Below are positions 1 to 64,000 of a DNA stretch of 64,000 bases, in pieces. The stretch is from Pseudooceanicola sediminis (lineage in GTDB: Bacteria > Pseudomonadota > Alphaproteobacteria > Rhodobacterales > Rhodobacteraceae). How positions within the stretch are numbered: the stretch's first letter is position 1; the number at the start of each line of letters is the position of its first letter. Below the pieces are notes generated by a model. That model made no database searches, was not told the DNA's origin, and saw only the letters and a program-made list of their open reading frames with translations. A program made the translations under genes and the position numbers. The stretch is taken from contig NZ_QWJJ01000016.1 of the NCBI RefSeq assembly GCF_003575965.1, positions 1 through 64,000 on the forward strand, given 5' to 3'.

Positions 1-1908
1 AGCCGGATGCCGCCGCGGCCGCTGGCCTGGGCGATGCAGGCGGCGCAGGACGGGGACTGGGCGCGCGCGGCCGAGGTTGCGCGGCGCGACGGCCCGGCGG
101 CCGTGGCGCTGATCGAATGGCAACGGTTGCGGGCGGGTCTTGGCAGCCCGGACGAGGTGGAGCGCTTTCTGACCCGTCACGGGGACTGGCCCGGTCTGGA
201 CCTGCTGCGCCGACGTAGCGAGGCCGGCATGGCAAATGCCACGCCCGAGCAGATCATCGCGTTCTACGACGGTCGCAGCCCGACGACCGGCACCGGGGTG
301 ATCGCCCTGGCGGCGGCGTTGCGCGCGCGCGGCGCGGCGACGCAGGCGGATGGCGTCATCGTCAAGGCCTGGCAGACCATGCCCCTGACCGAAAGCGACG
401 AGGCGGCGCTGTATGATGCGCAGGGCGACCTGCTGCGGATCTTCAACCGTGACCGGATGGAGATGCTGTTCTGGGAAGGTCAGCAAGAGGATCTGGACCG
501 CATGAAGCCCCGCGTCGGTGAACGCGACTGGGCGCTGGCCCAGGCACGGCGGCTGGCGCGCGTCGGCGCGCCGGGCACGGCCGAGGCGATTGCCGCGCTG
601 CCGGTGGCGGATCGCAAGGATGCCGCGCTGGTCTATGGACGTTTCAAGGCGCTGGTTGCCGTGGGCAAGACCGAACAGGCCCGCCTGCTGATGCGGACCC
701 AGAGCCGTATCGAGGGCGGGTTGGGCCGCCCGGAAGCCTGGGCGAACGAACGCCGCATCTATGCGCGCGAAGAGATGCGGCGGGGCGACAACAGGCTGGC
801 CTATGACCTGGCCGCCCACCACCAGCTGACGGAGGGCAGCGACTTTGCCGACCTGGAATGGCTGGCGGGGTTCATCGCGCTGCGCAAGCTGGCGCAGCCG
901 CGGGTCGCGCTGAACCATTTCCTGGCGCTGGCCAACGGGGTCGAGACACCGATTTCGCTGGGGCGGGCCTATTACTGGATGGGGCGTGCCTATGAGGACC
1001 TGGGAGAGGCCGAGCAGGCAAAGGCGGCCTATACCGAGGGCGCGCGCCATCAGACCAGCTATTACGGGTTGCTGGCGGCCGAGCGCGCGGGCGTCGCGTC
1101 GGATCCGGCGCTGGGCGGGCAGGGCCCGCTGGCCGACTGGCAGGTGCCCGAGATCACGGGGTCGCTGCTGCGCGAGGCCAGCGCATTGCTGCTGGCCGCC
1201 GGTCAGCCCATCCAGGCCGAAATGTTCCTGATGCAGATGGCAGACGTGCAATCGGTCGCGGGGCTGAACCTGATGGGGGCGATGCTGGAATCGCGTAACG
1301 ATGCACATATGCAGGTGATGCTGGGCAAGCGGGCCGCGGGCCGTGGCATCGTGCTGCCGCGCTATTACTACGCGCTGCATCCGCTGGCGCAGATGACGCT
1401 GCCGGTGGCGCCGGAGCTGGCGCTGGCGATTGCCCGGCGCGAAAGCGAGTTCGACATCGGCGTCAGTTCGGGGGCCGGGGCAGGGGGTCTGATGCAGCTG
1501 ATGCCAGGCACCGCGAAGGAGGTCGCGCGCAACCTGGGGATCGACGACCACGACCAGGCGCGCCTGCTGTCGGACTGGCGCCACAACGCGACGCTCGGCT
1601 CGGCCTACCTGGCGCAGCTGGCGCGGCGGTTTTCCGGTAATGTCGTGCTGATTGCGGTCGGCTACAACGCCGGGCCGGGGCGGGCCGAACAGTGGATCGA
1701 CCTGTTCGGTGATCCGCGCGACCCGGAGGTCGACGTCGTCGACTGGGTCGAGACGATCCCCTATCGCGAAACCCGCAACTACGTGCAGCGGGTTGCGGAA
1801 AGCCTGCCGGTGTACCGGGCGCGGCTGGGGGTGAACCCGCGACCCGTGCCCTTCAGCGCCGAACTGGGGGGATCAACGCTGCTGCCGCTCTCGCCAGAGA
1901 GTGAATAG
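1..1908 (+). CDS. Soluble lytic murein transglycosylase (5' end outside window)
   Basis: Periplasmic lytic transglycosylase that cleaves the MurNAc-GlcNAc bond of peptidoglycan to give 1,6-anhydroMurNAc. The frame is open from base 1; the first ATG is at 7, but there is no signal peptide, so the true start is probably upstream of the window. The first 460 or so residues are alpha-helical and TPR-like, as in the ring-shaped Slt70 superhelix. The SLT domain follows: catalytic Glu at about residue 479 (counted from the ATG at 7) in RRESEFD, then GLMQLMPGTAKEVA and YNAGPGR. The 3' end overlaps the convergent DMT permease gene by 36 bp. Family call is firm. Confidence 0.93.
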   Translation, partial: SRMPPRPLAWAMQAAQDGDWARAAEVARRDGPAAVALIEWQRLRAGLGSPDEVERFLTRHGDWPGLDLLRRRSEAGMANATPEQIIAFYDGRSPTTGTGVIALAAALRARGAATQADGVIVKAWQTMPLTESDEAALYDAQGDLLRIFNRDRMEMLFWEGQQEDLDRMKPRVGERDWALAQARRLARVGAPGTAEAIAALPVADRKDAALVYGRFKALVAVGKTEQARLLMRTQSRIEGGLGRPEAWANERRIYAREEMRRGDNRLAYDLAAHHQLTEGSDFADLEWLAGFIALRKLAQPRVALNHFLALANGVETPISLGRAYYWMGRAYEDLGEAEQAKAAYTEGARHQTSYYGLLAAERAGVASDPALGGQGPLADWQVPEITGSLLREASALLLAAGQPIQAEMFLMQMADVQSVAGLNLMGAMLESRNDAHMQVMLGKRAAGRGIVLPRYYYALHPLAQMTLPVAPELALAIARRESEFDIGVSSGAGAGGLMQLMPGTAKEVARNLGIDDHDQARLLSDWRHNATLGSAYLAQLARRFSGNVVLIAVGYNAGPGRAEQWIDLFGDPRDPEVDVVDWVETIPYRETRNYVQRVAESLPVYRARLGVNPRPVPFSAELGGSTLLPLSPESE

Positions 1909-2739
1909 GCCGGCGGCGATGATCAGCGCGGCGCCGATGGCGACGTTGGTGCGGATGCTTTCACCAAAGACGAAGATCCCGACAAGCGAGCCGAAGCCGA
2001 GCTGGAAATAGGCGAACGGCTGAACGGCGCTGGCCTCGGCCAGTTCGTAGACGCGGATCAGGGTATAGTGCCCGAGCGCCCCGGTGATGCACAGCACGGT
2101 CATCAGCGCCCAGTCAGGGCCGCTCATCGGTTCCCAGAACCAGATGCCGGTGGCGGTCATGACGACCGCGCCGGTCCAGCCGGTCCAGAAGAACGAGGTC
2201 GCCGAGGTATCGCGGCGCGCGACATACCGGTTCAGCAGGCCGTAGATGGCGAACATGAAGGCCGAGAGCAGGGGCAGGATGGCGGCGGGCGCAAAGACGC
2301 CGAAACCGGGTTCGAGGATGATCATCACGCCGACAAAGCCGACGCCGATGGCCGACCAGCGGCGCCAGCCGACGCTTTCGCCCAGGATCGGCCCCGACAG
2401 CGCCGCGATGATCAGCGGGTAGGCGATGAACACCGCCTGGCTTTCGATCAGGCCGAGGTAGGTAAAGCCCAGCACCATGACGCAGATTTCCAGCGCCAGC
2501 AGGACGCCACGCGTGGTTTGCAGGATCGGCTGGCTGGTCTTCGCGGCGGCGCGGATGCCACCGGCCTTGCGCGTCGCCACGGCGATCACGAAGGCGGCAA
2601 AGAACCAGTAGCGGATCATCACCACCATCATGACGTTGTATTCGCCCGCCAGATGGCGCGACAACCCGTCCTGAAGGGCAAAGATGAACGTGGTCAGGAT
2701 CATCAGCCAGATCCCGAGCTTGGTGTTCTGTTCGGTCAT
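1873..2739 (-). CDS. DMT superfamily permease (EamA type)
   Basis: Inner-membrane drug/metabolite transporter of 288 residues with about ten hydrophobic helices arranged as two EamA repeats. It begins MTEQNTKLGIWLMI, and the second repeat holds the GALGHYTLIRVYELAEASAVQPFAY-type segment common in this family. The ATG at 2739 overlaps the stop codon of mnmD by four bases (ATGA), so the two genes are probably translationally coupled. A longer frame upstream lies wholly inside mnmD and is not credible. Substrate is unknown; the family exports amino acids, metabolites or drugs. Confidence 0.88.
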   Translation of the reverse strand: MTEQNTKLGIWLMILTTFIFALQDGLSRHLAGEYNVMMVVMIRYWFFAAFVIAVATRKAGGIRAAAKTSQPILQTTRGVLLALEICVMVLGFTYLGLIESQAVFIAYPLIIAALSGPILGESVGWRRWSAIGVGFVGVMIILEPGFGVFAPAAILPLLSAFMFAIYGLLNRYVARRDTSATSFFWTGWTGAVVMTATGIWFWEPMSGPDWALMTVLCITGALGHYTLIRVYELAEASAVQPFAYFQLGFGSLVGIFVFGESIRTNVAIGAALIIAAGLFTLWRERQQR

Positions 2740-3413
2740 GGGCGCAGATCTGGTCGCTGGGCCTGCGTCATGTGCCGTTTGCGCCCGAAGCCGGGGGCGC
2801 GGGTCACGGTGAACCCGGCAGAGGCAAGCTTGGCCCGGACATGGCCCGCGGCGGTATAGGTCGCCGCCGTGCCACCGGGGCGCGTATGGTCGTAGACGGC
2901 CTGCATCAGCGGCTCTTCCCACATTTCAGGGTTGCGGGCAGGCGAGAACCCGTCGAGGAACCACGCATCCGCCTGCCCCTGCCAGTCCGGCAGGATCTGT
3001 CGCGCATCGCCCTGTTGCATGGCAAAGTCCAGTCCGGGCAGGGTAAAGGCGGGTTTGCCCAGATGGGGGGCCATCTCGGCGGCGAGGTCGGCAATCTCGG
3101 GAAAGGCGGCCTGCGCGCGGGCCATGTCGGCGGGCGCCATGGGATAGGCCTCGAACGTGGTGAACCTCAGGGTGCCGGCCTGGCCGCTGTCGCGCCAGAG
3201 CCTGAGCGCGGCCAGCAAGTTCAGCCCGGTGCCGAAACCGAGCTCGGCAATGTGAAAGCCATCGTGAAAGCGCTCCGGCAGACCGTTCCCCGCCAGAAAG
3301 ACATGCGCCGTTTCCGCCAGCCCGTTGCCAAGGCTGAAATAGGGGTCATCAAAGCGGGTGGCGACGGGCACATCGCCGTCTTTCCACTCAAGCTCGGGTG
3401 GCTGGCCCTGCAT
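2736..3413 (-). CDS. mnmD: tRNA U34 methyltransferase MnmD (MnmC N-domain, stand-alone)
   Basis: SAM-dependent methyltransferase (DUF752 family) for the last step of mnm5(s2)U34 formation in the tRNA wobble position. The 225-residue protein covers only the N-terminal half of E. coli-type MnmC: the start WKDGDVPVATRFDDPYFS, the SAM-binding ELGFGTGLNLL, and DAWFLDGFSPARNPEMW near residue 150. It lies back-to-back with an FAD oxidoreductase gene (3500-4534) that resembles the other half of MnmC, with 86 bp between the starts. It forms an operon with the downstream DMT permease. The family call is firm. Confidence 0.9.
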   Translation of the reverse strand: MQGQPPELEWKDGDVPVATRFDDPYFSLGNGLAETAHVFLAGNGLPERFHDGFHIAELGFGTGLNLLAALRLWRDSGQAGTLRFTTFEAYPMAPADMARAQAAFPEIADLAAEMAPHLGKPAFTLPGLDFAMQQGDARQILPDWQGQADAWFLDGFSPARNPEMWEEPLMQAVYDHTRPGGTAATYTAAGHVRAKLASAGFTVTRAPGFGRKRHMTQAQRPDLRP

Positions 3414-3499
3414 GGGGGGATCCTTTAGGTACGGGGTCTGAAAGCGGTTGCGCGGACGGTGTCATCAAGACGCGGCGACCATGCAGCGGAGGGCTGGCA

Positions 3500-4534
3500 A
3501 TGGCAAGAATGGACGTGACGGTGCGCGGGGCGGGGATCTTTGGCCTGAGCTGCGCCTGGGCCTGTGTGCAGCGCGGCGCGCGCACGCGCATCGTCGACCC
3601 GTTCGGCGTGGGGGCCGGGGCCTCCGGCGGGATCGTGGGGGCGCTGGCGCCGCATGTGCCGGAGAACTGGAACGACAAGAAGGCCTTTCAACTCGACAGC
3701 CTGCTGATGGCCGAGCGATTCTGGGCCGGGGTCGAAGCGGTGTCGGGCATGGCCCCGGGCTATGGCCGCACGGGCCGGTTGCAACCGCTGGCCGATGACC
3801 ATGCGGTCGCGCTGGCGCGTGGACGCGAAGCGACGGCGGCGCGGTTGTGGCAAGGGCACGCAGACTGGCAGGTCATCGCGGCGACCGGAGAGGGGGTCGA
3901 GCCGACCTCGCCCTCCGGCCTGCTGATCCGCGATACGCTGAGCGCGCGCATTCACCCTGGTCAGGCCTGTGCGGCCCTCGCCGCCGCCCTGCGTGCACGG
4001 GGGGCCGAGATCGCGACAGAAGCCCCGGACGAAGGCGCGGTGATCTGGGCCACCGGCGCCGCTGGGCTGGAAGAGATGAGCCGGCAAACCGGTCAGATGG
4101 TGGGCGTGGCGGTCAAGGGACAGGCCGCGTTGCTGGATTTCGACGCGCCCGGCGCGCCGCAGGTCTTTGCTGGCGGAGTCCATATCGTCCCGCATGCCGA
4201 CGGTACGGTCGCCATAGGCTCGACCAGTGAACGCAGCTTCGAGGGCCTCGCAACGGATGCGCACCTTGACGCGGTGATCGCGGCGGCCCGTGCCGCCCTG
4301 CCGCTGCTTGCAGATGCCCGCGTGATTGCGCGCTGGGCCGGGTTGCGCCCCCGCGCGCGCAGCCGCGCCCCGATGCTGGGCCAGTGGCCCGGGCGCCAGG
4401 GGCATTTCATCGCCAACGGCGGCTTCAAGATCGGCTTCGGCATGGCCCCGAAAATCGCCGAGGTGATGGCTGATCTGGTGCTCGAAGGGCGTGACGCCAT
4501 CCCCGAAGGCTTTCGCGCCGAAGCCCTCTTCTGA
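3500..4534 (+). CDS. FAD-dependent oxidoreductase (DAO fold; MnmC C-domain-like)
   Basis: D-amino-acid-oxidase-fold flavoprotein of 344 residues. The N-terminal dinucleotide-binding segment GAGIFGLSCAWACVQRG is followed by GASGGIVGALAPHVPENWN; the C-terminal FANGGFKIGFG-type segment closes the FAD site. I chose the ATG at 3500 because a GGAGG stands about 8 bases upstream. The divergent position next to stand-alone mnmD suggests it does the FAD-dependent demodification of cmnm5U34 that the MnmC C-domain performs, but a glycine or amino-acid oxidase role is possible. The gene ends at a large palindromic repeat shared with the convergent thioesterase operon. Confidence 0.8.
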   Translation: MARMDVTVRGAGIFGLSCAWACVQRGARTRIVDPFGVGAGASGGIVGALAPHVPENWNDKKAFQLDSLLMAERFWAGVEAVSGMAPGYGRTGRLQPLADDHAVALARGREATAARLWQGHADWQVIAATGEGVEPTSPSGLLIRDTLSARIHPGQACAALAAALRARGAEIATEAPDEGAVIWATGAAGLEEMSRQTGQMVGVAVKGQAALLDFDAPGAPQVFAGGVHIVPHADGTVAIGSTSERSFEGLATDAHLDAVIAAARAALPLLADARVIARWAGLRPRARSRAPMLGQWPGRQGHFIANGGFKIGFGMAPKIAEVMADLVLEGRDAIPEGFRAEALF

Positions 4535-4546
4535 GGCACGACCTGC

Positions 4547-4694
4547 TCCCTGTCATCTGGCGGGAAATACCCCGGGGGAGGCAGGCGCAGCCTGACGGGG
4601 GCAGCGCCCCCATCCTACCCTCGGCAAGGGGCGCTGCCCCCCTGAGGCCATGCGGCCTCAGTTCCCCCGGGGTATTTTCGGCCAGATGAAAGAG
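4547..4694. repeat. Extragenic palindromic element, full inverted pair
   Basis: Two half-elements face each other and make a palindrome of about 148 bp between two convergent genes. The outer arms are CATCTGGCGGGAAATACCCC (from 4555) and its near complement ending CCAGATG (to 4688). Each half has a variable hairpin (CAGGC-gca-GCCTG on the left, TGAGGCC-atgc-GGCCTCA on the right) and a fixed GGGGGC-AGC-GCCCCC hairpin near the centre. Position and structure suit a two-way transcription terminator. Related halves occur near 23.0, 29.5 and 36.6 kb. Confidence 0.9.
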
Positions 4695-4704
4695 CCTCGT
4701 CCGC

Positions 4705-5142
4705 TCAGCTGGCGCGCAGGCGAAAGACCCCCGTGGCGCGGGCTGACAATGTGCCCAGATCGTCGGTGATCGTCGCTTCGGCAAAAAACGTCCTGGCACC
4801 GCCGCCGGTCCGTCTTCCTTCGGCGATCAGGGTCGTACCCTTCATCTGGCCGATGAAGTTCACGCTGAGATTCAGCGTCATCGCCAGGTTGCGGTTTTCC
4901 GGATCGCCGGTGTAGGCGCCTGCGTAGCCCATGGCGGTGTCGCACATCAGCGAATGCACCCCGCCGTGCAGGATGCCGTAGCGGTTCATCAGGAAATCCT
5001 CCATCGGCAGTTCAAAGCGGGCGTAGCCCTGTGTCCAGTCGGTGATGTAGAAGCCGATGTGCCTTTGCAGCGGGTATGGGGGTTCAACCAGGGCCGGGTC
5101 GATCCTGGGTTCTGAGTTGGACGCGACGTTGCGGTCAGACAT
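4705..5142 (-). CDS. PaaI-type hotdog acyl-CoA thioesterase
   Basis: Single hotdog-fold protein of 145 residues predicted to hydrolyse an acyl-CoA thioester to the free acid and CoA. The active-site region is RYGILHGGVHSLMCDTAMGY (residues 54-73), with the HGG motif and the acidic residue of PaaI-like enzymes. The start MSDRNVASN at 5142 is chosen because the frame further upstream lies within the next gene. It is the last gene of a nine-gene acyl-CoA operon and may relieve CoA trapping or release a product. The substrate cannot be read from the sequence. Confidence 0.87.
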   Translation of the reverse strand: MSDRNVASNSEPRIDPALVEPPYPLQRHIGFYITDWTQGYARFELPMEDFLMNRYGILHGGVHSLMCDTAMGYAGAYTGDPENRNLAMTLNLSVNFIGQMKGTTLIAEGRRTGGGARTFFAEATITDDLGTLSARATGVFRLRAS

Positions 5143-5162
5143 GGGGCCTTCTTCCTGTTCGT

Positions 5163-6194
5163 TCAGACGGTGCGGGCGGCATCGAGGCCCGCCGAGGCAA
5201 AGCGCGGCACGAGGGCCCCCATCTTGAGGGCGCGTTCCGGGTTCGAGGCATTGCCGTCGAGGGCGCGCTTGTAGACGCCCTGGATGATGCCTGCCATGCG
5301 GAACAAGGTGAAGGCCTGGTAAAAGCCAAACCCCTCGATCCCGGAAATATCTGCGTGCTGGCAGTAGGCATCGATGAAGGCGGCGTCGCTCATCAGGCCC
5401 TGCGCGTCGCGGTCCAGTCCCGCGAGGCCGCGCCCATCGGGGCCTGCGGGCATGTTCCATTGCATGATCACGGCGGCGACATCCGCAAACGGGTGGCCGA
5501 TGGTCGAGAGTTCCCAATCCAGCACCGCAGCAATGCGGGGGCGGTCCTTTTCGAACAGCATGTTGTCGATACGGAAATCGCCATGCGCCAGCGTACGGCG
5601 CCCGTCATCGGCGGGGATGTTGGTGTCGAGCCAAGGGATCAGTTCTTCCATCGCCGCGATCCTGTCGGTCTCGGAGGCGCGGTATTGTTTGGTCCAGCGG
5701 TCGATCTGGCGGCGGTAGTAATTGCCGGTGGGGCCATAGTCGGAAAGGCCCGTCGCGGCGAGGTCGGTTGCATGGATTGCCGCGAGGACGCGGGCGATTT
5801 CCAGGTGGATCGGGCGGCGGTCCGCGACTGCCAGTTCGGGCAGGTCGGGCAGGTTGAAGTGGCGGCCCTGTACCTCGTCCATGACATAGAAGGGCGAGCC
5901 GATGACGCTGTCATCCTCGCACAGCACGTGCATTTTCGCGACCGGCACATCGGTCTCCGCCAAGGCCTTTTGCACGCGGAATTCGCGTTCGACCGCGTGG
6001 GCGGATTTCAGCAGCACGCCGGGCGGCTTGCGGCGCAGCACGTAGCGATGCGTCGGCGTGGTGAGGCGATAGGTGGGGTTGGACTGGCCGACATCGAACT
6101 TTTCGGCCCGTGCGGGGCCTTCGAAGCCGGGCAGGTGGCCGCGCAGCCAATGCTCGATTGCGGGCAGGTCCAGCTGGTTGGCATCTTTGGTCAT
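5163..6194 (-). CDS. Phosphotransferase, ACAD10/11 N-domain type (LvaA-like)
   Basis: Aminoglycoside-phosphotransferase-fold kinase of 343 residues. It shows the ATP loop GQSNPTYRL (36-44), the catalytic HGDFRIDN (204-211) and the metal-binding LDWELSTIGHPFADVA (225-240). This subgroup corresponds to the kinase domain of eukaryotic ACAD10/11 and to LvaA of levulinate catabolism, which phosphorylate 4-hydroxyacyl-CoA so that a partner dehydrogenase-fold enzyme can remove phosphate. It sits in an operon of beta-oxidation genes, between a histidine phosphatase and a thioesterase. A matching ACAD11-type dehydrogenase is encoded at 28217-29437. Family firm, substrate inferred. Confidence 0.88.
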   Translation of the reverse strand: MTKDANQLDLPAIEHWLRGHLPGFEGPARAEKFDVGQSNPTYRLTTPTHRYVLRRKPPGVLLKSAHAVEREFRVQKALAETDVPVAKMHVLCEDDSVIGSPFYVMDEVQGRHFNLPDLPELAVADRRPIHLEIARVLAAIHATDLAATGLSDYGPTGNYYRRQIDRWTKQYRASETDRIAAMEELIPWLDTNIPADDGRRTLAHGDFRIDNMLFEKDRPRIAAVLDWELSTIGHPFADVAAVIMQWNMPAGPDGRGLAGLDRDAQGLMSDAAFIDAYCQHADISGIEGFGFYQAFTLFRMAGIIQGVYKRALDGNASNPERALKMGALVPRFASAGLDAARTV

Positions 6195-6202
6195 GGCGGC
6201 CT

Positions 6203-6865
6203 CTAGCTGTAGGTCAGCAGGCGGTCTGCGGTGTCCGCCGTGATGAAGGGGGTGTCGTTGAAGCCGTGCAGGTAGCAATTGCGCGGCGAATAGACGAAGC
6301 GGGTGACCGCGCAGTTCTTGGTTTGCAGTTGCAGGGCCGTCTGGGTCTGGGGCGGGGCACCGAGTACGGCGGCGGTCATCTGGCCGATCGCGCCGCCAGA
6401 GGAGACGGCGAAGACGGTGGCGTCATCGCGCATCAGGTGGGCACGGGCGGCCTCGACCCGGGCCACGAAATCCGGCCAGGGTTCGGGGGCGTTTGCGATC
6501 TCGCCCCGCTGCCAGAGGTCCACGGTATCGCGCAGGGTGCGAAAGTGGCTCTTGCGGTCGTCGTGCAGGCCTTCGGGGGCGTCGCCGCCCGCAAAACGGG
6601 CGTTGAGCAGGGCCTTGAAGTCGAACTCGGACAGGCCGGGGTGAACCTCGGGCTGGGCGCTGTGCCCCATGCCGCGCAGGATCCCCTCCAACGTGTCGCG
6701 CTGGCGGCGCAGACCGCCGTGGGCGGTGCGGTCGGGCCGCACGCCTTGCGCCGCGAACCAGGCCCCGAGCGCCTGGGACTGTTCGTGCCCTATGTCGGAG
6801 AGCACGTCATAATCCGCAGCGCCGAAAGAGGCCTGGCCGTGACGTATGAGGTACAGGATGCCCAA
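6203..6865 (-). CDS. Histidine phosphatase (phosphoglycerate mutase-like)
   Basis: Branch-2-fold histidine phosphatase of 220 residues. The catalytic RHG (residues 8-10, in LIRHGQAS) is followed by an acidic SEFDF segment and a late SSGGAIG motif carrying the usual second active-site region. The start codon is TTG, 3 bases after the stop of the thiolase gene, so it is read through the operon. Within this operon a phosphatase next to an acyl-CoA-type kinase is notable: it could remove phosphate from a pathway intermediate or from a misphosphorylated product. It could equally be a generic phosphatase. Substrate unknown. Confidence 0.83.
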   Translation of the reverse strand: MGILYLIRHGQASFGAADYDVLSDIGHEQSQALGAWFAAQGVRPDRTAHGGLRRQRDTLEGILRGMGHSAQPEVHPGLSEFDFKALLNARFAGGDAPEGLHDDRKSHFRTLRDTVDLWQRGEIANAPEPWPDFVARVEAARAHLMRDDATVFAVSSGGAIGQMTAAVLGAPPQTQTALQLQTKNCAVTRFVYSPRNCYLHGFNDTPFITADTADRLLTYS

Positions 6866-6868
6866 GGG

Positions 6869-8071
6869 TCAGAGCACCTCGAACAGGCCGGCCGCGCCCA
6901 TGCCACCGCCGACGCACATGGTGCAGACGACGTATTTCGCGCCGCGCCGCTTGCCTTCGATCAGGGCGTGGCCGACCATGCGGGCGCCGGACATGCCGTA
7001 GGGATGGCCGACCGAGATTGCGCCGCCGTTGACGTTGAGGATCTCGTCCGGGATGCCGAGGACGCGGGCCGAGTGCAGGACCTGGCAGGCGAAGGCTTCG
7101 TTCAGTTCCCACAGGCCGATGTCGTCCATTTTCAGCCCGTGCGCCTCGAGCAGTTTCGGCACGGCGTAGATCGGGCCGATGCCCATCTCGTCCGGGTTCA
7201 GGCCGGCGGCCATGACGCCGACGTAGCGGCCAAGCGGCGCGAGGCCGCGCTTTTCGGCCTCGCGCCCTTCCATGATGACGCAGGCAGAGGCCCCGTCGGA
7301 GAGCTGGCTGGCGTTGCCTGCGGTGATGAACCTGCCCTGCGCGACCTGCTGGCCGTCCTTGAAGACGGGGTCGAGGGAGGCGAGATTTTCCAGCGTGGTG
7401 GAGGGGCGGTTGCCTTCGTCCTGTTGCAACGTGACCTCCTTGAAGGAGACTTCCTTGGTCTGCTTGTCCATGACGCCCATGGTGCTGGTCAGCGGCACGA
7501 TCTCGTCATCGAACTTGCCCGCCTGCTGGGCGGCGGCGGTGCGTTGCTGGCTGCGCAGGGCGTATTCATCCTGATCGTCGCGGCTGACGTTGTAGCGTTC
7601 GGCCACGATCTCGGCGGTTTCCAGCATCGACATGTAGAGCGCGGGCATGTGTTCGTTGATCCAGGGATCGCGGGCGCGGTCGGTGCGCATGTTCTGGTTC
7701 TGCACGAGAGAGATCGATTCGACCCCGCCGCCGATGGCGATCTGCATGCCGTCGTGGATCACCTGTTTCGCCGCCGTGGCGATGGCCATCATGCCCGAGG
7801 CGCACTGACGGTCCATCGACATGCCCGCGATGGTGTCGGGCAGCCCGGCGCGGATCACCGCCTGCCGTGCGATATTGCCGCCGGTGGAACCCTGTTGCAG
7901 GGCGGTGCCGATCAGGCAGTCCTGAATTTCCGAGCCATCCAGACCGGCGCGGCTGACCGCATGTTTCACGGCGTGGCCGATCAGCTCCTGTCCTTGGGTG
8001 TTGTTGAAGGCACCGCGAAAGGCCTTGCCGATGGGGGTGCGGGCGGTGGAGACGATGACTGCGTCACGCAT
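6869..8071 (-). CDS. Acetyl-CoA acyltransferase (thiolase)
   Basis: Thiolase of 400 residues that cleaves a 3-ketoacyl-CoA with CoA into acetyl-CoA (or propionyl-CoA) and a shortened acyl-CoA. The acyl-accepting Cys is C90 in [10 protein letters not shown]. The catalytic His is H356 in [10 protein letters not shown], where most family members have GHPIGASGAR. The second Cys is C386 in CVGGGMG. It closes the beta-oxidation cycle of the operon: dehydrogenases, MaoC hydratase, SDR dehydrogenase and thiolase are all present. The Tyr-Gly-Met variant of the His motif may reflect an unusual substrate. Confidence 0.94.
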
Positions 8072-8100
8072 GGGAGTATCCTTGGAAAATGTCAGGGAAA

Positions 8101-9027
8101 TCAGGTTTCGGGAAGCTCGATGCCACGCTTTTCGGCGGCCATCCGGGCGTATTTGCGGGTCTGGGCGAAGGCGCCGGGCATGACCTGCTGGCCGTCTTGC
8201 GCGCGGATCCGGTCCATCGCGGCAAAGATCGTGTCGGGGTCGAGGTCGGCGTCCGAAAAGGCGAGGCCTTCGGTTTCATAGATGCGGGTTTCGGTGAAAC
8301 AGCCGCCACCTGCACCGAGGATCATGCGGCTGGGCGCGTCTTCGTGCAGCAGGGTCAGCAGGCCGGGCGTGATGGTTTCGGGGCGCAGCAGGTCCAGCAC
8401 CTGCTGGGGCAGCAGGCCCTCGGTCATGCGGGTCGCGGCGGTCGGGGCCAGCAGGTTGGCGCGGATGTCGAATTTCGCGCCTTCCTGGCAGAGCACGTTC
8501 ATCAGCCCGACGAGAGAGGCCTTGGCCGCGCCATAGTTCGACTGGCCGAAGTTGCCGTAGAGCCCCGAGGCAGAGGTGGTGTAGACGATGCGCCCGTACT
8601 GGTTTTCGCGGAAATGATCCCAGAGCGCCTTGGTTGGCACGACGGAGCCCATCAGGTGCACATCGACGACGCGTGCGAAATCCGACAGGTCCATCTTGGC
8701 AAATGTCTTGTCACGCAGGATGCCTGCGTTGCAGACGAGGATGTCGACGCGGCCCCATTTGGCGATGGCGGTGTCGACCATGTCCTGCACCTGTTCGGCG
8801 TCGGTCACGTTGGCACCGTGGGCGATGGCGTCACCGCCCGCCGCGCGGATTTCCGCAACCACGGCATCTGCCTGCGCGGTGGAGGTTCCGGTGCCATCGG
8901 TGGCCACGCCGAGGTCGTTGACCACGACGCGTGCGCCGCGCGCGGCAAGGCCGAGGGCATGGCTGCGGCCAAGGCCGACACCGGCGCCGGTGACAATGGC
9001 CACGCGGCCGTCAAATCTGATCGTCAT
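8101..9027 (-). CDS. SDR dehydrogenase, (3R)-hydroxyacyl-CoA dehydrogenase type
   Basis: Classical short-chain dehydrogenase of 308 residues, NAD(P)-binding [19 protein letters not shown] motif [11 protein letters not shown], and the catalytic Ser-Tyr-Lys in [20 protein letters not shown]. Length and the NDLG segment after strand 2 resemble the dehydrogenase half of peroxisomal multifunctional enzyme 2 and bacterial Hsd4A of steroid side-chain oxidation. It likely oxidises the (R)-3-hydroxyacyl-CoA made by the MaoC enzyme encoded just upstream, which overlaps it by four bases (9024-9027). The C-terminal 60 residues extend beyond a minimal SDR. Confidence 0.9.
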
Positions 9028-9494
9028 GCAGTCTCTCCAAAATAGCGCCGCCCAAGCCATTCCGCGACAAGGGCCGGTTTGTCCTGACCCTCGATCTCGA
9101 CCGTCACGGTCATCGTGGTCTGGATTTCTGTCGGGCGGATGTCGTCGATCCGGTCGAGCGTGAAATGGCCCCGGATCCGCGCGCCCGAGGGCACGGGGCT
9201 GATGAAGCGCACCTTGTTCATTCCGTAGTTCACGCCCATCACCGCGCCTGCGACGGCGGGCATTTCATAGACCATCGCCGAGAGCATCGAGAGGGTCAGG
9301 AAGCCATGCGCGATGGTGGTGCCAAAGGGCGTTTCGGCGGCGCGCGCGGGGTCGATGTGGATGTACTGGTGATCTTCGGTGCAGTCCGCGAAGGCGTCGA
9401 TGCGGTCCTGCCCGATCTCGTACCAGCGCGAGGTGCCGATGGTCTGGCCCACCCTTTCCTGAAATTGTGCGCGGGTCAGGGTCTGGCTGGTCAT
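9024..9494 (-). CDS. MaoC-family enoyl-CoA hydratase
   Basis: Hotdog-fold (R)-specific enoyl-CoA hydratase of 156 residues. The hydratase-2 motif reads TEDHQYIHIDPARA followed by GTTIAHGFLTLSM, with the catalytic Asp and His in place. It should add water to the 2-enoyl-CoA formed by the two acyl-CoA dehydrogenases of the operon. Both ends overlap neighbours by ATGA: 9491-9494 with the preceding SDR and 9024-9027 with the following one, so three genes are tightly coupled. Confidence 0.92.
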   Translation of the reverse strand: MTSQTLTRAQFQERVGQTIGTSRWYEIGQDRIDAFADCTEDHQYIHIDPARAAETPFGTTIAHGFLTLSMLSAMVYEMPAVAGAVMGVNYGMNKVRFISPVPSGARIRGHFTLDRIDDIRPTEIQTTMTVTVEIEGQDKPALVAEWLGRRYFGETA

Positions 9495-10318
9495 GCGTCA
9501 TCCTCCAGGAACGCCGCCTGTGCGGTGGCGACCTGCATACCGCCCGACAGCGGGATGATCGCGCCGGTGATATAGCTGCCGCCGCGCCCGCAGAGGAATT
9601 GCAGGGTGCCGGCGATATCCTCTTCGCGACCGACCCGGCCCAGCGGGACCGATGCGGCAGTCTTGGCGCGCCCTTCCTCATGGCCGATGGCAAAGGCCAT
9701 CATCTTGGACATGAAGGGCCCCGGCGCGATGGCGTTGACGGTGATGCGGTCGGCGGCCAGTTCATTGGCCAGCACGCGGGTCATGTGGTGCACCGCGCTT
9801 TTCGAAACGGCATAGGAATAGGCGCCCTGACCCTTGGGGATTTCGCCCATGACCGAGCCGACGTTGACGATGCGCGCGGGGTCGTCATCGGTGGCCGCGG
9901 CGCGCAGCAGATCCAGCAGGGTCTGCGTCAGGTGGAACATGCCGGTGACGTTCAGCCCCAGCACCTTGCCCCATGCCTCATAGGGAAAGTCGCCCATCGG
10001 CGCGCCCCAGGTGCGGCCCGCGTTGTTCATCAGGATGTGCAGCTTGTCGGTGCGCGCGCGCAGATCCCGGGACAGGGCCGTGATGCCCGCCTCGGTGCCG
10101 ACATCGCCGCCGAAGCCTTCGGCGGTGCCGGGCAGGCCGAGGGCGTTGAGGTCCTCGGCCACCGCCGCGCAGGCCTCGGCCTTGCGCGAGGCGATCAGCA
10201 CGCGTGCGCCAGCGGCAACCAGCCCTTCGGCGGCCATGCGGCCAATGCCGGTGGCTCCGCCGGTGACAAGGGCGACCTTGCCCGAGAGATCGTTGAGGGT
10301 GTGTGGTGTCATCTGCAT
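9491..10318 (-). CDS. SDR family oxidoreductase (second in operon)
   Basis: Short-chain dehydrogenase of 275 residues: TGGATGIGRMAAEGL for nucleotide binding, NNAGRTWGAP, and the catalytic Tyr-Lys in YSYAVSKSAVHHM. The C-terminal YITGAIIPLSGGMQ is typical of classical SDRs. It belongs to the rhamnolipid/3-oxoacyl reductase-like group and may act on a hydroxyl or keto group elsewhere on the substrate, since the operon already has a dedicated 3-hydroxyacyl-CoA dehydrogenase. The start could be MQMT at 10318 or MTPH at 10312. Confidence 0.88.
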   Translation of the reverse strand: MQMTPHTLNDLSGKVALVTGGATGIGRMAAEGLVAAGARVLIASRKAEACAAVAEDLNALGLPGTAEGFGGDVGTEAGITALSRDLRARTDKLHILMNNAGRTWGAPMGDFPYEAWGKVLGLNVTGMFHLTQTLLDLLRAAATDDDPARIVNVGSVMGEIPKGQGAYSYAVSKSAVHHMTRVLANELAADRITVNAIAPGPFMSKMMAFAIGHEEGRAKTAASVPLGRVGREEDIAGTLQFLCGRGGSYITGAIIPLSGGMQVATAQAAFLEDDA

Positions 10319-10319
10319 G

Positions 10320-11444
10320 TCAAAAGCCCCTTGCGGCTGCGACGCGGGCGGCGTGATAGCCGTAATCGCCCAGCCATTCCGCGCCGACGCGGGCGCGTTT
10401 CATGAAAAATCCCATGTCGAAATCATCCGTCATGCCGATGCCGCCGTGCATCTGCACGCCTTCGCTGACCGCCAGTTTCGCGGTTGCCGTGGCGCGGGCC
10501 TTGGCGACGGAAACGGCCAGCGCGGCCTCCTCCGGGGTTTCGTCCAGGACGCGCCCGGCGTTTGCGATGGCGCTGGCGGTGATCTCGATCTCGCTCCACA
10601 GATGTGCGGCGCGGTGTTGCAGGGCCTGAAAGCTGCCGATGGTGCGGCCGAACTGGCGGCGGTCCTTGAGATAGGCGGCGGTCATGCCGAAGGCGCCTGC
10701 GGACAAGCCCAGCAATTCGCCCGCCAGCGCCGCCTGCCCGGCGTTCAGGGCGGGGCGCAGGACGGTCATGGCATCGTCGAGCGTGCCCACCACGTCCGCG
10801 CCGGTGGCGGCGACATCGGTCAGGTCAAGCTGCGCGTGGTCGCGGCTGTCGATGGTGGGGCGCGCGGTGCGGGTCACGCCCGCACGGTCGGCGTCGATAT
10901 CGAACAGCGTCAGGCCCTGCGCGTCACCGGGGCTGCCGGAGGTGCGGGCGAGGATCAGCAGGCGGGTGGCACTGGCCCCGTCGGCCACAAAGCGTTTCTG
11001 GCCGGTCAGGCGAAATCCGTTGCCGCTGGCCGCGGCACGCAGGGCGGTGGCTTCGGGGGCGTGCTTGGTGCCCTCGTCCACCGCCAGCGCATAGGTGACG
11101 TCACCGCCCGCGATGTCGGTCAGGCGCGCGTGCGCTGCGGCGCGCAGGGCCGTGGCGGCGATGACGGCGGTGGAGAGGAACGGCGAAGCGGCGAGGACCT
11201 CGCCCATTTCCTCGGCCAGGATGCCGGCGGCGCGGTGCCCCATGTCGGCGCCGCCCGCATCCTCGGGCACCAGCACCCCGGCCCAGCCCATCTGTGCCAT
11301 TTCGCGCCAGAGGCCGGGGTCAAAGGGGCGGTTGGCGTCACGGTTGTCACGCAGGGCCGACACCGGGCTGGCATCGGCCAGAAAGCCACGGGCCGCGTCG
11401 CGCAGCATCACTTCATCCGTCGTGGGGATCAGACTTTGCGTCAT
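10320..11444 (-). CDS. Acyl-CoA dehydrogenase subunit lacking catalytic Glu (beta-like)
   Basis: Acyl-CoA dehydrogenase-fold flavoprotein of 374 residues. It keeps FAD-binding features in RRQFGRTIGSFQALQHRAAH and the C-terminal QMHGGIGMTDDF. The usual C-terminal catalytic segment (the Glu of an EGT-like motif) is missing; the corresponding stretch is GAEWLGDYGYHAAR. The adjacent upstream gene encodes a second dehydrogenase that keeps the Glu. Such pairs form alpha2beta2 enzymes in steroid side-chain oxidation (ChsE-type), where only one subunit supplies the base. I infer a heteromeric enzyme here. Confidence 0.88.
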   Translation of the reverse strand: MTQSLIPTTDEVMLRDAARGFLADASPVSALRDNRDANRPFDPGLWREMAQMGWAGVLVPEDAGGADMGHRAAGILAEEMGEVLAASPFLSTAVIAATALRAAAHARLTDIAGGDVTYALAVDEGTKHAPEATALRAAASGNGFRLTGQKRFVADGASATRLLILARTSGSPGDAQGLTLFDIDADRAGVTRTARPTIDSRDHAQLDLTDVAATGADVVGTLDDAMTVLRPALNAGQAALAGELLGLSAGAFGMTAAYLKDRRQFGRTIGSFQALQHRAAHLWSEIEITASAIANAGRVLDETPEEAALAVSVAKARATATAKLAVSEGVQMHGGIGMTDDFDMGFFMKRARVGAEWLGDYGYHAARVAAARGF

Positions 11445-11453
11445 CGAATGTTC

Positions 11454-12647
11454 CTATTGGGTCGGCAGTTGCAGGACGCGTTTGGACAGGATGTCGAGCA
11501 TCACCTCGCTGGTGCCGCCCTCGATCGAATTGGCCTTGGTGCGCAGCCAGTCGGGGGCGAGCGCGCCCTGCGGGCCGTCCCATTCCACGCCGTCGCTGCC
11601 GCTGACGGACATCAGAAGTTCATAGCGGCGCTTGTTCAGCTCGGTCCCGGCGTATTTCAGCATGGCGCTGGCATCGCCGACGCCGCCCTGCCTGGCCATG
11701 TCACCGTAGCGTTCCAGCGTCATGGCGGTGGCGAGGCTGTCGATTTCCAGCATCATCGCCTCGGCTCGCAGGATGGGATCGGCCATGATGCCCGGGTCTT
11801 GCGTCGCAAGGAACGCGCCGAGAGAGCGCCCGCCCAGCAGGCCACGCGCCCCGCCGCCGATCATTTCGCGTTCGTGGGTCAGCAGATGCTTTGCCACGTC
11901 CCAGCCGCCGTTCAGCGCGCCCACGATTCGGGAATTGCCGTTTTCATCCACCTTGGGGACGATGACGCCGTCAAAGAACGTCTCGCAGAAGGGCGATGCG
12001 CCCGAGATCAGGCGGATGGGGCGGGTGGTCACGCCTGCCGCCTCCATGTCGATCAGCATGAAGGAGATGCCCTTGTGCTTTGGCGCGTCGCGGTCGGTGC
12101 GCACCAGCGCAAAGATCCAGTCCGCCTGATCGGCATAGGATGTCCAGATTTTCGAGCCGGTGACGACCCAGTGATCGCCGCGATCCTCGGCGCGGGTCTG
12201 GACCGAGGCGAGGTCGCTGCCTGCGCCCGGTTCGGAATATCCCTGACACCAGCGAATCTCTCCGCGCGTGATCTGGGGCAGGTAGTGAAGCTTTTGTTCA
12301 TGCGTGCCGAAGGCCAGCAGGGCAGGGCCAAGCATCCACAATCCGAAGCTTTCCAATGGTGTGGGTGCGCCGAGACGGGCCAGTTCCTCGCGGTAGATCT
12401 TGTCCTGCGCGCGGGTCAGCCCGGCCCCGCCATATTCGACCGGCCAGCGTGGCGCGGTCAGCCCTTCGGCGGCGGCGGCCTGCATCCAGTCGCGCTGTGC
12501 GTCGCTGTCGAAGGTCCAGCATTTGCCGCCCCAGCATATCTGATGGTCGGAGGGCGCGCGATTGCGCAGGGAGGGGGCGCAATGCGCCTCGATCCAGGTT
12601 GTGATTCCTGCGCGGAAACGCTCTGGTTTCTCAGAAAAGTCAAGCAT
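11454..12647 (-). CDS. Acyl-CoA dehydrogenase subunit with catalytic Glu (alpha-like)
   Basis: Acyl-CoA dehydrogenase of 397 residues and first gene of the nine-gene operon. Motifs: QGYSEPGAGSDLAS for acyl/FAD contact, VTGSKIWTSYADQADW, and the C-terminal NSIEGGTSEVMLDIL in which Glu376 is the expected base. It is separated from the next dehydrogenase gene by 9 bp, consistent with a heteromeric complex. The ATG at 12647 faces the substrate-binding protein gene of a Liv-type transporter across 142 bp, so a shared regulatory region controls uptake and catabolism. Confidence 0.92.
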   Translation of the reverse strand: MLDFSEKPERFRAGITTWIEAHCAPSLRNRAPSDHQICWGGKCWTFDSDAQRDWMQAAAAEGLTAPRWPVEYGGAGLTRAQDKIYREELARLGAPTPLESFGLWMLGPALLAFGTHEQKLHYLPQITRGEIRWCQGYSEPGAGSDLASVQTRAEDRGDHWVVTGSKIWTSYADQADWIFALVRTDRDAPKHKGISFMLIDMEAAGVTTRPIRLISGASPFCETFFDGVIVPKVDENGNSRIVGALNGGWDVAKHLLTHEREMIGGGARGLLGGRSLGAFLATQDPGIMADPILRAEAMMLEIDSLATAMTLERYGDMARQGGVGDASAMLKYAGTELNKRRYELLMSVSGSDGVEWDGPQGALAPDWLRTKANSIEGGTSEVMLDILSKRVLQLPTQ

Positions 12648-12703
12648 CCCGTCCTCCCCTACGGTTGATGTTTTGCATTGCAGAATAGAATTTCACAGTT
12701 TGC

Positions 12704-12732
12704 TTGACAACCCGCGACGGAAACCTTTTCAT
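12704..12732 (+). promoter_or_regulatory. Candidate sigma-70 promoter of the Liv-type transporter
   Basis: TTGACA (12704-12709) followed after 17 bp by TTTCAT (12727-12732), 58 bp before the substrate-binding protein start. The -35 match is perfect and the -10 is weak (four of six). It lies in the 142-bp divergent intergenic region shared with the acyl-CoA operon, so a regulator bound here could control both sides. Confidence 0.45.
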
Positions 12733-12789
12733 CTGGTCAGGAGGACGGGAACAGCATACCCTGTTTTCCATCTTTGGGAGGAGACAACA

Positions 12790-14025
12790 ATGCGATCAAC
12801 TAGGACTGCCGTTCTCGCGGCTGCCGTTTCTGCGATTGCCGTGACGGCAGCGCATGCGGATACGATCAAGATGGCCTTTATCGACCCGCTGTCGGGCGCG
12901 ATGGCATCATCGGGTGAACCGGCGCTGCAATCTTTCATGCTGGCGGCCGAACACATCAATGCAAACGGCGGCGTGAATGGCGACGACATCGAGATCGTCG
13001 GCTATGACAACAAGGTCAGCCCGAAAGAATCGCTGGTGCAATTGCAGAAGGCGATCGACAGCGGCGCGCGCTATATCATCCAGGGCAACGGGTCGTCCGT
13101 GGCCTCGGCGATCATCGAGGCGGTGAACAAGCACAACGCCCGTAACCCCGGCGAAGAGGTGATTTTCTTCAACTATGCCGCTGTGACGCCCGCCTTCACC
13201 AACGAAGCCTGCTCGTTCTGGCACTTTCGGTTCGATGCCCATACCGACATGAAGATGAACGCCATCACCGATTGGGTCGCCAAGCGTGACGACATCAAGA
13301 AGGTCTACATCATCGGTCAGGACTATGTTCATGGCGAGGCCGTCGCGGCCGCGGCCGTGTCGCAGCTGAAGGAAAAACGCCCCGACATCGAGATCGTCGG
13401 GAACGAGCTGCATCCGCTGGCCAAGGTCAAGGATTTCACCCCCTACGTGCAGAAGATCATCTCGTCCGGGGCGGATGCCGTGATCACCGGGAACTGGGGT
13501 CAGGACATGACGCTGCTGGTCAAGGCGGCAGCCGACGCTGGCCAGAAAATTCCATACCTGACCTTCTATGGCGGGTCGAACGGTGCAGTTGCCGCACTGG
13601 GTGAAGGGGCCGTCGACACCCTGTACCAGGTCAGCGAAGGCGTCACCAACCTGGAAGCTTCGGACGAACAGTACGCGATGATCGAGGAGTACAAGGAGCG
13701 TTTTCCGCAGTACGATTATTACTACGACCGCGCCTTTACGACGCTTCAGATGTTCGATGCCGCCGCCGAGAAAGCCGGCAGCGTCGAGCCGATCGCGGTG
13801 GCCAATGCCATGGAAGGCCTTGAGGTTGACGCGGCCTATGGCCCGGCCACCATGCGCGCCGAAGATCACCAGTTGCAACAGAACCTGTTCGTGACCACGG
13901 TGGCAAAAGACGTCAAGTACGGCGTCGACAACACCGATCTGGGCTGGAGACTGGTGGACGGCGGCAAGATTTCCGCCGAGGCGGCCTCGACGCCGACGAC
14001 CTGTCAGATGGAACGGCCCGAGTAA
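12790..14025 (+). CDS. Liv-type ABC transporter substrate-binding protein
   Basis: Periplasmic binding protein of 411 residues, type-1 fold (Peripla_BP_6). A signal peptide with cleavage after AHA (residue 23) leads to DTIKMAFIDPLSGAMASSG, the usual first strand of the family. A strong GGAGG stands about 8 bases before the ATG at 12790. It begins a five-gene transporter set read away from an acyl-CoA degradation operon. The ligand is probably a carboxylate degraded by that operon instead of a branched-chain amino acid, but this is inference. A hairpin encloses its stop codon. Confidence 0.92.
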   Translation: MRSTRTAVLAAAVSAIAVTAAHADTIKMAFIDPLSGAMASSGEPALQSFMLAAEHINANGGVNGDDIEIVGYDNKVSPKESLVQLQKAIDSGARYIIQGNGSSVASAIIEAVNKHNARNPGEEVIFFNYAAVTPAFTNEACSFWHFRFDAHTDMKMNAITDWVAKRDDIKKVYIIGQDYVHGEAVAAAAVSQLKEKRPDIEIVGNELHPLAKVKDFTPYVQKIISSGADAVITGNWGQDMTLLVKAAADAGQKIPYLTFYGGSNGAVAALGEGAVDTLYQVSEGVTNLEASDEQYAMIEEYKERFPQYDYYYDRAFTTLQMFDAAAEKAGSVEPIAVANAMEGLEVDAAYGPATMRAEDHQLQQNLFVTTVAKDVKYGVDNTDLGWRLVDGGKISAEAASTPTTCQMERPE

Positions 14026-14033
14026 GCTCGGGC
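14016..14033 (+). promoter_or_regulatory. Hairpin enclosing the stop codon of the binding-protein gene
   Basis: GCCCGAG-taag-CTCGGGC: a perfect 7-bp stem whose tetraloop holds the TAA stop (14023-14025). No U-tract follows. A structure here could stabilise the upstream mRNA and lower read-through into the permease genes, giving more binding protein than membrane components. Confidence 0.6.
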
Positions 14034-14124
14034 ACCTCTCTTTACCGCAATCCGGGCGTCATTCCCTTTTGGGCATGGCGCCCTCCGTTCCCTGACCGGG
14101 ACGGCTCAGACCAGGGGGGACACC

Positions 14125-15057
14125 ATGGAAACGGTTGTCTTTGCCGTGCTGAATGGCGTGATCTACGGGCTTCTGCTCTTCATGCTGTCCAGCGGGCTGA
14201 CGCTCATCTTTTCGATGATGGGGGTTCTGAACTTCGCCCACGCCAGCTTTTACATGCTGGGGGCCTATTTCGCCTATACGTTGATGGAGGGGTCCAACTT
14301 CTGGATCGCGCTGTTCATTGCCCCGGTTCTGGTCGGGTTGGCGGGCATGGTGGTGGAGCGGTACGGGCTGCGCAAGGTGCACGCCCGGGGCCACGTGGCC
14401 GAGCTGTTGTTCACCTTCGGGCTGGCCTATCTGATCGACGAGGTCGTCAAGATCTTCTGGGGTCGGACGGCGGTGAATTACAAGGTGCCGGAGCTGCTGG
14501 ATTTTCCGCTGTTCACGCTCTATGGCGCGCAATACCCCGCGTACCGCATCTTTATCCTGCTGGTGGCCATCCTGATGCTGGTCGCGTTGTGGTATCTGCT
14601 GCGCCGCACACGGGCGGGCCTGATCATTCAGGCCGCACTGACCCATCCGCATATGGTGGGGCACCTGGGGCATAACGTGCCGATGATCTTCATGATGGTG
14701 TTCGGCGCGGGCTGTGCGCTGGCGGGCCTGGCCGGGGTCATCGGTGGCAATTACTTCATCACCGATCCGGCGATGGCGGTGCAGATGGGGCCGATCGTCT
14801 TTGTGGTCGTGGTGGTCGGCGGGTTGGGCAGCCTGGAGGGCGCGTTCATCGCCGCGATGATCATCGGGCTGCTGCAAACCTCGGCGGTGTCGATCAACGC
14901 ATCGCTGGCCGATATCTTTGGCTTTCTGGGGCTGGCGGGCACATCCGAGGTCGGCGGGATCACCATCGCCTCGATGGCGCCGATGCTGCCGTTCCTGTTG
15001 CTGGTGGTGGTGCTGATGGTGCGACCGACCGGATTGATGGGAGACCGTGAGGTATGA
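14125..15057 (+). CDS. Liv-type ABC transporter permease (LivH family)
   Basis: Inner-membrane permease of 310 residues with about eight hydrophobic helices. It opens with VVFAVLNGVIYGLLLFMLSSG and carries the LivH hallmark NFAHASFYMLGAY near residue 35. It ends with a long hydrophobic segment and MVRPTGLMGDREV, typical of this family. The stop overlaps the start of the second permease (ATGA at 15054-15057). It should pair with the LivM-type protein to form the translocation channel. Confidence 0.94.
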   Translation: METVVFAVLNGVIYGLLLFMLSSGLTLIFSMMGVLNFAHASFYMLGAYFAYTLMEGSNFWIALFIAPVLVGLAGMVVERYGLRKVHARGHVAELLFTFGLAYLIDEVVKIFWGRTAVNYKVPELLDFPLFTLYGAQYPAYRIFILLVAILMLVALWYLLRRTRAGLIIQAALTHPHMVGHLGHNVPMIFMMVFGAGCALAGLAGVIGGNYFITDPAMAVQMGPIVFVVVVVGGLGSLEGAFIAAMIIGLLQTSAVSINASLADIFGFLGLAGTSEVGGITIASMAPMLPFLLLVVVLMVRPTGLMGDREV

Positions 15058-16322
15058 CCGACATGACAACAACCTACGTCGATCTGGCCCCCAGCCGGGC
15101 CGAAAAGTTTCGCCAGCGCGTGCTGCCGATGATCCTGTTCGCACTGGCGCTGGCGGTGATCCCGCTGTTCGGGCCGTCGCGTTCGACGCTGACGCTGCTG
15201 AACCACATGGGGATCAACATTGTCTTTGCCCTGTCGTTCAACATGCTGCTGGGCCGTGCCGGGATGCTGTCCTTCGGCCATGCGGTTTACCTCGGGCTGG
15301 GCGGTTATTTCTGCGTGCACGTGATGAACTGGATCGCGGCGGACACCGGGATCTGGGGCGCGGTGCCGATCTTTACCATGCCCGCCTTCGGGTTTGGCGC
15401 AGGGGCACTGGCCGGGGCCGTCATCGGCTGGCCGTCGTGCCGCCGGGCCGGCACACCCTTCGCGATGATCTCGCTCGGCGTGGCCGAGCTGGTGGCGGCG
15501 GCGGGCTTCATGTTCGACAGCCTGTTCGGGGGCGAGATGGGGATTTCGGCCGACCGCATGGGCGGGCCTGAGTTCCTCGGCCTGTCGCTGGGGCCGCTGA
15601 ACGAAGTCTACTGGTACATCGCCTTCTGGACCTTTGTCGGTGTCGTCGGCACCTATGCCTTTACCCGTACGCCGCTGGGCAAGCTGAGCGAGGCGACGCG
15701 CGACAACCCCGAGCGGGTCGAGTTCGTCGGCTATAATCCGCAGCGCGTGCGCTATCTGGTGTTCATCTTCGCCGGGGCCTTTGCCGGTATGGCCGGGGGC
15801 ATGTCCGCCGTTCAGGATGAGATCTTCACGCCGGAAAACCTGTCGCTGGTGCCCTCGGGTGCGATCCTGATCGCGGCCTATGTGGGCGGCATCCGGTATT
15901 TCACCGGGCCGATCATGGGCGCCATCGTGATGACCTACATGGGCAGCAACCTGAGCGATTATACCGCCGGATGGCTGTTGTACCTGGGGCTGATGTTCGT
16001 CGGCGTCGTGATGTTCGTGCCCGACGGGATTGCCGGTGTCGTCTATGGCACCTGGGATGTGCTGCGCAGTGGCAGGCTGAACGAGGTCGCGGCCGGTTGG
16101 GCCATCCGCCTGCTGGGGCTGGCGCTGATGGCGGTCTCGACCATCACACTGGTCGAAGTCGCCTTTCGCTGGTCGGATGGCTATGGCGAGGTGTTCGAGC
16201 CGTTCGGTCTGGAACTGGCGCATGGCAGCCCGCTGACCTGGGTGGTGATCGTGCTGCCGTTTGTGATCGGTGCGCTGCTGCTGCGCCGGGTGGCCCGCAG
16301 CGAAAGCGAGGTGACGTCATGA
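15054..16322 (+). CDS. Liv-type ABC transporter permease (LivM family)
   Basis: Inner-membrane permease of 422 residues. The family segment NIVFALSFNMLLGRAGMLSFGHAVYLGLGGY is shown by NMLLGRAGMLSFGHA around residue 63. The protein is about 80 residues longer than a minimal LivM: after the core it has two extra hydrophobic segments (LGLALMAVSTITLV and WVVIVLPFVIGALLL). It overlaps both neighbours by ATGA, so permeases and ATPases are translated as one coupled unit. Confidence 0.93.
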   Translation: MTDMTTTYVDLAPSRAEKFRQRVLPMILFALALAVIPLFGPSRSTLTLLNHMGINIVFALSFNMLLGRAGMLSFGHAVYLGLGGYFCVHVMNWIAADTGIWGAVPIFTMPAFGFGAGALAGAVIGWPSCRRAGTPFAMISLGVAELVAAAGFMFDSLFGGEMGISADRMGGPEFLGLSLGPLNEVYWYIAFWTFVGVVGTYAFTRTPLGKLSEATRDNPERVEFVGYNPQRVRYLVFIFAGAFAGMAGGMSAVQDEIFTPENLSLVPSGAILIAAYVGGIRYFTGPIMGAIVMTYMGSNLSDYTAGWLLYLGLMFVGVVMFVPDGIAGVVYGTWDVLRSGRLNEVAAGWAIRLLGLALMAVSTITLVEVAFRWSDGYGEVFEPFGLELAHGSPLTWVVIVLPFVIGALLLRRVARSESEVTS

Positions 16323-17086
16323 GTAACGAAGCATTGCAACTGATTGATCTGAAAAAGTCCTTTGGACCGGCCAAGATCATCCAGGGCGTCAACCTGCAGG
16401 TGGCCAAGGGCGAAAGACATGCCATCATCGGGCCGAACGGCGCCGGTAAATCGACACTGTTCAACCTCATCTCGGGGCGGTTCCTGCCGACCTCGGGCGA
16501 GATCTGGCTGAATGGCGACAAGATTTCCGGCAAGAAACCGTTCGAGATCAACCGCATGGGATTGTCGCGCAGTTTTCAGGTGTCCAACATCTTTACCAAC
16601 ATGACGGTGCGGGAAAACGTCCGCTGTGGCGTGCTGTATTCGATGGGCTATGGCTATTCCTTCTGGCGCAACATCGGCAACCTGCGGGAAGTGTCGGAAA
16701 AGACCGCCGCAATTCTCGAGGATGTCGGGCTGATCGACAAGGCGCATCTGCCTGCGACGCTGCTGCCCTATGCAGACCAGCGGACGCTGGAAATCGCCAT
16801 CACCATCGCGGGCGGGGCCGAGGTGATCCTGCTGGATGAACCGACCGCGGGGATGAGCCATTCGGAAACCGACCGCGCCGTGGCGCTGATCGAAAAGGCC
16901 AGCCAGGGCAAGACGTTGCTGATCGTCGAACATGACATGGGCGTGGTGTTCAACCTGGCCGACCGGATCAGCGTGCTGGTCTACGGAGAGATCATCGCGA
17001 CCGGCACACCGGAGGAGATCCGCGGCGATCCGAAGGTGCGCGAAGCCTATCTGGGCGAGGAAGTCGAAGAGGGAGTGCCGGCATGA
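16319..17086 (+). CDS. Liv-type ABC transporter ATPase (LivG family) with altered signature motif
   Basis: ABC ATPase of 255 residues. Walker A GPNGAGKST is intact (K44), Walker B ends in catalytic E174 (ILLDEPTAGMS), and the switch His is H205 (VEHD). The ABC signature is altered: where relatives have L-S-Y-G-[DQ]-Q it reads LPYADQR (149-155), losing both the Ser and the Gly that contact the ATP gamma-phosphate in the partner subunit. This changed signature faces the Walker A of the LivF-type partner, which is also changed. ATGA overlaps join it to both neighbouring genes. Confidence 0.93.
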   Translation: MSNEALQLIDLKKSFGPAKIIQGVNLQVAKGERHAIIGPNGAGKSTLFNLISGRFLPTSGEIWLNGDKISGKKPFEINRMGLSRSFQVSNIFTNMTVRENVRCGVLYSMGYGYSFWRNIGNLREVSEKTAAILEDVGLIDKAHLPATLLPYADQRTLEIAITIAGGAEVILLDEPTAGMSHSETDRAVALIEKASQGKTLLIVEHDMGVVFNLADRISVLVYGEIIATGTPEEIRGDPKVREAYLGEEVEEGVPA

Positions 17087-17805
17087 ACGTCGCCACCAAT
17101 ATCGAGCCGATGCTGGCCATCAGGGACCTGCACGCCTATTACGGCAAATCCCACGTTCTGCACGGCGTGAACATGGAGATCATGCCGGGCGAGGTGATCG
17201 CGCTGCTGGGTCGCAACGGAGTCGGGCGCTCGACCACTGCCAAGGCGATCATGGGCGAGGTCAGTCCGATCGGGTCGATTCGGTTCAAGGGACAGGAGAT
17301 TTCCGGTCTGGCGAACCACAAGATCGCTCGGCTGGGGTTGGGCTATGTGCCCGAAAGCCGCGACATCTTTCCGGCGATGACGGTGCGCCAGAACCTGCTG
17401 CTGGGGATCAAGGACATGCGCCGGCCGGGCAAGTGGAACATCCAGCAGATGCTGGACATGTTCCCCAACCTGGCGCGGCGCGCGGACAACCCGGCGGGGG
17501 TCCTGTCGGGTGGTGAAAAGCAGATGCTGACCATGTGCCGGACGCTGATGGGCGACCCGGACCTGATCATCATCGACGAGCCGACCGAGGGCCTGGCGCC
17601 GCTGATCGTGCAGCAAGTCGGTGACATGATTGCAGAAATTGCCAAGGCCGGGGTGTCGATCCTGCTGGTCGAGCAAAAGCTGTCGATCGCGCTGCGCATC
17701 GCTGACCGGGTCTACGTGATGGGCCACGGAGAGATCGTCTATGGCGGGACGCCCGACGATTTTGCCACCCGCGACGATATCCGAAAGGAATGGCTGGAGG
17801 TCTGA
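17083..17805 (+). CDS. Liv-type ABC transporter ATPase (LivF family) with Walker A Lys-to-Arg change
   Basis: ABC ATPase of 240 residues. The signature LSGGEKQ (141-147) and Walker B IIIDEPTEGLAP with E166 are normal. Walker A reads GRNGVGRST (43-51): Arg49, codon CGC at 17227-17229, replaces the phosphate-binding Lys. All three codon positions differ from AAG, so this is not a single-base error. The H-loop residue is Gln198, as is common in LivF proteins. With the LivG-type partner's altered signature, one composite ATP site is predicted to be degenerate. Last gene of the transporter operon, followed by a strong terminator. Confidence 0.94.
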   Translation: MNVATNIEPMLAIRDLHAYYGKSHVLHGVNMEIMPGEVIALLGRNGVGRSTTAKAIMGEVSPIGSIRFKGQEISGLANHKIARLGLGYVPESRDIFPAMTVRQNLLLGIKDMRRPGKWNIQQMLDMFPNLARRADNPAGVLSGGEKQMLTMCRTLMGDPDLIIIDEPTEGLAPLIVQQVGDMIAEIAKAGVSILLVEQKLSIALRIADRVYVMGHGEIVYGGTPDDFATRDDIRKEWLEV

Positions 17806-17845
17806 GGCGACCCGGCGCGCCCCCTTTTCGCCATGACCACAAGAG

Positions 17846-17875
17846 CCCGCCCGGAGCATCCTCCGGGCGGGTTTT
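17846..17875 (+). terminator. Rho-independent terminator after the Liv-type operon
   Basis: Perfect 11-bp stem CCCGCCCGGAG (17846-17856) and CTCCGGGCGGG (17861-17871), CATC loop, then TTTT. It lies 40 bp after the LivF-type stop codon and closes the 12.8-17.8 kb transporter operon. Confidence 0.93.
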
Positions 17876-18088
17876 GCATGCGCGGGATCGTGCCCGTTCG
17901 GAGCGACGCCGGTGATCCCTGCGCATGTCGGTCGCAACGTCGGTATCCGGGCGGTAAATGGTCGGTGGAATTCCGCGCATTTTACCTTATATTCAGGTCT
18001 CGCTCTGTATCACGTCAGGTGTTTCGTGATTGAGCATGGCGAAGCTAGTCGCCCTGGTTGGTTAAATCGTACCTATTGGCAGGTTGTC

Positions 18089-18943
18089 ATGACACACTTC
18101 AAATCTCTTTCCTGTCTGTTGGGCGCCCTGTTTCTGCTTGGTGTCGCAATCGTCCCGGCCGCCCCTGCAAGTGCGCTGGAGGCCGGAACCGCAAACGTCA
18201 CGACAACGACCGCCGAAGCGGTGAGCCAGCGCCTGCCCGTGCAAAGCTATCGTGCCGATTTCACGGCGCGGGTCGGGGATTGGTTCATCTATGCCCGCAA
18301 GAACGGATCGGACGAACCGCGCTGTTCCGCCGTGCGCGAGGAATGGAGCCAGTCTCTTTACCTGTCGCTGGACCAGGCCGGGTGGAGCGTCGGGACGGAT
18401 TCGTTGTTCCGCGTGTCGGGTACACGTGAAATCACGTTGAATGGTGTGCAATACGTCGCCAGCTTTGACGACCGCAGCGGTCTGCCCAGCTTTACCCCCG
18501 ACGCCGAGATGTTGCAGGCGCTGGGCGAGACGGGCGGTTTCATCGGATTTGCCCCCGGATCGGAACAGCGGATGTTTTCGCTGCACCAGTCCGGGCAGGC
18601 GTTGGACATGGTGCGGCTGTGCACTGAATCGCGCGGTCTGATGCCCGACACCCGCCCCGAGGTGAAACCGGCGCTGGCGAGTGATTGCCCCGACGTGTCG
18701 GCGTATACGCCCGCGTATGGCGATTTTACCGACCTGACCGTGAAGAACCTGCGCGATGATCCGGTGCAGGTCTATGTCCTGTCGCAATACAAGGACACGC
18801 CGGAATTCCTGGGCAGCGTGCTGCGCGAACACAGCCTGCAAACCTCGATCGGCAATATCTACCTTGTCGCCGACCTCAGCGGCCATTGCATCGGGTCACC
18901 CATGGTTGTCACCGAAAGCGGACAGGTCCTCACCGTTCAGTGA
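18089..18943 (+). CDS. Secreted protein of unknown function
   Basis: Protein of 284 residues that I do not recognise as a whole. A clear signal peptide (MTHFKSLSCLLGALFLLGVA, cleavage near ASA at about residue 32) predicts export. The mature part holds Cys residues at SDEPRCSAV, RLCTES, ASDCPDV and GHCIGSP, which could form two disulfides. One segment (FTARVGDWFIYARKNGSDEPRCSAVREEW) resembles the invasion-associated-locus-B type of small secreted protein: a short stretch about the role of an exported beta-rich domain. It is monocistronic, between a terminator and a tandem-repeat region. Confidence 0.75.
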   Translation: MTHFKSLSCLLGALFLLGVAIVPAAPASALEAGTANVTTTTAEAVSQRLPVQSYRADFTARVGDWFIYARKNGSDEPRCSAVREEWSQSLYLSLDQAGWSVGTDSLFRVSGTREITLNGVQYVASFDDRSGLPSFTPDAEMLQALGETGGFIGFAPGSEQRMFSLHQSGQALDMVRLCTESRGLMPDTRPEVKPALASDCPDVSAYTPAYGDFTDLTVKNLRDDPVQVYVLSQYKDTPEFLGSVLREHSLQTSIGNIYLVADLSGHCIGSPMVVTESGQVLTVQ

Positions 18944-19005
18944 GGCCGAGGCGCGCCGCCACGGTGATCACAGAGGCAGCGCGCCGGTAGAATCGGTACG
19001 GGCAG

Positions 19006-19137
19006 GGGCATTCGCCAGGAATGATTGGCCCACCGATGACTGGCCCACTGATGCCTGGCCCAGGAATGACTGGCCCAGGAATGACTGCCCCCCCAAATTA
19101 TTGCCCCCAAAATGACCGCCCCGGCATGACTGCGTGA
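19006..19137. repeat. 15-bp tandem repeat
   Basis: Units of ATGACTGGCCCAGGA type run in phase from 19021 to about 19096 (five units, up to three differences each), with decayed units on both sides. On either strand the 15-bp period gives pentapeptide-like frames, but no ribosome site or conserved start is seen and I treat it as non-coding. It lies in the 304-bp gap between the secreted protein gene and the convergent GNAT-like gene; nothing else is seen in that gap. Confidence 0.88.
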
Positions 19138-19247
19138 CCCGGGGCCGCGCGGGCCCGGCAGATCCGCGGAGCCTTGCCGGGCCGCAGGCGCCATACCTTT
19201 TCGGTGCGATGCGTGGGAACGACCTGCGCCGCACCCACAGGCACAGG

Positions 19248-19997
19248 TCAGAAACGCGGTGCCTCGGCGCGCCAGATTTTCAGCGGCCCGACCGACGCAA
19301 AGCCGATGCGCAGCATCCGGGCCAGCGCATCGCCCGCTTCATATCCGACCAGCGGTTTGTGCGGGGCGAGTTGGGTCGCCAATGCCGCGATCTGGCCGAC
19401 CAGCCGGTCCGTCGGGTCGAGGGCAAAGATATTCGACAGGCCGATGCAGGACTCCGAGTGGTTGAGCAGGCATCCTGCGGTGATCCTGCCCTCCTCGGTC
19501 CGGGCGTGGATGCTGATGTCCGGGTGATCCAGCAGGGCAGGCGGAAAGACCTGGTGATCTCGCGGGGTACCCGTGTCCGCCCAGGCGCGCTCCCATGCGG
19601 CCAGGTCATCGGCCGTTTCGACACGGCGCCAGCCGGTGGTCGCTGGGTCGGTATCGGCCTCGGGCAATTGCGGCGCGCGCCAGATCCAGTCGGCCTTCTG
19701 GTTGACGTGAAAGTCGTGATAGGACAGGTCAAAACGCGCAAAGCTGTCCTTGACCACCAGCGGTCCCGGGGTCAGCGCGGCAATCGCGGTCAATTCCGCC
19801 AGCTGCGCCCCGGCATCGCCGGCGCTGAGCGTGACGAGGTTGGGATAGAACGGGGGCGGCGTCTGCAAGACCGCAAGGCAGTGATTTTCCGGCAATCGCC
19901 GGTAGGCCAGCCCGTGGGCGTCAAAGATGGCCTGGCACAGATCGGCATTGTTCGCGGCGGCGATGGCGACCCGGTTTTCGGTGAGGTAATCACTCAT
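19248..19997 (-). CDS. Hypothetical protein, possibly GNAT fold
   Basis: Protein of 249 residues without clear family assignment. The C-terminal half has a pattern seen in GNAT acetyltransferases: an aliphatic stretch ITAGCLLNHSESCIGLSNIF, a long helix DRLVGQIAALATQLAP, then VGYEAGDALARMLRIGFASVG, where GNAT proteins have the last acetyl-CoA helix and strand. The N-terminal half (CLAVLQTPPPFYPNLVTLS) is unlike a minimal GNAT. There is a potential AGGA upstream of the ATG at 19997. It stands alone on the minus strand. Real coding is likely; the function is open. Confidence 0.7.
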   Translation of the reverse strand: MSDYLTENRVAIAAANNADLCQAIFDAHGLAYRRLPENHCLAVLQTPPPFYPNLVTLSAGDAGAQLAELTAIAALTPGPLVVKDSFARFDLSYHDFHVNQKADWIWRAPQLPEADTDPATTGWRRVETADDLAAWERAWADTGTPRDHQVFPPALLDHPDISIHARTEEGRITAGCLLNHSESCIGLSNIFALDPTDRLVGQIAALATQLAPHKPLVGYEAGDALARMLRIGFASVGPLKIWRAEAPRF

Positions 19998-20088
19998 GAA
20001 ACTGCTGAGTCCTGAAACAGTGGCAAAGCCTGCGATGCGGCAGCCCTCGGCGGTGGCGGGCAGGGCACGGGGTGCCCCGCCCCGGTGG

Positions 20089-21729
20089 TCAAACGGATTC
20101 GCGCAATTCGGGGTGCTGATAGTCGCCCAATTGCTGACGCAGGTTCAGCTTTGAAACCTTGCCGGTTGCCGTCATCGGCAAGGCATCGACCCAGACGACA
20201 TCATCGGGCAACTGCCATTTGGCGAAATGCGCCGAGATATGGTCTCGGATCTCCTCGAGCGTCGGCTTCTGATCGCCCGCGGCGACGGCCACAAGGATCG
20301 GGCGTTCGTCCCAGCGCGGGTGCGCCACACCGATGGCCGCGCAATTGGCGATGCCGGGGTGCGACAGGCAGGCGTTTTCCAGGTCGATGGACGAGATCCA
20401 TTCGCCGCCGGATTTGATCAGGTCCTTGGCGCGGTCCTGCACGGTCAGGAACCCTTCGGGGCAGATGCTGGCGACATCGCCGGTGCCGAACCAGCCCTCG
20501 GCGTCCAGGGCCTTGGCGCTTGCCTCCTCGTTGCGGAAATATCCCGCCGCAACGGTGTTGCCGCGCACGTACAGCTCTCCGACCGCCTTGCCATCGTGGG
20601 GCAGGCGCGCGCCATTGTCGTCGACGATCTTGAGGTCGACCCCGAAACAGCGGCGGCCCTGCTTGGCCTTCTGCGTCAGCTTTTCGGCTAGCGGCAGGCG
20701 ATCCATCCAGAAGGGCAGCGTGCCATGGGTGCCAACGGGGGACATCTCGGTCATGCCCCAGGCGTGGCTGACGGTGACGTCCATCCGCTCGAACGCCTCG
20801 ATCATGGATTTCGGCGCGGCCGAGCCCCCGATCACTACGTCGACAAACCCCTCGGGCTTGCGCCCCTGGGCGCGGATCTCGGCCAGCAGGCCCATCCAGA
20901 CGGTCGGCACGCCCCAGGCGGAATGCACGCCCTCGCCATCCATCAGACGGAACAGGCTGGGCCCGTCGAGCGAGGGTCCGGGCATCACCAGCGACACGCC
21001 GGACATCAGGGCCGAATAGGGCAGCCCCCAGGCATTGACGTGGAACAGCGGCACGACCGGCAGCACCTTCTTGCCCTCGGCAAAGCTGCCGTTCAGCATC
21101 AGGGCGCTGATCATCGCGTGCAGCACGGTCGAGCGGTGCGAATACAGCGTGCCCTTGGGATTGCCCGTGGTGCCGGAGGTATAGCAGAGGCTGCAGGCGG
21201 TATCTTCGCTGAAGTCGGGCCAGTCGTAATGCTCGGGCCGACCGTCGATCAGCTCCTCGTAGCACAGCGCGGGAAAGGGCGTTTCGGGCATGTGCGCCCG
21301 GTCGGTCATGATCACATAGGTGACATCGGCGGGCAGCTGGTCCCGCACGGCGGCGATGATCGGCACGAATGTCGTGTCGAGAAAGATCAGCTTGTCCTCG
21401 GCGTGATTGACGATGTAGATCAGCTGCTCGGCGGACAGGCGCGGATTGATCGTATGGCAGACGGCGCCCATGCAGGACACCGCGTAATACAGCTCGAAAT
21501 GACGATACCCGTTCCAGGCCAGCGTCGCGACGCGGTCGCTCATCCCGACGCCCCGCTCCCCGAGCGCGTGTGCCAGCTGGGCGATGCGCCGGCCGGCCTC
21601 CGGGTAGGTATAGCGGTGGATATCGCCTTCGGTGCGCTGGGAAATGACCTCGCTCCGGCGGTGGGCGCCGACCCCGTATTCCAGGATTTCCTTCACCAGC
21701 AATGGCCGGTGCATCATCATGCCGTCCAT
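20089..21729 (-). CDS. Acyl-CoA ligase, DmdB/medium-chain fatty acid type
   Basis: ANL-superfamily ligase of 546 residues that activates a carboxylic acid to acyl-CoA through acyl-AMP. The P-loop is [49 protein letters not shown] and the hinge [11 protein letters not shown] follow, with the catalytic Lys near GKVSKLNLR. The N-terminal region ([31 protein letters not shown]) is close to DmdB-type methylthiopropionate and fatty-acid ligases. The rest of the DMSP pathway is absent here. The gene is divergent from a quinone-oxidoreductase-like gene, with an IclR-type dyad between them. Confidence 0.92.
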
Positions 21730-21804
21730 GTCGTCTCCTCCCTAAATCTCCTGTTCGGAAACTAGCGCCGATTCCCGGCAGACCCAAGGAAATCCGCCGA
21801 AGTG

Positions 21805-21819
21805 CGGAATATTTTTCCG
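21805..21819. promoter_or_regulatory. Candidate IclR-type operator (site 1)
   Basis: CGGAATATTTTTCCG: a 15-bp dyad with GGAA and TTCC arms 5 bp apart. It is nested beside a second inverted repeat, TGCGGAAT (21803-21810) and ATTCCGCA (21825-21832). The site lies between the divergent ligase (20089-21729) and oxidoreductase (21997-22965) genes. The same arm spacing recurs at 28140-28154. The IclR protein consensus TGGAAATNATTTCCA has the same geometry. An IclR gene lies at 23151-23969. Confidence 0.6.
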
Positions 21820-21996
21820 TTGAAATTCCGCAGGCCGGAAGGGGCCGGCGAATGCTGCGATGCGGCGTTTAAATGAGTGGCGAAAACAGGCTTAAGAGAC
21901 TGATTTTTCTAGCGTAAATGCCCATATTCCCTAGTCTGATCCGTACAGAGCAAACGCGGCAATTGCCGCCCGCGAATCGAGAAGGAGGAGCCCGAG

Positions 21997-22965
21997 GTGA
22001 AAGCCATTGTCTGCCATGAATTCGGACCGTTGGAGACGCTGTCGCTGGAGGATCTGCCCGACCCGACCCCCGGTGACGGCGAAGTGCTGATCCGGACCGA
22101 AGCCGCGGGGGTGAATTATCCCGACGGGCTGCTGGTGCAGGGCCTCTACCAGGCCAGGCCCGACCGCCCCTTCGTTCCCGGTAACGAGGTCGCGGGCGAG
22201 GTCCTGTCCGTGGGGGCGGGTGTGACGCATCTCGTGCCGGGCGACCGGGTGCTGGCGGCGGTGTCGGGCGGCGGCTACGCGGAAATGGCGGTCTGCGCGG
22301 CAGAGCGTTGCTTTGCCATGCCCCGGGGCATGGACGCCTCGGAAGCCTGCGCATTGCTGGTGGCCTACGGCACGTCGCACCACGCGCTGAAACAACGCGC
22401 GCAGCTCGTGGCGGGGGAATGGCTGGTGATCTTCGGCGCGGCGGGGGCGACGGGCATCGCCGCGATCCAGATCGGCAAGACGATGGGGGCAAAGGTGATT
22501 GCCGTCTGTTCAATCGACCAGAAACGCGCGCTCGCCCTGGAATGCGGCGCCGATCACGCGATCGGCTACGACACCCTGAAAGACGACGTCAGGCGGCTGA
22601 CCGATGGCCATGGCGCCGACGTGGTCTACGACAGCGTGGGCGGCGATGCCTTCGCGGCGGCGTCCCGCTTCATGGCGCGCAATGGTCGCCTGCTGGTGAT
22701 CGGCTTTGCCAGCGGCGAGATCCCCAAGCTGTCGGTGAACCTGACGCTGGTCAAGGAATATGCGGTGGTCGGTGTCTTCTGGGGCAACTGGACGCGCCAT
22801 GACCCCGAGGCCTACCTTGACAACATGCAGGAACTCTTCGCGTGGCACCAAAGCGGCGCCGTCCGCCCGCATATCGAAGGTCGTTACGGCCTGGGCGATG
22901 CCGCGGATGTGCTCTCGCGGGTGCTGGGCCGGGGCGCCACCGGCAAGATCACCCTGGTCCCCTAA
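21997..22965 (+). CDS. Zinc-free MDR oxidoreductase (quinone oxidoreductase-like)
   Basis: Medium-chain dehydrogenase/reductase of 322 residues with GroES-like N-domain (residues 25-120) and Rossmann C-domain (130-270). It lacks the catalytic-zinc Cys/His set; VNYPDGLLVQG stands where zinc enzymes have a ligand. NADPH binding is at VIFGAAGATGIAAIQIGKTMGA-type segment near residue 143. It belongs to the NADPH:quinone reductase / enoyl reductase group and could reduce a 2-enoyl-CoA. A good ribosome site (GGAGGAG) precedes the ATG. It is divergent from an acyl-CoA ligase and shares its regulatory region. Confidence 0.9.
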   Translation: MKAIVCHEFGPLETLSLEDLPDPTPGDGEVLIRTEAAGVNYPDGLLVQGLYQARPDRPFVPGNEVAGEVLSVGAGVTHLVPGDRVLAAVSGGGYAEMAVCAAERCFAMPRGMDASEACALLVAYGTSHHALKQRAQLVAGEWLVIFGAAGATGIAAIQIGKTMGAKVIAVCSIDQKRALALECGADHAIGYDTLKDDVRRLTDGHGADVVYDSVGGDAFAAASRFMARNGRLLVIGFASGEIPKLSVNLTLVKEYAVVGVFWGNWTRHDPEAYLDNMQELFAWHQSGAVRPHIEGRYGLGDAADVLSRVLGRGATGKITLVP

Positions 22966-22993
22966 CGCCCTTGCCTCAGCCACCGGCCCGCGG

Positions 22994-23063
22994 CTCCCTG
23001 TCATCTGGCCGAAAATACCCCGGGGGAATTGAGGCCGCCAGGCCTCAAGGGGGCAGCGCCCCC
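22994..23063. repeat. Extragenic palindromic element, forward half
   Basis: Constant arm CTCCCTGTCATCTGGCCGAA then ATACCCCGGGGG, variable hairpin TTGAGGCC-gcca-GGCCTCAA (23029-23048), then GGGGGC-AGC-GCCCCC (23049-23063). It lies between the convergent oxidoreductase and IclR genes and probably acts as a terminator. Confidence 0.9.
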
Positions 23064-23150
23064 ACCCTGCGCGCCTTGCACACTCATGACCAGACGCGGA
23101 CAAGGTGCGGACCGGGCGCGCGGGTTTCTCTCAGGGCCTCGCCGCGGGTG

Positions 23151-23969
23151 TCAGTAACCGACGCGGCTGACCATGCGCGCCAGGTCGACCAGCTTCGGGC
23201 CGAGTTCATTCTCCATCCGCTCTTTCGTCAGGGAAAAGGCATAGCCTCCGAGGTTGAAGGCCAGCATCGGTGTATTGGGTTGCTGGCTGGCATAGGGAAC
23301 CGAAACAGCGTGAACGTCTTTCTGCCAGCCGCCGATATTGGCATAGAAACCCTTGGCGGCAATCTGTTCCTGGGCGTCGTGAATGCCCTCCAGCACCTCG
23401 TTCAGGCGGTCGGCGGGATAACGGTCGCGGATGCGCTCGATGATCTCGGCGCGCTCGGTCTCGGTGGTGCCGGCGATATAGGCGCGCCCCATCGCCGACC
23501 GGGCGAGCGAGATTCGCGACCCGACATTGAGTTGCAGCGAGATGACCCCTTCGGACCGGGCGGCGGCGATATAGGTGATCGCCATGTCGTCGCGCCCGCC
23601 CAGGGCCACCAGCACACCGTCGCCGCAATCGTCCGCCAGCTTCTGCATGTAGACCTGCGCCGTCTCGCGCACCTGCATTCCCGCCAGGCAGGCATAGCCC
23701 AGCGATAGCACGGGAACGCCCATACGATAGCGTCCGGTGCCATCGTCATAGACCAGATAGCCGGATTTCAGCAACGTGAAGGTCAGGCGGGAAACGGTGG
23801 AATTGGGCAGGCCCGTACGGTCCGCCAGCTCGGAATTGCCCAGTCCCGCCTTGTCGGAGGGGCGGAAGGCGCGCAGGATTTCCAGCCCCCGGTGCAGCGC
23901 CGTGACGAACTGGCGGTCGCTGTCGCCCCGGTCGAGGTCTGTCGCTGGTTCGCTTGCTCTTTTGCGCAA
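23151..23969 (-). CDS. IclR family transcriptional regulator
   Basis: Regulator of about 272 residues: an N-terminal winged helix (ALHRGLEILRAF, ELADRTGLPNSTVSRLTFTL) and a C-terminal effector domain with GRAYIAG and AISVPY-like HAVSVPYASQQ segments. The start is uncertain. I prefer the TTG at 23969, which has AAGGA 8 bases upstream; another TTG at 24041 would add 24 residues of no clear character. It is the last gene after the ligase-SDR-ligase set and lies between two copies of a GGAA-N5-TTCC dyad, its likely operators. The inducer is probably an acid or CoA ester of the local pathway. Confidence 0.92.
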   Translation of the reverse strand: MRKRASEPATDLDRGDSDRQFVTALHRGLEILRAFRPSDKAGLGNSELADRTGLPNSTVSRLTFTLLKSGYLVYDDGTGRYRMGVPVLSLGYACLAGMQVRETAQVYMQKLADDCGDGVLVALGGRDDMAITYIAAARSEGVISLQLNVGSRISLARSAMGRAYIAGTTETERAEIIERIRDRYPADRLNEVLEGIHDAQEQIAAKGFYANIGGWQKDVHAVSVPYASQQPNTPMLAFNLGGYAFSLTKERMENELGPKLVDLARMVSRVGY

Positions 23970-24062
23970 TTGCTCGTTCCTTGTTGCACGCCGTCGGGTG
24001 ATGGGTCCCGCGCAGCTACCTATTGGGGCGTGGCCGGTCAAGCGCAGGCGCCCCGCATCGCG

Positions 24063-25753
24063 TCACACAGTTTCGGCGCTGACGCGCTTCGCCTCTTTTT
24101 CCGCCAGCGCCCGCCACATCACCTTTCCCGCGCCCGATTTCGGCAGGCTGTCGACGAATTCGACCTGCCTGGGGCATTTGTAGGTGGCCATTTCTGCCTT
24201 GCACCAGGCGATGACCTCGGCTTCGCTGACCTGTGAACCGGCCCGGCGCACCGCGATCGCCTTGACTGATTCCCCGCGGCGCGGGTCGGCGGTGCCGATG
24301 ATGCAGACTTCGCTCAGATCCGGGTGGCGGTGCATCAGGGCCTCGACCTCGGCCGGCCAGACCTTGAACCCGGAGGCGTTGATCATCCGTTTGACCCGGT
24401 CGACCATGAAGAAATAGCCATCCTCGTCGTATTGCGCGATATCGCCGGTGCGAAAGAACGCCTTGCCGTCGATCTGCACGAAGGCTTCGGCCGTGGCCTC
24501 GGGGCGCTGCCAGTAGCCGCGAAACACCTGCGGTGCGTGGATGATGACCTCGCCCGGCTGGTTGGGGCCGAGTTCGGCCCCGGTCTGAAGGTCGATCACG
24601 CGGGAATCGACGTTGATCACGGGAATGCCCAGGCACTGCCGCTTTGGCCGGTGCACGGGGTTGATGTGGGTGCCGGCCATGGTTTCGGACAGGCCGTACC
24701 CTTCGAGATAGTCGAGACCGGTCAGGGCGTGCAGGCGATCTGCCACCGCTGCGGGCATGGCCGCGCCACCGCCGCCGATACCGCGCAGGCTGGACAGGTC
24801 ATAGTGTTCGATATCGGGCGTGTTCAGCAGGTCGATTGCCATCGTCGCGATGTTGCGCCACCGGGTGACACGGTGGCGTTCGATCAGCTTGCAGGCGGTT
24901 TCGCGGTCCCAGCGGGTCAGGATCAGCATTTCCTGACCCAGCAGGATCGGGATCGACATGGAGCTTTGCATCCCCGTGACGTGAAACAGCGGCAGCGACA
25001 CAAGGTGCACCGCGTCCGGTTCCGCCGAGGGGTTCCAGACCGCGCCGCCATGGATCGTGGCCTGAACGCTGGCGTGGGTGTGCACGCAGCCCTTGGGATT
25101 GCCGGTGGTGCCGGAACTGTAGGGGATGACGGCCAGATCTTCGGCCCCTGCGGTGATCGGGCCGGGGGTGTGCCCTTCGGCGATGGCGGCACGAAATGGC
25201 GTGACGCCGGGACCGTCGCACAGCACATCGGACTGACCCCGAAGCGTCTCGAACAGGGGGATGTCGCAGGTGGGGTCGGTCATGTCGGCATAGGCGGCCG
25301 CGACGATATGATCGAGCAGGCCATCGCTTACCAGCGGGGCAAGGTGGTCGACCAGCTCGGTACCGCACAGCGCGATACGCGCGCCGGTGTCGCGGGCCAG
25401 GTGTTCCAGTTCGGCGCGGCGGTTCATCGGGTTGACCGGCACGACGGCAGCATCGGCGCGCAGGATCGCGTAATAGGCAATCATGCACTGCGGGGCATTC
25501 TGCATGTACAGCAGCACCCGGTCGCCACGCACCACGCCGCGCGCCTGTAGCCAGCCAGCAAGCCGTTCAACCTGCGCCAGCATTTCCGCATAGGTCAGGG
25601 TGACCCCGTGAAACCGGATGGCGACCTGATCGGGCACGCGCGTTGCGCTGTCGATCAGGTTCCGCGCCACGGAATAGGTCGGCAGGGTCATGTCGGTGGG
25701 CAGGCCGGGTGGCCAGTGTTTCATGTGCAGCAGGTGGTTGGGTGTATCGGGCA

Positions 25754-25754
<1 letters not shown>
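24063..25754 (-). CDS. AMP-dependent acyl-CoA synthetase
   Basis: ANL-superfamily ligase of 563 residues. Motifs: [20 protein letters not shown] (P-loop), SLPLFHVTGMQSSM, YLEGYGLSETMAGTH, FRTGDIAQYDEDGYFF, the hinge FKVWPAEVEALM, and the catalytic Lys in SGAGKVMWRALAEKE. It activates a carboxylate, probably medium-chain or branched. The start MPDTPNHLL at 25754 shares its last base with the stop of the SDR gene (TGATG). It is the third gene of a ligase-SDR-ligase-IclR set. Why one operon needs two ligases is unclear; they may serve different substrates. Confidence 0.93.
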
Positions 25755-26523
<769 letters not shown>

Positions 26524-26527
<4 letters not shown>

Positions 26528-28089
26528 GCGGTCTCCTTGCTCCAATAGGGGGCGCGCAGATCCCGTTTCAGGATCTTGCCGATCTCGCTGCGCGGCAGAT
26601 CGGCGCGAAATTCGACGGCACTGATGCGCTGCAACTTGCCAAGGCGGGCATTGGCCCATTGCCGCAGGTCTTCGGCATCTGTCGGCGTCTCGGCCACCAC
26701 CAGCGCCAGCGGCGTCTCGCCCCAGTCGGCGCTGGGCACGGCGATCACGGCAACGTCGGCCACGGCGGGATGCGCGCGCAGCACGGCCTCAAGATCGGCG
26801 GCATAGACGTTGAAGCCGCCGGTGATGATCATGTCCTTCTTGCGATCCAGCAGGTGCAGAAAGCCGTCCGCGTCAAGCCGCCCCATGTCGCCGGTGCGGA
26901 TGAAATCATTGCCCTGTGAATCGCGCCACGTCGCCTCGGCGGTCTTGTCGGGGGCATTGAGGTAGCCCGGCATCATCGAGCCGGATCGCCCGGCGATTTC
27001 GCCGTAACTGCCGGGGGGCAGTTCCTGGCCATCCTCGCCGATGATCCTGACCTCGGATCCTTCGGCGATGCTGCCGGCGGTGTCCCATTTCGTCGGGTGC
27101 GCTTCACAGTTCAGAACGGTCGACACGCCGCCCTCGGTCATGCCGTAAAACTCCACCAGGTTGCCGGGCCAGCGCGCCATGATCCGTGCAATCAGCGGGC
27201 CGGGCAGGGGGGCCGAGGTCGAGAACTTGCAGACATAGCTGCCGAGGTCGTAATCGTCGAACGTCGGTTCGGCCATCAGGCGCATGTACTGCACGGGCAC
27301 CAGCATGGCGTGGGTGGCGCGGTGGCGCTGTGACAGGTCCAGAAAGCCGATGGTGTTGAATTTCGACATGCTGACGATGCAGCCACCGCCCACCAGCCCC
27401 GACAGCACCGCGACCAGCGTGGTGTTGGAATAGAGCGGCGTCGACATGATCTGCACCGCGTCCGCATCCAGCCCCAGGTCGCAAAAGCGGCCGAACTGGC
27501 GGGACCGAAAGCGGTGTTCGTGCACGATGCCCTTGGGCGTGCCGGTGGTGCCCGACGAATAGATGATGTCAAAGAAATCATCGGCCGTGACGGTGACGGG
27601 CGCGGCCTCAGGCCCTGCGGCAAAGGCCTCCAGCTCCTCCAGCGCGATGACCTCGGCGCCCAGCGTATCGGCAACGGCGCGGTGCGTGGCGCTGGCAAAC
27701 AGCAGCCCGGCGCCGCAATCGCTGCGCATCCTGGTCAGGGCTTCGGGGCTGGCGGACCAGGGCAGGGGCACCATGCAGGCCCCGGCACTCAGCACCCCGG
27801 CATACAGCGCCAGATGGGCCGCGCTGTTTTCCGACAGGGACATGACGCGCGCACCGGGGCCGATGCCACGTTCGGCCAGCCGCCCGGCGACGCGGGCGAC
27901 CAGCGCGGCGAACTGCGCCCAGGTCAGGCTGACCTGTTCGTCGATGACGGCGATCTTGTCGGGGTGGCGGGCGGCGGCCTCCCGGATCATCTGGCCGAAA
28001 TCGTTGAATTCCTCATCAGCCACCTGCGGCGCGCGCAGGCGAAGCTCCTCTCCCAGCATGTCGGGACCCTCCTCCCAAAGGGGTGTCAT
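26524..28089 (-). CDS. AMP-dependent acyl-CoA synthetase (CaiC/cyclohexanecarboxylate-CoA ligase-like)
   Basis: ANL-superfamily ligase of about 521 residues: IIYSSGTTGTPKGIVHEHRF (P-loop), EFYGMTEGGVST, FIRTGDMGRLDADGFLHLLD, the hinge GFNVYAADLEAVL and the catalytic Lys in RSEIGKILKRDLR. I chose MTPLWEEGPD at 28089 because it leaves a normal-length N-terminus and puts the dyad at 28140-28154 in an intergenic region. A start at 28176 would add 29 residues and swallow that dyad. First gene of the minus-strand operon, divergent from the ACAD11-type dehydrogenase. Confidence 0.9.
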
Positions 28090-28139
28090 TGCGGAATAGC
28101 CTGCCACGAAGCGGAACAGGTCGTCAATATTCCGCTGAT

Positions 28140-28154
28140 CGGAAAAGTTTTCCA
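28140..28154. promoter_or_regulatory. Candidate IclR-type operator (site 2)
   Basis: CGGAAAAGTTTTCCA: arms GGAAAA and TTTTCC around a central G, matching the IclR-type consensus geometry and site 1 at 21805-21819. It lies in the region between the divergent ligase (start 28089) and dehydrogenase (start 28217), just before a TTGACC that could be the -35 of the dehydrogenase promoter. GCGGAA/TTCCGC half-sites recur nearby at 28091, 28111 and 28130. Confidence 0.62.
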
Positions 28155-28216
28155 CACTATTGACCGGCTGCCCCATGCCGGGCATCAAGTGGGGCAGGTG
28201 AGGAGGAGGAGAACCG

Positions 28217-29437
28217 ATGTACGACCATTTCCCGATATCGGACCGGGCGCGCGACCTGCGCTCGAAACTGATCGCTTTCATGGAGGAGCATATCTTTCCG
28301 AACGAGGCGGTCTTCGCCGAGCAGCACGCTGCGGGTGATCGCTGGACCCACCCGCCGATCATGGAGGAGCTGAAGGTCAAGGCGCGCGAGGCCGGCCTGT
28401 GGAACATGTTCCTGCCGCACTCGAAAGAGGGCTACGAGGGGATGGGCCTGACCAACGTGGAATACGCCACGCTCTGCGAACAGATGGGCAAGTCGCCGAT
28501 CGGATCCGAACCCTTCAACTGCTCCGCCCCCGACACCGGCAACATGGAAACGCTGTTCCTGTATGGTGACGCCGACCAGCGCGCCAAGTGGCTGCGCCCG
28601 CTGATGGACGGCGAGATCCGGTCGTGCTTTTCCATGACCGAACCCGCGGTGGCCTCCTCGGATGCGACCAATATCGAGACGGAAATTCGCCGCGATGGCG
28701 ACGACTACGTCATCAATGGCGTGAAATGGTGGTCCTCGGGCGCCATGGACAAGGCGTGCAAGATCGCCATCGTCATGGGCAAGACGGACAAGACGGCGGA
28801 AAAGCACCGCCAGCAGAGCATGATCCTGGTGCCGCTCGACACGCCGGGGGTCAAGATCGTACGCCCGCTGCACGTGATCGGCTATGACCATGCGCCGCAC
28901 GGTCATGCCGAAATCCACTATGACAACGTGCGCGTTCCGGCCTCCAACATCCTGCTCGGCGAAGGCCGCGGGTTCGAAATCGCCCAAGGTCGCCTGGGGC
29001 CGGGTCGCATCCACCACTGCATGAGGTCGATCGGCCAGGCGGAACGCGCACTGCAATCGATGTGCGAGCGCGGGCTGCAACGCACCGCCTTCGGCACAGC
29101 CATCGCCGACATGGGTGTCAGCAAGCACTGGATCGCGGAGAGCCGCTGCGAGATCGAGCAGGCCCGTCTGCTGACAATGCACGCCGCCTACATGATGGAC
29201 ACCGTCGGAAACAAGGCTGCCCGGAAGGAGATCGCGATGATCAAGGTCGTCGGTGCCAACATGGTCCAGCGGGTGGTTGATCGCGCGATCCAGTTTCACG
29301 GGGCGCAGGGCGTCAGCCAGGACACCTTCCTTGGCGCGGCCTTTGCCAATGCGCGCACGATGCGGCTCGTCGACGGCCCGGACGAGGTGCACCGCGAAAC
29401 CATCGCCAAGCTGGAATTGAAGCAATACCGCAACTGA
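28217..29437 (+). CDS. ACAD11-type acyl-CoA dehydrogenase
   Basis: Acyl-CoA dehydrogenase-family protein of 406 residues that closely matches the dehydrogenase half of eukaryotic ACAD11: [14 protein letters not shown] (141-154), [33 protein letters not shown], and the C-terminal [10 protein letters not shown]. In that last motif Asp stands where classical dehydrogenases have the catalytic Glu. In known ACAD10/11 and Lva systems, this fold works with a kinase domain to turn 4-hydroxyacyl-CoA into an enoyl-CoA. The kinase-like protein is encoded separately at 5163-6194. GGAGGAGGAG precedes the ATG. Family firm, 4-hydroxy role inferred. Confidence 0.93.
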
Positions 29438-29447
29438 TGCGTCGCAT

Positions 29448-29512
29448 GGGGGCGCTGCCCCCGGCGGCTTTCGCCGCCTCCCCCGGGGTATTTTCAGCCA
29501 GATGATAAAGAG
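29448..29512. repeat. Extragenic palindromic element, reverse half
   Basis: GGGGGC-GCT-GCCCCC, variable hairpin GGCGGC-tttc-GCCGCC (29463-29478), then CCCCCGGGGTATTTTCAGCC and AGATGATAAAGAG. It begins 11 bp after the stop of the ACAD11-type gene and faces away from a second half at 29539. Confidence 0.88.
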
Positions 29513-29538
29513 CCTTGCTTTGACCGAGGCAAGTGGGC

Positions 29539-29606
29539 CTCCCTGTCATCTGGCCAGAAATACCCCAGGGGGAGTCTCCCGAAGGGAGGCGGGGGCAGCG
29601 CCCCCC
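29539..29606. repeat. Extragenic palindromic element, forward half
   Basis: CTCCCTGTCATCTGGCCAGA, AATACCCCAGGGGG, variable hairpin CTCCC-gaa-GGGAG, then GGGGGC-AGC-GCCCCC. With the reverse half at 29448-29512 it fills most of the 276-bp gap between the ACAD11-type gene and fbp. The pair is back to back, unlike the face-to-face pair at 4547-4694. Confidence 0.88.
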
Positions 29607-29713
29607 ACACCTCTCAACAGGTGTTATCGCTCACAGTTGCGCGCGAGTGCCGAAAGGCATTTTGCTGCGGCGCGGTCTGTGGAATAACTCTGAGCAAACC
29701 TCAGGAGTTTTTC

Positions 29714-30655
29714 ATGCCAGCTATTGATCCCGCCCTTGTTCCCGAAGACCTGTTTCCTGTCATTGATGCGCTTTGTGCCACGGGCGCGCAGCTTTCCGGC
29801 GTGATCGCGCGCGGTCCGTTGGGGCAATCGCTCGGTGCCGGTGTCGGGGAAAATTCCGACGGCGATCAGCAAAAGGCGCTGGATGTCATGGCGGATGAGT
29901 TGTTCGAGGCCGCGCTGAAGCCGGCGGGGGTTCGTCACTATGCCTCCGAGGAGCAGGAAGTCGTGCTGACACTGGATCCGGAGGGGGCTTATGCGCTGGC
30001 GATAGATCCGCTGGATGGGTCGTCGAATATCGACGTCAATGTCACCATCGGAACGATCTTTTCGATCTTCCAGGCCGCGGAGGACGCAACGGCGAGTTTC
30101 CTGCGCCCGGCCTCGGAGCAGATCGCCGCGGGCTATATCGCGTATGGGCCGCAGACCCTGCTGGCCGTGACCTTTGGGGCCGGGACGTTGCTGTATGTCC
30201 TGGACCCCGAAACCGGGCGCTTTTCCCTGGCCAGCGAGGCGATGTCCCTGCCTGAGGCGGCAAGGGAGTATTCGATCAATGCCTCGAACCGGCGGCACTG
30301 GACCGCGCCCGTCCTGGCCTATGTCGAGGAATGCGAAGGCGGCACCCAGGGCAGCAAGGGCAAGGACATGAATTTTCGCTGGGTCGGGTCGCTGGTGGCG
30401 GAAACGCATCGTATCCTGACACGGGGCGGGACGTTCCTGTACCCCTCGGATGCACGCAAGGGCTATGAAAAAGGCCGGTTGCGCATGGTTTACGAGGTCG
30501 CGCCGATGGCGTTCCTGGTCGAGCAGGCGGGCGGGCAGGCGACGGATGGCAAGACGCCGATCCTGTCGTTGCAGGCCGGTGCGCTGCATGAGCGGTGCCC
30601 ACTGGTGTTCGGATCCTCCGAGGAAGTGGCGCGGATCGCAGCCCTGCACGACTAA
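29714..30655 (+). CDS. fbp: Fructose-1,6-bisphosphatase class I
   Basis: Hydrolyses fructose-1,6-bisphosphate to fructose-6-phosphate and phosphate (gluconeogenesis; also the Calvin cycle where present). The 313-residue protein has the metal-site motifs EEQEVV and IDPLDGSSNIDVN, then NFRWVGSLVAETHRIL and GGTFLYPSDARKGYEKGRLRMVYE of the class I family. AGGAG precedes the ATG at 29714. It is followed after 108 bp by rpe. No RuBisCO or phosphoribulokinase gene is in the window, so a gluconeogenic or pentose-phosphate role is the simplest reading. Confidence 0.95.
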   Translation: MPAIDPALVPEDLFPVIDALCATGAQLSGVIARGPLGQSLGAGVGENSDGDQQKALDVMADELFEAALKPAGVRHYASEEQEVVLTLDPEGAYALAIDPLDGSSNIDVNVTIGTIFSIFQAAEDATASFLRPASEQIAAGYIAYGPQTLLAVTFGAGTLLYVLDPETGRFSLASEAMSLPEAAREYSINASNRRHWTAPVLAYVEECEGGTQGSKGKDMNFRWVGSLVAETHRILTRGGTFLYPSDARKGYEKGRLRMVYEVAPMAFLVEQAGGQATDGKTPILSLQAGALHERCPLVFGSSEEVARIAALHD

Positions 30656-30763
30656 GCCCTGAACGGTGAGGTCACGGCGGAGCGGGCGGCGGAACTGCGT
30701 GCTTTTCCCGCCCGTCCGCAGCGTCTATATCGTCGGGCAATCAGTCTGGTTCGGAGTACCCAC

Positions 30764-31453
30764 ATGTCCTTTTCGCGTGCGTTGAAAATCGCGCCGTCGA
30801 TCCTGTCGGCGGATTTCGCCAATTTCGGTGCCGAGATCGAGGCGGTCGAGGCGCAGGGCGCCGACTGGATCCACGTCGACGTGATGGACGGGCACTTTGT
30901 TCCCAACCTGACCTTTGGCCCGCCCCTGTGCGCCGGTATTCGCAAGCACATCGGCACGGTGATGGACGTGCATCTGATGATCTCGCCCGTGGATGCGTAT
31001 ATCGAGGCCTATGCGGCTGCGGGTGCCGACATCCTGACCGCCCATGTCGAAGCGGGTCCGCACAGCCATCGCACCTTGCAGGCGATTCGCGGCGCCGGAT
31101 GCAAGGCGGGCGTGGCATTGAACCCGGGTACGCCGGTGGAAGCAGTGGATTACCTGCTGGATATGGTCGACCTGGTCTGCGTCATGACGGTGAACCCCGG
31201 TTTCGGGGGGCAGAAATTCATTCACAGCCAGATCGACAAGGTAAGGCGCCTGCGGGCGATGATCGGTGACCGCCCCATTCATATCGAGATCGACGGCGGA
31301 GTGACCCCGGAAACCGCACCGCTGGTGCGCGCGGCAGGGGCCGATGTGCTGGTGGCGGGATCTGCCGTGTTCAAGGGCGGCAGCGTGGCCAACCCCGGCC
31401 CCTACGGCGACAATATCCGCGCCATCCGCACCGCCTGCGACACGGCTGTTTGA
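30764..31453 (+). CDS. rpe: Ribulose-phosphate 3-epimerase
   Basis: TIM-barrel epimerase of 229 residues interconverting ribulose-5-phosphate and xylulose-5-phosphate. Motifs: [29 protein letters not shown] (metal-binding His and catalytic Asp), [23 protein letters not shown] and [12 protein letters not shown] with the second catalytic Asp. GGAG lies 9 bases before the ATG. It probably forms an operon with fbp. A tandem 14-bp repeat begins within its last codons and crosses the stop codon. Confidence 0.96.
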
Positions 31454-31531
31454 ACGCGGCTGTTTGAACACGGTTGTTCAAGCCAAGGCGGTTCAACGCA
31501 TGACCGTGACATGACCGTGACATGACCGTGC
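31441..31531. repeat. Two short tandem repeats after rpe
   Basis: First set: CACGGCTGTTTGAA (31441-31454), CGCGGCTGTTTGAA (31455-31468) and CACGGTTGTTCAA (31469-31481). The rpe stop codon (31451-31453) lies inside the first unit. TTGAACA-cggt-TGTTCAA (31464-31481) forms a small dyad. Second set: CATGACCGTGA three times (31499-31531). The region lies between convergent genes and may aid termination. Confidence 0.88.
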
Positions 31532-31567
31532 AGGGGCGTTTGCGCGCGGGGCGACCCGCGCGGAGTC

Positions 31568-32704
31568 CTACATGCGGGCGAGTGCGCCGTTCTCGTCAGG
31601 CCCGTTGTAATCGGGGTCCTGCAACGGGAAGTCCAGCGTGATCCGGGTGCCCGAGGGGCCGGATTCCAGCGAGAATGTTCCGCCTAGCTGACGGGCCGAG
31701 GCCTCGATCACCTGCATGCCCAGGCCCTGCTGGGCCGTCACGCCGCCGGGAAGGCCGACGCCATTGTCCGACAGTTCCAGTTCGCAGCGGCCATCGACCT
31801 CGGTCTGCACATGGCAGCGCACGACGCCGTCACGGCCATCCGGAAAGGCGTGCTTGAAGGCATTGGCGGCGAATTCGTTCAGGATCACGCCAAGGGCCGC
31901 CGCCACGTCGGCATCGACATCGACCAGCGGCCAGCTTGATTCGATCCGCACATTGGGCGGAGCCGAGCCGCCGATCAGGCGGCAGACGCTGGTGCCGAAG
32001 TGGTTCAGATTGATGGTTTCGCTCTGCTCGGCGCGATACAGCTGTTCGTGCAGCGAGGCGACCGTTTCGATCCGGCGCCGCACGTGTTCCAGCGCCGCGC
32101 GGGCCTCTTCGCCCTTGACGTCGCGGGCCTGCATCCGGGTGAGTGCCGAGACGGATTGCAGCGAATTCTTGACCCGGTGATCGACCTCGCGGCGCATCAG
32201 TTCGGCCTGGCGCAGGGACCGCCGCAATTCCATCTGCGAAATGACCTGACGCGCCAGCACCTTCAGCGCGTCGCGCTGCAACGGTGTCAGCTTGTTGGGC
32301 TGGGTGTCCAGCACGCAGAGCGACCCGATCGGATAGCCGTCATCGGACGTCAGCACCGCACCGGCGTAATAGCGCAGGTTCATGTCGCCCACGACCAGCG
32401 GGTTATCCCTGGTGCGCGGGTCGGCCGTGGTATCCGTGACCTCCAGAAAACCATCCTCGGCCAGGATCGCATGGGCGCAGATGGATTCCTCCAGCGTGGT
32501 CTGGCTCTCCTCGAGGCCGGTCTTCGCCTTGAACCACTGTCGGTCTTCGTCGACCAGGCTGATCAGCGAGATCGGCATGCCGCACAGCGCCGAGGCCAGC
32601 TTGACCACATCGTCAAACGGTTCCTCGGGGTCGGTGTCGAGCACTTCGAAGGAATTCAGTTCGGCCAATCGTCTGGCCTGGTCGTGGTGCAGCGGCGCTT
32701 GCAT
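31568..32704 (-). CDS. GAF-domain sensor histidine kinase (HisKA_2/HWE type)
   Basis: Soluble two-component kinase of 378 residues. An N-terminal GAF domain (about 25-160; VVKLASALCGMPISLISLVDEDRQ-type start) is followed by a HisKA_2 dimerisation segment with phospho-acceptor H176 (REVDHRVKNSLQS) and an HATPase domain with N-box LNEFAANAFKHAF and DNGVGLPGG. No transmembrane segment, so it senses a cytoplasmic signal such as redox, light or a small ligand. The start MQAPLHHDQ at 32704 is preferred to a TTG at 32785. This class often feeds the PhyR-EcfG general stress response. Confidence 0.91.
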   Translation of the reverse strand: MQAPLHHDQARRLAELNSFEVLDTDPEEPFDDVVKLASALCGMPISLISLVDEDRQWFKAKTGLEESQTTLEESICAHAILAEDGFLEVTDTTADPRTRDNPLVVGDMNLRYYAGAVLTSDDGYPIGSLCVLDTQPNKLTPLQRDALKVLARQVISQMELRRSLRQAELMRREVDHRVKNSLQSVSALTRMQARDVKGEEARAALEHVRRRIETVASLHEQLYRAEQSETINLNHFGTSVCRLIGGSAPPNVRIESSWPLVDVDADVAAALGVILNEFAANAFKHAFPDGRDGVVRCHVQTEVDGRCELELSDNGVGLPGGVTAQQGLGMQVIEASARQLGGTFSLESGPSGTRITLDFPLQDPDYNGPDENGALARM

Positions 32705-32808
32705 GATCGGTCTTTCGAGAAGGAAATTGCGGCGCACGATCGCCGAAACCGACCTGTGACCCAATGACGGGATATACCCATGCAACCCTGCCTTTGCAAA
32801 TCAGAATG

Positions 32809-32835
32809 AACGGAGGAAGACAACTTCGCTGTTCT
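32809..32835 (-). promoter_or_regulatory. Candidate EcfG-type stress promoter for the GAF kinase
   Basis: Read on the minus strand: AGAAC (32835-32831), 18 bp, then CGTT (32812-32809), about 105 bases before the kinase start. The alphaproteobacterial general-stress sigma factor EcfG recognises GGAAC-N16-19-CGTT. One base differs from that consensus. The short motif could arise by chance. Confidence 0.35.
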
Positions 32836-32867
32836 TGGTGAATTTTAGGCAATTTCTTTTTAACTCA

Positions 32868-32881
32868 GTAAGTTAACTTAC
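32868..32881. promoter_or_regulatory. Perfect 14-bp palindrome GTAAGTTAACTTAC
   Basis: The palindrome lies in an AT-rich stretch between the PAS-LuxR gene (stop at 32889) and the sensor kinase gene on the same strand. A perfect 14-bp dyad in GC-rich DNA is unlikely by chance and suits a dimeric regulator. The PAS-LuxR protein encoded next to it is one candidate. No U-tract is seen, so a terminator is less likely. Confidence 0.5.
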
Positions 32882-32888
32882 CATTCGG

Positions 32889-33431
32889 TCAAAGACCTGG
32901 ACCGGCGAGTCTGCGGATCAGCTCTGCCGCGTTGCGCACCGCGTGCTTGCGCAGCAATCGGGCGCGCACGTCCTCGATACTGCGCGGCGAAAGGCCGAGG
33001 CCGCGGGCGATTTCCTTGCTGGTCAGGCCGCGGGCCAGTCCCGCGACGACATCGCGTTCGCGCGGGGTCAGGCGGCTGGTTTCGGCGCGCGCCAGGGGGG
33101 CATAGCTCATCACCACGCGGTCCAGCGGGGCCTCGGGCGTCAGCGTGCGGGCGCGGAACCGCACCCAGAAGGTGCCACCCCCGGCGCGGTGCATCATCCG
33201 CTCGTCGCTGTAGACGCCGTGATCGTGCAGCGCGGTCATGCCGACATCGCGCACCGTGTCGAATTCTTGGTCGCTGGCATACAGAACGCGGAAAGATTGC
33301 CCGATCAGCGCGGTGCGTTCGCGCCCCATCATCGCCGCAAACGGCATGTTGCAGGCCCGGATAACCCGTTGTTCCGAAAGGACAAGACCCACCGGGGCCT
33401 GATCCCAGGCGATCTGTTCCATGCTGTCCAT
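32889..33431 (-). CDS. PAS-LuxR transcriptional regulator
   Basis: Small regulator of 180 residues: a PAS domain (about 8-110; APVGLVLSEQRVIRACN, GQSFRVLYAS, MMHRAGGGTFWVRFRAR) and a C-terminal LuxR-type helix-turn-helix (RLTPRERDVVAGLARGL, SKEIARGLGLSPRSIEDVRA). It lacks a receiver domain, so it is not a standard response regulator. The PAS domain may bind a ligand or cofactor directly. It is divergent from an M20 deacylase gene (64 bp apart) and upstream of a GAF kinase, and could regulate either. Confidence 0.9.
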   Translation of the reverse strand: MDSMEQIAWDQAPVGLVLSEQRVIRACNMPFAAMMGRERTALIGQSFRVLYASDQEFDTVRDVGMTALHDHGVYSDERMMHRAGGGTFWVRFRARTLTPEAPLDRVVMSYAPLARAETSRLTPRERDVVAGLARGLTSKEIARGLGLSPRSIEDVRARLLRKHAVRNAAELIRRLAGPGL

Positions 33432-33495
33432 GCGTCCCCCATACCGTAATCATACGGTATTGGCACCGTAGTGCGGACGCGCGCAGCATGAAAGC

Positions 33496-34785
33496 ATGAA
33501 TGACCGCACCCCCCTTCACGTTTCGCTGCACGCAGCGATTGCCGACCGGCGCGACGACCTGATCGCGCTGACACAGGAGTTGATCCGTATCCCGACGCTG
33601 AACCCGCCGGGCGACAACTACCTCGAAATCTGCGAATACCTCGACCGGCGGCTTTCGGCCTCGGGGTTCGACACGCAGCTGATCCGGGCCTTTGGTGCGC
33701 CGGGTGACAGCGACAAGTACCCGCGCTGGAACATCGTCGCCCGGCGCGATGGCACGCGCAGCGGCGAATGCGTCCACTTCAACAGCCATATCGACGTGGT
33801 CGACGTCGGCAAGGGCTGGACGACGGACCCCTTCGGCGGCGAACTGAAGGATGGCAAGATCTATGGCCGGGGGGCCTGCGACATGAAGGGCGGCCTGGCC
33901 GCCAGCATCATCGCCGCCGAGGCGTTCCTTGCCGTCGTCCCCGACTGGGCCGGTGCGATCGAGATTTCCGGTACGGCGGACGAGGAATCGGGCGGCTTTG
34001 GCGGGGTCGCGTACCTGGCCGAAAAGGGCCATTTCGCCAACGTCCACCACGTCATCATTCCCGAACCGCTGAACGTCGATCGCATCTGCCTCGGCCATCG
34101 CGGCGTCTGGTGGGCCGAGATCGAGACCCATGGCGAAATCGCCCATGGCTCCATGCCGTTCCTCGGCGATTGCGCCGTGCGCCACATGGGCGCCGTCCTG
34201 CACGAGATGGAAGAGACGCTGTTCCCGGCGCTGGCGAACAAGCACACCGCGATGCCGGTGGTGCCCGAAGGCGCAAAGCAATCGACCTTGAACATCAACT
34301 CTCTGCATGGCGGGCAGGCCGAAATTTCGCGCGACGAAACCGGCCTGCCCAGCCCCTGCGTCCCCGACAGCGCCCGCATGGTGCTGGACCGCCGCTTTTT
34401 GATCGAGGAAAGCATCGAAGAGGTGATGGGCGAAATTCAGGGCGTGCTCGACCGCGTCTCGGCCCGCCGCCCGACCTTCAGCTACGACATGCGAGAGATG
34501 ATGCGCGTGCTGCCCAGCATGACCGACAAGGACTCGCCCGTGGTGCAGACCGTGTCGCGCGCGATCAACGATACCCTGGGGCGCGCTCCGCAATACGTGG
34601 TGTCACCCGGCACCTATGACCAGAAACACATCGACCGGATCGGCAAGCTCAAGAACTGCATCGCCTATGGGCCGGGCATTCTGGATCTGGCGCACAAGCC
34701 CGACGAATATGTCGGGGTCGAGGACATGCTGCAATCGGCCGAAGTCATGGCCCTGTCGCTGGCAGAGCTGCTGGTGGATCGCTGA
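33496..34785 (+). CDS. M20 family deacylase (ArgE/DapE type)
   Basis: Metallopeptidase-fold amidohydrolase of 429 residues that cleaves an N-acyl group from an amino acid or related amide. Metal-binding motifs: FNSHIDVVDVG, YGRGACDMKGGLA, and the catalytic GTADEESGGFGG; a later HIDR segment supplies the last metal ligand region. A dimerisation lid lies between about 200 and 320. It is cytoplasmic (no signal peptide). The next genes encode an oligopeptide-type importer, aldehyde dehydrogenase and SDR, so it may process the imported compound. Confidence 0.9.
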   Translation: MNDRTPLHVSLHAAIADRRDDLIALTQELIRIPTLNPPGDNYLEICEYLDRRLSASGFDTQLIRAFGAPGDSDKYPRWNIVARRDGTRSGECVHFNSHIDVVDVGKGWTTDPFGGELKDGKIYGRGACDMKGGLAASIIAAEAFLAVVPDWAGAIEISGTADEESGGFGGVAYLAEKGHFANVHHVIIPEPLNVDRICLGHRGVWWAEIETHGEIAHGSMPFLGDCAVRHMGAVLHEMEETLFPALANKHTAMPVVPEGAKQSTLNINSLHGGQAEISRDETGLPSPCVPDSARMVLDRRFLIEESIEEVMGEIQGVLDRVSARRPTFSYDMREMMRVLPSMTDKDSPVVQTVSRAINDTLGRAPQYVVSPGTYDQKHIDRIGKLKNCIAYGPGILDLAHKPDEYVGVEDMLQSAEVMALSLAELLVDR

Positions 34786-34959
34786 GCCCGCTCTTGCACC
34801 GCCTGCAATAACGGGGCCAACTGGCCGCAGATGCTGCGCGTGCGAAGTCTGGACGCGCGCGCCGTTTCCACCGATGATGACCCCGGCTTTGCGGGGGGCC
34901 TGGCCAAGGGTCCGCGCACCGGCAACAGCTCCAACGTGGGCAAGAACAGGGAGAACGAC

Positions 34960-36450
34960 ATGATTGCCAAGATTTCGGCAGCCGGGCTGGCCTCGGTGCT
35001 GGCACTGACACTGGGTGCGGGCGGCGCGCAGGCGCAAAAGATGGACCTGACGCTGGGCCTGCAACTCGAGCCGCCAAACCTCGATCCGACCTCTTCGGCG
35101 GCGGGGGCGATCGACCAGGTGGTCTATTCCAACATCTTCGAGGGGCTGACCCGTTTTGGCCCCGATGGCTCCGTCAATCCAGGCCTCGCGAAAAGCTGGG
35201 ATATCTCGGACGACGGGCTGACCTATACCTTTCACCTGGTCGAGGGCGCCAAGTTCCACGATGGCACCGACTTCGAGGCGACGGACGTCAAGTTCTCGCT
35301 TGACCGGGCGCGCGCCGATGACAGCACCAATGCCCAGAAGGCCCTGTTCGCGGGCATCGCCTCGGTCGATGTCGTCGATCCCGCGACCGTCACTGTCACG
35401 CTGACCAGCCCGGATGGCTCCTTTCCGTTCAAGATGGCCTGGGGCGACGCCGTGATCGTGGCCCCCGAAAGCATCGATACCATCGCCAATGATCCGATCG
35501 GCACCGGCGCGTTCAAGTTCTCGAAGTGGGTGCAGGGCGATTCCGTGACGATGGTGAAGAACCCCGACTACTGGGGCACGCCGGCACAGCTCGACAGCGC
35601 GACGATCAAGTTCATCTCGGATCCGACAGCGGCCTTCGCTGCCGTGATGGCCGGCGATGTCGACGCCTTCGGCGCCTTCCCCGCCCCGGAAAACCTGCCC
35701 CAGTTCGAGGCCGACCCGCGCTTCCAGGTGCTGATCGGCTCGACCGAAGGCGAGACGATCCTGGCGATGAACAACGGCCGCCCGCCCTTCGACAACAAGC
35801 TGGTGCGCGAAGCCGTGGCCCACGCCATCAACCGCCCCGAAATCATCGACGGCGCGATGTTCGGCTACGGCACGCCGATCGGCACCTTCTTTGCACCGCA
35901 CAACCCGGACTACGTCGATCTGACCAACCTGTCTGACTACGACCCGGAAAAATCGAAGGCGCTGCTGGAAGAGGCCGGCGTCGCCCTGCCGCTCAAGGTC
36001 AAGATGACCCTTCCGCCCCCCTCCTACGCCCGGCGCGGCGGTGAAATCGTCGCGGCCGAACTGCGTGCGGTGGGGATCGAACCCGAGATCGAGAATGTCG
36101 AATGGTCACAATGGCTCGAGACGACGTTCAAGGGCGCGCACGACTATGACCTGACGATCATCTCGCATACCGAACCGATGGATATCGGGATCTACGCCAA
36201 CCCGGAATACTATTTCCAGTACGACAATCCGGAGTTTCAGAATCTGATGTCCGACCTGACCCGTGTCACGGACGAGGCGGAACGCTCGGATATGCTGAAA
36301 CAGGCACAGACGATTCTGGCAGAAGACTACGTCAGCGGCTTCCTGTTCCAGCTGCCGATGCAGACGGTCGCCAATGCCAAGATCGAGGGACTCTGGGTCA
36401 ACGCTCCGACGCAAGCCGCCGATCTGACTGCAGTCCACTGGGTCGACTGA
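34960..36450 (+). CDS. Oligopeptide-type ABC transporter substrate-binding protein
   Basis: SBP_bac_5 periplasmic protein of 496 residues. The signal peptide ends near GAQAQ (residue 26), followed by LTLGLQLEPPNLDPTSSAAGA, the usual opening of this family. AGGGAG stands 8 bases before the ATG. It precedes the permease genes dppB/dppC-like but is separated from them by 242 bp holding a hairpin and two repeat halves. This may set a higher level of binding protein than of membrane parts. The ligand is unknown: peptides, N-acyl amino acids and opine-like compounds are possible. Confidence 0.92.
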   Translation: MIAKISAAGLASVLALTLGAGGAQAQKMDLTLGLQLEPPNLDPTSSAAGAIDQVVYSNIFEGLTRFGPDGSVNPGLAKSWDISDDGLTYTFHLVEGAKFHDGTDFEATDVKFSLDRARADDSTNAQKALFAGIASVDVVDPATVTVTLTSPDGSFPFKMAWGDAVIVAPESIDTIANDPIGTGAFKFSKWVQGDSVTMVKNPDYWGTPAQLDSATIKFISDPTAAFAAVMAGDVDAFGAFPAPENLPQFEADPRFQVLIGSTEGETILAMNNGRPPFDNKLVREAVAHAINRPEIIDGAMFGYGTPIGTFFAPHNPDYVDLTNLSDYDPEKSKALLEEAGVALPLKVKMTLPPPSYARRGGEIVAAELRAVGIEPEIENVEWSQWLETTFKGAHDYDLTIISHTEPMDIGIYANPEYYFQYDNPEFQNLMSDLTRVTDEAERSDMLKQAQTILAEDYVSGFLFQLPMQTVANAKIEGLWVNAPTQAADLTAVHWVD

Positions 36451-36458
36451 CATTTCGG

Positions 36459-36485
36459 GCTGCCGGGGTGACTTGCTCCGGCAGC
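36459..36485 (+). promoter_or_regulatory. Hairpin after the oligopeptide-binding protein gene
   Basis: GCTGCCGG (36459-36466) pairs with CCGGCAGC (36478-36485) across an 11-base loop, beginning 9 bp after the stop codon. No U-tract follows. It probably stabilises the upstream transcript or reduces read-through into the permease genes. Confidence 0.55.
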
Positions 36486-36524
36486 TCGCCGCCCGCGGTT
36501 CCGTGCCTGTCGCGCGGGCAGATG

Positions 36525-36561
36525 CCTCCGGCGGGGGTATTTTGGGCCAGATGACAAAGAG
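36525..36561. repeat. Extragenic palindromic element, degenerate reverse half
   Basis: CCTCCGGCGGGGGTATTTTG then GGCCAGATGACAAAGAG. It keeps the constant arm but lacks the GGGGGC-GCT-GCCCCC hairpin present in other reverse halves, so it looks truncated. Confidence 0.78.
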
Positions 36562-36574
36562 CGCCTCCAAGGGG

Positions 36575-36634
36575 TTTCCCTGTCGGAAATATCCCGGGGG
36601 AGTCGCGCGGCACGCGCGGCGGGGGCAGCGCCCC
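36575..36634. repeat. Extragenic palindromic element, forward half with internal deletion
   Basis: TTTCCCTGTC joins directly to GGAAATATCCCGGGGGAG, without the ATCTGGCC seen in other copies. A variable hairpin (CGCG-cggca-CGCG) and GGGGGC-AGC-GCCCCC (36620-36634) follow. It lies inside an operon, between the binding protein and permease genes. Confidence 0.82.
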
Positions 36635-36692
36635 CACCGCAGATGACAGATGGCATTGAGATCGACATGACACCGACTCGGGAAGATATTCC

Positions 36693-37640
36693 ATGCTTCG
36701 CTACACATTGACGCGACTGACCTCGCTGATCCTCAGCCTGGTTGCGGCGTCTGTCGTGATCTTTGCCGCGATCGAGGTTCTGCCGGGTGATCCTGCGTCG
36801 GTCATGCTGGGGGTCAATGCGCAGGAAGACACCTTGGCGGCATTGCGCACCGAGCTTGGGTTGGACCAGGCACCGGCGGAGCGCTACGTCACGTGGGTGT
36901 CGGGCATGGTGCACGGGGATTTCGGCGTATCCTATACCTATCGCACGCCGGTGGCGCAGATGATCGTCGATCGTTTGCAGGTCTCGTTGCCGCTGGCGCT
37001 CTATGCGCTGGCGCTGACGGTACTGATTGCCTTTCCGGTCGGGATCTGGGCGGCGTCACGGCGCGGATCCGTTGCCGATGTTTCCGTCATGGGGCTGACA
37101 CAGCTGGGGGTGGCCGTTCCCAACTTCTGGTTCGCCATGCTGATGGTGCTGGTCTTTGCCATCAATCTGCAATGGTTCTCTGCCGGGGGCTTTGCCGGCT
37201 GGAGCGAGGGGCCCTTGCTGGCGATCAAGTCGCTGACCCTGCCGGCCATCGCCCTGGCGTTGCCGCAGGCGTCGATCCTGGCGCGGGTCATGCGCTCGGC
37301 CCTGCTGGATACCCTGTCCGAGGATTTCATCCGCACCGCGCGGGCCAAGGGGCTGACACGCCGTCAGGCCTTGTGGCGGCATGCGTTGCGAAATGCGATG
37401 ATCCCTGTCCTGACCATCATCGGCATGCAGTTTTCCTTTCTGCTGGCCGGCGGGATCATCATCGAGAACGTCTTTTATCTGCCCGGCCTGGGCAGGCTGA
37501 TCTTTCAGGCAATTTCCGCGCGCGATCTGATCGTGGTGGAAAGCGTCGTCATGCTGCTGGTCTTTGCCGTCGTCATGGTCAATTTCCTGGTCGAGCTCGC
37601 CTATGCCTTCGTTGACCCCCGGCTGAGGGTGCGCAGATGA
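36693..37640 (+). CDS. Oligopeptide-type ABC transporter permease (DppB family)
   Basis: Inner-membrane permease of 315 residues with about six helices. It starts LRYTLTRLTSLILSL and shows the family segment EVLPGDPASVMLG near residue 27, then the EAA loop RTARAKGLTRRQALWRHALRN near 215, which docks on the ATPase. Its stop overlaps the next permease start (ATGA at 37637-37640). Confidence 0.94.
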   Translation: MLRYTLTRLTSLILSLVAASVVIFAAIEVLPGDPASVMLGVNAQEDTLAALRTELGLDQAPAERYVTWVSGMVHGDFGVSYTYRTPVAQMIVDRLQVSLPLALYALALTVLIAFPVGIWAASRRGSVADVSVMGLTQLGVAVPNFWFAMLMVLVFAINLQWFSAGGFAGWSEGPLLAIKSLTLPAIALALPQASILARVMRSALLDTLSEDFIRTARAKGLTRRQALWRHALRNAMIPVLTIIGMQFSFLLAGGIIIENVFYLPGLGRLIFQAISARDLIVVESVVMLLVFAVVMVNFLVELAYAFVDPRLRVRR

Positions 37641-38509
37641 GCGAGCCGTCCCTGTCCCCCGCGCAGACGCCATCGACGCTGCGGATCGTCCTGCGGTCGC
37701 GCAGCCTGATCCTCGGGCTGGTGCTGACGCTGACCTTTGTCGCCGCTGCGCTGATCAGTTTTGTCTGGGTGCCCTACGACATCGCGACCCTGGACATCGC
37801 CAACAAGATCAAGGGGCCGAGCGGCGCGCACTGGCTGGGGACCGATCATTATGGCCGCGATATCGCCTCGATGATCATGCAGGGCGCGCGCACCTCGATT
37901 GCCGTGGCCGTGCTGGCGGTCGGCATCGGGATGCTGATCGGGGTGCCGCTGGGCCTGTGGGCCGCCGCGCGGCGGGGCAGCCTGCTGGACGAGGTCATCA
38001 TGCGCACCAACGACCTGGTCTTTGCCTTTCCGTCGCTGCTGATCGCCGTCATGATCACCTCGGCCTTTGGCCCGTCTGCCACCAACGCTATCATTGCCAT
38101 CGGCATCTTCAACATTCCCGTCTTTGCCCGGCTGACCCGCTCAAGCGCGCTGAGCCTGTGGCAGCGCGACTATATCCTGGCCGCCCGGGTTGCCGGCAAG
38201 GGCGCGGCGCGCATCAGCTGGGAACATATCCTGCCCAATATCACCAACATGATGATCGTGCAGGGCACCATCCAGTTTTCGCTGGGCATCCTGGCCGAGG
38301 CGGGCCTCAGCTATGTCGGGCTTGGCGCACAGCCGCCGACGCCAAGCTGGGGGCGCATGCTGGCGGACAGTCAGACGTTCATTTCGTTTGCTCCGCACAT
38401 GGCGCTGTTTCCCGGTCTTGCCATCCTGCTGACCGTGCTGGGGCTGAACCTGATGGGCGACGGCTTGCGCGACCTCTTTGATCCCAAGCTGCGCAGGGGC
38501 CGTACATGA
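37637..38509 (+). CDS. Oligopeptide-type ABC transporter permease (DppC family)
   Basis: Inner-membrane permease of 290 residues: an N-terminal anchor helix, the DppC-type GTDHYGRDIASMIMQGARTS near residue 72, and the EAA loop ILAARVAGKGAARISWEHILP. It overlaps both neighbours by ATGA (37637-37640 and 38506-38509), so permeases and ATPase are coupled. Confidence 0.94.
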   Translation: MSEPSLSPAQTPSTLRIVLRSRSLILGLVLTLTFVAAALISFVWVPYDIATLDIANKIKGPSGAHWLGTDHYGRDIASMIMQGARTSIAVAVLAVGIGMLIGVPLGLWAAARRGSLLDEVIMRTNDLVFAFPSLLIAVMITSAFGPSATNAIIAIGIFNIPVFARLTRSSALSLWQRDYILAARVAGKGAARISWEHILPNITNMMIVQGTIQFSLGILAEAGLSYVGLGAQPPTPSWGRMLADSQTFISFAPHMALFPGLAILLTVLGLNLMGDGLRDLFDPKLRRGRT

Positions 38510-40092
38510 GCCTTTTGACAATCGAGAACCTGTCGCTGTCGATCCACGGCACGCCGATCCTGCATGACGTGTCGCTGTCCGTCGCACCGGGGCAGATCCT
38601 CGGCGTGATCGGGGAAAGCGGCTCGGGCAAGTCGATGACCGCCTTTGCCACCATGCAACTGCTGCCCGCGGGGGCGGCCTGCACCGGGCGCATTTCCCTG
38701 TCCGGGCAGGACGTGCTGGACCTGTCCGAGGCGCAGATGTGTGCGCTGCGCGGCAATGCCGTCGGCATGGTGTTCCAGGAGCCGATGACGGCGCTGAACC
38801 CGCTGAAGACCATTGGCGATCAGGTTGCCGAAACCATCCTGGTGCATGAACGGATCAGCCGGCGCGAGGCGATGGACCGCGCCCGCGACGCCCTGGCCCG
38901 CGCCGAGCTGCCCGAGGACCGCTTTCCGCTGACGCGCTATCCGCATGAGTTGTCGGGCGGTCAGCGGCAGCGGGTTGTCATCGCCATGGCCATCGCCCTG
39001 CGCCCGGCGCTGCTGATCGCGGATGAACCGACGACGGCGCTGGATGTGACCACGCAGGCGCAGATCCTGAAACTGCTGACGCGGCTGGTGCGCGAGGATG
39101 GCATGGGCCTGCTGATCATCAGTCACGACCTTGCCGTGGTGGCCGACATGGCGGACGAGATCGCGATCATGCAACGCGGCCGCGTGGTCGAACATGGCCC
39201 TGCCAGGACCCTGTTCCAGACCATGCAGCACCCCTATTCGCGCGCGCTGCTGGCGGCCTCGACCCATGCGCCGGACCGTGACCCGGTGATCAACGACGAC
39301 GCGCTGCTGGTCGTGCAGGACGTGGTGCGCAGCTATACCCTGCCGCGCAAGGCGCTGTTCGGGCCGCCGCGCGTGATCCATGCGGTGCGCGGCGTGTCGT
39401 TTCAGATCAAGCGCGGCGAAAGCCTGGGGCTGGTGGGCGAATCCGGCTGCGGCAAATCCACCCTGACCCGCGCCATCCTGGGGCTGGAACAGGTGCAATC
39501 GGGCGAAATCACCCTTGGCGGTCAGCCGGTCTTCACCGGCCACCGGCCCAACCCGCAGGTGCGCCGCCGCCTTCAGGTGGTGTTTCAGGACCCCTACGGC
39601 AGCTTCAACCCCCGCCACCGGGTCGGGCGCCTTGTCACCGAACCGTTCCACCTGTCGGAAAACCCGCCGCAGGGCGCCGCACGCGCCGCCGCCATTGCCG
39701 AGGCGCTGGAGGCGGTCGGCCTGACGGCTGCGGATCAGCACAAGTACATCCACGAATTCAGCGGCGGCCAGCGCCAGCGCATCGCCATTGCCCGTGCCCT
39801 GATCACCAAACCCGACCTGATCATCCTGGACGAGGCCGTCAGCGCGCTCGACGTGCAGGTGCGCGCCCAGATCCTCGATCTGCTGGCAGATCTTTCGGAT
39901 CGCTTCGGGCTGACGTATCTGTTCATCAGCCACGACCTGTCGGTCGTCCGCTCGATCACCGACCGCGTGCTGGTGATGCAGCTGGGCGAGATCGTCGAAC
40001 AGGGGGCGACCGAACAGGTGCTCGACAACCCGCAGCATCCCTATACACAACAGCTGGTCGCGGCCGCGCCGCGCCTGCCCGAAGACGTCTGA
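38506..40092 (+). CDS. Fused oligopeptide-type ABC ATPase (DppD-DppF)
   Basis: One polypeptide of 528 residues with two ABC ATPase domains. Domain 1: Walker [10 protein letters not shown], signature LSGGQRQR, Walker [13 protein letters not shown]. Domain 2: Walker [10 protein letters not shown], signature FSGGQRQR, Walker [13 protein letters not shown]. Both domains look competent, unlike the Liv-type pair elsewhere in this window. A single fused ATPase serves the permease pair encoded just upstream. Confidence 0.95.
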
Positions 40093-40132
40093 GAGAAGGA
40101 GAGGCCCCCACGCCGGGGCCCGGAGGAATATC

Positions 40133-41584
40133 ATGACTGCCATTCCCGAACTTTGGTTCGACCCGTCCCGTTGCCTGATTGCGGGCGAATGGGTGCCTGC
40201 CACCGCCGGTACGCTGCCCCTGCACGACCCCTCCACGGGCGAGGAGATTGGCGCCATCGCCCGTGGCGGCAAAGCCGAGATCGACGCCGCCGTGACCGCC
40301 GCGACCGACGCCTTTGATGGCATCTGGCATCGCACGCCCGCCGTCGAACGCGGCCGCATCCTGACCCGCCTCGGCCAGCTGGTGCTGGACCGGATCGATG
40401 CGCTTGCGATTCTCGAGGCGCGCGATGTCGGCAAGCCGATGAAACAGGCGCGGGCCGATGTCGTGGCGCTGGCGCGCTATATGGAATTCTACGGCGGCGC
40501 CGCGGACAAGCTGCTGGGCCAGACCATTCCGTTCATGGATGGCTACACCGTCTATACCCTGCGCGAACCGCATGGCGTGACCGGCCATATCGTGCCGTGG
40601 AACTATCCGATGCAGATCATCGGGCGCTCTGTCGGGGCGGCCCTGGCGGCGGGCAACACCTGCGTGCTGAAACCGGCCGAGGATGCCTGCCTGACGGCGC
40701 TGGCCTTTGCCGACCTGGCGAAACAGGCCGGTCTGCCCGATGGTGTGCTGAACGTCGTGACGGGCCTGGGGGCCGAGGCCGGGGCCGCACTGACCGCCCA
40801 TCCCGGTCTGCACCACATCTCCTTCACCGGCTCGGTGGCCACGGGCGCCGCGGTTCAGATCGCCGCCGGGGCGAATGTCATTCCCGTCACGCTGGAACTG
40901 GGCGGCAAGAGCCCTCAGATCGTGTTCGACGATGCAGACCTCGATGCCGCGCTGCCGTTCCTCGTCAACGCGGGCATTCAGAACGCCGGTCAGACCTGCT
41001 CTGCCTCCTCGCGCATCCTGGTCCAGCGCGCCCGCTACGACGAAGTGGTTGAAAAGATGGCCGCCCGCTATGGCGCGCTGCGGGTCGGCGCTGCGGTCGA
41101 TGACCTCGACGTCGGGCCGCTGATCTCGGCCAGGCAAAAGGGGCTGGTGTCGGGCTTCATCGACCAGGGGCACGATCTGCAGCTGGCCGGGCAGGCGACC
41201 CTGGGCGATCTGCCCTCGGGGGGCTATTACGTGCCGCCGACCCTGTTCGCCGGGGTTTCGCCGGATCACACGCTGGCCCAGACCGAGGTGTTCGGCCCGG
41301 TGCAGGTCGTCATCCCCTTCGATGACGAAGCCGAGGCCATCGCCATCGCCAACGGCACCGAATACGGCCTTGTCGCCAGTGTCTGGTCCGACAGCGGCGC
41401 GCGCCAGATGCGTCTGGCAAAGGCGATCCGGGCCGGTCAGGTGTTCCTGAACAACTACGGTGCCGCAGGGGGCGTCGAACTGCCCTTTGGCGGTGTCGGC
41501 AAATCCGGCCATGGCCGCGAAAAGGGGTTCGAGGCCCTCTACGGCTTCACCACGCTCAAGACCGTCGCGGCCTTTCACGGCTGA
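40133..41584 (+). CDS. NAD(P)-dependent aldehyde dehydrogenase
   Basis: Aldehyde dehydrogenase of 483 residues that oxidises an aldehyde to the acid. The cofactor region includes HIVPWNYPMQII and KPAEDACLTALAFADL; the catalytic Glu lies in TLELGGKSPQIVFDDADLD and the catalytic Cys in NAGQTCSASSRILV. GGAGG stands 6 bases before the ATG. It follows the transporter by 40 bp and precedes an SDR gene, so uptake, deacylation and oxidation of one compound class may be encoded together. Substrate unknown. Confidence 0.94.
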   Translation: MTAIPELWFDPSRCLIAGEWVPATAGTLPLHDPSTGEEIGAIARGGKAEIDAAVTAATDAFDGIWHRTPAVERGRILTRLGQLVLDRIDALAILEARDVGKPMKQARADVVALARYMEFYGGAADKLLGQTIPFMDGYTVYTLREPHGVTGHIVPWNYPMQIIGRSVGAALAAGNTCVLKPAEDACLTALAFADLAKQAGLPDGVLNVVTGLGAEAGAALTAHPGLHHISFTGSVATGAAVQIAAGANVIPVTLELGGKSPQIVFDDADLDAALPFLVNAGIQNAGQTCSASSRILVQRARYDEVVEKMAARYGALRVGAAVDDLDVGPLISARQKGLVSGFIDQGHDLQLAGQATLGDLPSGGYYVPPTLFAGVSPDHTLAQTEVFGPVQVVIPFDDEAEAIAIANGTEYGLVASVWSDSGARQMRLAKAIRAGQVFLNNYGAAGGVELPFGGVGKSGHGREKGFEALYGFTTLKTVAAFHG

Positions 41585-41611
41585 CACGCTGATATTATCG
41601 GAGGAAACTAC

Positions 41612-42352
41612 ATGAGACTTCAGGGCAAGACCGCCATCGTCACCGGCGCGGCACAGGGATTTGGCGAAGGCATCGCACGCCGCTTTGCCGAGGAAGGCGC
41701 ACGCGTCATGGTCGCGGACCTCAAGGGCGAACTGGCCCATGACGTCGCCAGCCAGATCGGCGGCCTCGGGCATGGCATCGACATCACCGACCCCGACAGC
41801 CTGCTGACCATGTTCGACCGCGCCGAGGCCGAGCTTGGCCCCGTCGACATCCTGGTCAACAACGCCGGCGTCACCCACCTGCCGAAACCGATGGAGGATG
41901 TCTCCGAAGAGGATTTCGACCTGATCTATGCCGTCAACGTCAAGGCGATCTACCGCGCCGCGAAAATCCTGGTGCCGCGCATGAAGCAGCAGGGCAGCGG
42001 CGCGATCCTCAACATCTCGTCCACCGCCGGGATCAGCCCGCGCCCGAACCTGACGTGGTACAACGCGTCAAAGGGCTGGGTGAACACCGCGACACGCTCG
42101 ATGGCGGTCGAACTCGCCCCCTTCGGCATCCGCGTGAACGCGGTGAACCCCGTCGCGGGCGAAACGCCCCTGCTGCAAAGCTTCATGGGCGAAGACACCC
42201 CCGAAGTGCGGGCCAAGTTCCTGTCCTCGATCCCGATGGGCCGGTTCACCACGCCCAAGGATATCGCGGATGCCGCGCTCTATCTCTGCTCGGACGAGGC
42301 CGGGATGGTCACCGGCATGTGCATGACCGTCGACGGCGGCCGCTGCATCTGA
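41612..42352 (+). CDS. SDR family oxidoreductase
   Basis: Short-chain dehydrogenase of 246 residues: TGAAQGFGEGIARRFA, VADLKG at the end of strand 2, NNAGVTHLPKPM, catalytic Ser in NISSTAGISPR and Tyr-Lys in WYNASKGWVNT (the usual Y-x-A-S-K), and MVTGMCMTVDGGR at the end. GGAGG precedes the ATG. It is the last gene of the transporter and aldehyde dehydrogenase set. It probably interconverts an alcohol and a carbonyl on the imported compound or its product. Confidence 0.92.
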   Translation: MRLQGKTAIVTGAAQGFGEGIARRFAEEGARVMVADLKGELAHDVASQIGGLGHGIDITDPDSLLTMFDRAEAELGPVDILVNNAGVTHLPKPMEDVSEEDFDLIYAVNVKAIYRAAKILVPRMKQQGSGAILNISSTAGISPRPNLTWYNASKGWVNTATRSMAVELAPFGIRVNAVNPVAGETPLLQSFMGEDTPEVRAKFLSSIPMGRFTTPKDIADAALYLCSDEAGMVTGMCMTVDGGRCI

Positions 42353-42359
42353 TCGGCCC

Positions 42360-43268
42360 CTAGCGGTATCCGAACAGCATGAGAACGACGGGGATCGTCA
42401 CCACCGCGGCCAGCGTCTGCGCGGTGACGATCCCCGCCATCAACGTGCCGTCGCCGTTCATCTGGCGCGTCAGGACATAGGCGGTCGGCGCTGTCGGGAT
42501 CGCGCAAAAGATCACCAGCACCAGCGCCTCCACCCCGTTCAGGCCGAACAGCCCCCCGATGACCGCCCCCAGCACTGGCATGGCCAGCAGGCGCAGCGCG
42601 CTGTTGCCCGCCAGCGCCGTGACCTCGCGCCGCAGCGCCGCCGGTTGCAGGGCTGCCCCGACGCACAGCAGGCCTAACGGCAGGCTGCCCTGCGCCAGCA
42701 GTTTCACCAGCCGGTCGGACCCGAAGGGCAGGCCGATCCCCGACAGCGCAAGGGTCATCCCAGCGATACAGGCCAGGATCAGCGGATTGCGCAGGATCGT
42801 GCGGATCAGCAGGGTCGCTGATTGCCCCTCGCTCCGCTCGCTCAGCGCGATGATCGACAGCACGTTCACCAGCGGCACCAGCACCGCCAGCACCACCGCC
42901 GCGCGGCCCAGCCCCTCCGGTCCGGCCAGCGTCGCCGTCACCGCCAGCCCGAGGTAGGTGTTGAACCGCACCACCCCCTGCAACGCAGGCCCGAAGCGCG
43001 CCGCCGGAACCGGGCGCAGCCGCCGCAGCACGACCAGGCCCGCACTGGCCAGCAGGACGGTCGCCACCGCCGCACCGCCCAGCCGCAGGATCGCCGGATC
43101 GCGCAGCGGGGCCGCCACCAGGCTCGACACCAGCAGCGCCGGAAACAGGACGAAATAATTGAACCGTTCGGCCGCGGGCCAGAACGCCTCTGACGGGAAC
43201 CTGCTCCGCGCCAGGATGAAGCCCAGGCAGATCATCGCGAAAAGCGGCCAAATGGTGAAAAACAGCAA
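42360..43268 (-). CDS. AEC family transporter (auxin efflux carrier-like)
   Basis: Inner-membrane carrier of about 302 residues with eight to ten helices. Typical segments: FILARSRFPSEAFWPAAERFNYFVLFPALL-type start, and LLAMPVLGAVIGGLFGL and AIPTAPTAYVLTRQMNGD near the end, the latter a hallmark of AEC permeases. The longest frame starts at 43415, but I prefer the TTG at 43268: it has GAGG upstream, gives normal family length, and removes 49 Arg/Gly-rich residues that look untranslated. Family members move malate, amino acids or other anions. Confidence 0.88.
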   Translation of the reverse strand: MLFFTIWPLFAMICLGFILARSRFPSEAFWPAAERFNYFVLFPALLVSSLVAAPLRDPAILRLGGAAVATVLLASAGLVVLRRLRPVPAARFGPALQGVVRFNTYLGLAVTATLAGPEGLGRAAVVLAVLVPLVNVLSIIALSERSEGQSATLLIRTILRNPLILACIAGMTLALSGIGLPFGSDRLVKLLAQGSLPLGLLCVGAALQPAALRREVTALAGNSALRLLAMPVLGAVIGGLFGLNGVEALVLVIFCAIPTAPTAYVLTRQMNGDGTLMAGIVTAQTLAAVVTIPVVLMLFGYR

Positions 43269-43511
43269 AGGGATACCTCGCCCGGGGCGGATCGGAAACG
43301 TGCATCCCCGTGCTAGCCTGCCCGCCCGCGGACTTCCAGCGCGCTTGATGCCCAGGCGCCCCGATGCGCCACTCCCATGGCCGATCATAGGGGGCGCGTG
43401 GCCCCTGCGATCCATGACATCGGTTGATATGCGCCATCACCGCGCTACCCCTTCCAACCGAACCGCACATGGGGTATGCACCCCCGTCCCGATTGATAGG
43501 AGTCTTTCACT

Positions 43512-44534
43512 ATGGGTTACAAAGTCGTCGTCGCAGGCGCCACGGGCAACGTGGGCCGCGAAATGCTGAACATTCTGGCCGAGCGTGAGTTCCCGATTGA
43601 CGAGATCGCCGTGCTGGCATCCCGCAAGTCGCTGGGAACCGAGATCAGCTTTGGCGACAAGACCCTCAAGACCAAGGACCTCGACACCTTCGATTTCACC
43701 GGCTGGGACATCGCCCTGTTCGCCGTCGGCTCGACTGCGACCAAGGAATATGCGCCCAAGGCGGCGGCCGCCGGTTGCATCGTGATCGATAACTCCTCGC
43801 TCTACCGCTACGACCCCGACGTGCCGCTGGTGGTGCCGGAAGTGAACGCGGACGCGGTCCTCGGCTACGCGAAAAAGAACATCATCGCGAACCCCAACTG
43901 CTCGACCGCGCAGATGGTCGTGGCGCTGAAACCGCTGCATGACCGCGCCCGGATCAAGCGCGTTGTCGTGTCGACCTACCAGTCGGTTTCCGGCTCGGGC
44001 AAGGCGGGCATCGACACGCTCTGGGATGAAACCAAGTCGATCTACAACCCGACCGACAATTATTCGTCCGAAACCTACCCCAAGCAGATCGCCTTCAACG
44101 TCATTCCCCATATCGACGTCTTCATGGAAGACGGCTCGACCAAGGAAGAATGGAAGATGGTCGCGGAAACGAAAAAGATCATCGATCCCGCCATCAAGGT
44201 CACCGCGACCTGCGTGCGCGTGCCGGTGTTCGTCGGCCACTCCGAAGCGGTCAACATCGAATTCGAGGATTTCCTCGATGAAGACGAAGCCCGTGACATC
44301 CTGCGCGAAGCGCCCGGCTGCATGGTCATCGACAAGCGCGAGGATGGCGGCTACGTCACCCCTGTCGAATGCGTCGGCGACTATGCCACCTTCATCAGCC
44401 GCATCCGCCAGGACAGCACCATCGACAACGGCCTGAACATCTGGGTCGTGTCGGACAACCTGCGCAAGGGCGCGGCCCTGAACGCCGTTCAGATCGCCGA
44501 AGTCCTGGGCCAGAAAGTGCTGAAAAAAGGCTGA
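43512..44534 (+). CDS. asd: Aspartate-semialdehyde dehydrogenase
   Basis: NADPH-dependent reduction of aspartyl phosphate to aspartate semialdehyde, the branch point to lysine/diaminopimelate, threonine and methionine. The 340-residue protein has VAGATGNVGREML (NADP binding), ASRKSLG, catalytic Cys C130 in NPNCSTAQ, and CVRVPVFVGHSEAVNIEF with the catalytic His region. A ribosome site AGGAG lies about 10 bases before the ATG. It is monocistronic, with a terminator just after it. Confidence 0.97.
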   Translation: MGYKVVVAGATGNVGREMLNILAEREFPIDEIAVLASRKSLGTEISFGDKTLKTKDLDTFDFTGWDIALFAVGSTATKEYAPKAAAAGCIVIDNSSLYRYDPDVPLVVPEVNADAVLGYAKKNIIANPNCSTAQMVVALKPLHDRARIKRVVVSTYQSVSGSGKAGIDTLWDETKSIYNPTDNYSSETYPKQIAFNVIPHIDVFMEDGSTKEEWKMVAETKKIIDPAIKVTATCVRVPVFVGHSEAVNIEFEDFLDEDEARDILREAPGCMVIDKREDGGYVTPVECVGDYATFISRIRQDSTIDNGLNIWVVSDNLRKGAALNAVQIAEVLGQKVLKKG

Positions 44535-44554
44535 TCCTCAGTCAACCAGGTTGC

Positions 44555-44586
44555 AAACGGGCGTCCCGGCGGGGCGCCCGTTTTGC
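44555..44586 (+). terminator. Rho-independent terminator after asd
   Basis: AAACGGGCG (44555-44563) pairs with CGCCCGTTT (44575-44583), an 11-base loop between them, and the stem runs into a short T-run (44581-44584). It begins 21 bp after the asd stop codon. Confidence 0.85.
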
Positions 44587-44712
44587 GTTCTGACCCCGGG
44601 GCGCGGGCGCGAAACTGCTGAAACCCGCCGATCACGCGATTGTCGACAAGACCTCCTTGGAACGCTTCCCCGGACATGACCATCATGGGGAAATTCAAAG
44701 ACGAGGTTCCCC

Positions 44713-46347
44713 ATGCGCTCCGCCTTCATCGCCCTCTGCCTGCTGACGCCCTCTGCCCTGCTGGCCGAGGATGTCGTCATTTCCAGTTCCGTCAGCGACG
44801 TGACGGTCTTTCCCGACGGCGCCTCGGTGCATCGTCAGTCCAGCTACGACATTCCCGCCGGGGCGCACCGTCTGGTGCTGACCGACATGCCCTTCGTCGA
44901 CCCCTCCAGCCTGCGCCTGTCGACCTCGGCGGCCAGCATCGGGGCGGTCGCCTACCGCGATGATTTCGTCCCGCCCCGCAGCGACGCCGAAACCGCGGCG
45001 ATCGAGGCCGCGCAAACCCGCATCGACGCCGTGAAGGACCAGATCGCAGCCGTCGAACGCCGCGCCCGTGACGCGGAGCTTGAGGCCGACGCGGCCCAGG
45101 CGCGTCTCGACTTCCTCGTGCAACTGGGCCGTTCCGACAGCACCGGCGCGGCAGACCCGGCCCGCCTGCGCGATCTGCTCGACCTTGTCGGCACCGAAGG
45201 TCTGGCCGCCCGCAAGGACGCCGCCGAGGCACGCGACCGCGCCGAGGCGATCAGGAAGGAGGCCGAGCCCTTGCAAGATGACCTTGCCATGGCGCAGGCC
45301 GCGCTCAAGGCGGTGCAGAACGAAAACACCCAACGCAGCTATCTGACGATCGAGGTCGAATCCGATGCCGACGTCTCCGGCACGCTGGACCTGACCTACA
45401 CCAGCTACGATGCCGGCTGGCAGCCCGCCTATGACATGTCGCTGACCACCACCGACGCGCCGGCGCTGACCGTCGACCGGGCCGCCTACGTGCACCAGTC
45501 GACCGGCGAAAACTGGACCGATGTTGTGCTGACGCTGTCGACCGCCCGCCCCTCGGGGCAGGTGCAGCCGGGCGACCTCTGGCCCGACCTGCGCCAGATC
45601 ACGGATGAACCGGTGCGCCCGATGCCACTGGCGCGCGGGCTGAGCAGCGCCAAGGTCACCGCCACTGCCGAAGGCGCGATGATGATGGACGCCCCCGCGC
45701 CGATCACCGCCAGCACGGGCACGCTGAACGGCGTCACCTTTACCTATGATTACCCGCGCAAGGTCTCGGTCGCCAGCGCCGCCGACGCGCTGAAACTCGA
45801 CCTCGGCACGCTGGACCTGACGCCGCAGGTCTTTGCCCGCGCCGTCCCGATGCTGGACCCGACCGCCTATCTTGTCGCCAGCTTTACCAATGACAGCGGC
45901 GAGATGCTGTTGCCCACCGACGCCGTTCAGCTGTTCCTCGACGGCACCTTCGTCGGCCGTCGCAGCATCGACCTGCTGGCCGACGGGGACGAGGCGGAAT
46001 ATGCCTTCGGTCCCATCGACGGGCTGCGCCTGGAACGCCGCGTCAACGACCGTATCGAAGGCGACCGGGGCATCATCGCGCGCTCGAACGAACGCCGCGA
46101 AGAGGTGACGATCACCCTCGACAACCTGACCGCGCGCGACTGGGACGTGCGCCTGATCGACCGCGTGCCCTATTCCGAACAGGAAGACCTCAAGATTGCC
46201 TGGCAGGCCGATCCGATGCCCGAAGTGACGGACGTGGACGGCAAGCGCGGCATCCTGGAATGGCGCTTTCCGCTGGCTGCCGGGGCCAGCCGCGAGGTTT
46301 CGCTCGATCACCAGATCACCTGGCCCGAGGGTAAATTCCTCAACTGA
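44713..46347 (+). CDS. Exported DUF4139 protein (MuiA family)
   Basis: Protein of 544 residues with a signal peptide (MRSAFIALCLLTPSALLA, cleavage near residue 18). The N-terminal domain resembles DUF4140 (VTVFPDGASVHRQSSYDIPAG), a long Ala/Glu-rich coiled coil covers about 90-220, and the C-terminal DUF4139 domain has DLTYTSYDAGWQPAYDMSL and a late NLTARDWDVRLIDRVPYSE. Known relatives are called mucoidy inhibitor A; the molecular role is not established. It stands alone. Confidence 0.9.
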   Translation: MRSAFIALCLLTPSALLAEDVVISSSVSDVTVFPDGASVHRQSSYDIPAGAHRLVLTDMPFVDPSSLRLSTSAASIGAVAYRDDFVPPRSDAETAAIEAAQTRIDAVKDQIAAVERRARDAELEADAAQARLDFLVQLGRSDSTGAADPARLRDLLDLVGTEGLAARKDAAEARDRAEAIRKEAEPLQDDLAMAQAALKAVQNENTQRSYLTIEVESDADVSGTLDLTYTSYDAGWQPAYDMSLTTTDAPALTVDRAAYVHQSTGENWTDVVLTLSTARPSGQVQPGDLWPDLRQITDEPVRPMPLARGLSSAKVTATAEGAMMMDAPAPITASTGTLNGVTFTYDYPRKVSVASAADALKLDLGTLDLTPQVFARAVPMLDPTAYLVASFTNDSGEMLLPTDAVQLFLDGTFVGRRSIDLLADGDEAEYAFGPIDGLRLERRVNDRIEGDRGIIARSNERREEVTITLDNLTARDWDVRLIDRVPYSEQEDLKIAWQADPMPEVTDVDGKRGILEWRFPLAAGASREVSLDHQITWPEGKFLN

Positions 46348-46444
46348 TCAGAGCGTGAGAGATCTGATCCGGATGCCGGTCATCCCCGCCGCGCACCCGG
46401 TTCAGCCCGCCAGCCCCGCGCCTATCGGCCGGGGCTGGTTTTTT

Positions 46445-46534
46445 CGTGCCAAGGGCGGGGGCGTGCCAAGGACGGGCGTGCCAAGGACGGGCGTGCCAAG
46501 GACGGGCGTGCCAAGGACGGGCGTGCCCAGGACG
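46445..46534. repeat. 15-bp tandem repeat
   Basis: GGCGTGCCAAGGACG occurs four times without change (46460-46519), followed by one unit with a single change (46520-46534) and preceded by a decayed unit. Its frames read as VPRTG or VLGTP pentapeptides, but no start or ribosome site supports translation. It lies in the 259-bp gap between the DUF4139 gene and the convergent carbonic anhydrase gene. Confidence 0.93.
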
Positions 46535-46606
46535 GGGCGTAGCTTAGGCGGTTGTGGCCCCAAAGGCGGGCACCGTGCCGTGCCTTTGGCGCAGCCCGCC
46601 CGCCGC

Positions 46607-47257
46607 TCAGATCGGTTTGAACGACTTGTCGGCGGGCAGGTACTGCTCGACCGCGCCGTTGCCGATGTCGTGCCACAGCCCGTGCACCGACAGGTCGCCC
46701 GTGGCGACACGTTCCTCGACAAAGGGAAAGGTCATCAGGTTTTCCAGCGACACCAGCACCGCCTCGCGTTCCAGCGCGCTGCGCTGCGCGTCATAGCCGT
46801 CCAGATCCTTGACCCGTTCGTAACCGGGGCGCAGCAGGTCCATCCAGCGGCCGACAAAGCTGGATTTCTCCTCCAGCTCGGGGGCGCGACCCGAACACAT
46901 GTCCAGGCACCCCTGAACACCGCCGCAACCCGAATGCCCCATGATCACGACATGGGCGACCTTCAGCGCCGTCACCGCGTATTCCAGCGCGGCGGATGTC
47001 CCGTGCTGCTGGCCGTCGGGCTGGTGCGGCGGAATCAGGTTGGCGATGTTGCGGTGAATAAAGAATTCCCCCTGGTCGGCACCAAAGATGCCGGTCACAT
47101 GCACGCGGCTGTCGCAGCACGAAATCACCATGGTCTTGGGGCGCTGGCCTTCATCGGCCAGTCGCTTGTACCACGCCCGGTTTTCGGAAAAGGCCGTGGC
47201 TTTCCACCCGTGATAGCGCTGCACCAGAAGGGAGGGAAGTGGCTTGGCTTTGTCCAT
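46607..47257 (-). CDS. Beta-carbonic anhydrase
   Basis: Zinc enzyme of 216 residues for reversible hydration of CO2. The zinc ligands and dyad are C48 and D49-R51 in ISCCDSRVHV, H108 and C111 in IMGHSGCGGVQG; EFFIHRNIANLIPP is also typical. It is cytoplasmic, with no signal peptide. It supplies bicarbonate for carboxylases such as the acetyl-CoA carboxylase whose accD lies at 60.5 kb. It stands alone. Confidence 0.95.
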   Translation of the reverse strand: MDKAKPLPSLLVQRYHGWKATAFSENRAWYKRLADEGQRPKTMVISCCDSRVHVTGIFGADQGEFFIHRNIANLIPPHQPDGQQHGTSAALEYAVTALKVAHVVIMGHSGCGGVQGCLDMCSGRAPELEEKSSFVGRWMDLLRPGYERVKDLDGYDAQRSALEREAVLVSLENLMTFPFVEERVATGDLSVHGLWHDIGNGAVEQYLPADKSFKPI

Positions 47258-47464
47258 CGAAGGCTCCTCGGATGCGTCAGCTTCAGGGTCTTATAGGCCC
47301 CTGTCGACGCCGGTGAAACGTATTAACAGCGAATTGCCCGAAAAACCTTTGCAAATACACCTTTTTTCGCCGCCGTTTTCCGGCCCCTCCGCAAGGATTT
47401 GGGAAGGTCGAGGGGTCATCTTGTCCATTGGCCGTGGGGGCTATGGAAGAAGGGTGAGTATATC

Positions 47465-47845
47465 GTGGAACATGTATTGGTTCTGGCGCAGCAGGAGGTC
47501 GTGCGTGTCGATCCCGACCGCCTGCAGGCGCTGTATCTGCAACTTGGCGATTCCGGGGCCGAAGACGTGCTCTGCCGCGCGATGGAGGAGGTCGCGGTGC
47601 GGCTCAGCCATACCGAACGCCTCTACCGGCAGGACCGGATGGGCGACATGCGCAAATCGGCGCGCAGCCTCGTGGCGATTGCCGACCAGATCGGCATGAA
47701 TGCCCTTGCGCGCGTGTCGACGGATGTGACGCGCTGCATCGACGTGGGCGATCCTGTTGCATTGGCCGCCACGCTGGCCCGCTTGCTGCGCGTCGGCGAA
47801 CGCTCTCTCACCGCGGTGTGGGATTTGCAGGATATCACCGTCTGA
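47465..47845 (+). CDS. Small helical protein, Hpt-like without phospho-acceptor
   Basis: Protein of 126 residues starting at GTG 47465 (AAGGGTGAG about 8 bases upstream). The predicted helices and spacing in RKSARSLVAIADQIGMNALARVSTDVTRCIDVGDPVALAATLARLLRV resemble a histidine-phosphotransfer domain (helix, A-x-x-x-G, helix, x-GD, helix). The usual HxxKG phospho-site is not seen; SARSL stands there. So it may be a degenerate Hpt-fold partner. I do not recognise a named family. Strong codon bias and the operon-like position before an aminopeptidase gene support real coding. Confidence 0.72.
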   Translation: MEHVLVLAQQEVVRVDPDRLQALYLQLGDSGAEDVLCRAMEEVAVRLSHTERLYRQDRMGDMRKSARSLVAIADQIGMNALARVSTDVTRCIDVGDPVALAATLARLLRVGERSLTAVWDLQDITV

Positions 47846-47917
47846 CACCTGATGCGGGGGCTTGCGGCTGGGCGGCACAGGTCTACCCTATGGTCAGACC
47901 ACAGCAGGATTGCCCCG

Positions 47918-49345
47918 ATGCCCGAGACCACCGCGCCGAACATTGCACCGCACACCGCCCTGACCTTCGCCCCCGATTCGTCCGACGCCCTGCCGTTGCA
48001 TGTCGTCGAAAGCGATGCGCTGGCGGCCTTCCTCAAGGATCAGCCCGACGCCGTCGCCACCTGGGTGGCGGCCACCGGTTTTACCGGCGGTCTGCGTCAG
48101 GCCTGCGTTGTCCCCGGCAGCGACGGCGCGCCGATCATGGCGCTGGTGGGCTATGGCGATGCCGCCGCCCGCGCCCGGGGCCGCTTCTGGCTGGCGGCGG
48201 CGGCGGAAAAACTGCCAAAGGGCAGCTATCGCATTGCCTCCGGCCTGCCCGAGGACATGGCCGAGGTCGAGGCGCTCGGATGGCTGTTCGCCGGCTACCG
48301 CTTCGACCGGTACAAGACGCAATCCCCCCTTGCCGCCCGCCTTGTCGCGCCGGAGGGCCTGCCCGCCGACCGGCTTGAGGCGATCGCCACGGGCGAGGCG
48401 CTGACCCGTGACCTGATCAACACGCCCGCCTCAGACATGGGCCCGGCCGACCTTGAACAGGCCGCGCGCGCCCTTGCCGATCGCTTTGGCGCGGACACCT
48501 CCGTCATCACCGGCGACGACCTGCTGGCGCAGAACTTTCCGATGATCCACGCCGTTGGCCGCGCCGCCGCACCCCATCGCGCGCCCCGCCTGATCGATCT
48601 CCGCTGGGGCACCAACGGCCCGACACTGACGCTGGTGGGCAAGGGCGTGTGTTTCGACACCGGCGGGCTGAACATCAAGCCCGGTGCCTCGATGGGCCTG
48701 ATGAAAAAGGACATGGGCGGCGCGGCGACCGTGCTGGGGCTGGCGCAGATGATCATGGCGCGCGACCTGCCGGTGCGCCTGCGCGTGCTGATCCCGGCGG
48801 TCGAAAACGCGATTGCGGGCGATGCCTTCCGTCCGCAGGATATCCTGACGGCGCGCAACGGCCTGACGGTCGAGATCAACAATACCGATGCCGAAGGGCG
48901 CCTCGTGCTGGCCGATGCCCTTGCCCTCGGGGCCGAGGAAACGCCGGACCTGATGATTTCCATGGCGACGCTGACCGGCGCGGCGCGCGTCGCGGTCGGC
49001 CCCGACCTGGCGCCATTCTTCACCGACGATTCCGAAATTGCCACCGCGTTGCAGAACACAGGTGGCGTCGTGGCCGACCCGGTCTGGCGCCTGCCATTCT
49101 GGGAACCATACGAGACGATGATCGAACCGGGGATCGCAGACCTGGACAATGCGCCAAAGGGCGGTTTTGCCGGGTCCATCACCGCTGCGCTGTTCCTGCG
49201 CCGCTTTGCCGGAACCGCCAGCCGCTATACCCACTTTGACATCTACGGCTGGAACCCCACCGCCGCCCCCGCCCGCGCCAAGGGCGGCACGGGGCAGGGC
49301 GCACGGGCGCTGTTCTCGGCTCTTCCCCTGTTGCTGGGGCTCTAG
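47918..49345 (+). CDS. M17 leucyl aminopeptidase family protein
   Basis: Cytoplasmic metallo-aminopeptidase of 475 residues that removes N-terminal residues from peptides. The di-metal site is built from VGKGVCFDTGGLNIKP, MKKDMGGAATVLG and the family signature NTDAEGRLVLADAL; KGGTGQGARAL lies near the end. The N-terminal 150 residues form the smaller regulatory domain. It is followed after 5 bp by an NlpC/P60 hydrolase gene, so the pair may serve in breakdown of peptidoglycan peptides or of imported peptides. Confidence 0.94.
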   Translation: MPETTAPNIAPHTALTFAPDSSDALPLHVVESDALAAFLKDQPDAVATWVAATGFTGGLRQACVVPGSDGAPIMALVGYGDAAARARGRFWLAAAAEKLPKGSYRIASGLPEDMAEVEALGWLFAGYRFDRYKTQSPLAARLVAPEGLPADRLEAIATGEALTRDLINTPASDMGPADLEQAARALADRFGADTSVITGDDLLAQNFPMIHAVGRAAAPHRAPRLIDLRWGTNGPTLTLVGKGVCFDTGGLNIKPGASMGLMKKDMGGAATVLGLAQMIMARDLPVRLRVLIPAVENAIAGDAFRPQDILTARNGLTVEINNTDAEGRLVLADALALGAEETPDLMISMATLTGAARVAVGPDLAPFFTDDSEIATALQNTGGVVADPVWRLPFWEPYETMIEPGIADLDNAPKGGFAGSITAALFLRRFAGTASRYTHFDIYGWNPTAAPARAKGGTGQGARALFSALPLLLGL

Positions 49346-49350
49346 GCACG

Positions 49351-50238
49351 ATGCGCGACGCTGACCAAAGGCCCGATAAAAGGCCCGATCAAAGCCCACA
49401 ACACCGGCCCGACCGCCGCCGCTGGCCCGCCAATGCCCATGTCGCCGCCAGCCGGCTGCGCGGCCAGGCGCGCGCCGAAACCTACAGCGACGGCACCCCG
49501 GCGCAGGTGGTGGTACCCGTGGCCGACCTCTGCGCCAGCCCCGGCGGCACCCGGGATCGCCAGTTGCTGCTGGGCGCGCAGGTCACCGTCTACGACACGC
49601 GCGACGGCTGGTCCTTTGTCGAGGCGTTGCAGGACGGCTACACCGGTTACCTGACCGAGGCCTCCCTTGGTCCGCAGACCACCGCGACCCATGTCATCAC
49701 CGCCCGCGCCAGCCATGCCTACACGGCCGCAGACCTGAAAACGCCGGACCGCGCGGCGCTGTCGATGGGCAGCGCGCTGGCCGTCACCGGCTGGCACAAC
49801 GGTTTCGCAGAAACCGATCTCGGCTTTGTTCCGGGCCAGCATGTCACGCCGCTCGGGGCCACCCTGCGCGACCCCGTCACCCTGGCCGAGGGGCTGCTGG
49901 GCACGCCGTACCTCTGGGGCGGCAATTCCGCCTTCGGGATCGATTGTTCGGGGCTGGTCCAATTGCCCCTCCAGATGCTTGGGCACGATTGCCCCGGCGA
50001 CAGCGACATGCAGGCGTCCGAACTCGGGGTCCCGCTGGAGGACGGCGCACCGCTGAAACGCGGCGACCTCTTGTTCTGGCGCGGGCATGTCGCCTGGGTG
50101 GCCGACCCGACGCGCATCCTGCACGCCAACGCCGGCTCGATGAGCACGGCGTTCGAAGACCTTCAGGGCGCGATCGCCCGCATCGCCGCGGCCGGGGATG
50201 GCCCCATCACGGCGCGGCGGCGCCTGCCTTTCTTGTGA
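49351..50238 (+). CDS. NlpC/P60 cysteine peptidase with SH3-like domains
   Basis: Protein of 295 residues. Two bacterial SH3-like segments (about 35-165: VADLCASPGGTRDRQLLLGAQV, WSFVEALQDGYTGYL) precede an NlpC/P60 domain with catalytic Cys in FGIDCSGLVQ, His in WRGHVAWV and a third polar residue in LHANAG. This family cleaves gamma-D-Glu-diamino acid bonds in peptidoglycan stem peptides. No signal peptide is visible, so it may act on recycled peptides in the cytoplasm, with the adjacent aminopeptidase. A tandem repeat overlaps its stop codon. Confidence 0.91.
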   Translation: MRDADQRPDKRPDQSPQHRPDRRRWPANAHVAASRLRGQARAETYSDGTPAQVVVPVADLCASPGGTRDRQLLLGAQVTVYDTRDGWSFVEALQDGYTGYLTEASLGPQTTATHVITARASHAYTAADLKTPDRAALSMGSALAVTGWHNGFAETDLGFVPGQHVTPLGATLRDPVTLAEGLLGTPYLWGGNSAFGIDCSGLVQLPLQMLGHDCPGDSDMQASELGVPLEDGAPLKRGDLLFWRGHVAWVADPTRILHANAGSMSTAFEDLQGAIARIAAAGDGPITARRRLPFL

Positions 50239-50287
50239 TGCGGCGCCACTTTTGATGCGGCCCTACCTTTGATGCGGCGCGTTCCGT
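50237..50287. repeat. 17-bp imperfect tandem repeat at the NlpC/P60 stop codon
   Basis: GATGCGGC starts at 50237, 50254 and 50271, a period of 17 bp, with similar flanks (TTTTGATGCGGC). The TGA stop of the NlpC/P60 gene (50236-50238) touches the first unit. Nothing else is seen in the 197-bp gap. Confidence 0.75.
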
Positions 50288-50435
50288 CATAAGGTTGGTG
50301 CGGGCTGCGGGCCGGCGTCGCTCGGGGCCGCGCGGCGGGCCAGATGCGGGCACCTTGCGCCGGCCTGCTCATCACCGCGCCGCTATCCGGGCCGATCAAG
50401 CCCGACCCTGTCAAAACGCGACACCCAGGCGCGGC

Positions 50436-50777
50436 CTAGTCGACCGCGCGGATCAGCTTGCGTTCCAGCACCCGCAGCACGGTTTTCAGGTCGTGACCGC
50501 GCCGCAGGATCTGACCGTCCATGCCATGCACCGTGTACATGCCCTGACGTGCCCGCAGCTTTGGCCGCTTCTCGATCCGGTACAGGGGGTTTTCGGCGGT
50601 CCGGCGAAAGATCGAAAATACCGCGACTTCGCTCAGGTTGGAAATGCCGTAATCGCGCCATTCCCCCGCAGCGACCATTCTGCCGTACAGCGACAGGATC
50701 ACGTTCATCTCGGTTCGGTGGAACGCCACCTGAGAGGGCGATATCCCCGGAACGGGGGCAGGGCCTTGTATCGTCAT
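50436..50777 (-). CDS. DUF2794 protein
   Basis: Small basic protein of 113 residues of the DUF2794 family, found in alphaproteobacteria. The pattern NVILSLYGRMVAAGEWRDYGIS, FSIFRRTAENPLYRIEKRP and ILRRGHDLKTVLRVLERKLIR matches the family. The start MTIQGPAPVPG at 50777 is preferred; the longer frame upstream adds Arg-rich residues without a ribosome site. Function unknown. It stands alone on the minus strand. Confidence 0.87.
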   Translation of the reverse strand: MTIQGPAPVPGISPSQVAFHRTEMNVILSLYGRMVAAGEWRDYGISNLSEVAVFSIFRRTAENPLYRIEKRPKLRARQGMYTVHGMDGQILRRGHDLKTVLRVLERKLIRAVD

Positions 50778-51180
50778 GTCGGAATCCTGCGCCCCCCGCC
50801 TGGCAAAATCAAGCCGCTTTCGCACCGCATTGCGCGCAATGCCCCGACGGCCCGCCGCTTGCCCCCGCCCCATCGCACGCCGCGTTAACCCGTCTCGGCG
50901 CTGAAGGCCGCACCGCCCGGATACCGTTCGGATACCGACGCAGGCACCGACGTGCCGTTTTCGCCCTTGGCCCTTGTTAACCTGGGGTGTGCGGGCGATT
51001 CGCGGCTGATCCGGTAAAACGGCACCGCACCGCAGGTTTGTCGACCCGCACCGCAGGTTTGTCTACGAAGTGCTCCGCCACGTGTTCCGGCATCTAATCT
51101 TTTCGTGATCAGCGCCCGAGGCACCTTGGCGCATCCGTGGATGCGGGTAAGGTGGACGCAATGACAATAGGGAGATGACG
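50778..51180. other. Intergenic region of about 400 bp between divergent genes, with a 21-bp direct repeat
   Basis: CGCACCGCAGGTTTGTCGACC (first copy from 51026) is repeated from 51047 with one change near its end; the period is 21 bp. The rest of the gap shows no gene I can support. It should hold the promoters of the DUF2794 and cytochrome c' genes; I cannot place them. Confidence 0.7.
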
Positions 51181-51618
51181 ATGAAACACTTCATCCTGAC
51201 GATGACGATTGGCGCGATGACCCTGACCGGCGCCGCCCTTGCCAACGCCGAGGTCAGCAACCCGGCGGTAAAGGACCGCATGGACCTGATGGGCACGATC
51301 CGTGGCAGCTTTGCCGTTCTTGGCGGCATGGCGCAGGGCAAGGTTGATTTCGATGCGGACAAGGCAACGTCGGCCCAGGCCACGCTGGTCGAAGCCGCCG
51401 CGAAGATCCCCGCGAAGTTCGAGCCGAACGAGGCCGATCCGGAATCCGAGGCGCTGCCCGCGATCTGGGAAAACTGGGATGATTTCGTCGACCACGCCGC
51501 GGCGCTTGAAACCGCGGCAGCGGCGCTGGACCCCTCCTCGCTGGAGACCGTCAAGGCCGGTGTCGGCAAGATCGGGGCATCCTGCGGCGGCTGCCACCAG
51601 ACCTATCGCATGAAGTAA
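51181..51618 (+). CDS. Cytochrome c'
   Basis: Periplasmic high-spin haem protein of 145 residues with a signal peptide (cleavage after ALANA, residue 23). The haem site is C135-GG-C138-H139 near the C-terminus, as in class II cytochromes c; the mature part is a four-helix bundle. AGGGAG lies 7 bases before the ATG at 51181, which favours it over an in-frame ATG at 51175. This family binds NO and CO and is often tied to protection against nitrosative stress. It stands alone. Confidence 0.94.
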   Translation: MKHFILTMTIGAMTLTGAALANAEVSNPAVKDRMDLMGTIRGSFAVLGGMAQGKVDFDADKATSAQATLVEAAAKIPAKFEPNEADPESEALPAIWENWDDFVDHAAALETAAAALDPSSLETVKAGVGKIGASCGGCHQTYRMK

Positions 51619-51624
51619 ACCCGC

Positions 51625-51658
51625 GCAGGGGTTGGGAAATTTTCGCCCCATCCCCTGC
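51625..51658 (+). terminator. Stem-loop after the cytochrome c' gene
   Basis: GCAGGGG (51625-51631) pairs with CCCCTGC (51652-51658); after one mismatch the stem continues with TGGG and CCCA. It begins 6 bp after the stop codon. No downstream U-tract, so factor-independent termination is not certain. Confidence 0.6.
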
Positions 51659-51755
51659 ACGTCGACCCGGGTTCAAGTGCCGGAAGCGGCCTGACCCCTG
51701 ATCCTGAACAGGCTTGGCGCGGCTCTCCGCGCCGGCACTTCCCGGGGCTATGTGC

Positions 51756-52076
51756 TCAGCCGCAGCTCAGGCTTTCGACCCGGCCATCCTCGTCCAGGCG
51801 GACGTTCAGGCGGCCGATCACGTAATCCATGGTGGCCATGGAACCCTTTTCCAGCACCCGCAACTTGCCGTCGTAATCCCCCAGCAACTCGGGCGACCAG
51901 ATCTTGCCGATCAGGTCGTTGAAATCCTCGGCTCCGCAGGTGGTTTCGGACGCGGGCGGTACGGGCACCGTCTTGCCCGGCGCCGGATCGGGCGCGCCCC
52001 CGGCAATCGCTGAGCATCCGCTGCCCAGCATCGCAAGGCAGATCATCAGGGCAAAATGGCTGTGGCGGCGGGGCAT
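51756..52076 (-). CDS. I78-family peptidase inhibitor, exported
   Basis: Small exported protein of 106 residues. A signal segment (ALMICLAMLGSGC) ends in Cys21, compatible with a lipoprotein although the -3 residue is not the usual Leu. The mature part has the I78 inhibitor pattern CGAEDFNDLIGK, a late Met-Asp region and RLNVRLDEDGRVESLSCG. Known members inhibit serine peptidases. It stands alone on the minus strand. Confidence 0.85.
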   Translation of the reverse strand: MPRRHSHFALMICLAMLGSGCSAIAGGAPDPAPGKTVPVPPASETTCGAEDFNDLIGKIWSPELLGDYDGKLRVLEKGSMATMDYVIGRLNVRLDEDGRVESLSCG

Positions 52077-52184
52077 TGCGATCCTCGGGTCAGTGTTCGA
52101 TGCGCCAGCCTAGCCCGTGGGCAGGGGCGCTACAAACGCCAAACCCGTCGAATGCGCGATAAGGGGCGGCATGGGCAAGGGGCT

Positions 52185-52220
52185 GCCGATCGCACCGCCG
52201 ATCACGCCGCCGATCACGCC
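52185..52220. repeat. 12-bp tandem repeat
   Basis: GCCGATCGCACC, GCCGATCACGCC, GCCGATCACGCC: three 12-bp units in phase (52185-52220), ending 4 bp before the TetR gene's stop side. They lie in the 148-bp gap between the I78 and TetR genes. Confidence 0.75.
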
Positions 52221-52224
52221 GCGC

Positions 52225-52875
52225 CTAATCCTGCGTGACGCCGTAGCGCGCCAGGAACATCTCCACCGCTTCGGCCGCGACAAAGCTGGATTCCTGCGGT
52301 GAAATGCGCTTGTCCACGCCGAACGCCAGCCGCGCGAAAATGCCTGCCTTGCACAGCTCGGCGAACTGATTTGCAGCAAATTCAGGGTGTTCGACGTTCA
52401 GCTCGCCGCGTTCCGTCGCCTCACGCAGATAGGCCCCCAGCTTGGTCTGCGCCATCAATGGGCCGTTGCGATAGAACTCCTGCGCAAGGTCGGGAAACCG
52501 CTCGGCCTCGGCGACGCAGAGGCGAAAGATGGACAGCGACAACGACGAGTTGAAAAAGCTGACCATCCGCGTCGCGATGAAACTCAGCATGTCACGCACG
52601 GGCAGATTCTGCGGCATGATGCTCTTGGCTTCGTCGCCCTGGCGCTTGCATTCCAACCGGGCAATTTCGATGAACAACAGGCGCTTATCCGGGAAATAGC
52701 TGTACAGCGTCGCCTTGGAGACACCCGCGTTGCGCGCGATGTCATCCACGCCGGCACCGTCGAATCCGTCTTGCAGGAACGCCTGACGCGCCCCTTCCAG
52801 AACCTGATCGTACTTGCGTCCCTTGCGCCGTTCCGGCGTCAAATTGTTCATCTTTTCTGCCTGTCTCGAAGCCAT
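52225..52875 (-). CDS. TetR family transcriptional regulator
   Basis: Regulator of about 216 residues. The N-terminal DNA-binding part reads ILEG-like VLEGARQAFLQDGFDGAGVDDIA, then RNAGVSKATLYSYFPDKRLLF, the TetR helix-turn-helix. The rest is an all-helical ligand and dimer domain of the AcrR-C type. Start choice: MASRQAEK at 52875; MNNLTPERR at 52851 is also possible. No close divergent partner is present, so its target cannot be named from context. Confidence 0.9.
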   Translation of the reverse strand: MASRQAEKMNNLTPERRKGRKYDQVLEGARQAFLQDGFDGAGVDDIARNAGVSKATLYSYFPDKRLLFIEIARLECKRQGDEAKSIMPQNLPVRDMLSFIATRMVSFFNSSLSLSIFRLCVAEAERFPDLAQEFYRNGPLMAQTKLGAYLREATERGELNVEHPEFAANQFAELCKAGIFARLAFGVDKRISPQESSFVAAEAVEMFLARYGVTQD

Positions 52876-53350
52876 GTCATGCTCGGTCAGACCCGACAGC
52901 ACATGCTGGTCCCGTAACGTGTATACCCCAGTTGATGCCGCATGTCCCGATTGTGGCCCGCGCGGCCAAGAAACTGTTCAACAGCGTCAATGTCCAGCCG
53001 CGAAATGGCAACAGGGTGGTCTTGCCAGACGCGGCCTCAGGTTGACGGCCCCGGCCACTCTGCGATGATCCGGTGCGGACAAAGCATAGGAAATACGCGA
53101 TGTATGACAAGGGCCGGAGTGCCGGTGCCGCCTGCACCAGCGGCGAAAGGGCGGCCGCATGCCGGTCCGCGCGGCCAAGGCATTTCGTCGCAATGGCCGT
53201 ATCTGCCACCAAATCGGGCACAGCCGCAGGCACAGTTCCCGGCACCAGCGCAGACACTCGCCGCCCTGCCTGTCGCCTGCGGGGCGCGGGGCCAGTGACG
53301 CGCCCTGACCATATCCCGAACCGCGCCCCAACCACGACAGGACTCACCCC
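52876..53350. other. Intergenic region of about 475 bp without a supported gene
   Basis: Only short GC-rich open frames on both strands, none with a ribosome site or recognisable product. The region should hold the TetR promoter and probably that of the YaiI gene. No repeat or strong hairpin was found. Confidence 0.5.
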
Positions 53351-53803
53351 ATGACCACGATCTACGTCGATGCCGATGCCTGCCCGGTCAAGGACGAGGC
53401 GGAAAAGGTCGCCACCCGGCACAAGCTGCCGGTCATCATGGTGTCGAACGGCGGCTTGCGCCCCTCTCCCAACCCCTATGTCGAACATGTCATCGTGGCC
53501 GCCGGCCCGGACGAGGCGGACCGCTGGATTGCCGAGCGGTGCGGCCCGCAGGATGTCGTGATCACGGGCGACATTCCCCTTGCGGCGAAATGCGTCGAGG
53601 CCGGGGCGGAAACCCTGCGACATAACGGCGACCGCTTTACCGCCGCGAATATCGGCCAGCAGCTTGCGATGCGCGACCTGATGGCGGATCTGCGCGCGGC
53701 GGACCCATTTCGCCAGGGCGGCGGCAAGGGCTTTACAAAGGCCGACCGCTCCCGTTTCTTGGATGCGCTGGAACGTGCGCTGCGCGCCGCGAAAAGCAGG
53801 TAA
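53351..53803 (+). CDS. YaiI/YqxD family protein (UPF0178)
   Basis: Protein of 150 residues of the NYN/PIN-like YaiI family. It begins [18 protein letters not shown] with the acidic cluster of the fold, then [23 protein letters not shown] and [14 protein letters not shown]. The family is predicted to be a metal-dependent nuclease but has no settled function. It precedes a HAD hydrolase gene by 48 bp. Confidence 0.93.
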
Positions 53804-53851
53804 CAGGCCAGCAATAGGCCGTGGACCGGAAACAGGGAATAGGCGGAGAGA

Positions 53852-54481
53852 ATGCAGAAAGAACTGGCCAAGGCCGTTGTCTTCGACATTGGCAACGTCC
53901 TGATCGGGTGGAACCCGGAACGCCATTATGACGCGGTAATCGGGCCGGAGCGGCGCAAGGCGCTGTTCGAGGCGGTGGACCTTCATGCCATGAACGACAC
54001 CGTCGACCGGGGCGGCGACCTTGCCGAACTGACCGCGACACTGGCCGAGGCGACGCCGGAATGGCGCGACGAGATCCTGATGTGGCATCGCGACTGGCTG
54101 ACGATGGCCGCTCCTGCGATCCCGCATTCGGCGCGTCTGCTGCGCGCCCTGCGCGCCAGAGGCATTCCGGTCTTTGCGCTCAGCAATTTCGGCATCGGCA
54201 CCTTTGACATCGCCTGCCGCGCCTATCCCGTGCTGACCGAATTCGACCGCAAATATATCTCGGGGCACATGCAGGTGATCAAGCCCGCCGCGCAGATCTA
54301 CGAGATGCTTGAGGCCGACAGCGGTCTCTCCGGGGCCGAGCTGCTTTTTACCGACGACCGGGCCGACAATATCGCCGCCGCCAATGCGCGCGGCTGGCAG
54401 ACGCACCAGTTCACCGCACCCGAAGGCTGGGCCGCGCGTCTGGTGGCCGATGGCTATCTGACGGCCGAGGAAGCGGCGTGA
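53852..54481 (+). CDS. HAD family hydrolase (YihX-like)
   Basis: HAD-superfamily phosphatase of 209 residues. The nucleophile motif is FDIGNVLIGW, where Asn replaces the second Asp as in YihX-type sugar phosphatases; motif II is ALSNFG, motif III a Lys in VIKPAAQIY, and motif IV TDDRADNI. GGAG precedes the ATG. The stop overlaps the GTG start of the next gene (54478-54481). The substrate is probably a phosphorylated small metabolite. Confidence 0.91.
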   Translation: MQKELAKAVVFDIGNVLIGWNPERHYDAVIGPERRKALFEAVDLHAMNDTVDRGGDLAELTATLAEATPEWRDEILMWHRDWLTMAAPAIPHSARLLRALRARGIPVFALSNFGIGTFDIACRAYPVLTEFDRKYISGHMQVIKPAAQIYEMLEADSGLSGAELLFTDDRADNIAAANARGWQTHQFTAPEGWAARLVADGYLTAEEAA

Positions 54482-55395
54482 GCGTTCCCCAGATATCCTT
54501 TGAGCAGGGCGAGGCGGTCCTGAACTGGCTCACCCTGACGGACGCTCTTGCCGCTGCCCACGATCTGCCCAAGGCCGAGATCGGCGATACCTTTCTCTAT
54601 CGCGGGGGGGACACGCTGCTGACCCGCTCAGCCTGGATCGACGGGCTGGGGGTGGCGGTCAAGGCGGCGACCATCTTTCCCGGCAACAAGGACAGCGGCA
54701 AACCGGCGATCAATGGCGCCGTCAATCTGCTGTCAGATCAGGACGGCACGCTTGAGGCGCTGGTGGATTTTCACCTTGTGACCAAGTGGAAGACCGCCGG
54801 CGACAGCCTGCTTGCCGCCCGCCGTCTGGCCCGCCCGGACAGCAAGGTCATCCTGATCGTCGGCGCAGGCGCGGTGGCCGCGACCCTGCGTCAGGCCTAT
54901 GGTGCAGCCTTTCCCGACGCGCGCTTTCTGATCTGGAACCGCACCCCCGCCGGGGCAGAGGCGCTTGCAGCTCAGTATCCCGACTGCACCGTTGCCCCCG
55001 ACCTGCCCGCCGCCGTGGCCGAGGCCGATATCGTCACCTCCGCCACCATGGCGGTTGAGCCGTTCCTTCAGGGCGATTGGTTCCGACCCGGCCAGCACAT
55101 CGACCTGATCGGTGCCTATCGTCCCGACATGCGCGAGGCGCAGGATAGCGTGCTGCAACGTGCCAGCATCTTTGTCGACAGCTTCGACACGACGCTGGAT
55201 CACATCGGCGAAATGAAGATCCCCCTCGCCTCGGGCGCGATCGCCCGCGCAGACGTGCGGGCCGACTACTATGATCTGCCCGCATTCCAGCGCAGCAGCG
55301 ACGACCAGATCACCCTGTTCAAGAATGGCGGCGGTGCGCATCTGGATCTGATGACCGCGCGCCATATCCTCGATGCATGGCGGGCGGCCAAGTGA
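54478..55395 (+). CDS. Ornithine cyclodeaminase / mu-crystallin family protein
   Basis: NAD(P)-dependent protein of 305 residues with start codon GTG. The Rossmann motif is VILIVGAGAVAATLRQAYGAA; VKAATIFPGN and IDLIGAYRPDMREAQ are typical of the family. Members deaminate ornithine or lysine to proline or pipecolate, or reduce cyclic imines (ketimine reductases). The upstream HAD and downstream hydrolase genes overlap it, so the three are co-transcribed. The exact substrate cannot be decided. Confidence 0.91.
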   Translation: MSVPQISFEQGEAVLNWLTLTDALAAAHDLPKAEIGDTFLYRGGDTLLTRSAWIDGLGVAVKAATIFPGNKDSGKPAINGAVNLLSDQDGTLEALVDFHLVTKWKTAGDSLLAARRLARPDSKVILIVGAGAVAATLRQAYGAAFPDARFLIWNRTPAGAEALAAQYPDCTVAPDLPAAVAEADIVTSATMAVEPFLQGDWFRPGQHIDLIGAYRPDMREAQDSVLQRASIFVDSFDTTLDHIGEMKIPLASGAIARADVRADYYDLPAFQRSSDDQITLFKNGGGAHLDLMTARHILDAWRAAK

Positions 55396-56357
55396 CGCTC
55401 TGGTGGGGTCTCGGCGCCGCTCTGGTGCTGCTGATCCTGTTCCCCGTCGTGCAAGAGGCGCGCCGCACCAGCGTCGCCAGCCTGCGCCGCCGGCAACGGG
55501 CGACCTCGGGGGCCTTTGCCTCGTTGTCGCAGGGCATCACGCATTACCGCTGGCACGGGCCAAAGGACGACCCCGATGCGCCGGTGCTGGTGATGGTGCA
55601 TGGCCTCACCACCTCCTCCTATGTCTGGGATGCGATGATCCCCGGCCTGGTCGATGCCGGGGTGCGGGTGCTGACATATGATCTTTACGGGCGCGGCCTG
55701 TCGGACCGCCCGCATGGCCGCCAGGACCGGTACTTTTTCAAGCGCCAGATCCTGGACCTGCTTGACTCCCAAGGCCTAACCGCCCCTGTCACCCTCGTTG
55801 GCTATTCCCTTGGCGGGGGGATCGCTGCGGCCTTCGCCGCTGCCCGCCCGGCGCAGGTCGCCAGCCTGATCCTGATCGCGCCCGCCGGGTTTGGCGACAC
55901 GCCGTCGCGCTTTGCCGAATTCACCCGCAAGACGCCGATCCTCGGCACATGGGCCAACATGGTACTGGGCGATGCCGAATTGCGCAGCAAGGTCGGGCGC
56001 GGTGCGCCCTCGGTGGTCCCCGACATTGCCGCGCGTCAACTGGCCGAGATCGGCACCAGAGGCCTGCTACGCTCGGTCCTGTCGACCCGGCGCTTCATGC
56101 TCAGCGAGGATCTGTCGAGCGAGCATGAGGCCTTTGCCGCCTTCGGCCTGCCAGTGCTGGCAATCTGGGCTGAGGGGGATCGCGTCGTGCCCCTGCGGGC
56201 AAGCGATGCACTGGCGCAGGCCAACCCCGCCGCCCAGCAGGTGGTGATCGCGCAGGCGGGGCACGGCATGGTGCACACCCACCCCGCGCAGGTGACCGCG
56301 CCGATCATCGCCTTTCTTTCAGGCGCGCCGACAGCCGGGGTGGAAACCGGGGCCTGA
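55377..56357 (+). CDS. Alpha/beta hydrolase with N-terminal membrane anchor
   Basis: Protein of 326 residues. An N-terminal helix (LWWGLGAALVLLILFPVV) may anchor it in the membrane. The hydrolase core has the oxyanion HGLTTSSYVWD, the nucleophile Ser in GYSLGGG, an acidic residue in WAEGDRVVP, and the catalytic His in AGHGMVH. It overlaps the previous gene by 19 bp. Esterase, lipase or haloalkane-type activity is possible; none is indicated. Confidence 0.9.
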   Translation: MAGGQVTLWWGLGAALVLLILFPVVQEARRTSVASLRRRQRATSGAFASLSQGITHYRWHGPKDDPDAPVLVMVHGLTTSSYVWDAMIPGLVDAGVRVLTYDLYGRGLSDRPHGRQDRYFFKRQILDLLDSQGLTAPVTLVGYSLGGGIAAAFAAARPAQVASLILIAPAGFGDTPSRFAEFTRKTPILGTWANMVLGDAELRSKVGRGAPSVVPDIAARQLAEIGTRGLLRSVLSTRRFMLSEDLSSEHEAFAAFGLPVLAIWAEGDRVVPLRASDALAQANPAAQQVVIAQAGHGMVHTHPAQVTAPIIAFLSGAPTAGVETGA

Positions 56358-56365
56358 TCCATCCG

Positions 56366-57610
56366 TCATGCGGGCAGGGCCGGGGCCACGCGGTTTTCCC
56401 GGATCGGCAGATGCACCAGTGCGCTGAACGCCCCGATGCCGACGCCGATCCACCAGACCAGCGTGTAGTTGCCATAGATGTCGTACATGCGCCCACCCAG
56501 CCAGACGCCCATGAACCCGCCGATCTGGTGGCTCAGGAACACGATCCCGTACAGCGTGCCCATGTAGCGCATCCCGTACAGGTGCGCGATCAGCCCGCTG
56601 GTCAGCGGCACGGTCGCCAGCCACAGCCCGCCCATCAGCCCCGAAAACAGCAGCACCGACCCCGGCGTGATCGGCATCAGGATAAAGGCCCCCGCCACGA
56701 TGGTGCGCAGCGTGTAGATCCCCGCCAGCAGGTATTTCCGCTGGTACCGTTTGCCCAGCCAGCCCGCGAACAGCGTCCCCACGATGTTCATCACCCCTAT
56801 CAACGAGATCGAGATCGCCCCGAGCGCCGATGTCGTGGTGATCCCCAGCCCCGCCAGGATGCCGCCCGTGGCAATCGGCCCGCACAGCTCGGTCACGAAG
56901 GCCGGAAAGTGCGCCGTGATGAACGCCAGCTGATACCCGCATGAGAAAAAGCCAAGGAAAATCAACGTGAAACTCGGGTCTTTCGCGGCGCGTGTCAGGA
57001 TCGCCCCCAGGCTTTCCTCCAGCTCGGCGCGGGTGGCGGGCGAACTTTCGGTTTTCAGGAAGGGCAGCAGAACCAGCGTGCACAGGATCGCGGCGGCAAA
57101 GACCATGAACACCGACTGCCATGGCATCATGCCCAGCAACCACTCGGCCACCGGCGCGCCAAAGACCTGGCCCGCGCTGCCCGCCGCCGTCACGACCGCC
57201 AGCGCCATGGACCGGTTTTCCGGCGCGGCGGTGCGTCCGACCACCGCCAGGATCACACCGAACCCGGTGCCTGCGATGCCAAAGCCGACCAGCACCTCCA
57301 GCCCCCAATGCGCCTCGGGCGTCACGGCAAATGACGACAGCACCAGCCCGGCGGCATAGGCCAGCGCGCCAAGCACCACCGCCAGCCGGTCGCCCATGCG
57401 TTCTGCCAGCGCGCCGAATATCGGCTGCCCGATGCCCCAGGCCAGGTTCTGGATCGCGATGGCCAGCGAAAAGTCGGCGCGCAGCCAGCCGAACTCGCTC
57501 GCAATCGGGATCTGGAACACCCCGAACGACGCGCGGATGGCAAAGTTGACCAGGATGATGGCACAGCCCGCGATCAGCACGGGGGTGAACAGGCGGGCGG
57601 AAACGGGCAT
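56366..57610 (-). CDS. MFS transporter
   Basis: Major facilitator of 414 residues with twelve predicted helices in two halves. The start resembles the oxalate/formate and monocarboxylate group (FAIRASFGVFQIPIASEFGW), with the motif GALAERMGDRLAVVLGAL between helices 2 and 3 and GWLGKRYQRKYLLAG in the second half. The substrate is unknown, perhaps an organic acid. It converges with the hydrolase gene (8-bp gap) and is divergent from zapE. Confidence 0.92.
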   Translation of the reverse strand: MPVSARLFTPVLIAGCAIILVNFAIRASFGVFQIPIASEFGWLRADFSLAIAIQNLAWGIGQPIFGALAERMGDRLAVVLGALAYAAGLVLSSFAVTPEAHWGLEVLVGFGIAGTGFGVILAVVGRTAAPENRSMALAVVTAAGSAGQVFGAPVAEWLLGMMPWQSVFMVFAAAILCTLVLLPFLKTESSPATRAELEESLGAILTRAAKDPSFTLIFLGFFSCGYQLAFITAHFPAFVTELCGPIATGGILAGLGITTTSALGAISISLIGVMNIVGTLFAGWLGKRYQRKYLLAGIYTLRTIVAGAFILMPITPGSVLLFSGLMGGLWLATVPLTSGLIAHLYGMRYMGTLYGIVFLSHQIGGFMGVWLGGRMYDIYGNYTLVWWIGVGIGAFSALVHLPIRENRVAPALPA

Positions 57611-57736
57611 TCTGGCTCTCCATTGGGTTGCGCGAGATTACTGTTCTGGCACAAGCCGTCAATTGAAGGTTTGTGGCCTGTCCCATTCGCATTCGTGACC
57701 TTTCCCCGGTGCGCGCGGCAGGGTATCACCCCGGGT

Positions 57737-58810
57737 ATGAGCGCCCCTATGTCTGATCTTTACGCCGCCCGCGTGGCCGATGGCACCATCAAGCCCGATG
57801 ATGCGCAGCAGGCCGTCCTGCCCGAATTTGACCGCATTTGCGCGGGCCTTCAGGCCGCGCCTGCGAAGCGCGGCCTGTTCCGGCGCGCAAAGGATCCCGA
57901 ACCGCCAAAGGGGCTCTACCTCTGGGGCGGGGTCGGGCGTGGCAAGTCCATGTTGATGGACCTTTTCGTCGAAACCCTCGACGTGCCGGTGCGCCGCGTC
58001 CACTTCCACGCCTTCATGCAGGAAATCCACGAAGGCCTGCACGCCGCCCGCAAGGCCAATACCGAGGATTCCCTGGCCCCCGTTGCCGCAAAGGTCGCGG
58101 AAGAGGTCAAGGTTCTGGCCTTTGACGAGATGCAGATCACCGACATCACCGACGCGATGATCGTCGGCCGCCTGTTCGAGGCGCTGTTCGCCGCAGGTGT
58201 CGTCATCGTCACCACGTCGAACCGGGTGCCGGATGACCTGTACAAGAACGGGTTGAACCGTCAGCTGTTCCTGCCCTTCATCGCCCAGATCAAGGACCGG
58301 CTGGTGGTGCATGAACTGGCCAGCCCGAACGATTACCGCCAGAACCGCCTGTCCGGTTCCCCGGTCTATTTCACGCCGGTCGATGCCGAGGCGCGCGCCG
58401 CGATCGAGGGCATCTGGCAGGATCTGACGGGCGGCGACGCCGCACCGCTGGTGCTTAAGGTCAAGGGACGCGAGGTCGTGATCCCCGCTTATCGCAACGG
58501 CGTCGGGCGCGCGCGCTTTCACGATCTGTGCGGCGCGATGCTGGGTCCGGGCGATTACCTGGCGGTGGCAGATGCGCTCAAAGTGCTGATCCTGGAAAAT
58601 ATCCCGTCGCTGTCGCGCTCGAACTTCAACGAGGCAAAGCGCTTCGTCACCCTGATCGACGCGCTGTACGAGGCGCGGGTGCGCCTGATCTGCTCCGCTG
58701 CCTCCGACCCCGAAACGCTCTATCTTGAGGGCGAGGGCGTGTTCGAATTCGAACGCACCGCCAGCCGGCTGCGGGAAATGCAGGATCAATCCTGGGGCGC
58801 GCCAGACTAG
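57737..58810 (+). CDS. zapE: Cell division protein ZapE (AFG1-like ATPase)
   Basis: AAA-type ATPase of 357 residues. Walker A is GGVGRGKS (64-71), HFHAFMQEIHEG follows, Walker B is VLAFDEMQITDI, and VTTSNRVPDDLYKNGLNR is the sensor region. The family (ZapE in E. coli, AFG1/LACE1 in mitochondria) acts at the division ring under stress and in membrane protein quality control. The ATG at 57737 is preferred; an in-frame ATG at 57749 is possible. It stands alone. Confidence 0.95.
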   Translation: MSAPMSDLYAARVADGTIKPDDAQQAVLPEFDRICAGLQAAPAKRGLFRRAKDPEPPKGLYLWGGVGRGKSMLMDLFVETLDVPVRRVHFHAFMQEIHEGLHAARKANTEDSLAPVAAKVAEEVKVLAFDEMQITDITDAMIVGRLFEALFAAGVVIVTTSNRVPDDLYKNGLNRQLFLPFIAQIKDRLVVHELASPNDYRQNRLSGSPVYFTPVDAEARAAIEGIWQDLTGGDAAPLVLKVKGREVVIPAYRNGVGRARFHDLCGAMLGPGDYLAVADALKVLILENIPSLSRSNFNEAKRFVTLIDALYEARVRLICSAASDPETLYLEGEGVFEFERTASRLREMQDQSWGAPD

Positions 58811-59208
58811 GGCGCCGTCACGGATCTGATGTCGGAAAAAAGATGGCGGCTAGCTGAGCTTGGGGCGATCTGCTCTCAAACCGCCTGGTCGAAAAACGGA
58901 GCGGGGGTCGTTGAACCGACCCCCTGATTTTGCCCGTTGGTCCCAAGCCTGAATGACGTCTTGCGAATCGCTGTGATAGGCTGCCGATGCGATGGGCGAG
59001 ACGACTGAGAATGCCTGTATCTGAAAGGATATTAGGCGATATTTTTCGAATCGGTCAATACCGCGCGAATCGCTTTTGCCAAGTTTCTGCCACGATTCGC
59101 CGCGCTGATTCGGAAAGCCGAATCGGAACAGTCGCTTAGGCGTTTCCAGGCCGCGCAAAAAAGAGTCGGATTGTCGGGGCAGGTACGTGAAACGCGGCCG
59201 CCACAGGT
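58811..59208. other. Low-GC intergenic region with repeated GAATCG/CGATTC motifs and a hairpin
   Basis: This 400-bp gap looks clearly lower in GC than its surroundings. GAATCG or its complement occurs near 58967, 59047, 59068, 59092, 59108 and 59121. GATTCGG-aaag-CCGAATC (59107-59124) is a perfect 7-bp hairpin with a four-base loop. A 102-codon minus-strand frame (58850-59158) has no ribosome site and no recognisable family. Regulatory DNA, a small RNA or an old gene remnant are possible. Confidence 0.6.
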
Positions 59209-60495
59209 TCAGCCGTTGGTTTCCAGCACCCTGCCGGCCAGGTACAGCGACCCGCCGATCAGGACACGGGCATCGGGGCAGGCGGCGATGATACGCTGCA
59301 AGGCGATTTCGACCGTCTCGGCGACAAAGGCTTCGTGGCCGGTGTCGCGGGCGGCGGTGGCGGTTTCCTCGGCGCTCAGCGTATTTGCCTCGCCGGGAAT
59401 CGGAACTGCCGTCAGGCTTTCCACATGCGCCGCCAGCGGCCGCAGATAGCCGCGCACGTCCTTGGTGTTCAGCATCCCGCAGATCATGTGCGTGGGCCGT
59501 CCGGCCATCTGGCTCAGGTGCAGGGCCAGCGCCTCGCCCGCGGCGGGGTTATGGCCCCCGTCCAGCCACAACTCGCCCAGCGGTGCACTCTCGGCCAAGG
59601 GTCCCTTGCGCAGGCGTTGCAGGCGGGCGGGCCACTCTGCCTTGGATACCGCGGCCTCGCAGGCGGTCTCGCACGCGGCCTGGCCCAGCGTCAGCTGGCG
59701 CAGCACGGCGATGGCGGCACCGGCGTTCACGATCTGATGCGCCCCCGGCAGGTTCGGCAGCGGCAGATCCAGCAGGCCGGTTTCGTCCTGGAACACCAGG
59801 CGACCGCGCTCTTCCCAGACATGCCAGTGCTGGCCATGCACAAACAGCGGCGCGCCCAGACGTGCGGCCCGCGCCTCGATCACCTCCAGCGCGGCCTCGC
59901 TCTGCGGGGCCACGACGCAGGGCACACCCCGTTTGAGGATGCCGGCCTTTTCCGCCGCGATCTTTTCGATCGTGTCGCCCAGAAAGCCTTCGTGATCCAT
60001 CGAGATCGGCGTCAGCACCGTCATCGCAGGGCGCGCGACCACGTTCGTCGCATCCAGTCGCCCGCCCAGCCCGGTTTCCAGCAGGCACCAGTCGGCGGGC
60101 TGGCGGGCAAAGCCCAGCAGCGCGGCGCAGGTGGTGATCTCGAAATAGGTGATCGGGTCGGGGCCATTGGCGACCAGGCATTCATCCAGCAAAGCACTCA
60201 GCGCCGCTTCGGAAATCAGCGCGCCGTTCAGGCGGATACGTTCATGAAACCGCACCAGGTGGGGCGAGGTATAGGCATGAACCGATGCCCCCATCCCCTC
60301 CAGTCCGGCGCGCAGCATCGCCTGGGTCGATCCCTTGCCGTTGGTTCCGGCAAGGTGGATCACCGGCGGCAGCTTTTCTTCGGGGTGATCCAGCGCAGCC
60401 AGCAACCGCCAGACGCGATCCAGCACAAGGTCGATGACCTTGGGATGCAGCCGCATCATCCGGTCCAGCAGCGCGTCAGACGGTGCGGCGGTCAC
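59209..60495 (-). CDS. folC: Folylpolyglutamate/dihydrofolate synthase
   Basis: Mur-ligase-fold enzyme of 428 residues that makes dihydrofolate from dihydropteroate and adds glutamates to folates. ATP loop GTNGKGST (50-57), [29 protein letters not shown] with the metal His, and the C-domain [11 protein letters not shown] are all present. The start is a GTG at 60495 overlapping the accD stop (GTGA), the usual accD-folC arrangement. Confidence 0.95.
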
Positions 60496-61553
60496 TTCTT
60501 GTCTTTCGCCTTGTCCTTGCCCGCGTCCTTGGGGACCTCTTTCGTCGCGGCCTTTGCCGGGGTCGGTGCAGCGCCTGCGGCAGGCTTGATGTCCTTGGCC
60601 TTGGCGTCGCTGACGCCAGAGGTCGGCACGACGACGGCCGCGGCTTCGGGGTCCGGCAGGGCCGCTGCCTTGTCGGGGGCGGGCAGGTCGCCGCGCACGG
60701 CGGGCGGCAGGCCCATCAACATGCGGGTGATCTGGATCAGCTCCTCGCGCATCTGGGTACGGGGGGTCACGCGGTCCAGCATGCCGTGGTCCAGCAGGTA
60801 TTCGGCCCGCTGAAATCCTTCCGGCAGCTTTTCGCGGATCGTCTGTTCGATCACCCGCGGCCCGGCAAAGCAGATCAGCGCGTTCGGCTCTGCGATATGC
60901 ACGTCGCCCAGCATTGCGTAGCTGGCCGTCACGCCGCCCGTGGTCGGATGCGTCAGCACCACGATATAGGGCAGACCGGCCTCTTTCAGCATCTGCACGG
61001 CGACCGTGGTGCGCGGCATCTGCATCAGGCTCAGGATGCCTTCCTGCATTCGCGCGCCGCCAGCGGCGGAAAACAGCACCAGCGGGCATTTCCGCTGCAC
61101 CGCGCGTTCGGCGGCGGCCACGATGGCATTGCCGACGTACATGCCCATTGACCCGCCCATGAAGGAAAAGTCCTGCGCGGTGGCGACGATGGGCGTGCGC
61201 CCGATCTCGCCCTGCGCCACCAGCATCGCTTCGTCCTCGCCGGTCTTGCGACGGGCCTCGCGCATCCGGTCGGGATATTTCTTCTGGTCGCGGAAATGCA
61301 GCGGGTCATTGACCGGTTCGGGCACATCGACTTCGGTAAAGATACCGCCATCGAACAGCGCCCTGAAACGGTCACGCGGTGAAATCGCCATGTGATGCCC
61401 ACAAGACGTGCAGACATTCAGGTTATCGCTCAATTCCCTGTGAAACAGCATCGTGCCGCAGCTGTCGCATTTGCTCCAAAGGTTCTCGGGCGTTTCCCGC
61501 CGCGAAAAGATAGAATTGATGCGCGGCCGGACGTAGTTGTTGATCCAGTTCAT
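60492..61553 (-). CDS. accD: Acetyl-CoA carboxylase carboxyltransferase subunit beta
   Basis: Transfers the carboxyl group from carboxybiotin to acetyl-CoA to make malonyl-CoA, the first step of fatty-acid synthesis. The 353-residue protein has the zinc ribbon C29-x2-C32 and C48-x2-C51, then the crotonase-fold core with [12 protein letters not shown] and [17 protein letters not shown]. After about residue 305 it has a tail rich in Ala, Pro and Lys, ending KDKAKDKK, not found in the E. coli enzyme (304 residues). It overlaps folC by four bases. Confidence 0.96.
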
Positions 61554-61616
61554 CGGCGATTTGCCCCCGGGGTTGCCAGTCGCGCATGAAATAAGCGGCT
61601 GCGCGCCGGATTGCAA

Positions 61617-62540
61617 TCAACGCCTTATGGCAATGCGTGCCGCCAGCCAGGCCAAGCCGATGGTGCCCAGCTCGATGATCAGCGCCAGACTGATCAGGGG
61701 GCCCTGGGCCAGGGCCGGGTCGGCCAGGCCGTCGCTGGCCGGAAACAGAAACAGCGCCAGGCCGGAATCCGGGCCGCCGGCCTCGCCAAAGCACAGAAAA
61801 GCATAGGCATTATTGGCCAGGTGCAGCCCGATCGCGGGGCCTAGATTGCCACTGCGCGCCGTCAGATCCGATGCGGCCAGGCCAAAGCAGAAGGCCCAGA
61901 TCAGGTACTGCCAGTTGTCCACCGGCGCGGCCCCGTCCTGCCAGTGTACGGCGGCAAACGCCAGGTTCGGCACCACCATCCAGACCAGCGGCGCGCGGAA
62001 TCGTGCCGCCAGCTGTTGCTGGATAAAGCCGCGATACAGCAATTCCTCGGCCCCGGTCTGCACCAGCAGCGCGGCCAGCGCAAAGGGCAGCACGGCCAGC
62101 CAGCCCGCCATGCCACGTGCGCTTTCGGCAGCGCGGAAATCCAGCCAGGGCGGCAGCAGTTGAATCGCCACGAACACCGCCGCCGAGGCCGCAAATGCCA
62201 ATGGCAGCATCGCGCCCGCCTGCTCCGGCGGACCGGTCAGGCTGGCGAAACCGCGTTTGTTCAGCCGCCGCGCCACCAGCCAGACGGCGCCCCCCAGACA
62301 CCCGTAAGAGGCCAGTTGCACCACCAGCCCCAGGGCGGTGTCGCCGTAAAACAGCGCCTTGGCCAGGTCGGGCGCAAGGTACGCCAGCCCCCCGTCAAAG
62401 GCCCAGATCCCGGCATCGAACAGCCCCTCGATCAGCACCAACCCCAACAGCAGCCGCCACACCTGGGACGAGGCGCGCGCCGGTGCGGCATAGGCCACAT
62501 GCGGGGCATAGGCGCGTGGTGTTCGCATCAACATCAGCAT
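61617..62540 (-). CDS. CPBP family intramembrane glutamic protease (copy 1)
   Basis: Membrane protein of 307 residues with about eight helices. Active-site motifs: EELLYRGF (EExxxR) near residue 165, VWMVVPNLAFAAVH with the second conserved His, and HLANN (HxxxN) further on. The family includes prenyl-protein CAAX proteases and bacterial bacteriocin-immunity proteins; substrates of most bacterial members are unknown. It follows a paralogue by 4 bp on the same strand. Confidence 0.91.
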   Translation of the reverse strand: MLMLMRTPRAYAPHVAYAAPARASSQVWRLLLGLVLIEGLFDAGIWAFDGGLAYLAPDLAKALFYGDTALGLVVQLASYGCLGGAVWLVARRLNKRGFASLTGPPEQAGAMLPLAFAASAAVFVAIQLLPPWLDFRAAESARGMAGWLAVLPFALAALLVQTGAEELLYRGFIQQQLAARFRAPLVWMVVPNLAFAAVHWQDGAAPVDNWQYLIWAFCFGLAASDLTARSGNLGPAIGLHLANNAYAFLCFGEAGGPDSGLALFLFPASDGLADPALAQGPLISLALIIELGTIGLAWLAARIAIRR

Positions 62541-62544
62541 CCGC

Positions 62545-63456
62545 TCAGCGCCGCAAGGCCAGCCGGGCGGCCAGCCACAGCACCGCCGTCGTCGCCAGGT
62601 CCAGCGGCATCAGCGGGGTCAGCGCCGGGTCCGACGCCTCCACCGGCAAATGATACAGCGCCAGCCCGCCCAGTTCGTCCCCGAATCCGATGAACAGGAT
62701 GGCCAGCACGTTGTTGATGAAATGCAGCGCCAGGGCTGGCCCCAGCGTCCCCGACCGCGCTGTCAGATCGGCGGCCGTCAGGGCAAACAGCGTCGCGCTG
62801 GCGACGAACCACAGCCCGTTCGGCCCCGCCGCGCCCTGGTAATGCAGCGCGCCAAAGACCAGCGATGGCAGCACCATCCAGACCAGCGGGTTGGCAAATC
62901 GTGCGGATAGTCGCGATTGCAGATAACCGCGAAACAACAGCTCCTCGGCAGCGATCTGGATCAGGATCGCGGGCAGGGCAACCGGCAGCAGGCCCACCCA
63001 GGGCGCAAGGCCCAGGTGCCGCTCAGGGCGCAGGTCCGCGGGCATCGGCAGCAACCACACGATGGCCTGCAACAGGGCCACATGCCCCGCAACGCGCAGA
63101 AACTGCGCCCCCGCCAACGGCCATGGCCCGATCAGCGCCGCCAGCCCGCGCCCATGCAACAGCCGCAGCATCAGCGTCAGGGCCACCAGCGCCGCTGCGA
63201 AAGACCCCAGGAACAGCAGCGTCGCCGCCGCGCCACTTGCCAGCGCGTCTCCCCCCGCCGCGTCAGCCCCCGGCGTGCCGGTCTGCACTGCCCGGGTCGG
63301 GTCGCCCAACCCGAACAGGCCCGCCGCGCCGATGAACCACAGCGACAGCAGCACCACATACAGCACCGTAAAGATCCCGAAGCCCGCCGCCGTGCGCCAC
63401 AGCGCCGCCGGATCGTCCTGCCAGTGCGGTGCGTGCCGCTGTTCCGTTCTGCTCAT
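62545..63456 (-). CDS. CPBP family intramembrane glutamic protease (copy 2)
   Basis: Membrane protein of 303 residues, paralogous to the gene just downstream: both share an EELLxRGx motif (here EELLFRGYLQSRLSARFANP), LVWMVLPSLVFGALHYQ and HFINN, and TARSGTLGPAL against TARSGNLGPAI. The pair looks like a tandem duplication that has since diverged. An AG-rich site precedes the ATG at 63456. The function is unknown beyond the family. Confidence 0.91.
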   Translation of the reverse strand: MSRTEQRHAPHWQDDPAALWRTAAGFGIFTVLYVVLLSLWFIGAAGLFGLGDPTRAVQTGTPGADAAGGDALASGAAATLLFLGSFAAALVALTLMLRLLHGRGLAALIGPWPLAGAQFLRVAGHVALLQAIVWLLPMPADLRPERHLGLAPWVGLLPVALPAILIQIAAEELLFRGYLQSRLSARFANPLVWMVLPSLVFGALHYQGAAGPNGLWFVASATLFALTAADLTARSGTLGPALALHFINNVLAILFIGFGDELGGLALYHLPVEASDPALTPLMPLDLATTAVLWLAARLALRR

Positions 63457-63560
63457 GACGCGAAACTATCCTCGCCGTTTCGTGCCCGCAATCGCCCTTG
63501 TGCCTCTGCCGGTGGTCATTTATCCCCAAGCCAGCCAAGTTTCCGGGGGGAGCCGCACCG

Positions 63561-64000
63561 ATGACAAAGTTTGACAAATCCAAATTGCCCAGCCGCCACG
63601 TGACCGAAGGTCCGGCGCGCGCACCGCACCGGTCCTACCTCTACGCCATGGGCATCTCGGAAGAGGAAATTCACCAGCCCCTCGTTGGCGTGGCAACCTG
63701 CTGGAACGAAGCGGCCCCCTGCAATATCGCGCTCAGCCGTCAGGCACAGGCCGTCAAGCAGGGTGTGAAGGCGGCCGAGGGCACGCCGCGCGAATTCACC
63801 ACCATCACCGTGACCGACGGTATCGCCATGGGCCACGAGGGGATGCGCTCCTCTCTCGCCTCGCGCGAAGCGATTGCCGACACGGTCGAGCTGACGATGC
63901 GCGGCCACTGCTATGATGCGGTCGTCGGCCTTGCGGGCTGTGACAAGTCGCTGCCGGGCATGATGATGGCGATGGTGCGTCTGAACGTGCCGTCGGTCTT
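63561..64000 (+). CDS. ilvD: Dihydroxy-acid dehydratase (3' end outside window)
   Basis: First 146 residues of the Fe-S dehydratase of valine and isoleucine synthesis, which converts 2,3-dihydroxy acids to 2-keto acids. VGVATCWNEAAPCNIAL holds the first cluster Cys, and LAGCDKSLPGMMMAM the second. GGGGGAG precedes the ATG at 63561. The gene runs off the right end of the window. Confidence 0.95.
   Translation, partial: MTKFDKSKLPSRHVTEGPARAPHRSYLYAMGISEEEIHQPLVGVATCWNEAAPCNIALSRQAQAVKQGVKAAEGTPREFTTITVTDGIAMGHEGMRSSLASREAIADTVELTMRGHCYDAVVGLAGCDKSLPGMMMAMVRLNVPSV

Follow-up and report, generated by a model that had tools for sequence, protein, structure and literature searches.

The two ATPases of a Liv-type importer encoded in the window (the whole stretch of DNA analyzed here, 64,000 nucleotides from Pseudooceanicola sediminis) depart from the canonical motifs in a complementary manner. 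In LivG the nucleotide half is intact and the signature is poor, and in LivF the reverse is true; if the two proteins pair, every departure falls in one composite ATP site. In the clade to which this pair belongs, departure at no fewer than five of the six LivF-side positions is fixed. A sequence-only reading of the locus had reported Arg49 in place of the Walker A Lys of LivF and LPYADQR in place of the LivG signature, and had placed both in the same composite site, with the other site intact. Both changes were confirmed from the letters of the window, and the arrangement proved to be conserved in 117 unique pairs. The extent of the defect had been understated, as the Q-loop Gln and the switch His of LivF also are gone (replaced by Glu and Gln, respectively), and the interpretation was too narrow. 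The stronger statement is that a one-sided site spans all of the Liv-type pairs sampled, with the window's clade the most changed.

The transporter locus

The locus is a five-gene set of a binding protein, two permeases and two ATPases, in which LivG and LivF come last (Table 1). The order of the permease and ATPase genes is that of Escherichia coli LivFGHMK/J. The gene content is that by which HAAT (Liv-type) importers are recognized: two BPD_transp_2 proteins, a Peripla_BP_6 protein and two adjacent ABC ATPases, with a BCA_ABC_TP_C tail on LivG that scores 50.0 bits against a cut-off of 25.5. The ATPase pair lies below the NCBIfam equivalog cut-offs for LivF/LivG (176.5 of 441 and 184 of 362 bits) and for UrtD/UrtE (203.4 of 304.1 and 222.5 of 285.8 bits). 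Its highest NCBIfam scores are those for UrtD/UrtE, and by score it is best regarded as kin to both the Urt and the Liv family.

Table 1. Features of the transporter locus (window coordinates)
Feature	Coordinates	Strand	Remark
Periplasmic binding protein	12790..14025	+	Peripla_BP_6
LivH-type permease	14125..15057	+	BPD_transp_2
LivM-type permease	15054..16322	+	BPD_transp_2
LivG-type ATPase, 255 aa	16319..17086	+	C-terminal BCA_ABC_TP_C
LivG Walker A GPNGAGKST, canonical	16430..16456	+	Lys in 256/256 readable pairs
LivG Q-loop Gln87, canonical	16577..16579	+	Gln in 259/259
LivG signature LPYADQR, non-canonical	16763..16783	+	L149-R155
LivG Ala152 replacing signature Gly	16772..16774	+	codon GCA
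LivG catalytic Glu174, Walker B LLDEP	16838..16840	+	
LivG switch His205 (VEHD), canonical	16931..16933	+	His in 259/259
LivF-type ATPase, 240 aa	17083..17805	+	overlaps LivG by 4 bases
LivF Walker A GRNGVGRST	17209..17235	+	non-canonical, Arg49
LivF Arg49 codon CGC	17227..17229	+	replaces Walker A Lys
LivF Glu91 (VPESR) at Q-loop Gln place	17353..17355	+	Glu in 231/259
LivF signature LSGGE, canonical	17503..17517	+	SGG in 259/259
LivF catalytic Glu166, Walker B IIDEP, kept	17578..17580	+	
LivF Gln198-Lys199 (VEQK), Gln198 replacing switch His	17674..17679	+	QK in 117/117 clade 1 pairs

Conservation of the changes in the window's clade

Close relatives of the locus were collected from other genomes with search peptides that exclude residue 49. 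Arg was found at LivF position 49 in 80 of 80 such loci (79 read directly and one, L098, in its other frame), which by their record titles come from Alpha-, Beta- and Gammaproteobacteria. These loci give 74 unique pairs, in which the signature Gly position of the partner LivG is occupied by Ala in 57, Ser in 9, Pro in 8 and Gly in none. In all, 117 unique pairs (the window's own and one frameshifted pair included) combine LivF Arg with LivG Ala, Ser or Pro for the signature Gly. The hallmarks of this clade (clade 1) are Arg, [VI]EQK, with Ile as the first letter in one pair, and LivG LxY[ASP].

Over the 131 rows with Arg, six codons are used for it (CGC 66, CGT 31, CGG 26, CGA 5, AGA 2 and AGG 1; the codon of L098 in this tally is an out-of-frame reading), which indicates that the amino acid itself is kept. 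Chance is ruled out as the source of Arg49 by the 80/80 relatives and the six codons, and so is a sequencing slip, already judged unlikely in the sequence-only reading. The exceptional locus L098 is a MAG copy in which LivF is frameshifted just past Walker A; its Walker A alignment columns are out of frame, and the correct frame also gives Arg.

In the clade 1 LivF, the Walker B Asp and Glu are present in 117/117 pairs, the A-loop Tyr is present in 116/117 (one gap), and the glycine loop is present in 116/117, the exception being the frameshifted L098. LivF S-G-G-E is invariant, while positions 2, 4 and 5 of the LivG signature vary. Retention of these nucleotide-half residues beside a varying LivG signature fits a site in which ATP has to be bound and hydrolysis is dispensable. 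A Lys directly after the LivF switch residue is found in 117/117 clade 1 pairs, in 1 of 128 pairs with a Walker A Lys in LivF (Lys pairs) and in 0 of 14 pairs of a second Arg clade (clade 2), which is described below.

One-sidedness across the Liv-type pairs sampled

The wider survey comprised 287 adjacent LivF-LivG pairs, of which 259 were unique. They were drawn from similarity searches for LivF-type proteins (class and phylum) and LivG-type proteins (class) and from 60 further stretches, which are part of the similarity-search places without a locus. Apart from the named loci of the close-relative search, all pairs are from the window's phylum, and an Arg-only pattern supplied the loci behind 46 of the 259. 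At the Walker A position, LivF has Arg in 131 pairs and Lys in 128, with nothing else seen in the 259 (46 of them chosen for Arg); the 213 pairs left without those 46 comprise 85 with Arg (83 lacking the signature Gly and 2 having it) and 128 with Lys. At the switch position of LivF, Gln occurs in 241 pairs, Lys in 17 and Pro in 1, and His never; its Q-loop position has Glu in 231 pairs, Gln in 27 and Asp in 1. LivF therefore lacks the switch His in 259/259 and the Q-loop Gln in 232/259, and the asymmetry is wider than clade 1. The same three positions of LivG are Lys (256/256 readable), His (259/259) and Gln (259/259), and the LivF signature S-G-G is present in every pair.

Each composite site was scored at six positions, namely, the Walker A Lys, Q-loop Gln and switch His of one protein and the signature Ser, Gly and Gly of its partner. 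This was possible for 255 of the 259 pairs; three with LivG cut before Walker A and one with a signature gap were excluded. No departure was found on the LivG side in any of the 255. On the LivF side there was one departure in 8 pairs, two in 12, three in 42, four in 57, five in 54 and six in 82, and all 82 of the last belong to the window's clade, in which the 114 scorable pairs have either five (32 pairs) or six. Read from its letters, the window pair scores 6/6 on the LivF side and 0 on the LivG side, so that by sequence one composite site is canonical and the other is not. Within this sample, the Liv family is characteristically one-sided, usually to a milder degree than in the window pair.

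The eight pairs with one departure are nearly canonical on both sides (L010, L024, L224, L242, L246, L251, L253 and L254). They have LivG LSGGQ and a LivF Q-loop Gln, and only the switch residue (Gln) departs. Two of them lie in the window's own genome, and together they are a natural control for the one-site reading discussed below.

The same columns were read by eye in seven LivF sequences outside the sample, from E. coli, one actinomycete plasmid and five haloarchaeal plasmids; the six plasmid loci were hand-picked among 60 listed of 1574 records. The switch column is without His in 7/7, and the Q-loop has Glu in 6/7. In one of the seven (L334), a His stands one place after the switch column. 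The six LivG proteins adjoining these LivF proteins all have Lys, Gln and His; for L335, none was found by script.

Within the order, the Arg-only pattern matched 72 of 390 genomes, and among 249 genomes drawn from the phylum it matched 27; the window's own genome is counted in both. Of the 77 places listed for the order, the 30 that came as loci were read, in addition to L145, which was reached through the phylum search. The 30 comprise 24 clade 1 loci (the window's included), 3 clade 2 loci and 3 without an ABC reading. The 28 new loci from the phylum comprise 13 of clade 1, 11 of clade 2 and 4 that resemble exporter-type ABC proteins. L162 to L165 encode an exporter-type ABC protein of about 700 aa in three loci (the open frame is 587 in L164), with the Walker A GRNGAGRST; L162, L163 and L165, which were read with motifs, have a signature-like LPT[SA]FRQ with no Gly, and L164 was read for Walker A only.

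Two origins of the Walker A Arg

To follow the Arg, a LivF tree was built from 165 of the 259 rows (LivF of at least 200 residues and less than 80% identity), with the Walker A column left out. The Arg label changes twice on this tree, and each of the two Arg clades is on a starred branch. It also changes twice on a careful tree of 55 of those 165 rows, none of 200 bootstrap trees needs just one change, and a single Arg clade was rejected (AU test, P = 0.0146). By these trees, Arg arose twice, once with loss of the signature Gly and once with the Gly kept. The second clade consists of L114, L117, L135, L146, L147, L151, L155, L157 to L161, L166 and L168. Its LivF has Arg in Walker A, VEQN and Walker B DEI, and its partner LivG has YG[RQ]KR, retaining the Gly.

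The signature Gly is missing in 117 of the 131 Arg pairs and kept in 14; it is kept in 117 of the 128 Lys pairs, missing in 10 and unreadable in 1. It changes at least six times on the LivF tree and three times on the LivG tree, once at clade 1 and otherwise with Lys. A sign test on independent pairs had only two pairs and no power (P = 1). The sequence-only reading had suggested that Arg at Walker A and Ala in the partner's signature might co-occur among homologues. Inside clade 1 they do, on what the trees present as one joint event; elsewhere, Gly is kept with Arg and lost with Lys. As a general rule, the co-variation was rejected: the two changes share a single origin, the other gain of Arg left the Gly in place, and the Gly was also lost in Lys lineages. 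The ten Lys-type pairs with Gly loss are L007, L195, L212, L217, L227, L236, L239, L244, L247 and L248; in nine of these, the LivG Walker B ends in DEV, DEI, DEW or DES instead of DEP, and L227 has DEP.

A proposed division of labor between the two sites

The explanation that we consider probable, based on the sequence motifs, is that LivG and LivF form a heterodimer with unequal sites. The LivG-side site (Walker A, Walker B and His of LivG with the LSGGE of LivF) would hydrolyze ATP and drive transport. The LivF-side site (Arg49, Glu91, Glu166 and Gln198 with the LPYADQ of LivG) would still hold ATP, with slow or absent hydrolysis, and would act as a clamp or an allosteric site, in the manner of ABCG5/G8 and CFTR-type pumps. 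ATP binding on the LivF side is proposed because conservation extends to the glycine loop, the Walker B Asp and the A-loop Tyr. We infer from these motifs that the site is degenerate, meaning that it hydrolyzes little or no ATP. Several points count against this explanation. An Arg is still able to hold phosphate. The catalytic Glu, the loss of which is common but not universal at degenerate sites, is retained on the LivF side in 117/117 pairs. Eight of the 255 pairs depart at the switch residue alone, so that a switch Gln by itself may suit two working sites. Finally, a switch Gln is tolerated in NBS2 of ABCC1, where excerpts of PMC7756269 describe Gln and Asn mutants of the switch His with wild-type-like transport.

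In the chief alternative, both sites hydrolyze ATP and the LivF side has been rebuilt and is not degenerate, Arg49 standing in for Lys, Gln198 standing in for His, and Lys199 adding charge. We regard it as unlikely, although the catalytic Glu and Walker B Asp are kept in 117/117 pairs, the Lys after the switch residue is fixed in clade 1 (117/117) and ABCC1 tolerates Gln at the switch place. The LivG signature Gly is gone, and signature positions 2, 4 and 5 drift on this side while the other site keeps S-G-G-E.

It is considerably less probable that the Arg is meaningless, the product of drift or GC-biased change at an unimportant site. Further changes at the same site are scattered across the family, as drift would have it. 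Nevertheless, position 49 holds only Arg or Lys in the 259 pairs (46 of them Arg-chosen), with Arg reached via six codons, and the partner LivG has Lys in every readable pair. GC pressure as the cause is disfavored by the similar median GC contents of the loci (0.622 for clade 1, 0.592 for clade 2 and 0.634 for the Lys pairs). Least credible of all are LivG-LivG and LivF-LivF homodimers with two half-defective sites each: no Liv-type complex was found among the best 60 of 102 and the best 60 of 91 PDB sequence matches to the two proteins, for which reason LivF-LivG pairing was taken from general ABC knowledge, but adjacent genes with complementary defects in 255/255 scorable pairs are most easily explained by mutual pairing, with one site alone free to change.

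Importers are commonly depicted as motors with two sites. If the heterodimer with one hydrolyzing site is the correct explanation, such pumps might use mainly one working ATP site. A bolder extension is that most Liv and Urt transporters, E. coli LivFG included, have one hydrolyzing site, that of LivG, with LivF holding ATP, and that the window's clade is the end state, in which Arg49 and Lys199 would hold a near-permanent structural ATP. We put this forward tentatively and think it rather doubtful; the eight near-canonical pairs led us to confine it to most of the family and to lower our confidence slightly. Were a common importer family single-site over most of its range, the view of how many ATP (one or two) are spent on each substrate would change in coupling models, and the reach would be much of bacterial amino-acid and acid uptake. 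The natural variants, with one to six changes, are a ready series with which to test the role of each motif.

Comparison with known systems

E. coli K-12 LivFG has, by eye, four of six departures on the LivF side and none on the LivG side, compared with six and none in the window. Its LivF shares the VPE Q-loop and VEQ switch with that of the window, and its LivG signature is LAYGDQ; E. coli keeps the Walker A Lys and the signature Gly, whereas the window pair has neither. The Urt pair of the window's own genome (L008) has UrtE VEQY, a partner signature LSHGQKQ and a Walker A Lys. The LivF-type structure PDB 1ji0, which we take to be Thermotoga TM1139, aligns with the window LivF in sharing VPE (VPEGR Q-loop) and VEQ (VEQN switch); it is a single chain solved alone and has a Walker A Lys where the window LivF has Arg. 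The LivG-type chain PDB 1g9x has LSGG at the place of the window's LPYA.

A close parallel outside the family, compared on Walker A and signature only, is ABCG5/ABCG8, an exporter of another fold and kingdom, in which the Walker A Lys likewise is Arg in one subunit and the partner signature is altered. Excerpts of PMC7756269 and PMC7756502 describe this site as inactive for hydrolysis. The Lys-to-Arg changes in ABCG5/G8 and in the window's clade probably are of independent origin; if the proposed mechanism is true, the same solution was arrived at separately in bacterial importers.

Among importers, excerpts of PMC11466899 describe RbsA and NupO of Bacillus subtilis as having one degenerate site, with no Walker A Lys and a deviating signature. 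These belong to another importer class and have two domains fused in one protein, unlike the separate LivG and LivF of the window. The sequence-only reading had known of no degenerate site described for a Liv-type importer. This agrees with searches of an open-access library, in which no listed title or abstract opening concerned such a site, and one-degenerate-site importers of other types (RbsA and NupO) already are in print. DppD and DppF both hydrolyze ATP, according to an excerpt of PMC12136057. Excerpts of PMC6703430 (LptB) and PMC2821768 provided further background.

Neighboring genes and a possible substrate

Upstream, on the minus strand (4705-12647), lie genes for a thioesterase, a phosphotransferase-family protein, a histidine phosphatase, a thiolase, two SDRs and two acyl-CoA dehydrogenases. 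One dehydrogenase was named by family search, and the rest were named by reading and from an annotated Sulfitobacter plasmid. The first dehydrogenase was matched in at least 39 of the 80 relatives and the thiolase was matched in at least 13 of the 80, the flanks being short. Branched-chain amino acids such as leucine are doubtful as the substrate because the neighboring genes suggest CoA-linked acid catabolism; a carboxylic acid that the cell processes as its CoA thioester seems likelier. On the Sulfitobacter plasmid (L314), four of these catabolic genes adjoin the same transporter.
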